The translations under genes were made by a program, and so were the position numbers. Positions 1 through 39,761 of a stretch of DNA of 39,761 bases are shown here, piece after piece. Below the pieces are notes generated by a model. The model did no database searches. It saw only the letters and a program-made list of their open reading frames with translations, and was not told the DNA's origin. The first letter of the stretch is position 1, and each line of letters starts with the position of its first letter. This DNA comes from a virus. The stretch is taken from the IMG/VR virus record IMGVR_UViG_3300022745_000079, positions 1 to 39,761 of that record; one strand, given 5' to 3'.

Positions 1-157
1 GGGCGTAGGGGTCTCCTTTGATGGCCAGCTCAATGTTCAGAGGCATCACTGCGTCAGCACGGTCGAGCACCACGCCATATTGCAGAGCGACGCACCGACA
101 GAGCTGTAGCACCTCGCGTTCAAACGGGGGGGGCTCCATGGTGTCTTCACGCCGCAT
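1..157 (-). CDS. Hypothetical protein, partial at left edge
   Basis: A leftward frame starts at ATG 157 and runs off the window at base 1 without a stop. It begins MRREDTMEPPPFEREVLQL. The start has a good ribosome site (GAGGGG, about 7 bases upstream) lying inside the end of the Cro-like gene, and the two genes overlap by 11 bases, so translation is probably coupled. The product is not recognised. If the window is a closed circle, the frame continues from base 39761 down to a stop at 39691-39693, giving about 75 residues and overlapping the start of the small terminase gene. That would put it in one leftward operon between the Cro-like gene and the terminase. The circular reading is inference. 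Confidence 0.5.
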   Translation of the reverse strand, partial: MRREDTMEPPPFEREVLQLCRCVALQYGVVLDRADAVMPLNIELAIKGDPYA

Positions 158-446
158 CGCGCATCCCCTCGCCCTGCCCGGCCGGCGCCGCGTTGGCTGT
201 CACGTCGATCAGCGGCCGGCCCTGCGGGTGCCAGGGCCACGCGGGGTCGGGCACGCGCACCCAGCGCATATCGGGGCGCAGGCTCTCGCAGGGCAAGCGG
301 CCCTCGGTGGCCCGCTCGATGGCGGGGCAGCGGTCGGACGGCGTTGGGCGGCGGCCGGTCAGGCACTGATACAGGTACTGCTCGTGCATGCCCACCGCCG
401 CCGCCACGGCTACGCGCTCTTTGGCAGTCAGGGATGTCATGCGCAT
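147..446 (-). CDS. Cro/YdaS-like phage DNA-binding protein
   Basis: A 99-residue protein. Its first half (LTAKERVAVAAAVGMHEQYLYQCL) has the helix-turn-helix layout of YdaS/Cro-like regulators of beta-proteobacterial phages, and the motif TGRRPTPSDRCPAIERAT is typical of that group. It is transcribed away from the CI-like gene at 523, the usual repressor/anti-repressor arrangement. ATG occurs at 446 and at 440. The best -10 box ends at 448, so transcription would begin near 441 and the ATG at 440 would be used as a leaderless start. It probably represses the repressor gene and tunes the leftward transcript. The family assignment is by motif; the role is inferred from position. Confidence 0.75.
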   Translation of the reverse strand: MRMTSLTAKERVAVAAAVGMHEQYLYQCLTGRRPTPSDRCPAIERATEGRLPCESLRPDMRWVRVPDPAWPWHPQGRPLIDVTANAAPAGQGEGMRDAA

Positions 447-447
447 G

Positions 448-476
448 ATCCTAACGAATCGCTAGACGACAGTCAA
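448..476 (-). promoter_or_regulatory. Leftward promoter for the Cro-like gene
   Basis: On the - strand, TTGACT (471-476) and TAGGAT (448-453) are separated by 17 bases, a sigma-70-like pair with 5/6 and 4/6 matches. The operator at 451-465 covers the -10 box, so a bound repressor would block it. If the genome is circular this promoter could also feed the terminase and late genes. Confidence 0.55.
451..465. promoter_or_regulatory. Repressor operator, left cluster site 1
   Basis: CTAACGAATCGCTAG is an imperfect inverted repeat with half-sites CTAAC/GCTAG and a 5-base spacer. The same pattern recurs at 497-511 and, with one mismatch each, at 2425-2439 and 2449-2463. It overlaps the -10 box of the leftward promoter. 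Confidence 0.65.
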
Positions 477-496
477 TCGAAACGCACTGGCACGCA

Positions 497-511
497 CTAA
501 CAAAATGCTAG
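497..511. promoter_or_regulatory. Repressor operator, left cluster site 2
   Basis: CTAACAAAATGCTAG has the same half-sites and spacer as the site at 451-465, 46 bases away centre to centre. It lies just ahead of the likely repressor start at 523 and contains the alternative ATG at 505, which suits autoregulation of the repressor. Confidence 0.65.
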
Positions 512-522
512 ACCATGCCCCG

Positions 523-996
523 ATGAATGATCCGATAGTTGAATCGTTGCGGCGCCTCGTGGCCCAGCATGGCGGCGCAGTCGCTGTGGCCGACAAGATT
601 GGTGTCAACGATCAAACGATCTACCAAATACTCAAGGGCATAAAGCTGCCATCGGGCCGACCCAAGGGCGTTGGGCCTGCGCTGCGCGCCAAACTTGACG
701 AGCATTACCCAGGCTGGCTCGACACCGCCATCACCGGCACATCCCACGTCACGCTGGGCGCGATCCAGCAGGTCGCCGAGGGCAGCGTGCACTACGCCGT
801 TTCTCCATCGCTCGCCCAGGCGTTGCCGGTGGTGCTGGACGCCATCGCCGCCCTCACGCCCACGGGCTGGAGCATGGTGCGCGGCGGCCTGGACGGCCTG
901 CCCGGCCACCCCGAGATGCGCGACGACGTGCTGGGGCCGCTGCTCGCCGCGCTGGAGGCCGAGCCCATGCGCCGCAAACAAGGCAACGGCAGATGA
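523..996 (+). CDS. CI-like HTH repressor without peptidase domain
   Basis: A 157-residue protein. Residues 1-60 form a DNA-binding domain: GGAVAVADKIGVNDQTIYQILKG is a clear helix-turn-helix, followed by the family motif LPSGRPKGVG and a conserved PGWLD. The C-terminal part has no LexA/CI-type Ser-Lys peptidase motif, so induction by RecA-stimulated self-cleavage is unlikely; antirepressor control (see the KilAC protein at 8571) is more plausible. The ATG at 523 is preferred because the in-frame ATG at 505 lies inside an operator; neither has a strong ribosome site. It is divergent from the Cro-like gene and coupled by an ATGA overlap to the next small gene. Confidence 0.8.
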   Translation: MNDPIVESLRRLVAQHGGAVAVADKIGVNDQTIYQILKGIKLPSGRPKGVGPALRAKLDEHYPGWLDTAITGTSHVTLGAIQQVAEGSVHYAVSPSLAQALPVVLDAIAALTPTGWSMVRGGLDGLPGHPEMRDDVLGPLLAALEAEPMRRKQGNGR

Positions 997-1115
997 ATGG
1001 GCCGCGGGTCTACTTGTGGCCGCACGCGCCAGCCGCGTCACTCCCCCCGAAGGTGGAAAAGCGCCGCGCCAGCGTGGAGTCCATCACGCGCGAGTGGGGT
1101 CTGTTTCCAGGGTAA
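993..1115 (+). CDS. Small conserved-context protein (40 aa)
   Basis: A 40-codon frame starting MNGPRVYLWPHAPAASLPPK and ending GLFPG. Its ATG overlaps the repressor stop codon (ATGA at 993-996), a classic coupled start, so it is most likely co-expressed with the repressor in the lysogen. It has no recognisable domain; the middle is basic (VEKRRASVES). The function is unknown. The evidence is the overlap, the orientation and the absence of any competing frame. Confidence 0.5.
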   Translation: MNGPRVYLWPHAPAASLPPKVEKRRASVESITREWGLFPG

Positions 1116-1183
1116 CTGAAGGTCCGTGACGCAGCAGCCACGAGTAACATGCCCCCGCTGGAAACAAAGCAAGGGAGAAACAA

Positions 1184-1693
1184 ATGAAGAATACTTTGCC
1201 GCTGGCGGTCTTTATGGTCGCCTTGATGGGCTGCGCATCAAATGCACGTGTCGAGACCTTTGACCCTTTGCCATTCGATGAGGCTGAATATGCAGCCCTG
1301 GCAAAGAGCGGAACTGGAATCGTCAGAGGCCAGGTATTTGCGACCACCGTTGGTGGCGACGTAAAGAAGGGTGCAGGCAACAACGTTGTCATGTTCCCGG
1401 CGACCTCGTACGGGGACCTTCGATATCGAGAGCAGGTGCTCGGCAACAAGTTGCTCTCGACGCCAGAAGACCCTCGCTACCGGGAATACGTCCGGCTCAA
1501 AGTTACCGACGGCGACGGACGGTTTGAGTTCACCAATGTGCCGCCCGGGCGTTACTACGTGTTGAGCAACGTGTCATGGACCGTCGTTCAGCCCAACCGC
1601 TACGGGCCCATAGAACTGCCGCAAGGCGGGAAGGTGGTCCGTAAGGTCGAGGTCAAAAACGGCGAGATCACGGAAGCCATCCTTAATTTCTAG
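1184..1693 (+). CDS. Predicted lipoprotein, possible lysogenic conversion (moron) gene
   Basis: A 169-residue protein with a lipoprotein signal peptide: Met-Lys start, hydrophobic stretch, and lipobox LMGC with the lipidated Cys near residue 17. The mature part contains a region like carboxypeptidase-regulatory/prealbumin folds (TDGDGRFEFTNVPPGRYYVL), a seven-stranded sandwich often found in surface proteins. GGGAGAAACAA before the ATG is a good ribosome site. Base composition is more A+T-rich than its neighbours and the gene stands alone, both typical of a moron expressed in the lysogen. It would sit in the outer membrane. A role in superinfection exclusion or surface change is conjecture. 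Confidence 0.75.
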   Translation: MKNTLPLAVFMVALMGCASNARVETFDPLPFDEAEYAALAKSGTGIVRGQVFATTVGGDVKKGAGNNVVMFPATSYGDLRYREQVLGNKLLSTPEDPRYREYVRLKVTDGDGRFEFTNVPPGRYYVLSNVSWTVVQPNRYGPIELPQGGKVVRKVEVKNGEITEAILNF

Positions 1694-1735
1694 CGATTGC
1701 CGGCGGCCCGGCACCTCCCAGCGCAGCAGGTTGGG

Positions 1736-2107
1736 TCAGCCCGTCAACGCCCCCACCGGCACGCCCAGCGCGGCCGCCAGCTTGGCCAACGTGGCCACGG
1801 TGCCGGTGCGCTTGCCCCCCTCGATCTGGCTGACATAGGGCTTGCTCACGCCCGCCGCGTCAGCCAAGGCCTGCACGGTCAGGCCCTTGTGCTCGCGCCA
1901 GGCCTTGAGGGCGCTGGCGCCACCGGCCATGGCATGGGCCACGGCGGCGGGGTAGCGCACGCCATCATCAGCGGCCACTGCCCGGTCGTAGGCCGCCACG
2001 TCCTCGGCATCTTCCACCGCTTCGCGCACCAGCTCCCACAGGGCCGCCGGCAGCACGTAGAACGCGGGCTTGCCGTCTTTCTCGATCACTTGCACGGTGC
2101 TGCTCAT
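1736..2107 (-). CDS. HTH antitoxin of RelE/HigBA-type pair
   Basis: A 123-residue protein whose C-terminal half (about residues 66-120) is an Xre-type helix-turn-helix: LKAWREHKGLTVQALADAAG then VSKPYVSQIEGGKRTG. The N-terminal half (MSSTVQVIEKDGKPAFYVLP, then an acidic helix) would wrap the toxin. Its ATG overlaps the toxin TGA by one base (2105-2109), giving toxin-first order as in higBA-like loci. It neutralises the toxin and probably represses the operon through the palindrome at 2367-2383. The family is clear; partner specificity is inferred from adjacency. Confidence 0.85.
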   Translation of the reverse strand: MSSTVQVIEKDGKPAFYVLPAALWELVREAVEDAEDVAAYDRAVAADDGVRYPAAVAHAMAGGASALKAWREHKGLTVQALADAAGVSKPYVSQIEGGKRTGTVATLAKLAAALGVPVGALTG

Positions 2108-2358
2108 CAGTACACCCCTCCGCGCGCGCCGATCTCCAGCACACGCACCACCAAACGCCCGGCCTCGATGTCGTAGATGACACGCCAGTCACCCACGCGC
2201 AGCCGGTAGCCCGGGCGGCCCACCAGCTTCTTGACGTTTTGCGCTTCGGTGGGCGCCACCGCCAACGCTTGCACCTTGGACTGAATCAGCTCGCGCGTGT
2301 TGCGCGGCATCCTGGCCAGCGCCTTCACGGCATCGCGGGTGTATTCAATCGAGTGCAT
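2107..2358 (-). CDS. RelE/ParE-superfamily toxin
   Basis: An 83-residue protein of the length and layout of RelE-type mRNA interferases: MHSIEYTRDAVKALARMP, a central helix, then the conserved strands YRLRVGDWRVIYDI and LVVRVLEIGARGGVY. The Arg-rich strand pair and C-terminal Tyr fit the RelE catalytic face. It is the first gene of a leftward two-gene operon and overlaps the antitoxin by one base. The ATG lies only six bases after the best -10 box, so the message may be leaderless. It lies inside the phage immunity region and could stabilise the lysogen or act against other phages. Confidence 0.88.
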   Translation of the reverse strand: MHSIEYTRDAVKALARMPRNTRELIQSKVQALAVAPTEAQNVKKLVGRPGYRLRVGDWRVIYDIEAGRLVVRVLEIGARGGVY

Positions 2359-2364
2359 GGGCGA

Positions 2365-2393
2365 ATGTTAGCTCATTGCTAACAATCTAGCAA
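2365..2393 (-). promoter_or_regulatory. Toxin-antitoxin promoter with palindromic operator
   Basis: On the - strand, TTGCTA (2388-2393) and TAACAT (2365-2370) are 17 bases apart. Between and across them lies the perfect inverted repeat GTTAGC-N5-GCTAAC (2367-2383). Its inner halves resemble the phage operator half-sites. It may serve antitoxin autoregulation, the CI-like repressor, or both. A direct repeat CTAGC-AAC-CTAGC follows at 2387-2399. Confidence 0.5.
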
Positions 2394-2424
2394 CCTAGCG
2401 GACGAGTCGGCAACATCAAAAAAT

Positions 2425-2439
2425 CTAACGTTTTGCTTG
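2425..2439. promoter_or_regulatory. Repressor operator, right cluster site 1
   Basis: CTAACGTTTTGCTTG matches CTAAC-N5-GCTAG with one mismatch. It overlaps the -35 box of the rightward early promoter. Confidence 0.6.
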
Positions 2440-2466
2440 ACGAATAGACAAACGTTTCGCTAGAGT
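2437..2466 (+). promoter_or_regulatory. Rightward early promoter
   Basis: TTGACG (2437-2442) and TAGAGT (2461-2466) are 18 bases apart, oriented toward the early operon that begins at 2519. Operators overlap both boxes (2425-2439 and 2449-2463), so this is the natural counterpart of a phage PR promoter that is silent in the lysogen. Confidence 0.65.
2449..2463. promoter_or_regulatory. Repressor operator, right cluster site 2
   Basis: CAAACGTTTCGCTAG matches CTAAC-N5-GCTAG with one mismatch. It lies 24 bases centre to centre from the neighbouring site and overlaps the -10 box. Confidence 0.6.
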
Positions 2467-2518
2467 TCGTCCATCGCCCCACGACAAGCCGCATCCGCGG
2501 CGGGGCACGGAGGACGGG

Positions 2519-2821
2519 ATGCACACACGACACATCAGCGCCGAGCACGTGCTGCTCGCCCTGGTGGCACGCAAGGTCACTGACGCCCGCTGGGCGGCCA
2601 TGAGCAACGGCGCATCGACCGCGCCGTGCGCCAGGCGCAGCGCCCCCAGCTACCGACTGCCCCACGGCCCGCTGATGGTGCCGATGGATCGCGGCAACAT
2701 CTTCCGCGCCATCGACCGCGTGCGCTGCCACGGCCGTGATGAGTTGAAGCGCACCTTCGGCCTTGGCATTCGTGCCCTGCGGGCTGAAACGCAGAGCTTC
2801 ATCCTGCGGAGGCCGGCATGA
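2519..2821 (+). CDS. Early hypothetical protein (100 aa)
   Basis: First gene of the rightward early operon, with a strong ribosome site (GGAGG, 5-6 bases before ATG 2519) after a leader of about 45 bases from the operator-controlled promoter. The protein is basic (many Arg), contains two Cys and a stretch RGNIFRAIDRVRCHGRDELK, and has no membrane segment. No family is recognised. The first position in a repressed early operon is often held by a regulator or host-takeover protein, but nothing in the sequence proves that. Its stop overlaps the next ATG (ATGA). Confidence 0.7.
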   Translation: MHTRHISAEHVLLALVARKVTDARWAAMSNGASTAPCARRSAPSYRLPHGPLMVPMDRGNIFRAIDRVRCHGRDELKRTFGLGIRALRAETQSFILRRPA

Positions 2822-3090
2822 CCGCCTCAACCCACGACGCCATCACCGTGCCGGGCGGCCTGGATGACTGCCCTGCAGTCCGCCAGCACCTGGCAGAGCA
2901 ACGCATCGAATTCCGCGCCTCCATGGCTCGCATGGCCCAGGCGCTGCACCCTGATGACACCGTGCCGGCGGGCCTGGAATTGCCGCCGCATCGGCCCCAG
3001 CTGGGCATCGACCTGCTGCACCGCCACCCCTACGTGGCCGGGCTGTTGCTGGGCGCGCTGTGCGGCGCCATTGCGGCAGGGTGGCTGTGA
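2818..3090 (+). CDS. Early hypothetical protein with C-terminal membrane segment (90 aa)
   Basis: Overlaps the previous gene by four bases (ATGA). Residues 1-70 are soluble and helical (PAVRQHLAEQRIEFRASMAR). The last 20 or so residues, YVAGLLLGALCGAIAAGWL, form one hydrophobic segment ending at the C-terminus, so the protein is probably tail-anchored in the inner membrane with its N-terminus in the cytoplasm. It resembles the layout of small DUF883/ElaB-like ribosome- or membrane-associated proteins, but sequence similarity is too weak to assign. Function unknown. Confidence 0.7.
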   Translation: MTASTHDAITVPGGLDDCPAVRQHLAEQRIEFRASMARMAQALHPDDTVPAGLELPPHRPQLGIDLLHRHPYVAGLLLGALCGAIAAGWL

Positions 3091-3209
3091 TGGTGGTGCT
3101 GCGCCTGTACCGGTTCTACCGTCGCGGCGGGTTGCCGCGCCGCCATGCCCTGCGACGCGCGGTGCGGCTTGTGTGGCACGACCTGGTCAACCCGGTGCTG
3201 CCGCGATGA
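3090..3209 (+). CDS. Small basic protein (39 aa)
   Basis: A 39-codon frame (MVVLRLYRFYRRGGLPRRHA...) whose ATG shares its A with the stop of the preceding gene (TGATG) and whose stop overlaps the next ATG (ATGA). It therefore fits exactly between two coupled genes with no spare base. It is strongly basic (11 Arg) with a hydrophobic C-terminal half. Similar very short Arg-rich frames are common in early operons of beta-proteobacterial phages. Function unknown; the support is the exact coupling on both sides. Confidence 0.55.
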   Translation: MVVLRLYRFYRRGGLPRRHALRRAVRLVWHDLVNPVLPR

Positions 3210-3511
3210 GCCACCACGTCATTCGCGGCACGTTGGCCCGCTGTGCCACACCCTACGTCACACCCACCGGGCACTGGCTGGTGCGGCTGGAGCTGCGCCA
3301 GGGTGATGAGCGCACCCGCATCGTCGCGCTGCGCGACTACGGCCCGGGAGATGCCGCCGCCATTGCCGCCCACAGCGCCGCCCACCACCTGCGCGCTGGC
3401 CAGGACGTGCGCGTCTACGGCCAGCACCTGCGCAGCCAGCCTTGTGAGGTGATCCTGCTGCGCGGGGTCGAATCCATCGAGGCCTTGCATACCGAGGACA
3501 CCCCCGCATGA
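3206..3511 (+). CDS. Early hypothetical protein (101 aa)
   Basis: Starts MSHHVIRGTLARCATPYVTP at the ATG overlapping the preceding stop. The pattern of alternating strands (HWLVRLELRQGDERTRIVAL, QDVRVYGQHLR, CEVILLRGVESI) suggests an OB-like beta-barrel. Phage early proteins of this size and fold sometimes bind single-stranded DNA, but no diagnostic motif is present. Its stop overlaps the start of the HD-domain gene. A longer in-frame extension exists upstream but overlaps the two preceding genes, so the coupled ATG is chosen. Confidence 0.65.
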   Translation: MSHHVIRGTLARCATPYVTPTGHWLVRLELRQGDERTRIVALRDYGPGDAAAIAAHSAAHHLRAGQDVRVYGQHLRSQPCEVILLRGVESIEALHTEDTPA

Positions 3512-4122
3512 CATTCATCGTCACCTCAGACGGCGCGGAGGTGTGCCTGCGCTACCCGCGCACTGGCCAGCTCACGGCCCGCACCATCGCTCACAGCCTG
3601 AGCCAGATCAACCGCTTCACCGGCCACGCCAGCCGGCCCTACAGCGTGGCCGAGCACAGCCTGCTGGTGTGCGACATCGTGGAGCGTGTGCTGCACCTCG
3701 ATGTGCATGCCCAGCTGGCCGCCCTCATGCATGACGCCCACGAATGCGTGGCAGGCGACATGCATACCCCCGGCAAGCGCGAGGTGCAGGGCTGGGACGA
3801 GTGGGAATACCGCTGGACCTGGCGCGTGCGCAGCGAGTACGCCCTGTTGTCGGTGTTTGCCAAGCACGGCAGCGACATCCGGCATGCCGACCGGCTGGCC
3901 CTGGCCATTGAGCGCCGCGACCTCATGCCCAGCAGCCCCACGCCGTGGGAGGTGCTCACCGGCATCGAGCCCATTGGCTGGATGCAGCTCAACACACCGG
4001 AGCGCGAGGCCATGACCTGGCGCGAATGGGCCGCCGCCTGGCATGACCGCTATGAGGCGCTGGATTTCGCCCGCAACGAGGCCCTGTTTGGCGGCGAGCC
4101 AGACAGCGGGTTCACGCTGTGA
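3508..4122 (+). CDS. HD-domain phosphohydrolase (YfbR-like)
   Basis: A 204-residue protein with the metal-binding HD signature: His in SVAEHSLLV (about residue 50), His-Asp in LMHDAHE (75-76) and a distal Asp in RHADRLALA (about 128). The spacing and the HDAHE core match YfbR-type 5'-deoxynucleotidases and related phage HD hydrolases. It probably removes phosphate from (deoxy)nucleotides and shapes the nucleotide pool during phage replication. It also carries the N-terminal motif YPRTGQLTARTIAHSLSQIN with RFTGHASRPYSVAEH, frequent in phage members of the family. It is coupled to both neighbours by 4-base overlaps. Confidence 0.85.
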   Translation: MTFIVTSDGAEVCLRYPRTGQLTARTIAHSLSQINRFTGHASRPYSVAEHSLLVCDIVERVLHLDVHAQLAALMHDAHECVAGDMHTPGKREVQGWDEWEYRWTWRVRSEYALLSVFAKHGSDIRHADRLALAIERRDLMPSSPTPWEVLTGIEPIGWMQLNTPEREAMTWREWAAAWHDRYEALDFARNEALFGGEPDSGFTL

Positions 4123-4637
4123 GCCAGCGCCGCAAGCCAGGCCGGGCGCCCATGCCGCACATGGCCGAGCGCAACCCCGTGGCCAAGGCCATCGCCGTGC
4201 GCCGCATGCAATCGGTGCTGACGGACCAGCAGATCGAGCTGCATGTCACGCCTGACGGAGCTGATGCCACCTCGCTGCTGGCCCACCTGGGCTGGCAGCT
4301 GGGGCTGGCCGCGCAGACCGCCGTGTTTGCGCTGGGCACTGACAGCGCCACCACCCGCCGCTTGCACGGCGCGCTGCGCACTGCGCATGACCTGTGCCTG
4401 CGCGGCTACCTGTGGCAGGCCGCATTGGCGCCGGCACTCGACCAGGCCATGTCCGAGGCGCACGAGGTTCTGCTGGCCTACCCCGACACCGCACAGCACT
4501 TTATCGGCGCTGCTGACCATCTGGCCGCCCTCATCCGTGCCCACCGCGTGCAGCGCGACTCCATCGTCGGTGCAGAGCTGTACCAGCAGCCTGCGCTGGC
4601 CCACACCGCATCACAACCCGACCAGGCCGCAGCCTGA
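4119..4637 (+). CDS. Early hypothetical protein (172 aa)
   Basis: Begins at GTG 4119, overlapping the HD gene stop (GTGA). The sequence is helical and Ala-rich, with a conserved-looking core (ATTRRLHGALRTAHDLCLRGYLWQ) and many His in the first half. Residues 1-30 are basic (RRKPGRAPMPHMAERNPVAK). It shows no membrane segment, nucleotide-binding motif or zinc site. Such proteins follow HD hydrolases in related phages but have no established function. The start could also be the ATG encoding MPHMAERNP further in; the coupled GTG is preferred. Confidence 0.6.
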   Translation: MSQRRKPGRAPMPHMAERNPVAKAIAVRRMQSVLTDQQIELHVTPDGADATSLLAHLGWQLGLAAQTAVFALGTDSATTRRLHGALRTAHDLCLRGYLWQAALAPALDQAMSEAHEVLLAYPDTAQHFIGAADHLAALIRAHRVQRDSIVGAELYQQPALAHTASQPDQAAA

Positions 4638-4644
4638 CCGCACC

Positions 4645-5346
4645 ATGCTCAACCACCCTACCAACAAGATCATTGCCCATCTTCAGGGCGGTGTGCCCAA
4701 CCTCACCCGTGAGGCCGTCTGCGCGCTGACGGGCGTGAAAGACCGCCAGCTCGACAGCGTGCTGGCGGATGCCCTGGAGCTGGGTGCCCTGCTGCGTCGT
4801 CGGGTCGACGGGCAGATCGTGTTTTTGCTGCCCGAAGCCGTGCCGGAAAACACCCTGTGCCGGGCCAGCATCCCAGCGCCGGCAGAGGCCTTGCAGCCCA
4901 CTGCGCTGGGTGCACGCATTGCTGCCAAGCTGGACGACATTCCCGCCCAGGCGGCACCGGTGGCCGCCGCGCTGGACAAGCTGACGGGTACGAGCACCAG
5001 CAGTGCAGCCACCACGGCACCAGCAGCCTCCAAACCCAAGCGCGCCGGCCGCGCATTGGAGCTGCCGGCCGTTGACCTCACCCGCCTGGAAATCACCATG
5101 CGGCCCAAGCACACCCGGGCCACTGGCATCCAGCACAAGTGGGCACCACTGTTCGACCTGCTGGCTGCAAAGCCCATCGAGCAAGACAAGTCCCACGGCC
5201 CCACATTGCCCACCATCGAGCTGGGGCCCGAGTACCACGGCGCCCTGCAGCAGGCCGCCCGCGACTGGCAGGCCCGCAACCCAGGCCGCGCCGCGTTTGC
5301 AGTGCGCAAGGCGGGTGGGCTGACGCTGGTGCAGCGGGTGGAGTGA
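4645..5346 (+). CDS. Early protein with N-terminal wHTH-like domain (233 aa)
   Basis: The frame is open far upstream, but ATG 4645 (MLNHPTNKIIAHLQGGVPN) begins just after the preceding stop and starts the conserved-looking part. Residues 1-65 look like a winged helix (LTREAVCALTGVKDRQLDSV, then a strand RVDGQIVFLLP). Residues 66-150 are an Ala/Pro/Thr-rich linker. The C-terminal domain (LEITMRPKHTRATGIQHKWA...YHGALQQAARDWQARNPGRA) is unrecognised. A DNA-binding or replication-accessory role is possible given the absence of any obvious replication protein, but this is inference only. Confidence 0.6.
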   Translation: MLNHPTNKIIAHLQGGVPNLTREAVCALTGVKDRQLDSVLADALELGALLRRRVDGQIVFLLPEAVPENTLCRASIPAPAEALQPTALGARIAAKLDDIPAQAAPVAAALDKLTGTSTSSAATTAPAASKPKRAGRALELPAVDLTRLEITMRPKHTRATGIQHKWAPLFDLLAAKPIEQDKSHGPTLPTIELGPEYHGALQQAARDWQARNPGRAAFAVRKAGGLTLVQRVE

Positions 5347-5348
5347 GC

Positions 5349-6050
5349 ATGGCCCGCCACTACTGGACGTCGGCCGAGGAGGCCCACCTGCAGCAGCACT
5401 ACGCCACCCGCCTGACGGTGGATCTGGCAGCAGAGCTTGGCATTCCGGTTTCGCGCATCCTGGCCAAGGCCAACTCCATGGGGCTGCACAAGACCATCGA
5501 CCTGATCGCAGAAACCGCCCGTGAACGTACCAACCGACCAGGCCATGGTTGCAAGGCCACGCAGTTCCTGCCAGGCATGGTGCCGCACAACAAGGGTACC
5601 AAGGGCATTACCGGTCACCAGGCCGGCTGCCGGGCCACGCAGTTCCGGCCCGGCAACAAGCCGCACACCTGGGTTCCGGTGGGCAGCCTGCGCATCTGCG
5701 AAGGCCAGCTGCAGCGCAAGGTGAATGATGACAAGGGCCCGTCCAGCCTGCGCTGGCACCCCGTCTCGCGCCTGGTGTGGGAGGCCGCACACGGCCCTGT
5801 TCCTGCAGGCAGTGTGGTGGTTTTCAAGCCGGGCATGAAGACCACTGACGTCGACCTGATAACGCTCGACCGGCTGGAGCTGCTGACCCGCAAGCAACTG
5901 CTGTTACAGCGCAACGGCGTGCATGCCTACGGCCCAGAAATCGCCCGTGTGCACTACCTGCGGGGCTCCATCAACCGCCGCATCAAGCGCCTGTCAGACC
6001 AGGCCGGACAGGCCCACCCCATCGCCAAGGACCATACCCATGAGCAATGA
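5349..6050 (+). CDS. HNH-type endonuclease-like protein with degenerate metal site
   Basis: A 233-residue protein with GGAG 6 bases before its ATG. Residues 1-48 form a homeodomain-like, DNA-reading start (YWTSAEEAHLQQHYATRLTV). Two related segments follow at about 66-86 and 89-112 (ATQFLPGMVPHNKG and ATQFRPGNKPHTW), like the NUMOD repeats of phage homing nucleases. The C-terminal HNH-like unit (WHPVSRLVWEAAHGPVPAGS, then VVVFKPGMKTTDVD and LDRLELLTR) has Phe where HNH enzymes carry the second His, as in many phage relatives. It may be a free-standing homing-type nuclease, a DNA-binding relic, or a regulator. Confidence 0.75.
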   Translation: MARHYWTSAEEAHLQQHYATRLTVDLAAELGIPVSRILAKANSMGLHKTIDLIAETARERTNRPGHGCKATQFLPGMVPHNKGTKGITGHQAGCRATQFRPGNKPHTWVPVGSLRICEGQLQRKVNDDKGPSSLRWHPVSRLVWEAAHGPVPAGSVVVFKPGMKTTDVDLITLDRLELLTRKQLLLQRNGVHAYGPEIARVHYLRGSINRRIKRLSDQAGQAHPIAKDHTHEQ

Positions 6051-6294
6051 CATGACCGCGCTGCGCGACGAGCTGTTCTCCACGCTGCGCGCCCTGAAAG
6101 ACAAGAGCATCGACCTGGATACCGCGCGCCAGGTCAACGAGGTAGCCAAGACCCTGGTGGATACCGCCAAGGTTGAAGTGGACTACATCCGCGCCGGTGG
6201 TGGCGGCGAATCGTCATTCCTGGACACCGCCATCAGCCAGGACAACCTGCCGCCCGGCATCCATACCAGCGTGCTGCACAGACTCAAGGGTTGA
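6040..6294 (+). CDS. Conserved small phage protein (84 aa)
   Basis: Starts MSNDMTALRDELFSTLRALK, with AAGGA before the ATG and an 11-base overlap with the HNH-like gene. It is mostly helical and heptad-like (IDLDTARQVNEVAKTLVDTA), followed by a Gly-rich hinge and a short C-terminal tail. Proteins with the EVAKTLVDTAKVEVDYI motif recur in early operons of Burkholderiales phages, with no assigned role. It is the last gene before the inserted transposase, and the only gene-free stretch to the next coding region is about 30 bases. Confidence 0.7.
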   Translation: MSNDMTALRDELFSTLRALKDKSIDLDTARQVNEVAKTLVDTAKVEVDYIRAGGGGESSFLDTAISQDNLPPGIHTSVLHRLKG

Positions 6295-6326
6295 GTGATG
6301 ACCACACATCTGAACGGCTCTCCGGA

Positions 6327-7745
6327 TTACTCCGTGGAAAGCACTGGATGCGCAGTGACCTCGTCCGTGTGGAAACGGTGATGGCACTCCTTGCAGAGCA
6401 CCAGCAGCAGGGTCATGTTGTCCGGCCCGGGCAGCGTCCTGTGGATGTCCAGTTCGGACGTCTCAAAGACGCCCCTGCAGGAATGACAGCGGCACCCTGC
6501 CTTGGCCAGCGTGTCGGTGCGCAGCGCCTGTGGAATGCGGCTCCCGTAGCGCATGTAGACCGGCGCGGGCATCTGGTCGGGCTCGTCTTGAATGCGGCCG
6601 AACAGCAGGCGGGCGCGCAGCACCTCGAAGCTGTACCCACGGCCCTGGCGGTTGATGGTCTTGGCGACCCCGTTGAGGGCCTCCGTGTAGGCGTTCGTGA
6701 TGGGGTGGGCGAAGTAGGCCAGTATCTCAGTGCGCCAGTTCTTCATCATGGTCAGCAGCACCTTGAAGTCCGCCTTCAGGTCAGCCGGCACGGTGGCCGG
6801 GAAGGCGTCATAGGCGGCGATGGCCTGTTTCCGAGGCAGGTCGTAGATGCCGAAGAACGCTTCCTTCAGCCGGTGCGCGGCGGCCAGCTCGGGCGTGTTG
6901 TCCAGCCACATGTCCACGTTGAACCGCTGCTTCTCGTTGAGCTGGGCGTAGCGCATGTTCAGGAGCGCCTTGGAGCGCAGCCAGTCCCAGCGTTCTCCTG
7001 GCTTCTTGAGCTTCTGCAGGCGGATGCGGACTCGCTCCATGCAGTAGCTGGCCGTCCTGACGACGTGGAACTTGTCGATGACCACCGGTGCGCCGGGCAG
7101 CAGCTGGTGGGCCACATCACGGTACGGGCGCCACATGTCGATGGCCACACCCATGACCTGGCGCCGCTCCCGGTAGTGGTTCAGCCACGTCGCCAACGTG
7201 TCCCGGCTACGGTCGGCCAGCATCTCGATGGGCTTGCGGCTGCCCACGTCGGTGATGACGCAGCGCATCTTCCCGTCGATTTGCGTCTCGTCGATGCCCA
7301 GCCAGGTGGGAAGCTGCGGCCGATAGGCCCTGGTCAGCTCATCGATGTGGTCCCCGGCCAGGGTGCGCACGGTCTTGTCATCGCAGCCGATGTGGTTGGC
7401 GATGCGCACGAAGGTGTCACGCAGGGACTGCTGCCGGATGTAGGCCGCGCAGCGCTCCGTCATGCGCATCTCGGCATGGATGCCCGCCAGGGGCTGCTGG
7501 AAGGTCTCCCCGCAGTCCCGGCACTTGAACCGCTGCACCTTGGCCTTGATGATGGTCGGGCAGCCACGAATGGGGCTGTCGCGGTACATGACCGTGGTGG
7601 TGCCGTGCCGATACAGCCGGCCCACGACGCCGCACTTCTGGCAGACGTCGGTCTGGACGGTGTACTCCGCCTCGATGTCGTAGGTGGCCCCGTCGCAGTG
7701 CTGGCTCAGCACCTTCCAGCCAGGCAGGTCAAGGATGTCGCTCAT
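6327..7745 (-). CDS. ISL3-family transposase with C-terminal HNH/zinc-finger tail
   Basis: A 472-residue protein. The N-terminal zinc ribbon has CQKCG near residue 33 and KCRDCGETF near residue 75. An HTH and a DDE catalytic core follow (WLGIDETQIDG, VAIDMWRPYRD, and NAYTEALNG for the third acidic residue). All three acids are present and the frame is intact, so it may be active. Residues from about 418 form an added module: C420-x2-C423, DIH at about 433-435, DNM at about 442-444, then CKECHHRFH. This is the pattern of an HNH endonuclease finger, which I do not know as a standard part of ISL3 enzymes. GGTGGG precedes the ATG. Confidence 0.88.
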   Translation of the reverse strand: MSDILDLPGWKVLSQHCDGATYDIEAEYTVQTDVCQKCGVVGRLYRHGTTTVMYRDSPIRGCPTIIKAKVQRFKCRDCGETFQQPLAGIHAEMRMTERCAAYIRQQSLRDTFVRIANHIGCDDKTVRTLAGDHIDELTRAYRPQLPTWLGIDETQIDGKMRCVITDVGSRKPIEMLADRSRDTLATWLNHYRERRQVMGVAIDMWRPYRDVAHQLLPGAPVVIDKFHVVRTASYCMERVRIRLQKLKKPGERWDWLRSKALLNMRYAQLNEKQRFNVDMWLDNTPELAAAHRLKEAFFGIYDLPRKQAIAAYDAFPATVPADLKADFKVLLTMMKNWRTEILAYFAHPITNAYTEALNGVAKTINRQGRGYSFEVLRARLLFGRIQDEPDQMPAPVYMRYGSRIPQALRTDTLAKAGCRCHSCRGVFETSELDIHRTLPGPDNMTLLLVLCKECHHRFHTDEVTAHPVLSTE

Positions 7746-7763
7746 CCCACCATTGTGCGGGTG

Positions 7764-7793
7764 TTGACATGCGCGGATGACTTCGGCCACACT
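7764..7793 (+). promoter_or_regulatory. Possible promoter for the structured RNA/antirepressor operon
   Basis: A perfect TTGACA (7764-7769) faces the RNA region. The best -10 at 18 bases (CACACT, 7788-7793) is weak. It lies in the right spot for an early promoter of a P4-like immunity operon, and is close to the IS right end, so it could also be IS-derived. Confidence 0.3.
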
Positions 7794-7799
7794 CGGGCA

Positions 7800-7818
7800 G
7801 TCTCTCCTCATGAGAGAC
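7800..7818 (+). repeat. Perfect hairpin at start of RNA leader
   Basis: GTCTCTC and GAGAGAC pair as a 7-bp stem with loop CTCAT. It is followed directly by the A-box hairpin CGGGTT...AGCCCG (7819-7834). Confidence 0.55.
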
Positions 7819-7834
7819 CGGGTTTGGAAGCCCG
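7819..7834 (+). promoter_or_regulatory. Box A (seqA-like), complementary to the RNA core
   Basis: CGGGTTTGGAAG (7819-7830) is complementary to CTTCCAACCCG (7960-7970) inside the downstream structured RNA apart from one unpaired T. It also folds on itself with AGCCCG (7829-7834). The layout corresponds to seqA of the phage P4 immunity leader. Confidence 0.55.
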
Positions 7835-7848
7835 AAGCACCGCTGCAG

Positions 7849-7889
7849 CGAAAGCCGCAGCCCACCGCACAGGTACTGCGGCTTTTTCG
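7849..7889 (+). terminator. Intrinsic-type terminator/attenuator in the leader
   Basis: AAAGCCGCAG (7851-7860) pairs perfectly with CTGCGGCTTT (7876-7885), and the 3' arm runs into a T tract (CTTTTTCG). It lies between box A and the structured RNA, so it would stop transcripts before the downstream genes unless overcome. A similar hairpin with a T tract is usual at this place in ash/icd-type phage loci. Confidence 0.6.
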
Positions 7890-7905
7890 TTCGCGCCCCT
7901 TTTTA

Positions 7906-7980
7906 GGCGGCTCGATGGGAGGGCTCGCGCCCTGCCGGTTCGCGCAAGCGGTGCCCGGTCTTCCAACCCGTCGAGCCGCC
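7906..7980 (+). ncRNA. P4 CI-type immunity RNA candidate
   Basis: A 75-base segment closed by a perfect 10-bp stem: GGCGGCTCGA (7906-7915) with TCGAGCCGCC (7971-7980). Inside are AGGGC-TCGC-GCCCT (7920-7933) and CGC-GCAA-GCG with a GNRA loop (7941-7950). The unpaired strand before the closing stem, CTTCCAACCCG (7960-7970), is complementary to box A upstream and to box C downstream. In phage P4 the CI RNA is a processed, folded RNA of 69 bases whose seqB pairs with seqA and seqC to terminate the early transcript. Length, closing stem, A-B-C order and the following genes all agree. Identity is by structure and order, not sequence identity to P4. Confidence 0.65.
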
Positions 7981-7986
7981 GCCATT

Positions 7987-7995
7987 GTTTGGAAG
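7987..7995 (+). promoter_or_regulatory. Box C (seqC-like), complementary to the RNA core
   Basis: GTTTGGAAG repeats nine bases of box A, and TTGGAAG pairs with CTTCCAA in the structured RNA. It sits between the RNA and the ribosome site (TTGGAGG) of the gene at 8040, as expected for the second target of a P4-type immunity RNA. Confidence 0.5.
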
Positions 7996-8039
7996 CTCTG
8001 GCGTCGGTTGTTGCAAACCGCACCGCTTGGAGGCCATCC

Positions 8040-8567
8040 ATGGCAACCGCATTCCATGGCTCGGGAGAGCCTGGCGCAACTACGCCCGCAGCGGCGTACA
8101 TCCACCTCACCACCAACATGCAGGCGTTCTACGCTGGACGCGGCATGTGGCTCGACGGCCAGCCGCGCGGCGTGCTGGCGTCCATGTTGGGCGAACGATG
8201 CCCCTGGGCCGGGCAGTACGGCAACGTCAGCTTCTGGGTGACGCCCGAGCAAATCCAGGCCCTGCGCACGGACTTTGCGACCTGCACGGCCCGCTGCGCA
8301 CTCAGCGGCCAGCAGGCCGGCCAGTTCCTGCGCCGCCTGCGCGAGGCCGAAGCCCGCTCTGGTCTGCCTGTCTTCGCACAGCGCGCCATCGGCGGCAGCC
8401 CCTCGCCGCAGGCGCCCGCCCGGGCATCGGCGCTCGCCGCCATGCCCTTCACCCCACTCGTCTGCCCGCCTGCCGGAACCAGGGCTCGCCAAGCCTTCGA
8501 GAAGCACGTCTTCGACTGCCTGCGTGATGTCGTCGACTTCCAGCAAACCTCTGCCTACGGAGCCTGA
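8040..8567 (+). CDS. Unknown protein in Ash/Icd-like position (175 aa)
   Basis: Starts MATAFHGSGEPGATTPAAAY after a strong ribosome site (TTGGAGG, 6 bases before the ATG). The first half has the motif IHLTTNMQAFYAGRGMW with two further Trp-rich stretches (RCPWAGQYGNVSFW); the second half is helical and Ala-rich with several Cys. No family is certain. Its place directly after a P4-type immunity RNA and ahead of a KilAC antirepressor is where host-inhibiting Kil/Icd/Ash proteins are encoded, so a toxic early role is reasonable. A long open frame covering the whole IS region joins it upstream but is an antisense artefact. Confidence 0.65.
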   Translation: MATAFHGSGEPGATTPAAAYIHLTTNMQAFYAGRGMWLDGQPRGVLASMLGERCPWAGQYGNVSFWVTPEQIQALRTDFATCTARCALSGQQAGQFLRRLREAEARSGLPVFAQRAIGGSPSPQAPARASALAAMPFTPLVCPPAGTRARQAFEKHVFDCLRDVVDFQQTSAYGA

Positions 8568-8570
8568 GCC

Positions 8571-9281
8571 ATGAGCAACATCATCATCGCCGCCACGGCG
8601 GTCACCATGACCAGCCGCGACATCGCCGAGCTGACCGGGAAGGAGCACAAGCATGTGCTGCGCGACATCCGCGTGATGCTCGCCGAGCTGTCCCTGCCCG
8701 AACAGGGGTATGCCCAGAACTGGACCGACCCCCAAAACGGGCAGAGCTACCCGCTGCTGTCGCTGCCCAAGGACCTGACCATCACCCTGGTGTCGGGCTA
8801 CTCGGTCGCCATGCGGCACCGCATCGTCACCCGGTGGCAGGAGCTGGAAGCGGAGGCCGCCGACCCCGTGAAGGCCCTGAACGACCCCTCCAAGCTGCGC
8901 CAGGTCCTGCTGGGCTACACGGAGAAGGTGCTGGCCCTGGAACACCAGGTGGAGGAGCTTGCGCCGAAGGCGGAAGCCCTGGACAGGCTGGAAACGGGCA
9001 GCGACGGCAGCTTCTGCCTCACGGACGCGGCCAAGGCCCTCCAGGTCCAGCCCAGGAAGTTCACCGCCCGCCTGCAGCAGATGGGCTGGATATACCGCCG
9101 CCCCATGGGCACCGGCTGGCTGGCCTACCAGGACCGCATCACGATGGGCGTGATGGAGCACAAGGTGACCACGGGCGACAAGTCGGACGGCAGCGAGTGG
9201 TCTTCCACGCAGGTGCGCGTGACCGCCAAGGGCATGGCACGGCTTGCACTGCTCATAGCCAAAGAGCCGGTTTCAGCATGA
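8571..9281 (+). CDS. Phage antirepressor, Rha-type N-terminus with KilAC C-terminus
   Basis: A 236-residue two-domain protein. Residues 10-85 are Rha-like (TMTSRDIAELTGKEHKHVLR, then KDLTITLVSGYSVAMRHRIV). A coiled-coil linker follows (about 100-135, VLALEHQVEELAPKAEALDR). Residues 140-235 form a KilAC/ANT domain (FCLTDAAKALQVQPRKFTAR, MGWIYRR, GWLAYQD, VRVTAKGMARLALL). KilAC antirepressors inactivate CI-type repressors, which fits a CI-like protein lacking a self-cleavage domain. GGAG precedes the start, 3 bases after the upstream stop, so the two genes form one unit downstream of the RNA switch. Confidence 0.9.
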   Translation: MSNIIIAATAVTMTSRDIAELTGKEHKHVLRDIRVMLAELSLPEQGYAQNWTDPQNGQSYPLLSLPKDLTITLVSGYSVAMRHRIVTRWQELEAEAADPVKALNDPSKLRQVLLGYTEKVLALEHQVEELAPKAEALDRLETGSDGSFCLTDAAKALQVQPRKFTARLQQMGWIYRRPMGTGWLAYQDRITMGVMEHKVTTGDKSDGSEWSSTQVRVTAKGMARLALLIAKEPVSA

Positions 9282-9343
9282 AGCCGATTCCACACGAAGT
9301 TCCGATTTTTGAAGATGCACAGCAATGTCGCTTCCACACTCCA

Positions 9344-9402
9344 ATCCGAAGAGCCGAGCTAAGGGGCGCCGTCAGGCGTCCCGCTTGAGCGAAGTGTTAG
9401 GC
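9344..9402 (+). repeat. attC-like recombination site 0 (degenerate left half)
   Basis: Ends with R' box GTTAGGC (9396-9402). The core pairs GGGGCGCC (9363-9370) with GGCGTCCC (9375-9382). The right arm CGCTTGAGCG...GTTAGGC is almost the same as in attC1, and GAGCTAAG (9356-9363) is shared with the attC1 left arm. The R'' box is not a clear RYYYAAC, so the left boundary is a guess; it may be the entry point of the cassette cluster. Confidence 0.5.
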
Positions 9403-9427
9403 CCCAACCAACCGGAGCGAGAAGACG

Positions 9428-9574
9428 ATGGCATGCCCAAAGTGCGGTTGCAAGACCGTGTACCAGTACGACGATGAGGACGAACCGCAGGATGAACGGC
9501 TGCAACGCTGCGCAGCCTGCGGTGAAGTGTTTGACCTTGATGACCACACCGACGAGGACGACGATGAAAGCTGA
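9428..9574 (+). CDS. Small zinc-ribbon protein (48 aa), cassette 1
   Basis: Reads MACPKCGCKTVYQYDDEDEP and continues to a second pair CAACGEVF, then an acidic tail ending DEDDDES. Two CxxC pairs 23 residues apart make a minimal zinc ribbon. GGAGCGAGAAGACG precedes the ATG. Small zinc ribbons of this kind bind nucleic acid or proteins such as RNA polymerase, but no specific role can be read. It is the first gene after the recombination site at 9396 and overlaps the next gene by 11 bases. Confidence 0.65.
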   Translation: MACPKCGCKTVYQYDDEDEPQDERLQRCAACGEVFDLDDHTDEDDDES

Positions 9575-9743
9575 TGCACAAACCCACCAAGCCTTGAGCC
9601 TGCTTCAGCAGGCGTTCGATGCACTGGAAGCCACGGCCGACAGCGACATTGACACGTTTGAGGACGAGGAAGAAGAAGCCCAAGCCGTGCCCGCGCAGTA
9701 CGCCTGCCGGAAGATCATGGAAGCGATGGGCCTGCTGCGATGA
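9564..9743 (+). CDS. Small acidic helical protein (59 aa), cassette 1
   Basis: Starts MKADAQTHQALSLLQQAFDA. GAGGA before the ATG lies within the end of the zinc-ribbon gene. A long helix is followed by a very acidic segment (DSDIDTFEDEEEEAQ) and a C-terminal helix. The acidic surface could mimic nucleic acid, as in some phage anti-defence proteins, but that is only a thought prompted by the charge. Its stop shares bases with the next ATG (ATGA). Confidence 0.55.
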   Translation: MKADAQTHQALSLLQQAFDALEATADSDIDTFEDEEEEAQAVPAQYACRKIMEAMGLLR

Positions 9744-9814
9744 GCGAAGGACAACTTGCTGCCCTGCTGTGGGGCACCGTCATCCTCTGTGTGCTTTGGA
9801 GCATTGACCGATGA
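9740..9814 (+). CDS. 24-residue membrane peptide, cassette 1
   Basis: MSEGQLAALLWGTVILCVLW then SIDR: a single hydrophobic segment with short polar ends, exactly filling the space between two genes with ATGA overlaps on both sides (9740-9743 and 9811-9814). Such tiny membrane peptides are common in phage early operons and are routinely missed. The function is unknown; the support is the double coupling. Confidence 0.5.
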   Translation: MSEGQLAALLWGTVILCVLWSIDR

Positions 9815-10293
9815 CCACCGATACCACCAACAGCCCTACCGCGATGCAGGCCGGCATGAGTAACGACGACCTGTTGGCCGCCTGGATGCGCAAGCTGCCA
9901 GGCCGAGCGCCGCAAGGTCAAGAACTGTCAGCGTTCGCGCTTGGCGTCGAAGTCGGAGCGGAGCGGTACGCCGAGACGTGGGATGCCCTGCAGTTTGCGG
10001 TGAAGAACTATCAGGACATGAGCAGCAAGAAGGACCACGCGACGGCGACCGTCTATCAGTTCCATTACGCGCTGAAGGACGCAGGATGGCACCCTGGCCG
10101 AACCGACGACAACCTGTGCGATGTGATCCGCGCAAAAGGCAAGGAGATGCAGGAACTGCGAACACGCCTTGACGATGCTCTTGAAACGCTGCGCATGGTG
10201 GACGACAACAACCGCGTGGACGCTGGCGAAGACCGCAAGGCTTGGCGCGGCGACTTCGTTGAGTCTGAGGTGCGGCGGGTTCTTGGGGCCTAA
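9811..10293 (+). CDS. Hypothetical protein (160 aa), cassette 1
   Basis: Starts at the ATG overlapping the membrane-peptide stop, with TTGGAG upstream. It contains a helix-rich start (SNDDLLAAWMRKLPGRAPQG), a middle segment (ATATVYQFHYALKDAGWHPG) and a coiled-coil-like C-terminal part (MQELRTRLDDALETLRMVDD). It resembles phage accessory proteins of unknown function. Its TAA stop lies inside the R'' box GCCTAAC of attC1, the position expected for the last gene of an integron cassette. Confidence 0.6.
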   Translation: MTTDTTNSPTAMQAGMSNDDLLAAWMRKLPGRAPQGQELSAFALGVEVGAERYAETWDALQFAVKNYQDMSSKKDHATATVYQFHYALKDAGWHPGRTDDNLCDVIRAKGKEMQELRTRLDDALETLRMVDDNNRVDAGEDRKAWRGDFVESEVRRVLGA

Positions 10294-10389
10294 CGCAGAG
10301 CTAAGCGGACCGCGACGGCCCGCACGAAAGGACGAAGATGGAACAGAGTAGCCGGGCCGTTGTGGGTCCGCTTGAGCGCACAGTTAGGC
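10288..10389 (+). repeat. Integron-type attC site 1
   Basis: R'' GCCTAAC (10288-10294) and R' GTTAGGC (10383-10389) are perfect complements and match the attC consensus RYYYAAC/GTTRRRY. Between them AAGCGGACC (10303-10311) pairs with GGTCCGCTT (10365-10373), and ACGGCCCG (10315-10322) with CGGGCCGT (10353-10360). The small mispaired bases between arms are typical of attC hairpins. The loop carries AAAGGA and an ATG (10338). The orientation is canonical: R'' sits at the stop of the upstream gene. Confidence 0.75.
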
Positions 10390-10724
10390 GTGTAGCCGAA
10401 GCGTGGCGCGCGTGGAGACGCCGCCGCTACTGGACGCAAGCCCGACAGGTGGAGCACCTGCGCACGATGCTGCTGGCCGACCACCGATGGCTGGCCGCCG
10501 ACAAGACCGCCGACGCGCTGACCGAGCGTTACCTGGCCGCGCTGGCGCCCGACTGGTACTCGCGCAGCCACGAGGACACCGCACGGCTTCGCAGCCGACT
10601 TGGGCTGGTGCCGCCGAGGGGCTATGACCCAGGACCGGGACCGGAGCCGTGCAAGCACCACGATGAGCCGCGCGGCTGCTACCGCGTGCGTTGCCAGCTA
10701 GGGAGAAAGTGTGTTGACGCCTAA
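10338..10724 (+). CDS. Hypothetical protein starting in the attC1 loop (128 aa), cassette 2
   Basis: The ATG at 10338 has AAAGGA seven bases upstream, both inside the attC1 loop, and the frame runs through the R' box into cassette 2. The first 25 residues are therefore encoded by attC sequence; a later start is possible if that part is incidental. The body is basic and helical (WRAWRRRRYWTQARQVEHLR, LLADHRWLAADKTADALTER). The C-terminus has CKHHDEPRGCYRVRCQLGRKC, a possible metal site. The TAA stop is inside the R'' box of attC2. Unknown function. Confidence 0.55.
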   Translation: MEQSSRAVVGPLERTVRRVAEAWRAWRRRRYWTQARQVEHLRTMLLADHRWLAADKTADALTERYLAALAPDWYSRSHEDTARLRSRLGLVPPRGYDPGPGPEPCKHHDEPRGCYRVRCQLGRKCVDA

Positions 10725-10788
10725 CGCCATGCTCAACGGACCCTGAAGGCGGCACGCCGTAAGGGGTCCGTTGCAGCAAGAGTTATGC
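10719..10788 (+). repeat. Integron-type attC site 2
   Basis: A compact 70-base site. R'' GCCTAAC (10719-10725) and R' GTTATGC (10782-10788) differ from full complementarity at one base. L'' CAACGGACCC (10734-10743) pairs perfectly with L' GGGTCCGTTG (10764-10773), and a short GGCG-GCA-CGCC hairpin forms the tip. Length, box order and partial symmetry match classical 59-base elements. The recombination point would be between G10782 and T10783. Confidence 0.8.
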
Positions 10789-10820
10789 AGCGCCTGGTGG
10801 CGCAACACGGGAGATTGAGT

Positions 10821-11168
10821 ATGGCTACAGATATTGAACTGTTGCAAGCCGCAGCCAAGGCTGCTGGACTTGAATGCGAGTGGCACCCCGGATGCGGCGA
10901 CGCGCTGCACTTGACGGCGCCAGACGCTACGGCGATTTACTGGAACCCGTTGCGCAACGATTCGGACGCTTTCCGCCTTGCGAACACCCTGCGCCTGAGC
11001 ATTTACCACGCCGAGCTTGCCGTGATTGCCAAGCACAAACAGTATTCCTGGGAGTGGATGGGCGAAGGGGTCAATGAAGACCACGGGGACCGAGATGCGG
11101 CTACCCGCCGCGTGATCGTTCGCGCAGCCGCCGCAATGGCTGCATCGCCGGCTGTTGGTGCTGCATAA
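10821..11168 (+). CDS. DUF2591-like phage protein (115 aa), cassette 3
   Basis: Starts MATDIELLQAAAKAAGLECE after GGGAG. The frame is open back to an ATG within the attC2 R' box (10785), but the internal start has the ribosome site. The central motif YWNPLRNDSDAFRLANTL and the C-terminal AATRRVIVRAAAAMA are the pattern of a widespread phage protein family (WNPL...D..ALRLA...RRAIVRAAAEI) of unknown function. It is flanked by attC2 and a third R''-like box; its TAA is inside GCATAAC. So it is phage-type cargo held in an integron-type cassette. Confidence 0.75.
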   Translation: MATDIELLQAAAKAAGLECEWHPGCGDALHLTAPDATAIYWNPLRNDSDAFRLANTLRLSIYHAELAVIAKHKQYSWEWMGEGVNEDHGDRDAATRRVIVRAAAAMAASPAVGAA

Positions 11169-11189
11169 CGCCATTTAGGCCGCACACCC
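11163..11189 (+). repeat. Half attC-like site 3
   Basis: GCATAAC (11163-11169) overlaps the stop of the cassette-3 gene, and the next bases (GCC, then ATTTAGGCCGCAC) parallel the left arm of attC2. No matching right arm or GTTRRRY box follows within about 100 bases, so the site appears truncated at the end of the cluster. Confidence 0.45.
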
Positions 11190-11204
11190 ACCACACTCAC
11201 CCCA

Positions 11205-11246
11205 GCCTATCGCTCCGCCCTGCATAGCAGCGCAGGCGCGATAGGC
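11205..11246 (+). repeat. 42-base inverted repeat with bulges
   Basis: GCCTATCGC (11205-11213) and GCGATAGGC (11238-11246) are perfect complements; GCC-TGC (11217-11223, with a bulged C) pairs with GCAGGC (11232-11237). There is no T tract. The bulged two-arm shape recalls attC, but the outer boxes do not fit the consensus. It could be an eroded recombination site or an RNA structure before the gene at 11267. Confidence 0.5.
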
Positions 11247-11266
11247 AGCCGAAAAGGAAACACCAA

Positions 11267-11497
11267 ATGACTACATGGCACGAAGGTCCGCCACCAAGCG
11301 TCGGCTGGTGGCCGGCATCGACATGCCGGAACCCGTCCATACTGCGATGGTATGACGGCATGTGTTGGAGCGTGGCAGTGCACGCGTCGCTCGGCGCTAA
11401 CACGGCGGGGGTTTTGGCCTCGCGCCGTGCCTACAAGGAATTTGGAATCGAGTGGACCGACCGACCGGCCGACTGGCCGGAAAGGAGCAGGACGTGA
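11267..11497 (+). CDS. Hypothetical protein (76 aa)
   Basis: Starts MTTWHEGPPPSVGWWPASTC, with AAGGAAA ten bases before the ATG. It is Trp-rich, with a motif LRWYDGMCWSVAVHAS like small phage proteins that carry a W-W(D/N)G-W-S pattern. The C-terminal part (FGIEWTDRPADWPERS) repeats the Trp-rich style. No assigned function. Its stop overlaps the GTG of the next gene (GTGA at 11494-11497), so the two are coupled. Confidence 0.6.
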   Translation: MTTWHEGPPPSVGWWPASTCRNPSILRWYDGMCWSVAVHASLGANTAGVLASRRAYKEFGIEWTDRPADWPERSRT

Positions 11498-12132
11498 CCA
11501 CCCACTGGTACATGCTCAACAACTTCGGCATGGCAACGCTGTGCGCCGATGAGGCAGACGCTCTCCGAGCGGCCGAAGAGTCGGAGTTGATGTGGCCGCA
11601 CAACGGCCCACACCGCGCCATGCAGCTGATCGACGCCAGTCAGTACCACCGAGACATCCCAGCGCTGCGCAGGCTGTGCAGTGAGCGCGACCAGCTGCGG
11701 GCAGAGGTCAAGCGACTGACCGGCGACCTGCGCGAAGGCGACGAACTGCGCGAGCGCCTGGGAGACCTACTGCGCCGCACTGCCATTGCGCTGCGCGGGC
11801 CCGAACCCCCGCTGACGCGATGGAGCTGGCACGATGTGCCCGAGCTGGTGCGGGATGTGGTGGCCGAACTCGACAGGAAGCGCGGCCCCATCCGCACCAG
11901 CGAGGTCATCGACTGGAAGCTGACCACTGAGCAGATCCAGGCACAGTACCGGGATATGGCTCAGGAGGTTGAGCGCCTACGCGGAATTATCGGATCGGAG
12001 ATACGTGGCGATACGTTCCACATTCATCCATCCACCCAGCCCGGCGATTTCAATGAGCCGCTGGTGGATCTGCTGACAGGCGAGGTTCACTACCCGCATG
12101 TTCCCGGAGCAGGCTTCATGGAGAAAGGATAG
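11494..12132 (+). CDS. Hypothetical coiled-coil protein (212 aa)
   Basis: Begins at GTG 11494 with GGAG upstream (reads MTTHWYMLNNFGMATLCADE). Residues about 65-100 form a coiled coil (LCSERDQLRAEVKRLTGDLR). A Trp/Glu-rich region and a second short coil (AQYRDMAQEVERLRGIIG) follow, then an uncharged C-terminal tail. Proteins with a free N-terminal domain plus such coils are frequent accessory phage proteins that vary between relatives. Function unknown. It is followed at once by the excisionase-like gene. Confidence 0.6.
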   Translation: MTTHWYMLNNFGMATLCADEADALRAAEESELMWPHNGPHRAMQLIDASQYHRDIPALRRLCSERDQLRAEVKRLTGDLREGDELRERLGDLLRRTAIALRGPEPPLTRWSWHDVPELVRDVVAELDRKRGPIRTSEVIDWKLTTEQIQAQYRDMAQEVERLRGIIGSEIRGDTFHIHPSTQPGDFNEPLVDLLTGEVHYPHVPGAGFMEKG

Positions 12133-12134
12133 CC

Positions 12135-12377
12135 ATGACCGCCGCCCTCATCACCACCGCCGACATCGCCGAGCTGATCGGCGTCAGTCGGCGGCACGTC
12201 ACCGACCGGCTCACCAAGGACCCCACGTTCCCGGCGCCCACCGTGCGGCTATCACAAAAGCTCGTGCGCTGGGACCGGGACCAGGTGCTCGCGTGGCTCA
12301 CAGCCGGGCGGCGATCTGCTCCGGCGTCTCCCGGTAGTAGCGCGACAGCAGCATCCGCAAGTCTCGATGCCCGCTGA
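12135..12377 (+). CDS. AlpA/excisionase-like HTH protein (80 aa)
   Basis: Starts MTAALITTADIAELIGVSRR after AAGGA. The motif ITTADIAELIGVSRRHVTDR with KDPTFPAP...VRWDRDQVLAWL is the MerR-like winged-helix layout of AlpA/Xis proteins. It is the last gene of the rightward operon, and its 3' 80 bases overlap the 3' end of the convergent integrase gene. The last 20 residues are Ala/Ser-rich and may reflect that overlap. It probably steers the integrase toward excision; AlpA-type transcription control is the alternative. Confidence 0.8.
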   Translation: MTAALITTADIAELIGVSRRHVTDRLTKDPTFPAPTVRLSQKLVRWDRDQVLAWLTAGRRSAPASPGSSATAASASLDAR

Positions 12378-13290
12378 TCCGGGCCAGCGTCATCACATCC
12401 ACCCGCCGGGCCAGCAGCGTCAGCGCCTCAGCCCGCGAGTCGTGAAAATGCAAGCCCTTGATCAGCAGCGAATCCCGCGCCCGGCGGAACAGCACATCGA
12501 GCGAGGCCGACGACACCGGCAACGCGTGGCCGCCCAACTGGCCCAGCAGCCGCACCGCATGCCTGGTCAACGGCACCACCCGCGCTCCCTCACGCTCCAC
12601 CGTCTTGTGGCTGGTCAGCGTGGCCGTGCGGCGCTGCAGGTCCACCGATGAGGCGTCCAGCTGCAGCACCTCACCGGCCCGCATGGCCGTGCGCAGGGCC
12701 AGCAGAAACGCCCAGGCCGTGGCCTCCATCGCCGTGCTGGGCGCCCGGCCCGTGCGGTACCCCAGCCAGCGCACGATGCGCCGCATCTCACGCCACCCGA
12801 TGCGCCGCTGTCGCGGCAGGCTGTCCGTCGGCAGCTTGATCGCCCGCCACGGCGACTCCAGCGGGCACCACAGCCACTCCTTCGCGGCTACGGTCCACAC
12901 GTTGCGCAGCAGGTTGATTTCCCGCAGCACGGAGGCCGGCTGCACCGTCTTCAGCCGCGCGTCCCGCCACTCCGCCAGGTCGGACGCAGTGATCTCGTGC
13001 AGCACCTTGGCGCACAGCGCCGGGTGATCCCGCCGCAGCCGCGCGAACCGCAGCGACTCCGCCCGCGACCCGCGCTTGTGCTCGCTGACCGCCTCCTCGT
13101 ATTTCGTCAGCGCCTCGGCCAGCGTGCGCTTCGGCCAGCGCCCGATCCGACCCTCGGAAATCGCCGCCTCTTCGCGCGTCGCCCAGGCCTGTGCGGCCGC
13201 CTTGGTCAGAAAGGATTTTGAGTACCGCGGCACCCCCTCGCGCTCAATCTCCGCGCGCCACTTGTCACCCCGCTTGCGGATGTACGCCAT
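12298..13290 (-). CDS. int: Tyrosine site-specific integrase
   Basis: About 330 residues, reading MAYIRKRGDKWRAEIEREGV from ATG 13290 with GGGGG upstream; an ATG at 13302 adds four residues. An N-terminal arm-binding region and a SAM-like core-binding region precede the catalytic domain, which has Arg in TAMRAGE, Lys in SHKTVER, His-x-x-Arg in HFHDSRAE, a second His in ISGHRD and the nucleophile in SRYYRET. All the expected catalytic residues are present, so it should be active. It mediates attP x attB recombination. The repeats at 13303-13540 next to its start are likely its binding sites. Confidence 0.93.
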   Translation of the reverse strand: MAYIRKRGDKWRAEIEREGVPRYSKSFLTKAAAQAWATREEAAISEGRIGRWPKRTLAEALTKYEEAVSEHKRGSRAESLRFARLRRDHPALCAKVLHEITASDLAEWRDARLKTVQPASVLREINLLRNVWTVAAKEWLWCPLESPWRAIKLPTDSLPRQRRIGWREMRRIVRWLGYRTGRAPSTAMEATAWAFLLALRTAMRAGEVLQLDASSVDLQRRTATLTSHKTVEREGARVVPLTRHAVRLLGQLGGHALPVSSASLDVLFRRARDSLLIKGLHFHDSRAEALTLLARRVDVMTLARISGHRDLRMLLSRYYRETPEQIAARL

Positions 13291-13302
13291 CGTCGCCCCC
13301 AT

Positions 13303-13540
13303 CCCCGCCTGGCGGGATTGCTGGCGGGCTGCGGGCGGGATGGTATCGCGTCACTCTGCGACAAATCGCGATCCCTGGCGGGATTTCGCGCGCCGCAGAA
13401 TGCGATAAACACCGCGTCAATACGACGTTTTGAGGTGCTTATTCTGGTGCCGGAGGCCGGCACCACGAACCCAGCAAACATGCGGCTTCCAGCCTGACGG
13501 GCGGGATTCTGGCGGGTCGCTTGGGTGACGGATCGCCCGG
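13303..13540. other. attP-like repeat zone
   Basis: A gene-free stretch upstream of the integrase with repeated GGCGGG units: CTGGCGGGATT at 13309-13319 and 13375-13385 (exact), CTGGCGGGCT at 13321, GGGCGGGATG at 13333, GGGCGGGATT at 13499 and TGGCGGGTCG at 13510. An inverted pair ATCGCG...CGCGAT spans about 13345-13372. Clustered direct repeats on both sides of an unrepeated core next to int are typical of attP arm sites. The core itself was not identified. Confidence 0.45.
13446..13464. repeat. Perfect 8-bp hairpin between repeat arms
   Basis: GGTGCCGG and CCGGCACC with a 3-base loop (AGG). It lies between the two groups of GGCGGG repeats and has no T tract on either strand, so it is probably not a terminator; it might mark the recombination core. 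Confidence 0.45.
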
Positions 13541-13561
13541 ATTGTGCCTCATCGACACCCA

Positions 13562-13587
13562 AGAAAAAGGCGCCTCGCGGCGCCTGA
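13562..13587 (-). terminator. Intrinsic terminator of the late operon
   Basis: On the - strand, GGCGCC-GCGA-GGCGCC is followed by TTTTTCTT: a GC-rich stem with a T tract. It lies downstream of the endolysin gene in the leftward direction and ahead of the attP-like zone, so it closes the late transcript before the integrase. Confidence 0.75.
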
Positions 13588-13655
13588 AGCGGGTCCCGAC
13601 ACAGGGAGGAAGGCCGGACTACCGACCCGCCCGGCCATGATGCCATCATCTGACC

Positions 13656-13895
13656 GTGACCGGCACCACCCACCTCAACCGCCCTGTGCCCCCGCCCGGC
13701 GGCTGCTACACCTGCGCCCACTTCGGCCGCGAGATCATCCGGCGCGAGTCAGCAGGCGGCACCGTGTGGTGTGCGCGCACCGACAACCCGCACGTTTGCT
13801 CCCAGGCCGAGAGGGGCTGCGTGTTTTGGGAGCGCGAGCCCGGGGCGGATGCGCCGCCTACCCCACCAGCGCCGCCTCCGCCGCCCGCCTCTTGA
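13656..13895 (+). CDS. Cys-rich small phage protein (79 aa)
   Basis: Begins at GTG 13656 with no clear ribosome site. The motif GGCYTCAHFGR...TVWCARTD...VCSQAERGCVFWEREPGAD is characteristic of a small protein family common in Burkholderiales phages, with four or five Cys that probably hold zinc. A Pro-rich tail follows. It lies on the strand opposite its late neighbours, overlapping the end of the endolysin gene by 38 bases, and may be expressed separately in the lysogen. Function unknown. A longer frame starting at 13638 in another phase lacks the conserved motif. Confidence 0.65.
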   Translation: MTGTTHLNRPVPPPGGCYTCAHFGREIIRRESAGGTVWCARTDNPHVCSQAERGCVFWEREPGADAPPTPPAPPPPPAS

Positions 13896-14307
13896 CCAGT
13901 CCCGGCAGCACGCGCCCACCGCCACGCACCCACTTGGCCAGCTCAGCCGGCACGTCAGCCCACCGGCCGGCGTTGACGTGCCGCCGCAGCGTGCTGGCGC
14001 GTAGGTTGCCCACGCCGCAGTTGTACGCAAAGTCCACCAGCGCGGCCACTCGCCCGGGTGTGTCGGCTGTTGGGCAGAGCTGCAGCGTTTGCGGCAGGTA
14101 GGTGCGCACCAGCGTTTCGCGCAGCAGGTGCAGCGCGTGCTCGCGGGTGATGGGCGGGTCGGTCAGCCGCACTGGGGTGCCGTCGATGTAGCGCGTGGAG
14201 CCCACGCCGATGGTGGGCACGCCGGCCGGGCACAGGTACGGGCGCAGGTAGACTCCCTCGAAGCGCAGGCACAGGCCGATGACGATGGAAAGGGCCTCGT
14301 CCATCAT
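13858..14307 (-). CDS. Endolysin, GH24 (T4-type) lysozyme
   Basis: About 149 residues from ATG 14307 (MMDEALSIVIGLCLRFEGVY). The active-site motif is FEG-x7-C-x5-T: Glu in RFEGVYLRPYLCPAGVPT, Cys replacing the usual Asp, then Thr. This E-C-T variant is known in GH24 phage lysozymes. IGVGSTRYIDG and VDFAYNCGVGNLRASTL are further family motifs. It cleaves the glycan strands of peptidoglycan at the end of infection. The hydrophobic N-terminus could act as a weak signal-anchor. A longer frame upstream overlaps the next gene and is not used. It is the last gene of the leftward late operon. Confidence 0.88.
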   Translation of the reverse strand: MMDEALSIVIGLCLRFEGVYLRPYLCPAGVPTIGVGSTRYIDGTPVRLTDPPITREHALHLLRETLVRTYLPQTLQLCPTADTPGRVAALVDFAYNCGVGNLRASTLRRHVNAGRWADVPAELAKWVRGGGRVLPGLVKRRAAEAALVG

Positions 14308-14317
14308 CTCCGGCACC

Positions 14318-14785
14318 TCATTTGCCGCGCTTGGCCAGGCTGCGGTCGGCGAAGAAGAAGCCGAGGATGGAGCCCACCAGCTCGCGGTCCCAGTCGCCCA
14401 TCGTCCAGCCCGCGCGGTAGAGCGCCAGTGCCCACAGGCCCAGCGCGATGGATGCAGCGGCGGGCCGCACGGCCTTGACCCACTGGCCCACCACGGAGCT
14501 GTCGGCAGGGTCCACCGCCGTGGCCACCGCGCGGCCCCATGCGTCGGCCTCCAGCCGCCCAATGTCCGCCTCGGCCTGCACCACGATGGTCTTGGCGCCC
14601 AGCTCGGCCTGCAGGCGCTGTGACTCTAGGTTGCGGGCGTGCTGCGCGGCGTCGGCCTCGGCCTGCAGCTTGAGCCGCTCGATCTCGTGCGCGTGCTCTT
14701 GGCGGGCCGTCAGCCACTGGCTGATTTCGCCCCACAGCATGCGAAATGCCGAGCCGCCGAGAAATGAGATGAGGGCGCTGATCAT
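14318..14785 (-). CDS. 3TM holin-like protein (GTA holin type)
   Basis: 155 residues starting MISALISFLGGSAFRMLWGE. The layout is an amphipathic N-terminus, a long helical coil (EHAHEIERLKLQAEADAAQH), two hydrophobic segments (VRPAAASIALGLWALALYRA and ELVGSILGFFF) and the C-terminal motif FADRSLAKR. The FF.DRS ending is typical of the 3TM holin family known from gene transfer agents and phages. It would sit in the inner membrane and release the endolysin. It lies between a membrane protein and the lysozyme. The coil could alternatively mark a spanin-like part; no separate Rz/Rz1 pair was seen. Confidence 0.65.
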   Translation of the reverse strand: MISALISFLGGSAFRMLWGEISQWLTARQEHAHEIERLKLQAEADAAQHARNLESQRLQAELGAKTIVVQAEADIGRLEADAWGRAVATAVDPADSSVVGQWVKAVRPAAASIALGLWALALYRAGWTMGDWDRELVGSILGFFFADRSLAKRGK

Positions 14786-15108
14786 GACCTGTCTCCCAGC
14801 GGCGGCCACCCGCTCACCGCATGCACCACCTCGCGCGCCACCGGGTCGTGCAGCACCCGCAGCACCAGCCCGCCGAACGCCACCAGCATGCCGATGTGCA
14901 CCAGCAGCCAGGCGATCATCAGCGCCCGCCACTCGACAGGCTCCTGCCCCAGCAGCACCAGGGCGCAGCCCAGCAGCCCGATGGCGGTGACGATGAGGCC
15001 CAGCTTGATCACCACGCCGTCAGGCACCGTGGGCGCCATGATGAGCCAGCCGAGCACGGCGCACAGCAGCACGCACACGCCTGCGTTGATGATGATGATG
15101 GCATCCAT
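14782..15108 (-). CDS. Membrane protein, holin candidate (108 aa)
   Basis: Three hydrophobic segments: IIIINAGVCVLLCAVLGWLI, VVIKLGLIVTAIGLLGCALV and MIAWLLVHIGMLVAFGGLVL, then a polar tail. Its stop overlaps the start of the 3TM holin-like gene (4 bases). Size, segment number and position in the lysis cassette suit a class I holin. No sequence family can be claimed, and the neighbour at 15113 is a second candidate. Confidence 0.65.
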   Translation of the reverse strand: MDAIIIINAGVCVLLCAVLGWLIMAPTVPDGVVIKLGLIVTAIGLLGCALVLLGQEPVEWRALMIAWLLVHIGMLVAFGGLVLRVLHDPVAREVVHAVSGWPPLGDRS

Positions 15109-15112
15109 GGGG

Positions 15113-15430
15113 TCACCTCCGGGTCAGCCACGTGTCGGCGATCTTGGCCAGGTCGAGCGCGCGGATGCCGCGCATCACCGCGTCGGCCAGCGAGATGCCA
15201 AACAGGCCCAGCACCAGGCCGGCGACGCTGAGCTGCGCGGCGCTCAGGCGCATGGCCTCGGCCAGCGCCGGGCCGCACACGCCAGCCAGCAGCGTGCCGC
15301 CGGCCACATTGATGAGCTTGTCCACCCAGCCGGCGCCAGGCGCCCAGCGCAGGCCGACGAGCGCGCCCAGCGCGCCCACGGTGGCGGGGTGGGATGCGAT
15401 GCGGTGGGGGTCGATGTCAGGGGTGGGCAT
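15113..15430 (-). CDS. Phage holin-family membrane protein (105 aa)
   Basis: Starts MPTPDIDPHRIASHPATVGA with AAGGA upstream. Hydrophobic segments lie at about 20-28, 42-60 and 66-86 (KLINVAGGTLLAGVCGPALA; SVAGLVLGLFGISLADAVM). The glycine-rich pattern with a short Arg-containing tail (RGIRALDLAKIADTWLTRR) is that of a widespread phage holin group. It belongs to the lysis cassette with the two membrane proteins downstream; three membrane proteins together suggest a holin/antiholin arrangement, which is inference. Confidence 0.7.
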   Translation of the reverse strand: MPTPDIDPHRIASHPATVGALGALVGLRWAPGAGWVDKLINVAGGTLLAGVCGPALAEAMRLSAAQLSVAGLVLGLFGISLADAVMRGIRALDLAKIADTWLTRR

Positions 15431-15448
15431 GTTGTGTGGTCCTTGGCG

Positions 15449-15706
15449 TCATGGTGTCCGGGCCGCGTTTTTGGGGCGAGTGGGAGGCGGGCTCAGCCCC
15501 TCGTCCCATTCGATGTTGCGGGCGCAATGGCCGGCATCGAGCCGGTCGAGCCAGCGGCACAGCACGCAGCCCCAGCGCTGGCCCGCCAGCGCGGCCTTGG
15601 CGGCCCGGCTGCTGATGGTCTCGTCCGGGTCGCCGCCCATGAGCGTATTGAGCAGCTGGTCGATGGCCACCAGGATGTTGAGCAGGTAGATGCGGGCCGG
15701 GCGCAT
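15449..15706 (-). CDS. Conserved phage protein near lysis genes (85 aa)
   Basis: Starts MRPARIYLLNILVAIDQLLN, followed by the conserved motif LMGGDPDETISSRAAKA and W-x2-C...HC (RWGCVLCRWLDRLDAGHCAR). The pattern ILxAIDQLLNxLxGGxPDETxSSR is a recognisable family found in many proteobacterial prophages close to lysis or tail-fibre genes, with no proven role. The N-terminal 20 residues are hydrophobic and may associate with the membrane. It lies 3 bases below the tail-fibre stop. Confidence 0.7.
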   Translation of the reverse strand: MRPARIYLLNILVAIDQLLNTLMGGDPDETISSRAAKAALAGQRWGCVLCRWLDRLDAGHCARNIEWDEGLSPPPTRPKNAARTP

Positions 15707-15709
15707 GGC

Positions 15710-16723
15710 TCAGACCTCGGCCCAGAGGCGGTATTTCCAGCTGGTGCTGGTGGCGGCGACCAGGGCGCCATCGGACTTGCGCACGGCAGTCCAGCCCAGC
15801 GCCGTGATGAATGAGACCTGCGTCGAGCTGGCGGCAGTGATCGCCGGGTAGACGCGGAATGAGCCTACGGCCTCAGCGCCCAGGATCACGGCCCGGTCGC
15901 CGACCGAATAGCCCGCATCTGCGGTGGTGCACTCCATGATCACGCCCCACTGACGCGGTGTGGTGCCCAGGCCATGCGTGGCGCTGGTGGATGTACCGGC
16001 TGCCGGCAGGTTTTGCGTCCACGCGCTCTCGTACCGACGACGCGGACCGACGTAGTTCCATGCCGCAGAGCCATCGCTCACGAGCCAGAAGCCAGCACCC
16101 GGCTGCGAGATGGCGATGCTGGTGAGGCCGGTGGCCTCGCCGTCGGCAATGGTGTCGGTGCCGGCCCTGGAGATGGTGCACACCGCCATGCTGGAGCCGC
16201 CGCCCTCGAACTCGATGCCGGTGCCGGGCGGGAAGGCGCTGGCCGATGGCAGCACCAGCGTGGCGGCACTGGTGCCACTCCAGGCCTGCAGCGCACCCAG
16301 GTCGCTGGTGGTGAGGGTGGCGCCCGCCGTGCGGCTGGTGATGGCGCGGCGCTGCACACCCATCTGGCGCACGAATGCCGTGCTGGCCGGGCTGGTGCCG
16401 TTGTTGGTGACGCCCTGGGTGCTGACGTTGGTCAGAGTGCTGCCGAGCTTCCAGCGGCCCGCATCGCTGGCCACGATGATGGTGCTGCCGTTGTCGGTGC
16501 TGCTGGTGTCGCTGGCGTCGTACCAGTAGATGCCGCCCAGGCCATCGCCCGCGGTGCTGCCGCCCAGCGTCATGACGGTGCCGGTGGAGCCGGTGGAGCT
16601 GCCCGGCTTGGGCACGGCGCGCAGAGCGGTGAGGTTGGTCACCACCAGGGCGACGGCCGAGAAATTGGCATCGAGCTGCGACAGGTCGGGCGTGGTGTCG
16701 CTGCCGAACAAATTAAAGGGCAT
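15710..16723 (-). CDS. Tail fibre / receptor-binding protein candidate
   Basis: 337 residues from MPFNLFGSDTTPDLSQLDAN (GAGGA upstream). The N-terminus is of the type that attaches fibres to the tail (LDANFSAV, LTALRAVPKPGS), and the rest is rich in Ser, Thr, Gly and Ala with short beta strands, ending in a compact C-terminal domain (GDRAVILGAEAVGSFRVYPA, then WKYRLWAEV). No enzymatic motif is visible. It is the most downstream tail gene, followed by lysis genes, where phages keep the host-range fibre. No diversity-generating retroelement parts accompany it. Confidence 0.7.
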   Translation of the reverse strand: MPFNLFGSDTTPDLSQLDANFSAVALVVTNLTALRAVPKPGSSTGSTGTVMTLGGSTAGDGLGGIYWYDASDTSSTDNGSTIIVASDAGRWKLGSTLTNVSTQGVTNNGTSPASTAFVRQMGVQRRAITSRTAGATLTTSDLGALQAWSGTSAATLVLPSASAFPPGTGIEFEGGGSSMAVCTISRAGTDTIADGEATGLTSIAISQPGAGFWLVSDGSAAWNYVGPRRRYESAWTQNLPAAGTSTSATHGLGTTPRQWGVIMECTTADAGYSVGDRAVILGAEAVGSFRVYPAITAASSTQVSFITALGWTAVRKSDGALVAATSTSWKYRLWAEV

Positions 16724-16735
16724 GGTCGGTCCTCG

Positions 16736-17182
16736 TCAGGCCGGTGCGGCCGGCCAGGTGATGTCGGTGGGCCAGCCGGGCTGGCTGGGCAGGTCGCGCA
16801 GCGCATCGCGGTAGCTGCGCCAGGTGGCGGGCACGTCTTCGCCACGCTCGGCGGATCGGCTGACGATCCAGTCGCTGGAGGCCAGCAGCGCACCGCGGCG
16901 GGACCGGGCAGCCTGCTCCACTGCGGCCGCGCTGGCCACAGGCTCCCAGCGCTGGCGGGCCTCGGACCAGGTCCAGTCGGTGGCGTCATCGGCCGGCGGC
17001 GGGTCGCGGCGGACGATGAGTGCACCGGTGCCGGTGTCGATCTGCACCGCCAGCGGGTCGTGCTCGCCCCGGATGGCAAAGCAGCCATCGGGCGTGTTGA
17101 CCAGCAGGGCCCGTTCGGGGCCGCTGTAGCGCCGGCCGATGAACAGGCCGGTTCGGGCGTCTGCAAAGCTCCAGGTGCTCAT
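16736..17182 (-). CDS. Tail fibre assembly / tail chaperone-like protein (148 aa)
   Basis: Starts MSTWSFADARTGLFIGRRYS; its start overlaps the previous stop by 4 bases. The first half is a small beta-rich domain. The second half (WTWSEARQRWEPVASAAAVE...) leads to a C-terminal WRSYRDALRDLPSQPGWPTD-ITWP, the hallmark of phage tail assembly chaperones of the XkdW/DUF4376-like type, where YRxxLRDLP..PG.P..xxWP recurs. It probably helps fold or attach the adjacent fibre at 15710. Confidence 0.7.
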   Translation of the reverse strand: MSTWSFADARTGLFIGRRYSGPERALLVNTPDGCFAIRGEHDPLAVQIDTGTGALIVRRDPPPADDATDWTWSEARQRWEPVASAAAVEQAARSRRGALLASSDWIVSRSAERGEDVPATWRSYRDALRDLPSQPGWPTDITWPAAPA

Positions 17183-18897
17183 CGCTTCACAGCCTCCACG
17201 CGCATTTCCAGCGCGTTGACGATGGTGGACACGGCAGAGGCGAGCTTTTGCGCCTGCAGCACCACGGTGTAGGTCACGCCGGCCAACGTGGCGAAGCGCT
17301 GGCTGCGCGACAGCGTGGCGTAGGCGTTGACGCCGAAGCCCACCTGCTGCTGGGTCACGTAGGTGCGCAGCGTGCCCTGCTGCACGCCGTTGACGGTGAT
17401 GCGCGTCGACAGGGCTGACCAGTCGTCCACACCCGGCACGCCGCTGGCGGGCGTGAGCACCGCCACGTCGCCGGAGCAGGTAACGATGGCCTCGCCGTCG
17501 GACGCGGCCGTGAACACCAGCTGCGCCACGGTGGAGAAGCTGCCGGTTGGCGTGCCGAACAGGCCGGTGACCGCGACGACAGAGACCGTGGTGGAATAGA
17601 CGTCGGTCACGGCGCCATCGGCGATGGCCTGGGTGTCGACCAGGTAGCCGAGCTTCGGCCCGATCCAGCGGGCCGGCGCACCGCTGGCGGTGTTCCAGGG
17701 GCCGAGCAGGCCGCCGGCGGTGTGCCACACGGCCTCGGGCTGCAGCGTGCCGTCGGCGTTGATCTGCACCAGCATCGATGAGGCGGTGAGGCTCTCGGCA
17801 CCCACGCCGTCGACATGCTTGAGCAGCAGCATGTAGCTGCCCGCCGCGGGCCAGGGCCACAGCCACGACGAGCCCGGCCCGGACCACAGGCGAGAGGCGG
17901 TGGACCAGGTGTCGCCGGCCCGCACCTCGACGTCGTACGGGGCCTGTGGTGTCCATTGCAGCTGGGCGCCGCCGACCTGGGGCGTGATCTGGTAGCCGGA
18001 GACGTTGGGCAGCACCACGTCGGCGCCGCCGGCGGCGATCACGGCATCGTCGCGGGCGAGGCCTTCGATGTTGAGGCTGTACTGGGTTTTCCAGGTGCCC
18101 TGGGTGTCGATGGCCCAGTCCTTGAGGTAGCCCAGCACGCCGAGAGACTCGTAGGCGTCCACCAGGCTCCAGTAGGTCACCCTGGATCGCAGGCTGGCCA
18201 GCACATCGGCCACGCGCTGCACGTCGCTGGAGGCGATGATCAGCTGACCCTGGAGCTTGCGCGAGTAGTTGCGCCGGGTGATGCTGGCCACGCCGAATGC
18301 ATCGACGGACTTGACCGAAAAATCGGTGATGCCCACCTGCACCCCGGGTATGGCTTCGCCCAGGTCGATCCAGGCGCCCACGGTGAGGTGGCTGATCTGC
18401 AGCGTGCCGGTGCCGGTGAGCGTGACGGTGGTGTTCGTGCCCGATGCGATCGACAGGCCGGTGATGACCACGGTGGACGAGACGGATGGCGACACCGGCG
18501 CCGGCACGCTGACCGTTTTGACCAGCGTGGCGCCGTCGTAGACCTGCACCGTGGTGCCGATGACCCCCAGCAGCACCACCCCCGTGACCAGCATGCCGGC
18601 GGCAATGACCACGCTGATGGGCGAGGCCCCGCTGCTGCTGCTGGCCGGGCCATCATCGAACATGGCCCAGCGGTTGGTGGGCGCGACGTCGAGCCAGTTG
18701 TCCGGGTCGGATTCCGGGGTGGCACTGGTGGTGCCGGGCACCTTGCGCTCGTAGATGCGGTGCGTGGTGGTGCGGATGGCGCGCTGGCCTACCGGGTAGG
18801 CAGTGGCGGCCGACCAGACGGTGTAGTCGGCCTCGGCCAGCGTGCTGCTGACGAAGGTGCCCGCGGCGACTGTGACGGGGTTGAGGACCTGGGCCAT
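17179..18897 (-). CDS. Large tail protein, paralogue 1 (572 aa)
   Basis: Starts MAQVLNPVTVAAGTFVSSTL. Residues 1-280 align closely with the neighbour at 18911-19756: EADYTVWSAATAYPVGQRAI, YERKVPGTTSATPESDPDNW, PTNRWAMFDD, VLLGVIGTTVQV, then DFGVASITRRNYSRK. The second half (from about 290) is new: a fibronectin-like region (GAQLQWTPQAPYDVEVRAGD) and a beta-rich C-terminus. It lies directly downstream of the tape measure and its paralogue, where baseplate and tail-tip proteins are encoded. Probably part of the distal tail tip. Confidence 0.7.
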   Translation of the reverse strand: MAQVLNPVTVAAGTFVSSTLAEADYTVWSAATAYPVGQRAIRTTTHRIYERKVPGTTSATPESDPDNWLDVAPTNRWAMFDDGPASSSSGASPISVVIAAGMLVTGVVLLGVIGTTVQVYDGATLVKTVSVPAPVSPSVSSTVVITGLSIASGTNTTVTLTGTGTLQISHLTVGAWIDLGEAIPGVQVGITDFSVKSVDAFGVASITRRNYSRKLQGQLIIASSDVQRVADVLASLRSRVTYWSLVDAYESLGVLGYLKDWAIDTQGTWKTQYSLNIEGLARDDAVIAAGGADVVLPNVSGYQITPQVGGAQLQWTPQAPYDVEVRAGDTWSTASRLWSGPGSSWLWPWPAAGSYMLLLKHVDGVGAESLTASSMLVQINADGTLQPEAVWHTAGGLLGPWNTASGAPARWIGPKLGYLVDTQAIADGAVTDVYSTTVSVVAVTGLFGTPTGSFSTVAQLVFTAASDGEAIVTCSGDVAVLTPASGVPGVDDWSALSTRITVNGVQQGTLRTYVTQQQVGFGVNAYATLSRSQRFATLAGVTYTVVLQAQKLASAVSTIVNALEMRVEAVKR

Positions 18898-18910
18898 GCT
18901 GCGCTACCCG

Positions 18911-19756
18911 TCAGCCGATGGCCAGGCTCTGCAGCCGGATGCTGCCGCGCACCAGGCCCTTGTGCAGCGCGAGCGACCAGTCCACCGGCCAGCCGTAGAG
19001 CAGCGAGGCGCCGAGCGGCTGGTAGCCCATCCAGATGGCGGGCGTGCTGCGCAGGGCAGCCAGCGTGCGCACCAGGCTGTCGAGACCGGAGGGCAGCAGC
19101 GTGACCTGGGCATCGATGGTGCGGGCAAAGCCGCGCTGCACGATATCGATGTTGCCGTAGTCGTCGATCGTGCGGCCGGAGTAGTCGATGAGGCCCAGGC
19201 GGGGCTTTGCTTCGGTGTCGCCGGCATAGATGAGCGTGCCCACGGCGCACAGACCAATGCCGAGCGTGCCGGTGCCGGTGAGGCTGATCTGCAGCGTGCT
19301 GGCTGCCGCCGCCAGGCCGGTGATGACCACGGTGGAGCCCAGCGCAGCCACGGCCGGCGCTGGCACGCTGACGGTGCGCACCAGCGTGCCCCCCACGCTG
19401 ATTTGCACCTGCGTGCCGGTAACACCCAGCAGCACGATGTCGTTGTAGGCCGCCGGCATGGCCAGCTGTACGGTGAGAGGTGAGCTGCCGGTGGTCCAGG
19501 TGCCCACGGCGCCGTCAAACATGGCCCAGCGGTTCGTCGGGCCGATGTTGAGCCAGTTGACGGGGTCGCTCTCCGGCGCCGTGCTGGTGGTGCCGGGAAC
19601 GAGCCGCTCGAAGATGCGGTGCACGCCCGTCGTGCGGATGACGCGGTTTCCCACGCTATAGGCGGTGGGGGGCGACCAGGCGGTGTAGTCGGCCTCGGCG
19701 ACGGTGCTGGAGCTCAGGACCGCGTCGCTGATGGCGTAGGGCAGCATGGCGTGCAC
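18911..19756 (-). CDS. Tail tip protein, paralogue 2 (281 aa)
   Basis: Starts MHAMLPYAISDAVLSSSTVA. It is related over its whole length to residues 1-280 of the following protein: same EADYTxWSxxTAY, RxRTTxxHRIxER, VPGTTSxxPESDPxNWLxxxPTNRWAMFD and LLGVxGTxVQ blocks. The ends differ: here the C-terminus closes with a compact domain (WMGYQPLGASLLYGWPVDWS, then RGSIRLQSLAIG). It is the first gene after the tape measure, the position of distal-tail or tip-hub proteins. The pair is best explained by tandem duplication followed by fusion of an extra domain onto one copy. Confidence 0.7.
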   Translation of the reverse strand: MHAMLPYAISDAVLSSSTVAEADYTAWSPPTAYSVGNRVIRTTGVHRIFERLVPGTTSTAPESDPVNWLNIGPTNRWAMFDGAVGTWTTGSSPLTVQLAMPAAYNDIVLLGVTGTQVQISVGGTLVRTVSVPAPAVAALGSTVVITGLAAAASTLQISLTGTGTLGIGLCAVGTLIYAGDTEAKPRLGLIDYSGRTIDDYGNIDIVQRGFARTIDAQVTLLPSGLDSLVRTLAALRSTPAIWMGYQPLGASLLYGWPVDWSLALHKGLVRGSIRLQSLAIG

Positions 19757-19764
19757 GGCAGCCC

Positions 19765-22700
19765 TCAGCTGGCAATGCGCATGCGCAGGGCGTCGCCGTC
19801 CGGCGAGACCCCCTCGAGTACACGCACGACGCGGTCCATGCGGGCGGTGAGGCCGCCGCTCATCGAGGTTTGGCCCTGCTGCATGGACTCCACCGCCTGG
19901 CGCAGCGCACGCAGCTCGGTCAGCATGTCGGCCTGCGACTGGCTGTTGCCATTGCCCACCGACGTGGCCGAGGTGGTGGCGGTGTCGATCACCGTGGAGG
20001 TGACGGCACTGCCGCCGGCGCCGCCGCCGCGCACCAGGTCGAGCGTGGCCTGCAGGCTGTTGGCCAGGGCGGCCTGCTGGCGGGCCAGGTCGATGCGATT
20101 CACCGCCATGCTGGCCATCATGTCGCTGAGATTTTTTGAGACGGTGGGCAGCTGGTTGACCGCATTGGCATCGCCGGCCCGGGCCTGGGCGTTGACAGTG
20201 GCGAATTGCGCCTGCAGCTGCGCGTAGGTGGATGCCGCCGTGGTGGAGGCCGACAGGCCGCGCAGGCGGGCGATCTCGTCGGCGATGCCCTGCCCGGCTT
20301 GCTGGGCCGCATCGGTGATGTCGGCAAACGCGCTGGCCAGCGGCAGCAGGCTGCCCAGCAAGCGCTGGCCGGCCTCGGTGCTGGTGTCGATGCCCTCGAG
20401 CAGCGCGCGAAAACCGGTGCGCGTGCTGGGCATGGCGACGCCGAGCGCCTCGAACTGGTGGCGCAGCTTGCCGGTCTTGATGGCCAGCTGCTCCTGGGCG
20501 GTGAAGAAGCCCTCGGTGTAGGACTGGATGCCGTCGCTGAGCGCTGACAGACTGCCAGCACCCTGCAGCATGGCCCGGCTGACTGCAGAGCCCGACAGGC
20601 CCAGCAGCTGCAGGCTCAGGCGCACGTCGGTGAGCGCCTGGTAGGTGTCGGCAATGTCCGATGCGCTGCCGGAGAGCGTGGAGATGATGTCGCCGATGCC
20701 GCTGAGTGTGGGGACGATGGCGGCCGGGATGCTCACCATGCCGGATGCGACGGTGCGCACGGTGGCCTGCAGGGTGGTTTCTGCGTTGACGATGCTTTGG
20801 CGCACCAGCTCGGTGGCGACATCGCCCTGCTTGTTGGCCAGGTCCTGCAGGCTGACCATGCCCACGCCAAGGCGTTGCAGAGCCAGCGAGGCCTGCTCGG
20901 TGCCGCTGGCCACGCGGGTGACGGTTTCCAGGTAGCCCTCACCCACATGCTGGAAAGCCTCGAAGCCACCCAGCGCAGCAGTGGCGATCTTGTCGCCGAT
21001 GGCGCTGAACACTGCAGAGAGATTGGCTGAGCTGAGGTCGCTGATCTTGCCGATGTCGACGACGAAGCTCGACAGGCTGGCTTTGACCTGGTCGAGTGAT
21101 GCGCCCAGCGGCACGGCAGCGGAGGCTACGGCACCAGCAAAGCCGCTCAGGATGAGCGTGAGGTTGCGCTTGACCTCAGCATCTGCATCTGCCAGCTGGG
21201 TGCTGGTGGTGGTGCTGACAGTGGCCCAGAACAGCTTGTGCTTTTCCTCGATATCAGCGAAATACTGCGCCGCAAAGCCGGACTGCGCGATGCTGCCGAG
21301 CGTTTGCGGTGCACCCGTGATGCCCTGCGCGACGACGGAGGTGGATGAGCCGAAGCCGTTGCTGATGCCGCGGCCCAGCGCATTGTTGAGGTTGCCCATC
21401 AGGCCACGCAGGTAGGGTGTGATCGTGAAGTTGCGCTCCCAGCTGCGGGCGATGATGGCTGCAGTGCGCTCGCCGACGGTGATGCTGCTCCCCAAGTTGA
21501 CACCGTTGGTGGCCATGGACACACCGCCGGACTGTGCGATGAGGGTGGCGAGCGCGCCGATGTTGGCCTCGATGCTTTGCAGGGCCGACAGCATCTGCGC
21601 GCTGTAGCGCATGGTCATGGTGTCCACGCTCTTGAGCTGCTCGATGCTGTTGCCCAGCGACTTGCTCTGCGCGCCGCTGTCTCCCAGCACGGTGCCGGTG
21701 CCAGTGTTCGGTGCGGCAAATGCCACACCGCCACCCTTGTTGGAATTGCCCAGTACGGCTGCGATGGCGGCGGCGGCTGCTGCCATGCCCCAGGGGCCAA
21801 GAGCGGACATGAACGACATGAACACGCCCGGCACCTTGGCTGTGTTGCGAGCGTTTTCTCCAGCAACCACCGCTCCTGTCTCCACCGCCTGTCCAGTCAT
21901 CACAGCGATGGACTGCAGGATGGTGCTGCCGACCTTCGCGATGGTCTCTTCGCTGATCAGACCCATCTTGACCGCGGAATTCTTGATGGCCATGGCCAGC
22001 TCGTAGGTGCGGAACGCCTTTTCTGCGGTGCTCAGCACCTTGTAGCCGGCGCTGCCGCGGTCGAAGAACCCTTTGGCCGCACCGGCCAGCGTGCCATAGG
22101 CATTGGCCTGGCGCATGGTTTCGGCGGCGGCCAGCTGGGCGCGCTGCTCGTCGGTGAGGCCTTCGGCCGCCTTGGCCTGCGCGAAATCGCGCTGCAGCTG
22201 GGCCAGGGAGGCGAAGCCGCGCACGAAGGCGCTCATGGACTGGCTGGCGCGGTCGAAGCCGTCGGCGATCTGGGCGCCGGGGTTGAGCGACTCGTTGATG
22301 AGCCGGTTGGCCAGGTCGCGGCCGGGCTGCAGGCGGATGTTGTCGGCGGCGTCTGAAGCGCTGGACTTGATGCCGTTGAGCTGCGTTTGCTGGCTGCCAG
22401 CCATGTCCCGCAGGGAGGCGGCCTGGGCGCCCTGGCCGGCCTCTTCAGCCGCAGCGGCCATGCCGCGCAGCATGTCGATGTTGTTCTGCAGGTCGCGGGT
22501 GATGTTGCCGGCCTGCCGCTCGATGGCCTGGGCGCTGATTTCGGCCTCGGCCCGGGCCCGGGCCAGCGGGTCGGTGATGAGCGAGGCCATGGCGCGGGCG
22601 TTCTGGTCGGCGTAGGCCTGCGTTTGCTGGTGCGCCTGCATCCACAGGCTGGCGTACTGGGTGGCCAGGGCGCGGGCCTCTTCGATGGCGCGGGCATCGT

Positions 22701-24276
22701 CACCAGCCTGCTCGGCGATCGGCAGGCGCGCAAGGTCTGCACGCACCTTGTCCAGCTGGGCCTTCATTTCGACCAGCTTGGCTTGTTGCTGCTTCAGTGC
22801 AGCTGGAGACTGGCCAACATCGCGGCCGCGCTCGATGGCGATCTCATCGGCGATCTCACGAGCTCGATTGATCAGCGAGTGCCGCTCGATGGCGGATCGC
22901 TGCTGCTCGAATTCGGCCATGGAGATGAGGCCCGCAGAATGCATGGCCTGCAGGCGGGCCTGCTCATCTTCCACCAGCGAGGTGCGCGCCTGGCTGTTGG
23001 CCTTGGCATTGGCCAGGGCGAGCGAGGCATTGGCCTCGGCGAGCTGGCGGGCCCGGTCCTCGGCCTCAATGCCCTTGCGGTTGGCGTCAGCCACGTCGGC
23101 GGCCTTGGCATCGGCCGCACTTTGCATGCGGATCTGCTCTTGCAGGGTGTCGCGGGCTGCCCGCAGGGCAGCGGCTTCAGCATCGAAGGTGCTTTGCCGC
23201 TTGCCGGCGTTGCGGCCGACGGTGCGTGACTGCTCCAGCTCGGCGAGCTTCTTGTCGACGTCGGCCAGCTGCTCCTTGAGCGACTTGTCGCGGCCGACGT
23301 TGAGCATGGCATTCCAGGCCTTCGCGGCACTTTCAGAGACGATGCGCCACGCCTTTTGCAGTGACCCAAGCTGCTGCTCCAACTGAGGCGCACGCGATGA
23401 TGTGGCCTCAAAGTAGGCCTCCTGCGCCACGCGTGCAGCCGCGGCTGTGTTGCCCTGTTCCTGCAGCGCCTTGATCTGCCGGTACATCGAGGCGGTGAGG
23501 TAATTCATCGATTCGTTGAAGGACTTCGATGCTGTGACCGGATCACGTCCGAGAGCATCGAAGGCCTTGACGGTTTCATCGGCTGCTGGTCCGCCGGCTC
23601 GCTCCATCTGGATGGCGGCCTTGGTGAAACGCTCCAGGTCGGCGGCGACTACCCTGCCCGTCCCGGCCATGGTGGCCAGCACCTCGGCGGCCTTGCCCTG
23701 CGTGCCGGTGACGGCGCTGATGGCCCGCGCCATATCGGACAGCGCGCCGGCGTTGGTGCCGGCGGCGTTGCCGCTCATGATGAGGGCGCGGTTGTAGGCA
23801 TCAGCCTCGGCCTTGCCCTGCTGCCAGGCCAGCAGCAGCGTGCCGGCCGCGGTGGCAGCCAGCGTGAAGGGGTTGACGAGTGCAACCACCTGACTGGCCA
23901 CGGCAGTCAGCGCGGGGCGGATGCCGCCAAAAATGTCTTTGAGCTGGCCGCCCTGCTGCATGAGCACCATGAAGGGGCTCTGCCCGGTGGCCAGGCCGGT
24001 GACGATGTCGGTCATCTGCGCTGGCAGCATGCGCATGGCATTGGCCGTTTCGCGGGCCGAGCGCTGCACCGATGCGGCGGCTTTGTCGATAGGTGCTGCC
24101 ATGTTGCCCAGCGAGCCGAATGCGCCGCTCATGGAGCGGTAGTACTCGGACGCGGTGCGCGAGGCGTTGGATGCGGCCTGGTCGAAGCGGCCAAAGGCGC
24201 GGTTGACTGCATCGACCTGCTGCACGCTGGCAGAGGCCCCGTCGACAGCCAGGCGGACGCGCACGTCTTGGGTCAT
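19765..24276 (-). CDS. Tail length tape-measure protein (1503 aa)
   Basis: Starts MTQDVRVRLAVDGASASVQQ, with a N-terminal tape-measure region: ANAMRMLPAQMTDIVTGLAT and SPFMVLMQQGGQLKDIFGGI are the classical prophage tail-length domain. A long helical middle follows (about 330-700, heavy in Ala, Gln, Glu, Arg), with a hydrophobic helix near GMAAAAAAIAAVLGNSN, and a Gly/Ser-rich C-terminal part. No lytic transglycosylase or peptidase motif was seen. It fixes the tail length and passes with the DNA into the host. Upstream neighbours are the frameshifted tail chaperones, as in lambda-type tails. Confidence 0.92.
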   Translation of the reverse strand: MTQDVRVRLAVDGASASVQQVDAVNRAFGRFDQAASNASRTASEYYRSMSGAFGSLGNMAAPIDKAAASVQRSARETANAMRMLPAQMTDIVTGLATGQSPFMVLMQQGGQLKDIFGGIRPALTAVASQVVALVNPFTLAATAAGTLLLAWQQGKAEADAYNRALIMSGNAAGTNAGALSDMARAISAVTGTQGKAAEVLATMAGTGRVVAADLERFTKAAIQMERAGGPAADETVKAFDALGRDPVTASKSFNESMNYLTASMYRQIKALQEQGNTAAAARVAQEAYFEATSSRAPQLEQQLGSLQKAWRIVSESAAKAWNAMLNVGRDKSLKEQLADVDKKLAELEQSRTVGRNAGKRQSTFDAEAAALRAARDTLQEQIRMQSAADAKAADVADANRKGIEAEDRARQLAEANASLALANAKANSQARTSLVEDEQARLQAMHSAGLISMAEFEQQRSAIERHSLINRAREIADEIAIERGRDVGQSPAALKQQQAKLVEMKAQLDKVRADLARLPIAEQAGDDARAIEEARALATQYASLWMQAHQQTQAYADQNARAMASLITDPLARARAEAEISAQAIERQAGNITRDLQNNIDMLRGMAAAAEEAGQGAQAASLRDMAGSQQTQLNGIKSSASDAADNIRLQPGRDLANRLINESLNPGAQIADGFDRASQSMSAFVRGFASLAQLQRDFAQAKAAEGLTDEQRAQLAAAETMRQANAYGTLAGAAKGFFDRGSAGYKVLSTAEKAFRTYELAMAIKNSAVKMGLISEETIAKVGSTILQSIAVMTGQAVETGAVVAGENARNTAKVPGVFMSFMSALGPWGMAAAAAAIAAVLGNSNKGGGVAFAAPNTGTGTVLGDSGAQSKSLGNSIEQLKSVDTMTMRYSAQMLSALQSIEANIGALATLIAQSGGVSMATNGVNLGSSITVGERTAAIIARSWERNFTITPYLRGLMGNLNNALGRGISNGFGSSTSVVAQGITGAPQTLGSIAQSGFAAQYFADIEEKHKLFWATVSTTTSTQLADADAEVKRNLTLILSGFAGAVASAAVPLGASLDQVKASLSSFVVDIGKISDLSSANLSAVFSAIGDKIATAALGGFEAFQHVGEGYLETVTRVASGTEQASLALQRLGVGMVSLQDLANKQGDVATELVRQSIVNAETTLQATVRTVASGMVSIPAAIVPTLSGIGDIISTLSGSASDIADTYQALTDVRLSLQLLGLSGSAVSRAMLQGAGSLSALSDGIQSYTEGFFTAQEQLAIKTGKLRHQFEALGVAMPSTRTGFRALLEGIDTSTEAGQRLLGSLLPLASAFADITDAAQQAGQGIADEIARLRGLSASTTAASTYAQLQAQFATVNAQARAGDANAVNQLPTVSKNLSDMMASMAVNRIDLARQQAALANSLQATLDLVRGGGAGGSAVTSTVIDTATTSATSVGNGNSQSQADMLTELRALRQAVESMQQGQTSMSGGLTARMDRVVRVLEGVSPDGDALRMRIAS

Positions 24277-24291
24277 GGGCTTGGTACCGGG

Positions 24292-25043
24292 TTACTTTTT
24301 GCGCTCGGCGAAGACTTCGAGCGCGGCGCGCTCCATGGCTTGCAGGTGCTCGAACGTCTCTCGGCGCCGGCGGGGCGGCACGGTGGAGTGATCGAGCACG
24401 GACCAGACGGCGGCGTAGTCGAGCCCGATGGCTGCACCATCGAGCCCCACGCGGCGCCACTGGGTTTGCAGGCCGCACCAGAGCTGCCAGGTGCGGGCGT
24501 TGCAGGGCCAGAGGTGCCAGGGCGGATCAGCCGGCGCGGCACGCAGCTCGCCTTCGGGGCGCAGGCCCATCTGGGCGAGGACGCGGGCCGTGTGGGCGGC
24601 TTCGTCGTCGACAGAGGCTGCTTCGGTGTCCGGTGCACGAGCGAATTCCCCGCGGGCGGACAGCCGGGCAGCCTCGGCTAGTTTTTTGCCCGGCCCGCCG
24701 CCGTGTCGCCGATCTGCAGGGCCTGGACGTAGGCGGCGAGCACCGTGGCCTCCATGCCGACCACACCCACCAACAGCGCATCGAGCGCGTCGGGGCTGTA
24801 GTCGGCCGGCTGGCCGGTGGCGTCATCCACCACCAGGCGCTGGCCGCGCCAGCCCTTGACGTGCTCCTGCAGGAAATCGCGGGTGATGATTTCACTGCCG
24901 TCTGCGAACACGTTGCGGTACTCGGCGGCGTCGATGCGGTCGGCCTGCATGTGGAAGCTGAACGGGACCAGGGCGTCCGCGCTGCGCACGGAGCCCTTGA
25001 CCTGAAACTCCAGCACGTCGGCGACGGTGAGCTTGAATGCCAT
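24292..25043 (-). CDS. Tail chaperone frameshift fusion (gpGT-type, 250 aa)
   Basis: A -1 frameshift at A AAA AAC (24681-24687) would join the 121 codons of the short chaperone to a downstream frame ending at 24292. The junction reads GRAKKLAEAARLSARGEF, and the extension then carries a DUF1799-like domain (WHLWPCNARTWQLWCGLQTQ, GLDYAAVWSVLD). The slippery heptamer lies directly before the UAG stop of the short form, and the downstream frame is open from the slip point on, with no good start of its own until an internal ATG at 24570. This is the lambda gpG/gpGT arrangement, just upstream of the tape measure. Confidence 0.85.
24678..25043 (-). CDS. Tail assembly chaperone, short form (gpG-type, 121 aa)
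   Basis: Starts MAFKLTVADVLEFQVKGSVR. A beta-rich first half and a helical second half (ADYSPDALDALLVGVVGMEA) match short tail-assembly chaperones that coat the tape measure before tube assembly. The last codons (AGRAKN, stop) contain the slippery site used to make the longer form. It lies between the tail tube and the tape measure. Confidence 0.82.
   Translation of the reverse strand: MAFKLTVADVLEFQVKGSVRSADALVPFSFHMQADRIDAAEYRNVFADGSEIITRDFLQEHVKGWRGQRLVVDDATGQPADYSPDALDALLVGVVGMEATVLAAYVQALQIGDTAAGRAKN
24681..24687 (-). other. Programmed -1 frameshift site
   Basis: On the - strand the heptamer is A AAA AAC in the zero frame (GCA AAA AAC TAG). The slip puts AAA AAA in the A and P sites, then reads CTA GCC GAG in the -1 frame. 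A stop right after the heptamer and a chaperone/tape-measure context are the usual setting. Confidence 0.85.
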
Positions 25044-25057
25044 GTGTCAGCCCCTCG

Positions 25058-26026
25058 TCACAGCTGCACGAAGCGGAATTCGTCGTTGCCGGCCGACGAT
25101 GGCACGAGCTTGCCGTCGAAGCCCAGCAGGCGGATGCCGTTTTCGTCGACCTTCTTGATCGCGGTGCGCTGCAGCGTGGGCGCGAACAGGATGAGCTTGT
25201 TGCCGGCCGTGCCGTTGATGGTGAAGCCGAGGCCGGTGGTGTTGTTGGCCAGGATGTCGCTCATGGCGGTGACTTCCTGGGCCGCGGTCAGCTCCAGCTC
25301 GAAGCTGCAGCTGGTGTCGCGGTCGGTGAGTTCGGCGCGCTCGCTGGTGAGCGTGGCGATCCAGCTGGTCTTGTTGCCGAAGTCCACCTCGATGCCGTTG
25401 GAGCCGAACACGGTGCCGCCGGTGAGCGCGCCGGCCGAGTAGGTGCAGCCCAGCGTGATGTCGACGACGTTGGCCTTGTTCATGGGCAACGGCGGCTTCC
25501 AGCCGGTGAGCGTGATGGCCGGCAGCGCCACCGCAGTGACTGCGCTGTAGGTGCCGATGAACTCGAACGAGAACTTGGGCACCTCGCCTTGCTTGGCGCT
25601 GAACTTGGCATTGCCGACGGCGCCGATGAGCTTGTGCAGCGCGCCGTCGTCGTACAGATAGATGGTGAGGGTCTTGAGGCTGGAGCTGACCGGCGTGTGC
25701 TCGATGCGCGTGGGCGTGGTGAGCGAGGCCTGGGCAGTGCCGCAGCCCTGCAGCAGCGCACCCCACAGGGCCGATGTGCCCGCCGTGCCGGAGCCGGAGG
25801 CCTCGACATCGAAGGTGACCTTGGCCGAGTAGGTGGCGACGAGCGACAGGCTGCCGCCAAAAAATGGCTGCAGCAGGTTGCGGTCGGCGTAGTTGACGTC
25901 GATGGGCGTGATGTTGACGCCCTTGATCATGAGCATGCCGTCGGTGGCGGCGGCAGGCGATGCGTCGGTGCCGGCGGTCGTTTCGACCTTGGCCAGCAGG
26001 CCCATGTTGGTGATGTAGCGTGGCAT
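25058..26026 (-). CDS. Major tail (tube) protein (322 aa)
   Basis: Starts MPRYITNMGLLAKVETTAGT, the usual opening of long-tailed siphovirus tube proteins, followed by an alternating beta structure (DVNYADRNLLQPFFGG, KVTFDVEASGSG, LTIYLYDDGALHKLIGA, FSFEFIGTYSAV). The position between tail terminator and chaperones, with the expected size, supports the call. It forms the tail tube around the tape measure. At 322 residues it is longer than lambda gpV and may carry an extra C-terminal domain (about 250-322). Confidence 0.85.
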   Translation of the reverse strand: MPRYITNMGLLAKVETTAGTDASPAAATDGMLMIKGVNITPIDVNYADRNLLQPFFGGSLSLVATYSAKVTFDVEASGSGTAGTSALWGALLQGCGTAQASLTTPTRIEHTPVSSSLKTLTIYLYDDGALHKLIGAVGNAKFSAKQGEVPKFSFEFIGTYSAVTAVALPAITLTGWKPPLPMNKANVVDITLGCTYSAGALTGGTVFGSNGIEVDFGNKTSWIATLTSERAELTDRDTSCSFELELTAAQEVTAMSDILANNTTGLGFTINGTAGNKLILFAPTLQRTAIKKVDENGIRLLGFDGKLVPSSAGNDEFRFVQL

Positions 26027-26032
26027 GGCGCG

Positions 26033-26200
26033 TTACTCCGGCTGTTCGGTGTCGGTGACGGTGTTGACGATGGGCGCCGGCTCGACCGGAGCGGGGGTGT
26101 CGGTGTTGACCCAGAGGGTCTCGGGCGACCAGGACCAGTTGCCACCGCCCGGCGGGGTATCGGTGGGCTGCTGGTCGGGCGTGGGGGTGGGTGTGGGCAT
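26033..26200 (-). CDS. Short Pro/Thr-rich protein (55 aa)
   Basis: Reads MPTPTPTPDQQPTDTPPGGG, then WSWSPETLWVN and an acidic, Pro/Val-rich tail. It fits exactly between the tube gene and the tail terminator gene, on the same strand. Pro/Thr-rich small proteins at this place recur in related phages with no known role. It has no domain and could be partly disordered. Only composition and position support it. Confidence 0.5.
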   Translation of the reverse strand: MPTPTPTPDQQPTDTPPGGGNWSWSPETLWVNTDTPAPVEPAPIVNTVTDTEQPE

Positions 26201-26205
26201 GGCGT

Positions 26206-26646
26206 TCAGGCGTTTAGGTGGGCGTCCGACGTGCGGTGACGGACCACGTACTGAGCAGTGCAGGCACCAATGCGCTCATCGGCCTCTTGCTGATCCCAGT
26301 CGATGGTCGGGTTCGGATCGACCTGGAAGCCGGCAGCGGATAGTGCGGATGAACCGACGAGGGCTGCATGCCCCGCAGTGATGAGCGGCGCAACCGCCTC
26401 ATCCGGGTTGAGAGATGCGCCACATCGAGCGACGTACTCGACCGCCAAAATGGTCTGCCAGTCGAGCGGAGCTCCGCGCATGACGATGGTCTGTGCGAGA
26501 CTGCGTCCCAGGCCGACGACCACGAGCTGCTGCTCACCCTCCGCCATGGCCCTCCGGCGCTGTCGGAGCACCGGACCCGATGACAGAACCGGGTCAGCCG
26601 ACAGCGATGCCACGACCAGGCCGAGCAGCTGCTGGTGCGCGAACAT
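26206..26646 (-). CDS. Tail terminator / minor tail protein U-like (146 aa)
   Basis: Starts MFAHQQLLGLVVASLSADPV. The sequence alternates strands and helices (QQLVVVGLGRSLAQTIVMRG, WQTILAVEYVARCG) as in tail-terminator proteins that cap the growing tube. It follows the head-tail joiner and precedes the tube protein, the standard place. The frame stays open upstream, but that part overlaps the previous gene. The call is by order and secondary-structure look, not by a firm motif. Confidence 0.6.
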   Translation of the reverse strand: MFAHQQLLGLVVASLSADPVLSSGPVLRQRRRAMAEGEQQLVVVGLGRSLAQTIVMRGAPLDWQTILAVEYVARCGASLNPDEAVAPLITAGHAALVGSSALSAAGFQVDPNPTIDWDQQEADERIGACTAQYVVRHRTSDAHLNA

Positions 26647-26972
26647 CAGGGGCGCTCCAGCGACAGCAGCACCTGGCCGATGCCGGGCTGCGGGGCGATA
26701 TCTGCAACCTGCCAGGGTTCGCCGTCGAGGGTGCAGGCCGCTCCGATGGCCACGGTGCCGGCGGCCTCGGAAAGGTCGGCCGACATGCAGAGGAACAGCT
26801 TGCGGCGGGCTCGCACATCGACGCCGCCCACGCTCATTTCCACCGGCTGGTCGCCGAGCATGCCGAACACGCCGATGCCGGAGAACTGCAGCTCGGCATT
26901 GGCCAGGCGGCCGAGCACCCAGCTGCCGATGCCAGGCATGGCGGCAGCGAGCGGCGCGGTGGAGATGAGCAC
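26646..26972 (-). CDS. Head-tail joining protein candidate (108 aa)
   Basis: Starts MLISTAPLAAAMPGIGSWVL; coupled to the next gene by a short overlap. A small beta-rich protein (VEMSVGGVDVRARRKLFLCM, ACTLDGEPWQVADIAPQPGI) of the size and position of FII-like joiners that finish the connector and receive the tail. No specific motif proves it, so it rests on synteny: capsid, DUF2190 protein, this gene, tail terminator. Confidence 0.55.
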   Translation of the reverse strand: MLISTAPLAAAMPGIGSWVLGRLANAELQFSGIGVFGMLGDQPVEMSVGGVDVRARRKLFLCMSADLSEAAGTVAIGAACTLDGEPWQVADIAPQPGIGQVLLSLERP

Positions 26973-26986
26973 GGCGGCGCCCTGGC

Positions 26987-27313
26987 TCAGACGTTGATCT
27001 TGACCTGCACCGAGGTGGTGGAGGCGCCCGCCGCGGCGTACGCCTTGCCGGCGTAGGTGTTGCCCGCCGACGTGAGCGTGATGCGCTTGTTGGTGTTGTC
27101 CCAGTAGACCTTCTGTCCCTGACCGATGTTGTCGGTGCTGAGCTTGGCGAGCTGGAAGACGCCTTCGGTGCGCACCACGCCGGCCTTGCCGGAAGCGATG
27201 GCGCCGAGCGCGATGCCGATGGTGTCGGTGAGGACCACCACGTCGCCGGAGGCATACGCAGCCCCGGCCGTGATGTCGAAGTGTTCGCCCTCGGCGATGT
27301 AGTTGCGGGCCAT
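26987..27313 (-). CDS. DUF2190-family capsid-associated protein (108 aa)
   Basis: Starts MARNYIAEGEHFDITAGAAY, the typical opening of DUF2190 proteins (..G..ID.TA.AA..SGDVVV), followed by IGIALGAIASGKAGVVRTEG and VYWDNTNKRIT. The family is found next to capsid genes and is considered a capsid decoration or cement component. It lies directly downstream of the capsid fusion gene, with an 80-base gap at 27314-27394 that is GC-rich but shows no clear signal. Confidence 0.8.
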   Translation of the reverse strand: MARNYIAEGEHFDITAGAAYASGDVVVLTDTIGIALGAIASGKAGVVRTEGVFQLAKLSTDNIGQGQKVYWDNTNKRITLTSAGNTYAGKAYAAAGASTTSVQVKINV

Positions 27314-27394
27314 GGGGGCCTCCTGTGCGATGTGGTTGGGTGCTGGGTGCTTGGGCCCCGGAGGCGCACGGGCCGCCGCCGGAGATCAGGCTGT

Positions 27395-29491
27395 TCAGGC
27401 GCCGGGCTGCTTGTAGGCGCCCCGGAAATCGACGGCGTTGACGCCGTAGTCCAGGCGCACCTTCCAGCTGGAGCCGTCGACGTTCCAGCCCTGGCGCATC
27501 TCGAGGTAGGGCACGTCGTTACCGTCGAGGAAATCGACCTCGAGCACCGGCGCATCGGCGGGGCTGGCAAACACGAACCAGGCTGTGCCAGAGAGGCGAG
27601 GGGTGTCGACCACATCGCTGTACAGGCCGCGCACGACGTTCGGGCGCTGCAGCTTGTTGGCGGTATCGGGGTCGTACTCGGCGGTGTTGAGGATGCGGAA
27701 AGTGCTGCCCAGACTCATGGGGCACAGGACGACGGTGCCGCGCAGGTCGAGGTAGTCGTTGCCGGAAACGTCCATCTGCTGGCTCATGGCCACGCGCACC
27801 GCATCCACCGACACGACGGTGGGCGCCGCGCCTGCGCCGGCCAGGTTGTTGTGGCTGGCGTGGAACAAGGCAATGCCGTCAGCCAGCACCGGGTTGGCGG
27901 CCAGGAGGGCGTAGACATCGGCCTCGACGGTGCGCTTGGCGGACCGGCCCAGCATGCCGGCCAGGCCAACGAAGGCGCCGAGGTCGTCATTGATGACGGC
28001 CTCGCGGCTGACGTTGATGGTGTTGCCCTTGGTGGCGATCGAGACGTTCGCCTTTTCGCCGTCAGGGATCGTCTTGGTCTTGAACTCGCCGAGTTCGTTC
28101 TTGGCGTCAAGGTTGCCGAGCGAGCCGATGCGGTAGCGCGGATTGACCCTGAAGTCGCTGACGCTGCCACGGGCGCAGAAGCGGGTCCAGGTGTCGGGCG
28201 CAATGGAATAGGACGCCTGCAGCGTCTTGTACATCGCGTTTTCCAGCAGGACCGGGAAGTCGCTGGTGCTTTGCGTGAAGGCGGCTGCGACGACCTGCAT
28301 CTTGTCCATGCCGGCCGCGTTGACGCCGGCGCGCGACAGGCTGGCACGCGCCAGGTCGAGCAGCGAGTGGCCGCGCATGGGGTTGGTGGCGTCGGCCCGC
28401 ACGGGCTTTCCGTCGGCACCATGGACAGCCGCGCGGGCCATGATGGACTGCGTGGCGGCGGCGCAGATCTTGTCGCGCTCATCCTCCACGGTGACGATGC
28501 GGCCACCGGCGGCGGACGATGCACCCCTGCCCATTTGCGCAAGGATGCGGCGGTTGGCGTCTTCGACGGTGATGGCCACGTCAGCCAGGCAGGCAGCCTG
28601 CACGTCGGCCATGCCTTCGTGCAAGGCGAACGGCGCGAAGGCGGCGGTGATATCGCCACGGCGCCGAACTTCGGCTTGCACACCTTCCTGACGGGCAGCG
28701 GCGAGGATGGCCGGGTCGGCAGCGGGAGTGGGGTTCGCCGCCGGCGGTTGGGTGTTGGTCGTCATGTTGACGGTCTCCAGGGGTTGAGCGGCAGCGGCCG
28801 CAGGGGGAACAGGTTGCGAGGCTTGGGCCTGCATGGGTGCGCGGCCGGCCTGGGCACGCTGAGCAAGGCGTTGCATGGACATGGCCTGGGCAGGCGCGGG
28901 GGAGGCCTCGCCGACCTGGGTAGCGAAACCCATGGCCATGGCCTCGTCGGCGGTGTAGTAGTGGTCTTTGCCGTCGGCTAGCAAGGCCAGGATCTCGTCC
29001 TTGGTCTTGCCAGAGGCTTCGGCGTAGCTGCTGGCCATGGCGCTGGCCCAGGCGTCGAGCATGTCGGCTGCGTCGCGCAGGGCCTGCGCGTTGCCGTCGA
29101 CCCACGTCCACGGGGCGTGGATCATGGTCATGCTGTTGGCCGATGCGATGCGCACGTCGCCCGCCATGAAGATGAGCGAGGCGATGGAGGCGGCAACGCC
29201 GTCGTTGATGGTGGTGATCTGGGCCGGGTGCTGCTTGAGCGCGTTGTAGATGCCCAGGCCGTCATGCACCGAGCCGCCCATGCTGAGGATGCGCACCGTG
29301 ATCTCGGAGGCCTGGATGGCCTGGAGGTCAGCCCGGAACTGCGCAGCGGTGATGGGGTCTTCGGACCACCAGTTGGCGCCGATGTCCTGGTAGATCAGGA
29401 TCTCGGGCGCTGCGGCCACGGCGCCGGCATCGGCAGCGGCGATGGGCGCTTGCTTGATGGAGTACCAGGGCTTGGTGGCGGGTGTCGTCAT
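27395..29491 (-). CDS. ClpP-type prohead protease fused to major capsid protein (698 aa)
   Basis: Residues about 30-195 form a ClpP/S14-like protease: GGSVHDGLGIYNAL, nucleophile Ser102 in NDGVAASIASL, His125 in MTMIHAPWTW, and an acidic residue near 176 in KDHYYTADEAMAMGF. A Gln/Ala/Pro linker (195-245) and a scaffold-like helix (AAARQEGVQAEVRRRGDI) lead into the capsid fold from about residue 390 (LLENAMYKTLQASYSIAPDT, EYDPDTANKLQRP, GYNAVDFRG-like end). Met243 at 28765 has GGAG nine bases upstream and may start a separate capsid/scaffold product. The protease would mature the prohead by cutting the linker. There is no ordinary ribosome site before 29491; a repeat hairpin is there instead. 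Confidence 0.88.
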   Translation of the reverse strand: MTTPATKPWYSIKQAPIAAADAGAVAAAPEILIYQDIGANWWSEDPITAAQFRADLQAIQASEITVRILSMGGSVHDGLGIYNALKQHPAQITTINDGVAASIASLIFMAGDVRIASANSMTMIHAPWTWVDGNAQALRDAADMLDAWASAMASSYAEASGKTKDEILALLADGKDHYYTADEAMAMGFATQVGEASPAPAQAMSMQRLAQRAQAGRAPMQAQASQPVPPAAAAAQPLETVNMTTNTQPPAANPTPAADPAILAAARQEGVQAEVRRRGDITAAFAPFALHEGMADVQAACLADVAITVEDANRRILAQMGRGASSAAGGRIVTVEDERDKICAAATQSIMARAAVHGADGKPVRADATNPMRGHSLLDLARASLSRAGVNAAGMDKMQVVAAAFTQSTSDFPVLLENAMYKTLQASYSIAPDTWTRFCARGSVSDFRVNPRYRIGSLGNLDAKNELGEFKTKTIPDGEKANVSIATKGNTINVSREAVINDDLGAFVGLAGMLGRSAKRTVEADVYALLAANPVLADGIALFHASHNNLAGAGAAPTVVSVDAVRVAMSQQMDVSGNDYLDLRGTVVLCPMSLGSTFRILNTAEYDPDTANKLQRPNVVRGLYSDVVDTPRLSGTAWFVFASPADAPVLEVDFLDGNDVPYLEMRQGWNVDGSSWKVRLDYGVNAVDFRGAYKQPGA

Positions 29492-29497
29492 GGGGTG

Positions 29498-29545
29498 GCA
29501 TCGTGCGATGCCGGGTCACTGACACGCCACCCGAGCGTGTCAGTG
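29498..29545. repeat. 48-bp composite repeat, copy 1 (before capsid fusion)
   Basis: Two parts: GCATCGTGCGA (29498-29508) and, after an 8-base variable spacer, a 29-base hairpin with stem CACTGACACG/CGTGTCAGTG and loop CCACCCGAG (29517-29545). The same two parts with the same spacing occur at 35789-35836. Here the first part is also half of a palindrome GGCATCG-TG-CGATGCC (29497-29512). The element starts 7 bases before the capsid fusion ATG. There is no T tract, so it is not an ordinary terminator. Confidence 0.8.
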
Positions 29546-29556
29546 GAGTGGCTCAC

Positions 29557-29874
29557 CTACCGAGCGACCACGCGCACGTCGACACAGACGACGATGGAGC
29601 CGTGGGTGGTGGGCAGCGTGATGCTCAACGGAAGGTCGGCCGCGGCGGGGGCGCCGCCGGCAATTTCCACCTCCACGAAGCGGCCCTGGCGGGGCCGGAC
29701 AGCGCCTACCTGGACGCCCTCGCCTGCTACCTCGGCCTGGCCGCACAGCAGCTCTCCAGCACGGAGGATGTCCACACAGTCGATGACGTAGCGGCGAGCA
29801 TCCCCGGGGCGCTTCTGGATGACGGGAGGGCGCTGGCCAGCGGGACGAGCGACAACGTCGGGCTTGATCTGCAT
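29557..29874 (-). CDS. Head-associated hypothetical protein (105 aa)
   Basis: Starts MQIKPDVVARPAGQRPPVIQ. The first half is a loop-rich, basic stretch with DARRYVIDCVDILRAGELLC; the second is beta-rich (GRFVEVEIAGGAPAAADLPL, then TLPTTHGSIVVCVDVRVV). It lies between the adaptor-like gene at 29876 and the capsid fusion, with the composite repeat after its stop. Similar proteins occur in head modules of related phages; none has an assigned role that I know. Probably a virion component. Confidence 0.55.
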   Translation of the reverse strand: MQIKPDVVARPAGQRPPVIQKRPGDARRYVIDCVDILRAGELLCGQAEVAGEGVQVGAVRPRQGRFVEVEIAGGAPAAADLPLSITLPTTHGSIVVCVDVRVVAR

Positions 29875-29875
29875 G

Positions 29876-30166
29876 TCAGGTCTCCTCCACGATCACGGTG
29901 AACTCATCCTCCAGCCTCGAGGTCTTGCCCCCGATCACGATGTCGGTGAGCAGCGTCCACTTGTAGGTGTTGCCGGTGGTTCCACCCGAGATGTAGAGCT
30001 GCACGACGGAGCCGGTGACGGATGAGCTGGCGAGGGTCATGCCGGTGGGTGTCTCGATGGTGGGCGTGATGCTGTCGACGGTGCGGCTGCCGATGACCTT
30101 GGCGTAGTCGATGTCGACCGGCAGGATTTCGCGCGGTTGCTTGTTGATGGTGCCGATGATGGACAT
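29876..30166 (-). CDS. Fibre/tail adaptor-like structural protein (96 aa)
   Basis: Starts MSIIGTINKQPREILPVDID. The pattern of one immunoglobulin-like sandwich (SITPTIETPTGMTLASSSVT, VVQLYISGGTTGNTYKWTLL, EDEFTVIVEE) matches small phage proteins annotated as fibre-tail adaptor or virion decoration proteins. It directly follows the gene for the repeat-rich fibre-like protein at 30176 and may anchor it to the particle. The fold assignment is by pattern. Confidence 0.6.
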   Translation of the reverse strand: MSIIGTINKQPREILPVDIDYAKVIGSRTVDSITPTIETPTGMTLASSSVTGSVVQLYISGGTTGNTYKWTLLTDIVIGGKTSRLEDEFTVIVEET

Positions 30167-30175
30167 GGGCGGGCC

Positions 30176-32236
30176 TCAGGTGATAGGTGTGGTGTCGGCC
30201 CGGGCCGGGCTGGCGAAGGCGATCGCATCGCGGGCATATGACAGGGACAGGTGCTGCGGCTGGGTGAGCTGCTGGTCGTGCGATGGCACGGCCAGGCCGG
30301 GCGCGGAGCGGGTGCCGGACAGTGACCGGGCCTCGGGTGACAGCACCTTGTCGCGCGATGGCACGACGATGCGGGCCAGGGCCGGGATGTAGATGAGGTG
30401 CTGCCCTGTGGCGGCGATGGACAGCGGGCCGAGGCTGACGGCGCAGGCACCCAGCACATCGACCCGGCCAGTGGCTGATGGCACGAGGCTGCCGAGCGTG
30501 ACGGCGCCCTGCCCGGCCACGCGCACGGCGCCGGCCGACGAGATGCCGATGAGGCCCAGGGTGGTGGCAGATGCGCCGGCATCGGGCAGCACACCGGTGC
30601 CGGATGCCGTGACCGCGCCGAGCGTGAGAGACGATGCGCCGCTGATGCTGACGCCGCCGGCAGACACCGACGACACCGCGCCCAGCGTGGCGGACTGGCT
30701 GCCAACGACAGAGACCGTGCCGGCCGCGGCGCTGACGAGGGCGCCCAGTGTGTTGCTGGAGGTGCCGGTGATGGGGCCGGTGCCGACGACGCCTGAAGCC
30801 GAGGACGTGAGCGACCCGAGGGTGACAGACGATGCCCCCGACACCGACACGGTGCCAGCGCTGACCGGCGCGATGGCGCCCAACGCTTGCGATGCCGCGC
30901 CGGCGACGACCGTCGCGCCGGCGGCAGCCACGGTGAGGGGCCCCAGCGTTTGCGCGCTGCTGCCTGCAACGCGCACGGTGCCGGCCGAGCTGCTGGACAG
31001 CGCGCCGAGCGACTGGCTGGATGCAGCGACGATGGCGACAGTGCCTGCAGCGCTGGACGTGAGTGCGCCGAGGGCCTGCGATGCCGCGCCCGATGTGGCT
31101 ACCGTGCCGGCGGCAGAGGTGGTGATGGCCCCCAGCGTGACAGCCGATGTGCCGGTGATGCCGCTGCCGCTGGCAGGCGGGAAGCCGAGGAAGGCGCCCC
31201 AGATGGCGCGCTCGGCGGTGTCACTGTCGACGCCGTTGATGACCTGGCGGACGAGGTTGGTCGCGCCGTTGAACCAGGTGCGGAACTGGTAGGCGTAGCC
31301 CCGCAGGGCAAGGCCGTCGCCCGCCGACCCCAGGCCCGTGATGAACAGCCGGGCCGGCGCAGAGGTGACGGAGCCGTTGCTGTCGGTAACGGTGACGCGG
31401 TACCACTTGCCGCTGTCGGTGGAGGCCAGCGTGGGCGTGACGTAGCTGGCGGAGGTGGCCCCGGAGACGTTGGACCAGGACAGGCCGTCCGTGCTGCTCT
31501 GCCACTGGTAGCTCAGCGAGCCTGCACTGGCAGTGGCAGCGACGGTGAAGGTGGCGGTGCCGCCGACTGCGCCGGTCTGTCCCTCCGGCTGGGTGGTGAT
31601 GAGCGGTGCCACCAAGGCGGCGCGGATGAGCACGGCCACAGACTCGTAGGAGTCAGCGCCGGACCACGACACCGATACCGTCTGCGATCCTGCGGACGTG
31701 ACCGATGCTTTGCCAACCGAAATGGGCGAGCTGGTGCCGCCCGTGACATCGGAGGCCACCAGCGACATCGCGCCCGAATAGGTCGGCGTCTTGCCCGCAG
31801 CACCGTTCTGGTGGAGCAGCAGAGCCATGCCGCCCGTCGCCGCCGCCGAGCCCACCGCGTAGGACAGGCTCGTGAAGCTGAACGCGCCATTGGTCAGGCT
31901 GTTCGTCGCTTCGATGGGGCTGGATGCATCCGCCCCAGCAATCTCCATAACGCAGTTGGTATTGGACGATGACCCGTTGCCGAAGGTGGTGACCGTGAAG
32001 GGTGTCGTGTTGTTCGACACCTTCGCGTACCAGATTTCGCTGCCACCTGAGCTGACCGCCTTGGTGTAGGTGTGGCCCCGGTTGTCCGTGCAGGTATCGC
32101 CCGTGACGACACCCGCTGCGCTGTCCTGCGCAACGAAGATGTAGTTGCCCACGGCCGGCTGAGAGGCCAGCGTCGTGTTGATGGTCTGGTTGCCAGCTCC
32201 GAGACCGACAATTGACTGGACGACACTGACTGCCAC
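30176..32236 (-). CDS. Ig-domain, 21-residue-repeat virion fibre (686 aa)
   Basis: Residues 1-205 are a beta-sandwich domain (GNQTINTTLASQPAVGNYIF). Residues about 208-300 are an Ig-like domain (LITTQPEGQTGAVGGTATFT, LSYQWQSSTDGLSWSNVSGA, SGKWYRVTVTDSNGSV). After a linker come about 12 tandem units of roughly 21 residues with the form (T/A/S)LGxLxxSAAGTVxVxGAxSx, one of them three residues longer. A basic, His/Pro tail ends the protein. It lies within the head module. The regular repeat suggests a beta-solenoid or spaced beta stalk; a role in binding mucus or cell surfaces is inferred from the Ig-like domain. Confidence 0.7.
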   Translation of the reverse strand: MAVSVVQSIVGLGAGNQTINTTLASQPAVGNYIFVAQDSAAGVVTGDTCTDNRGHTYTKAVSSGGSEIWYAKVSNNTTPFTVTTFGNGSSSNTNCVMEIAGADASSPIEATNSLTNGAFSFTSLSYAVGSAAATGGMALLLHQNGAAGKTPTYSGAMSLVASDVTGGTSSPISVGKASVTSAGSQTVSVSWSGADSYESVAVLIRAALVAPLITTQPEGQTGAVGGTATFTVAATASAGSLSYQWQSSTDGLSWSNVSGATSASYVTPTLASTDSGKWYRVTVTDSNGSVTSAPARLFITGLGSAGDGLALRGYAYQFRTWFNGATNLVRQVINGVDSDTAERAIWGAFLGFPPASGSGITGTSAVTLGAITTSAAGTVATSGAASQALGALTSSAAGTVAIVAASSQSLGALSSSSAGTVRVAGSSAQTLGPLTVAAAGATVVAGAASQALGAIAPVSAGTVSVSGASSVTLGSLTSSASGVVGTGPITGTSSNTLGALVSAAAGTVSVVGSQSATLGAVSSVSAGGVSISGASSLTLGAVTASGTGVLPDAGASATTLGLIGISSAGAVRVAGQGAVTLGSLVPSATGRVDVLGACAVSLGPLSIAATGQHLIYIPALARIVVPSRDKVLSPEARSLSGTRSAPGLAVPSHDQQLTQPQHLSLSYARDAIAFASPARADTTPIT

Positions 32237-32240
32237 AGCG

Positions 32241-33053
32241 TCAGCCCTGCGTCACGACCAGCGATCCCGAGATGTTCGACGCCGTGGTGGTCGATGGAAT
32301 GAAGACGAGGAAGGGCACCGTGCCGTTGAAAAAGCGCGGGAAGCCGCTGGTCAGGGCGTCGATGGCGTTGCTGGTGTTGGCGTTGGGCAGCTCCAAGGCG
32401 GCCAGCACGCGGTAGGCTACCAGGTTCATCGTGCCGCTCACCCAGGAGGCCGACAGCGTGAGCGACTGCACCGAGCGCACGCCCGTGTCACCGGCCTGCA
32501 AGCCAATGGGGAAAAACGCCCCCGCAGTCGGGCTGTTGGCCGTGGCGAAGCTGTTGGTGGCCGAGCGGCCCGACGTGCCGGCTGAGTTGGTGTAGGCCAC
32601 CGTGATCGTCGGCGCGGCCGCACCGGCAGCCGCACTGATCTCCAAGCCCAGGATGACGCCGTCGCCGTTGGTCGTGCCCGCCTTGTCGCGTGCCGGCAAC
32701 GTGGGCGACGTGATCGTCTGTGCTGTCGTGGACGTGATCGTGAATCCGCCGTTGTGCCACTGGCGGTCGCACAGCAGCAGGGTGCCGGCGATGGTGGCGG
32801 CACCCTGCAGGCGGGCGAGGTAGGTGTTGCCGCTGACCGGGTCCGTGAACGGCAACTGCCCGGCGACCTGCGCCGAGGTGCTGGACAGGGTGACGCCGTT
32901 CAGCGTGGTGTCAAAGCTGCCCGCGCCAGGGTTGCCGCCCAGGCCCCACAGGGACTGCGGGCGGCCTGCGACCATGGTGGGCGTGATCGCCTTGGCAAAC
33001 CATGCGGGAGCTACGGCACCGGCCAGGGCCGCATCGAGAGTGGCAATGGCCAT
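32241..33053 (-). CDS. Head-module structural protein (270 aa)
   Basis: Starts MAIATLDAALAGAVAPAWFA and continues KAITPTMVAGRPQSLWGLGG-NPGAG. It is rich in Ala, Thr, Ser and Gly with regular beta strands (TYLARLQGAATIAGTLLLCD, GVRSVQSLTLSASWVSGTMN). The ending (NGTVPFLVFIPSTTTASNIS) resembles proteins found beside capsid or decoration genes in phages of the same group. Its start overlaps the previous stop by one base. Virion component; exact role unknown. Confidence 0.6.
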   Translation of the reverse strand: MAIATLDAALAGAVAPAWFAKAITPTMVAGRPQSLWGLGGNPGAGSFDTTLNGVTLSSTSAQVAGQLPFTDPVSGNTYLARLQGAATIAGTLLLCDRQWHNGGFTITSTTAQTITSPTLPARDKAGTTNGDGVILGLEISAAAGAAAPTITVAYTNSAGTSGRSATNSFATANSPTAGAFFPIGLQAGDTGVRSVQSLTLSASWVSGTMNLVAYRVLAALELPNANTSNAIDALTSGFPRFFNGTVPFLVFIPSTTTASNISGSLVVTQG

Positions 33054-33517
33054 TACGCAGCCTCGTCAGGTTGGATGGGGGCGTCGAGGATCTGCAGGGC
33101 GCGGCCCGCGGCCAGTAGGCCCACGGCTTCCAGGGCCTGCACGCCGGCTCGCGTCTGGCTGTAGGCCAGGTCAACCGATGAGGCGGCCTCGACATCCCGC
33201 AGGTAGGCGCGCAGCAGGGCGGCCTGTTGGCGTTGCGCCATCTGCGCAGTCGGGTCGTCCAGCGAGGCAAGCTCGATGGCCACCTTCTCCGGCGCGGTGA
33301 AGCGGTTGCGGAACGACAGCCGCGTCACCTTGCGGGACGGGGGCGGCGCGGGCGGCGCGGGCGGTGCAGCGGACACGACCTCGATGAAGGTGGAGTCGAA
33401 GCTGGAGCCCGCGATGGTGACGGTGCCGTCAGCGGCAACGGCTTCCACGACGTAGGCGTCGGGGAAGGCCGTGCTGAAGGGCACCAGCACGCGGACGGTG
33501 TCGCCGACGTTGGCCAT
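33053..33517 (-). CDS. Head-module conserved protein (154 aa)
   Basis: Starts MANVGDTVRVLVPFSTAFPD, a small SH3/OB-like barrel (to about residue 47). A Pro/Ala linker (APPAPPAPPPS) leads to a helical domain, RKVTRLSFRNRFTAPEKVAI...LRAYLRDVEAASSVDLAYSQ...TRAGVQALEAVGLLAAGRAL, which is well conserved in head modules of many phages (the RFT..EKVAI and GVQALEAxGLLxxGRA motifs). The start at 33517 is chosen because the longer upstream frame overlaps the next gene. Structural or assembly role, not defined. Confidence 0.65.
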   Translation of the reverse strand: MANVGDTVRVLVPFSTAFPDAYVVEAVAADGTVTIAGSSFDSTFIEVVSAAPPAPPAPPPSRKVTRLSFRNRFTAPEKVAIELASLDDPTAQMAQRQQAALLRAYLRDVEAASSVDLAYSQTRAGVQALEAVGLLAAGRALQILDAPIQPDEAA

Positions 33518-33521
33518 GGCG

Positions 33522-33983
33522 TCAGGCGTTGGGCGCGGTGAGCGTGTGGCTGGTGATGGTGACCGTCTGCGCGCTGGCGATGCTGGTGTTGTCCAGCGTG
33601 AGCGCACCGCCGCCACCGGTGGCGGTGACGTCGCCCTGCTCGTGGCAGGTGGTGCCGGCGTTGTCGACGATGCGGTAGTAGCCGGCAGTGCCCGCAGCCA
33701 GGCCGGTGCTCTGCCAGGTGCCGGAGAGCGCCTTGCTGCCGGACGAGGCGGCGGAGGACCAGTCGGCCGGCAGCGTCATTTCGATGAGCTTGGTGCCGGT
33801 GGACGCCGCGGCGCAGTTGGCGGGCAGCGAGCCGGTGAATATCTGCAGCTTGGGCTGGGCCGCGGTGCCGCTGATGGAGCCGCCCGCGCCGGTGCCGGCG
33901 GCCAGGGTCTGGCCGTTGTAGGAGACCTCGATGGCTTCGAGGAGGTTGTTGCGGGCGGCAACAGAGAGCTGGAGGGTGGCCAT
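33522..33983 (-). CDS. Head-module structural protein (153 aa)
   Basis: Starts MATLQLSVAARNNLLEAIEV. A beta-rich protein with the motif PKLQIFTGSLPANCAAASTG and W-x2-Q (GTWQSTGLAAGTAGYYRIVD, NAGTTCHEQGDV). The pattern KLxIxxGxxPAxCAxA...G is typical of a conserved phage virion family found beside portal or capsid genes. It lies 3 bases below the portal gene stop. Structural role inferred. Confidence 0.6.
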   Translation of the reverse strand: MATLQLSVAARNNLLEAIEVSYNGQTLAAGTGAGGSISGTAAQPKLQIFTGSLPANCAAASTGTKLIEMTLPADWSSAASSGSKALSGTWQSTGLAAGTAGYYRIVDNAGTTCHEQGDVTATGGGGALTLDNTSIASAQTVTITSHTLTAPNA

Positions 33984-33986
33984 GGG

Positions 33987-35519
33987 TCAGGGTCCAGTGG
34001 TGGATGGTGATGGCACGCCGCCGTCGTTCATGGCGGCTGCGGCTTGGGCATGCACGAGGGCGGCGTCGCTGTCGAAGGACACGCCGGCATCGGTGACCTT
34101 GCGGCGCCATTCCTTGACCTGCTCGAGCAGGGCGTCGGGCACCTGGCCGCGGCGGCGGATGACTTCGACCTCGCTGGCGAAGCCGGCGCGCACGAGGGTG
34201 AGCCAGGCCAGGGCTTCCTTGGCCGGGTCGATCCACGGCATGCTGGGGGCGACGTAGAGCACGTCGTTGTCGGTGCCCGGCTTCACGTCGCGCGGCCTAC
34301 TGGCGACGCCGCTGAGGTGGGCGACAGCGATGAAGTCTTCGACCACGGGGGCGACTGTCTGGCCGACAAAGTCGTCGGTGAGGCAGGCGTAGTGCACGAA
34401 CTGCTCGACCAGCTCTTGGCGCTGGGAGCTGTAGGTGCCGTCGTAGTTGCGGCTGACGCTGCTGTAGCTGGCGTTGATGCCGGCCGCGAAGGCACGCAGC
34501 TGGCCATTGCGAAAGGTGACGAGGTTGGGGTTGGGGCGCTTGCTGTCGATGAGGCCGATTTCTTCGCCCACGGCGAGCGTGTCGATGATGACGCCGGGCT
34601 GCAGGGCGATGTCACGCGCGACGGGCTTGCCGGTGGCCGGGTCGATGGTGGGGACGTAGCCCTCATCCACCGGCGCCTGGCGCTTGACGTAGGCAGTGAG
34701 CATGGCGGCGACCTTGGCGGCGATGCGCTCGCTCTCCTCATAGTCCTTGATGTCACCGATGCGCTGGATGACGGACGCGAAGCGGGTGATGCCGCGGAGC
34801 TGGCCAATGCGGCTGCGCTCGGCCAGGTGGAGCATGCGGTCGGCCGGGATGCGCTTCATGTCGGCCGTGCTGGGCAGCGACGTGCCCTCGCCGGGGTGCG
34901 TGCGGTACACCCAGTAGGCAACCGCGCGGTTCCAGGCGTTGACCTCGATGGCCTGGCGGATGCTCTTGGTGGCATCAGTGAACTCGACGGGGACGAAGTC
35001 GGGCTCGAGCAGCTCCAGGCTGTAGGGCACGCGGGTGCCGTGGTCGAGGTAGTCGACCTGGCCGCGCAGGCGCTGGGAGAAGGCCTCGCCGTCGCGGTAC
35101 CAGGTGCGGGCGAGCAGGCGCTGGCATTGCGGCCAGGTGTGGCGCCAGGTGACCTCTGGGCGGCGCTGCCAGTCGCGCCAGGCTTCGGCCAGGGCGGCGG
35201 CGTATTCGGTGTGGATGGTGCCGTCGGCCCGGCGGGGCTGGAATTCCACGCCGATGCCCTGCGGGCCGATGGTGTTGTTGACCAGGACGTTGAGCGCGCC
35301 GACGACGAGGTCGTGGTTGCGGTCGAGGTGGCGCATCTGCGTGCGCAGCGCGATGGCGCCCTGGTCGGCCAGGAGGTTGGGGCCGCGGCGATCACGGTGG
35401 AACTTGCGCTGGTGGTCGGGCTTGGCGGCCTCGTAGTAGGCGAGCGCGGTGCGGGCCTGGGCGCGGCGCAGCGCCCGCTCGGGGCTGATCTGGGCGATGA
35501 GGCGGTCGAGCGGGTGCAT
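33987..35519 (-). CDS. Portal protein, lambda family (510 aa)
   Basis: Starts MHPLDRLIAQISPERALRRA. Family motifs: LVNNTIGPQGIGVEFQPRRA, AWRDWQRRPEVTWRHTWPQC, TWYRDGEAF, IPADRMLHL, and VTFRNGQLRAFAAGINASYS with SVSRNYDGTYSSQRQELVE. Size matches lambda gpB-type portals. It forms the dodecameric ring at one capsid vertex, through which DNA is packaged and to which the tail joins. Ends in a short Pro/Ser tail. Its ATG follows the gpW-like stop closely. Confidence 0.92.
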   Translation of the reverse strand: MHPLDRLIAQISPERALRRAQARTALAYYEAAKPDHQRKFHRDRRGPNLLADQGAIALRTQMRHLDRNHDLVVGALNVLVNNTIGPQGIGVEFQPRRADGTIHTEYAAALAEAWRDWQRRPEVTWRHTWPQCQRLLARTWYRDGEAFSQRLRGQVDYLDHGTRVPYSLELLEPDFVPVEFTDATKSIRQAIEVNAWNRAVAYWVYRTHPGEGTSLPSTADMKRIPADRMLHLAERSRIGQLRGITRFASVIQRIGDIKDYEESERIAAKVAAMLTAYVKRQAPVDEGYVPTIDPATGKPVARDIALQPGVIIDTLAVGEEIGLIDSKRPNPNLVTFRNGQLRAFAAGINASYSSVSRNYDGTYSSQRQELVEQFVHYACLTDDFVGQTVAPVVEDFIAVAHLSGVASRPRDVKPGTDNDVLYVAPSMPWIDPAKEALAWLTLVRAGFASEVEVIRRRGQVPDALLEQVKEWRRKVTDAGVSFDSDAALVHAQAAAAMNDGGVPSPSTTGP

Positions 35520-35524
35520 GGGCG

Positions 35525-35782
35525 TCAGTACCCGTCCATGCGCGCGACGCCAAAGCCCAGGCCACCGATGCGGGGCGCCCCGCTGGACTGAGCCTGCTCA
35601 GCGGCCAGCTTGCGCTCAAGCTTGGCGATGCCGGCCTGGATGGTGGCGAGGTCAGCGCCCTTCCAGAGCTGCTGGGCGCCGGTGCCGCCGAGGTCTACGC
35701 GGACCTCCTGGCCTTGCAGGACGGCCAGCTCAGCGGCGCGGTAGGCAGCCAGCAGGTCGGCGGTGGTTGGTGTCGTGGCCAT
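35525..35782 (-). CDS. gpW/DUF6148-like head-tail joining protein (85 aa)
   Basis: Starts MATTPTTADLLAAYRAAELA. The pattern of two helices around a small beta hairpin, LLAAYRAAELAVLQGQEVRV, W-KGADLATIQAGIAKLERK, matches gpW-like proteins that fit between terminase and portal genes and stabilise packaged DNA. It lies directly upstream of the portal as expected. No Shine-Dalgarno sequence precedes the ATG at 35782; instead the 48-bp composite repeat begins 7 bases upstream, as for the capsid fusion gene. Confidence 0.72.
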   Translation of the reverse strand: MATTPTTADLLAAYRAAELAVLQGQEVRVDLGGTGAQQLWKGADLATIQAGIAKLERKLAAEQAQSSGAPRIGGLGFGVARMDGY

Positions 35783-35788
35783 AGGCCC

Positions 35789-35836
35789 GCATCGTGCGAG
35801 CCGGTGGCACTGACACGCCACCCGAGCGTGTCAGTG
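35789..35836. repeat. 48-bp composite repeat, copy 2 (before gpW-like gene)
   Basis: GCATCGTGCGA (35789-35799), an 8-base spacer, then the same 29-base hairpin (stem CACTGACACG/CGTGTCAGTG, loop CCACCCGAG, 35808-35836) as at 29498-29545. It begins 7 bases before the gpW-like ATG and lies just after the stop of the moron at 35848. The conserved part and spacing, not the sequence around it, are shared. Confidence 0.8.
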
Positions 35837-35847
35837 AAAGTCAGTCT

Positions 35848-36600
35848 CTAGGGCGCCGACAGGCTGTAGTCCTTGTGCACGACACCAGCCGCACGGCTAC
35901 CGACTGCATGGCTTTGCACCCATACGGTCTTGCCATCCGAATACTGTCGGAAATGGCCGCGCCGGAGGTGTACCCGCGGACTTGCTCGCGTGCCGCTTGC
36001 CGGCGATCCAGCGCCACCCACCGGGGTGTCTCCCTTCAAATGGAGCGTCCAAGACGAAAACAAGGGCGACTTGCCTCGTCGCATTCGCGCCCTCTGTAGA
36101 CGCGGATCCGGATGGCGCACCCGGCGTTTGACGTTTTCGCAGTTCAGCACCGACAGGAAGCACTGAACCATACCGACGGCCCCGGCGAGCATCTCAACTT
36201 GGGCCGTCCTGCTCGCCGAGTCAAACGAGGTGGCCTTGAGGTATTTGCCGGGCTCAATGGTGTCACCTCGCATGGCCCCACGGATAGCCCATTGGCCATA
36301 GATGCGCGTGAACACCCAGAGCTGCACCTCTGAACTAGGCGCCTCTTGATGAGCCAGCACTCCGAGCAAAATTGGAGCCATGCCAGCAAACTCGAAGACC
36401 GACTCAAACCAGCAAGTCGGGAACGGAAGGCGACAAAGCTCGCCGACGGCCTGAAAGTCCGTCCAATCGTCATAGTCACCGGTCAGAAACGCCATCGCGT
36501 TTCCAGCGATTCTGACGAAGTCGTTGTACGCAGCCTTCGCCCCTGCAGCACCGTAGTTGTGCAAAAACTCGACTTCCATGATCTCGCGTAGATGATTCAT
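35848..36600 (-). CDS. Moron-like protein with RRGH C-terminal motif (250 aa)
   Basis: Starts MNHLREIMEVEFLHNYGAAG with GGAGG eight bases upstream. A helical body (YNDFVRIAGNAMAFLTGDYD...) contains several aromatic-rich segments. The C-terminal 70 residues hold the recurring phage/plasmid motif LHLKGDTPVGG-AGSPASGTRAS-PRVHLRRGHFRQYSDGKTVW, then VQSHAVGS. A+T content is higher than in the neighbouring head genes and it interrupts the usual terminase-gpW order, both signs of later gain. Unknown function; genes ending in this motif are scattered cargo in many prophages. Confidence 0.65.
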   Translation of the reverse strand: MNHLREIMEVEFLHNYGAAGAKAAYNDFVRIAGNAMAFLTGDYDDWTDFQAVGELCRLPFPTCWFESVFEFAGMAPILLGVLAHQEAPSSEVQLWVFTRIYGQWAIRGAMRGDTIEPGKYLKATSFDSASRTAQVEMLAGAVGMVQCFLSVLNCENVKRRVRHPDPRLQRARMRRGKSPLFSSWTLHLKGDTPVGGAGSPASGTRASPRVHLRRGHFRQYSDGKTVWVQSHAVGSRAAGVVHKDYSLSAP

Positions 36601-36619
36601 CGCTTGGTCCTCCAAAAAC

Positions 36620-37039
36620 TCATCTCCAGACGGCAGCACCGGTGCGCAGCCCTCGCAACACGCGGTAGACCGTGCGGGTGCTGACGCCATGCGCCGCCGC
36701 GATGGCGGCGACCTCTGCCGCCGGGGCGAGGCCGCCGGGCTGGAGGGCCTCGGCGCTGAGCCGGTGGCGGAGGCTGCCTTCGATGGCTTCGTGGTTGGTG
36801 AGGCCGGCGCGCCGGTCGACGACAGGGATGTAGAGCTTGTCGCCAGCGAACTCGTCAATGAGCCCATCGACCACCTCTGACGCGACCGAGAGCGCAGCCT
36901 GGTCGGTCTCGCAGACGCGGCGGCGCAGGATGCGCATGACGATGCGGGTGAGGCGGCTGCACTGGTCGGCCTGGATGGCGGGGGTGACGCCGTGTGCGAG
37001 CGGGGCGGGGACGGCAGCAGTCACAGACGAGAGCTCCAT
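36620..37039 (-). CDS. Mor-like transcription regulator (139 aa)
   Basis: Reads MELSSVTAAVPAPLAHGVTP at its start, but the conserved part begins later: VVDGLIDEFAGDKLYIPVVD is the Mor/Middle-operon-regulator N-terminal helix-strand, and VAAIAAAHGVSTRTVYRVLR is its C-terminal helix-turn-helix. Mor and C proteins activate phage middle and late promoters as dimers. It overlaps the end of the large terminase gene by 19 bases, an unusual place for a regulator, so it is made only when the late operon is on and might give positive feedback. The N-terminal start is uncertain. Confidence 0.6.
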   Translation of the reverse strand: MELSSVTAAVPAPLAHGVTPAIQADQCSRLTRIVMRILRRRVCETDQAALSVASEVVDGLIDEFAGDKLYIPVVDRRAGLTNHEAIEGSLRHRLSAEALQPGGLAPAAEVAAIAAAHGVSTRTVYRVLRGLRTGAAVWR

Positions 37040-39159
37040 TCGGAGGAGGCCATGGCGGAGGGGCGCGCCGGCGGCGGCCTGACGATGAGGGGTGGACGGG
37101 TGGGCTCAGGTGGTGGGTCGTGCGGCGCGGCGGCAGTCTCGTCGGCCGCGATTGCCGGCAGGATCAGCGGATGCTGGCCAGTGGCCGGTGAGCTGAACAG
37201 GTCGGGCAGCAGCGCCGATTCCCAGCGCTCCCAGGTGGCGGCGGTCTGCGTGTGCAGGCCGAGCACCTGGGACAGGAACAGGACGATGACGGTGCAGTCG
37301 AGCGCCTCGTTGCGGTGGCCGGCGGGGCAGATCCAGCGCTCTTCCCACCCACGGGCGGTACGCACGCGGATGCGGTGCTCGGCGCTGAGCTGCCCGAACC
37401 ATTCGGGCGGCAGGTGGCGGTTGAGGTGAACGTAGCCGGGTCCGTGTTGGCGGACCTTGTCGAGCCGGCCGTGCAGCAGGTCTTTGGCGGTGTCGACGCA
37501 GATGCGCCAGAGCTTGATGCCGCGTTTGAGGGTGCGGCCACGGGCGTTCACGTCCACCATGGACGGCTTCATCTTGATGGGCGCGCCGAGGGCGGGGTCG
37601 CCCTTGCAGGCGTAGATAGGCAGGTGGGGCCGCTCGCGGACGTAGTTGTAGGCCTGGTGGGTCCAGTTGCTGCCTCCGGTGTCGATGCCGACGGCGTCGA
37701 TGGGCATGCGCGCGCCGTGGACGTGCTGGTAGACGGTGGCGATGAGGGGGTCGAGCTTGGCGGCCCAGTCGGCCTGGCTGGCGGGGTTGCCGTAGACGAC
37801 GCGGTGGTCGATGGGCCACATTTCCTCGCCACGGCCCATGGCCCAGACGGTGGCCTCCCAGCGGTCGGCCTGGGTGTCGATGCCCATGAGGATCTTGCAG
37901 GCGCCGGCGGGGACGGTGAGCAGGGGCACGTCGGTGTCGAGCTTGGCGCGGGCCTGGAGGACGGTGGCGTCGGTGTGCTCGTACTCTTCCTCCCACACCT
38001 GGGCCAACGTTTCGTTGACGAAGCCTTGCATGGGGGCGCTGTCGCCGCCCTTCTGCGCAATGCGCGCCTCGAGGAACTCGCGGACGATGTCGGCCCAGGT
38101 ACGCTGGGGGCTGTAGGCGGTCCAGACGTCGTCGAAGGCGACGTGGCGCGGGGGGCGGCATTCGGCGCCCTGGGCGTCGAGCCAGATCTTGCGGACGTGG
38201 TCGTAGCGGTAGCGGTCGAGGTGGTCGACCCAGGCGCCGGCGTCCATGGCGCCGAGGTAGTCGGCCTGGGTGATGGATGCGCGGCAGTGGGGGCAGACGT
38301 GGCGGACGGTGGGCGGCGAGGCCTTGGGGTCGCTGCCCGCCCACTTGAATCCGTGGGCGACGTCTTTGCCGCCCCACAGCAGCGGGTGCTCGGCATCGCA
38401 GTGCGGGCAGGCGATGCGGTACTGCATGCGTGCATCGGCCACCTTGACGCGGCGTTCGAGGTGGCTGATGCCTTTGACGCGCGGGGTGGAGCCGATGACG
38501 ATCTTGGGGAACGGCGCGCCCTCCAGCCGGCCCCAGGCACCGGTGAAGGGGTCGATGGTTTTCTCGACGATCTGGTCCATGGCGTCGATCTCGTCGAGGA
38601 TCGACACGGACAGGGTGATGCGGCGGAAGCTGCGCGCGGCCTTGGCGCCGAGCAGGTGCAGGACGCTGCCGCGGAAGCGCCAGAAGCGGATGGTGTTCTC
38701 GTCCCTGCCCTTGCGCACGACGGGCTCGAGGGCCTTGCAGAGCTCGAAGGCGGGGGTTATCTCGGACTTGACGAAGCTGTCGCGGTCGTCGTCGGTGGGC
38801 TGCCAGATGCCTTGCTTGCGGCGGCGGTGCGCGGCGTTGTAGGCGGCGAAGGCGACGAGGGTCTTGGTGTAGCCAACGCGCTTGGCCTTCTTGATATCGA
38901 CCTCTTCGATGCCGTCGTTGCTGAAGGCGTCCATCCAGCCGATCTGGAAGGCCCAGGGCTCCCACAGGCCGCGCTTGTGACTGCTCTCTTCATCCAGCTC
39001 GAAGTGCTGGCTGGCCCACTCGCTGAGCGTTTGAGGCGGGTCGGCCTTCAGCGGCTCAAGCCCAGCACGCACGGCCTTCTTGATGGCGGCGCGAGTCTCG
39101 CGCGCGGCCTTGAAGATGGCGGCGCGGAGCTGAGGTTCGAGGGGACGGAAGGTGGTCAT
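37021..39159 (-). CDS. Terminase large subunit, GpA family (712 aa)
   Basis: Starts MTTFRPLEPQLRAAIFKAAR. ATPase part: a Walker-A-like KRVGYTKT (residues 93-100) and Walker B ILDEID (187-192). A zinc finger has CPHC pairs at 251-254 and 289-292. Nuclease part: MGIDTQ (425-430) and GIDTGG (491-496) carry two of the acidic residues. These are the GpA/lambda-type terminase features; it docks on the portal and cuts and packages the DNA, which suggests packaging from defined cos-like sites. The Pro/Ser-rich end (about 680-712) overlaps the Mor-like gene. Coupled to the small subunit by a 4-base overlap. Confidence 0.94.
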   Translation of the reverse strand: MTTFRPLEPQLRAAIFKAARETRAAIKKAVRAGLEPLKADPPQTLSEWASQHFELDEESSHKRGLWEPWAFQIGWMDAFSNDGIEEVDIKKAKRVGYTKTLVAFAAYNAAHRRRKQGIWQPTDDDRDSFVKSEITPAFELCKALEPVVRKGRDENTIRFWRFRGSVLHLLGAKAARSFRRITLSVSILDEIDAMDQIVEKTIDPFTGAWGRLEGAPFPKIVIGSTPRVKGISHLERRVKVADARMQYRIACPHCDAEHPLLWGGKDVAHGFKWAGSDPKASPPTVRHVCPHCRASITQADYLGAMDAGAWVDHLDRYRYDHVRKIWLDAQGAECRPPRHVAFDDVWTAYSPQRTWADIVREFLEARIAQKGGDSAPMQGFVNETLAQVWEEEYEHTDATVLQARAKLDTDVPLLTVPAGACKILMGIDTQADRWEATVWAMGRGEEMWPIDHRVVYGNPASQADWAAKLDPLIATVYQHVHGARMPIDAVGIDTGGSNWTHQAYNYVRERPHLPIYACKGDPALGAPIKMKPSMVDVNARGRTLKRGIKLWRICVDTAKDLLHGRLDKVRQHGPGYVHLNRHLPPEWFGQLSAEHRIRVRTARGWEERWICPAGHRNEALDCTVIVLFLSQVLGLHTQTAATWERWESALLPDLFSSPATGQHPLILPAIAADETAAAPHDPPPEPTRPPLIVRPPPARPSAMASSEWSSRL

Positions 39160-39704
39160 GCGTCGTCGTCCGCGGGCAGCACGTCGGCGGGCTCGTCTTC
39201 AACGGGCTGGTCGGCTTCGTCGAGCAGGTCATCGAGCAGCGACGAGGTCTTGCGAACCATCTCGTTGCGGGCCGAGGCCAGCTCGCGCATGACGGTATCG
39301 AAGGCGGGCTGCGGGAGGTCTGGGCACACGCGGCGCAGCGCGGCGGGGATCTGCTCAAAGCGATCAACCACGGCCTGCGCGGCGCTGGACAGGACATCGC
39401 CGAGAAGCTCGATGGGGCCATAGGTGCCGAGGGCGACGGCGTTCTTGATGTCCTGGCCGGTGCGCTGCGAGCGGGCGAGCGCGGCGCGCTCTTGCACCAG
39501 GTCGAGGCCGGCACCATCGGCCGACAGGCGGCCGGCCGCCTGTTCGCGCAGCCGCTCGCAGTACGCCAGCAGCCAGGCGCCCACGGTGCCGCCGGCCGGC
39601 AGTACGCCACCGCTCACCAGGTGGGAGACGGCAGCCTGTGAAATGCCCACCAGCTCACCGAACGCTGCCTGTGTCGGTTGCCCTTCCAGGTCAATGGATG
39701 GCAT
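39156..39704 (-). CDS. Terminase small subunit, Nu1-like (182 aa)
   Basis: Starts MPSIDLEGQPTQAAFGELVG at ATG 39704 with AAGGGGG upstream; a GTG at 39707 is one codon earlier. QAAFGELVGISQAAVSHLVS is a helix-turn-helix of the Nu1/terminase type. The rest is helical (RERAALARSQRTGQDIKNAV, PAALRRVCPDLPQPAFDTVM) with an acidic C-terminal tail (DEADQPVEDEPADVLPADDD) that may bind the large subunit. It recognises the packaging site on phage DNA. First gene of the leftward late operon in this window. Confidence 0.85.
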   Translation of the reverse strand: MPSIDLEGQPTQAAFGELVGISQAAVSHLVSGGVLPAGGTVGAWLLAYCERLREQAAGRLSADGAGLDLVQERAALARSQRTGQDIKNAVALGTYGPIELLGDVLSSAAQAVVDRFEQIPAALRRVCPDLPQPAFDTVMRELASARNEMVRKTSSLLDDLLDEADQPVEDEPADVLPADDDA

Positions 39705-39761
39705 CACATAACCCCCTTCGGAGAGGCCATGAACAGTCGAAGGACGGGGTCCGAATTACCA

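Follow-up and report, generated by a model that had tools for sequence, protein, structure and literature searches.

Clusters of attC sites without intI (CALINs) are known from phage genomes, and five of the six phage attC sites tested were recombined by IntI1 (Qi 2023, PMC9892861). Those clusters, whose cassette genes include methyltransferase genes, are intI-less like the one described here; however, where gene direction is described in that study the arrays are of the typical same-direction kind, whereas the present array has its genes in reverse orientation to attC, and neither phage-to-phage cassette exchange nor start codons in attC loops, both reported here, are described there. Phage-borne bacterial resistance integrons, at least as they are cited in the same paper, represent integron parts on a phage, while the cassettes of the present locus hold phage genes. 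The sedentary chromosomal integrons of Xanthomonadales and Burkholderiales have the same attC sequence and fold, the same matching of cassette ends and the same crossover position; their genes, in contrast, run forward toward attC with a divergent intI, whereas the phage genes are reversed and run toward intI co-directionally. In Treponema integrons (PMC3607928), intI and the cassette genes share one direction, as in the intI-bearing phages considered below, but there intI lies upstream of the cassettes and is transcribed toward attI, whereas in the phages it lies downstream of reversed cassettes. We found no reports in the open-access literature of start codons carried by attC or of arrays whose genes have this reversed orientation. 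The reversed architecture, the start codons in attC loops and the exchange of cassettes between phages appear to be new.

The window, that is, the whole stretch of DNA analysed, is a viral contig of 39,761 bp from a metagenomic assembly. It carries a siphophage gene set (terminase, portal, protease-capsid fusion, tape measure, endolysin, anti-repressor and tyrosine integrase), and the virus is a temperate phage. Between the anti-repressor and the integrase lies an array of three attC sites and a lone R box (9344-11169). Its left flank is the anti-repressor gene (8571-9281, plus strand; profile matches to Rha and KilAC) and its right flank an excisionase or AlpA-like gene (12135-12377, plus; phrog_66, E 1e-8), followed by a phage tyrosine integrase gene (12298-13302, minus), which matches PF00589 and phrog_1 without an NCBIfam integron-integrase match and is not IntI. 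A profile search with TIGR02249 revealed no integron integrase in the 39,761-bp record. With three attC sites within 1.5 kb, scoring 23-50 bits with the covariance model R1, and no such integrase, the array is a CALIN in a temperate phage, as an earlier reading of the sequence alone (the sequence-only reading) had proposed; the window lacks the intI gene of a complete integron.

The same reading had placed two full attC sites, a degenerate site and a half site in this region, and sequence, folding, a box scanner and the covariance model bore this out. Sites s1 (10288-10389, minus) and s2 (10719-10788, minus) have the R''-L''-L'-R' architecture with extrahelical bases on one arm. In folding, no more than 1 of 200 shuffles outdid either of them (z -3.7 and -4.2 for s1, -4.55 and -4.75 for s2). 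Site s0 (9344-9402, minus) has canonical L''/L' pairing and has lost its R' box, the position reading TCTTCGG rather than GTTRRRY; its plain folding is no better than that of shuffles (z +0.48 and -0.70). The half site is a lone R' box (GTTATGC on the minus strand, 11163-11169), whose partner on the attI or attC side is absent from the window. A scanner for R and L boxes ranked s2 first (31) and s1 second (28), both above the maximum of 27 obtained over 200 simulated 40-kb sequences.

Model R1 was built from 19 aligned attC sites adjoining integron integrases in Xanthomonadales-type and Burkholderiales chromosomes, with no phage site among them. Its pairing is supported by covariation (0.402 versus 0.153 in shuffles), with 90.7% of cells paired, the training sites having first been located by a scanner that demands pairing. 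R1 scored all three window sites on the minus strand, giving 50.2 bits for s1 (E 7e-10), 34.1 bits for s2 (E 4.5e-6) and 23.3 bits for s0 (E 0.0015), with neither full site falling below threshold. Across 927 kb of related phage loci it reported three sites only, all in L002, a genuine array. The sites in the window are integron-type attC and resemble those of Xanthomonadales and Burkholderiales chromosomes.

The predicted crossovers (G^TT on the minus strand, AA^C on the plus strand) fall between 10293 and 10294, 10724 and 10725, and 11168 and 11169, and the gene groups finish at 10293, 10724 and 11168, their stop codons flush with these points. From the positions of the boxes, cassette I (10725-11168, plus) consists of s2 and the gene at 10821-11168 and has an AA^C crossover at each end; cassette II (10294-10724, plus) consists of s1 and the gene at 10338-10724; and cassette III (9344-10293, plus, left limit approximate) consists of s0 and four overlapping genes. 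The last cassette begins with a 48-aa zinc-ribbon protein gene (9428-9574, plus; phrog_10675, E 8e-6), followed by a 59-aa gene in an overlapping frame of the cassette operon that has no family match (9564-9743, plus), a weakly called 24-aa putative membrane peptide with ATGA overlaps on both sides and no homologue (9740-9814, plus), and a 160-aa gene with no family assigned (9811-10293, plus), which has relatives in L024 (63% over 49 aa) and L117 and whose TAA ends at the crossover. A 53% homologue of the zinc-ribbon gene lies directly 5' of a chromosomal-type intI in L387 (G196:C5:127001-147000, at about 4641-4787). The 128-aa gene of cassette II (10338-10724, plus) starts with an ATG in the s1 loop after AAGGA and ends with its TAA at the crossover; family searches with it gave no match. 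The gene of cassette I (10821-11168, plus), whose TAA likewise ends at the crossover, belongs to phrog_5086 (E 1e-20), in agreement with the earlier statement that this cassette carries a phage gene family.

Complementarity between the two ends of a segment spans 12 consecutive bases in cassette III, 9 in II and 10 in I, the last match being that of the lone R' box, the first end of cassette I, with 10782-10791. The boxes within the full sites are complementary over only 7 and 4 bases, less than the segment ends, and an excess of this kind marks a circularised cassette. The ends of 152 viral cassettes match at 6.88 of 9 positions versus 5.05 for random pairs, like those of 94 chromosomal cassettes (6.83 versus 4.73). 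Among sites with unequal boxes, the right box agrees with the opposite end of the cassette to which it belongs for 60 of 75 phage sites and 46 of 52 chromosomal ones.

The orientation of the genes sets this array apart from the chromosomal integrons. On the plus strand R1 gives only 19.5 bits for s1 and 8.3 bits for s2, the minus strand being better by 26-31 bits. Extrahelical bases define the R''-L'' arm and steer the choice of strand (Bouvier 2009, PMC2727003); on the coding strand they occupy the 3' half of the sites in the window and of almost every related viral site. When sites in 15 chromosomal integrons were oriented as a check, nearly all faced away from intI, a few were undecided and none faced toward it. 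The attC sites of the window are thus canonical on the minus strand and its genes are on the plus strand, so each gene is reversed relative to its own attC, which is the upstream and not the downstream one, and the usual rule of a gene oriented toward its own attC does not hold. The sequence-only reading had put the TAA codons inside an R'' box in the canonical cassette geometry. The TAA is indeed in an R box, available in either reading because R boxes are near-palindromic; however, with attC canonical on the minus strand this box is R', at the crossover.

The same direction prevails among related phages, where the codon model called 20 cassettes reversed and none forward, and 104 versus 6 in the set obtained by pattern scanning. 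Homology was used to assign gene strand because the longest-ORF call alone cannot be relied on in these GC-rich phages, nor can the codon model, trained on phages, on chromosomal cassettes. Across 104 cassettes, matches to 60 PHROG families came from the reversed ORFs and to a single family, weakly, from the forward ORFs. The functions of the reversed ORFs include DNA methyltransferases, an HNH endonuclease, a DHH phosphoesterase, PAPS reductase, a NinX-like protein and the restriction-alleviation protein Lar. Chromosomal control cassettes, judged by their longest ORF, were forward in 70 cases and reversed in 7. The codon model gives mixed gene directions for the intI-bearing G419 and L276; the two reversed ORFs of G419 that were tested match phage families and the two forward ORFs do not, two of three reversed ORFs of L271 have such matches, and the direction at the intI locus L386 (G278) is ambiguous. 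One record with a classic forward integron and intI (L257/G402) was excluded from the counts where possible. A Shine-Dalgarno-like motif together with an ATG, as in the s1 loop at the start of the cassette II gene, occurs in 103 long phage attC sites 47 times on the gene strand and 5 times on the other, compared with 4 and 1 in 48 chromosomal sites. Since many loops in the relatives hold start codons, the attC hairpins probably also influence translation.

Array-bearing phages were reached through relatives of the phrog_5086 cassette gene, and a pattern scan of 2.9 million viral contigs yielded 46 stretches; in a set of 42 pattern-scan loci, R1 found 216 sites at E <= 0.001. Arrays of the window type are present in dozens of viral contigs. 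Head, tail and tape-measure genes occur in G419 and G388, a protease-capsid fusion and a portal in G002, and a PF03237 terminase in 16 of the 44 records searched. Neither phage nucleotide searches nor comparison of the anti-repressor or integrase revealed a close relative of the window phage, and the evidence for mobility is drawn entirely from more distant phages and their assemblies.

Among these phages, cassettes of 98.6-100% identity have been gained, lost or relocated, and the breakpoints lie at AA^C. The blocks common to G004 and G005, of 970 bp (99.8%), 780 bp (99.9%) and 283 bp (100%), differ in order, and G004 has one extra cassette; because its breakpoints have only about 7-11 bp in common, misassembly is an unlikely cause of these differences. 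L275 and L276, both intI-bearing, differ by the presence of a cassette of about 757 bp, and the attC of L275 is the hybrid expected from excision between two attC sites. A cassette of 380-428 bp is common to L235, L248 and L270 at 99-100% identity, the contigs being otherwise different. The exchanges between phages are apparently recent. The earlier suggestion that phages feed cassettes to bacterial integrons gained no support, the exchange seen being between phages and the reversed architecture being unlike that of the chromosomal controls.

In G005, cassette I is represented by a homologue that has identical R-box ends and other neighbours, and this homologue carries a complete attC where the window keeps only the lone R' box. 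The two match through GCATAACGCCA, four bases beyond the R box, before diverging; because of this extension, a deleted attC at 11163-11169 is as likely as a pure target junction. The G005 homologue thereby weakens a clean insertion of the array at one target, which we had considered. In G002, where the phrog_5086 gene has no flanking attC, similarity is essentially confined to the coding region.

Full-length IntI proteins (424-479 bits, cut-off 265) are encoded in L221, a prophage in a Burkholderiales MAG, and in G388 and G419. In the four loci checked (L221, G388, G419 and L271), the intI gene follows the cassette genes in the same direction, at the attI end. Ten viral IntIs and that of L322 (G278), which adjoins a phage-type integrase, form one group in the IntI tree (support 91/92, with a bootstrap not fully settled); the remaining viral IntIs fall outside it. 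L386 (G278:C13:1-16000) has an IntI of this clade beside a tyrosine integrase that is related to that of the window (about 44%), together with seven attC sites. L286, L284, L285 and L287 represent a second, distant IntI-like viral group (36-38% to the L221 IntI), and one of the four has attC-like sites 5' of the integrase gene.

We consider it probable (about 0.85) that 9344-11169 represents three reversed integron-type cassettes in an early operon, whose sites s1 and s2 can be recombined by an IntI acting in trans, exchanging genes among phages. The three cassettes of phage early genes sit in the rightward early operon between anti-repressor and integrase, each in the order attC hairpin, gene or genes, and a TAA ending at the crossover. 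The strand that integron integrases recombine, the bottom strand of a canonical attC, is the coding strand, and the genes would be transcribed with the phage operon. Because the record has no integron integrase, we infer that IntI from a co-resident phage or the host could act in trans on the single-stranded coding strand; recombination of the folded s1 and s2 would then exchange early and counter-defence genes among phages. Several points count against this reading: the record has no integrase, both ends of the array are damaged, four genes in cassette III are unusual for a cassette, a close relative of the window phage with other cassette content was not found, and cassette movement was seen in other phages and in assemblies.

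The strongest competing explanation treats the array as a relic, with true attC cassettes inherited from an ancestor, now immobile and kept as genes of the early operon. The array does look partly decayed, with the R' box of s0 lost and the right-hand attC or attI gone, and it may be immobile because the integrase is absent, s0 has no intact R' box and the array ends on the right in a half site. However, s1 and s2 retain their R and L boxes and extrahelical bases, and cassettes in relatives have apparently moved recently; we regard a dead relic as possible, though less probable than a locus that can still recombine. It is very unlikely that ordinary bacterial-integron cassettes in canonical orientation were captured from a host chromosomal integron. 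Gene groups finishing inside R boxes, the resemblance to Xanthomonadales and Burkholderiales sites and the existence of phages with forward cassettes (Qi 2023) would agree with capture; the preference of R1 for the opposite strand, the forward majority of the chromosomal controls and the identity of the genes as phage early genes, with forward ORFs lacking homologues, disagree with it. That the sites are not attC at all and are look-alike RNA hairpins (terminators or translational control elements) between phage genes is hardly credible despite the start codons in many loops of relatives, given the matches to a chromosomal attC model, cassette-end matching as in chromosomal integrons, and the AA^C breakpoints and IntI neighbours in relatives.

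Beyond the reading of the window as reversed, still recombinable cassettes, we lean slightly towards a wider proposal, in which a lineage of Pseudomonadota temperate phages would keep integrons of its own, with an IntI from a mostly phage clade closing a cassette operon of the same direction, reversed cassettes, starts in attC loops and a stock of cassettes peculiar to phages, whose early and counter-defence genes (methyltransferases, Lar, NinX-like, HNH) are exchanged at attC; IntI-less phages such as that of the window would draw on this stock and borrow the enzyme in trans. Phage genome mosaicism is usually attributed to homologous or illegitimate recombination. The cassettes offer a plausible site-specific route to it, with exact breakpoints and a recombinase encoded in some phages, which would move restriction-evasion genes between phages, pointing to a gene-shuffling system common to phages. 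The gene-toward-attC rule of integrons is thus not universal, orientation relative to attC may separate the phage cassette pool from the bacterial one, and surveys of attC clusters that ignore gene strand would miss reversed arrays.

Several further features were observed. L244 and L255 each have two oppositely oriented attC arrays in one viral contig. L257/G402, the isolate-derived viral record with the forward integron, carries a terminase and at least 11 attC sites and is possibly a prophage adjoining a chromosomal integron. In the window, a short hairpin with perfect arms (GCCTATCGC...GCGATAGGC, 11205-11246) lies between the lone R box and the gene at 11267; it scores only 12 bits with the attC model and is perhaps a terminator. 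An Rfam search of the window, in a database that holds no attC family, gave as its sole match a C4 antisense RNA (RF01695, 52.7 bits; 7900-7986, plus) 5' of the anti-repressor, an arrangement like that of P1/P4-type Ant control. A transposase gene (about 6500-7750, minus; phrog_5749, E 8e-123) lies on the strand opposite the early genes, and its ORF runs on into a Cys/His-rich tail that by eye resembles an HNH motif.
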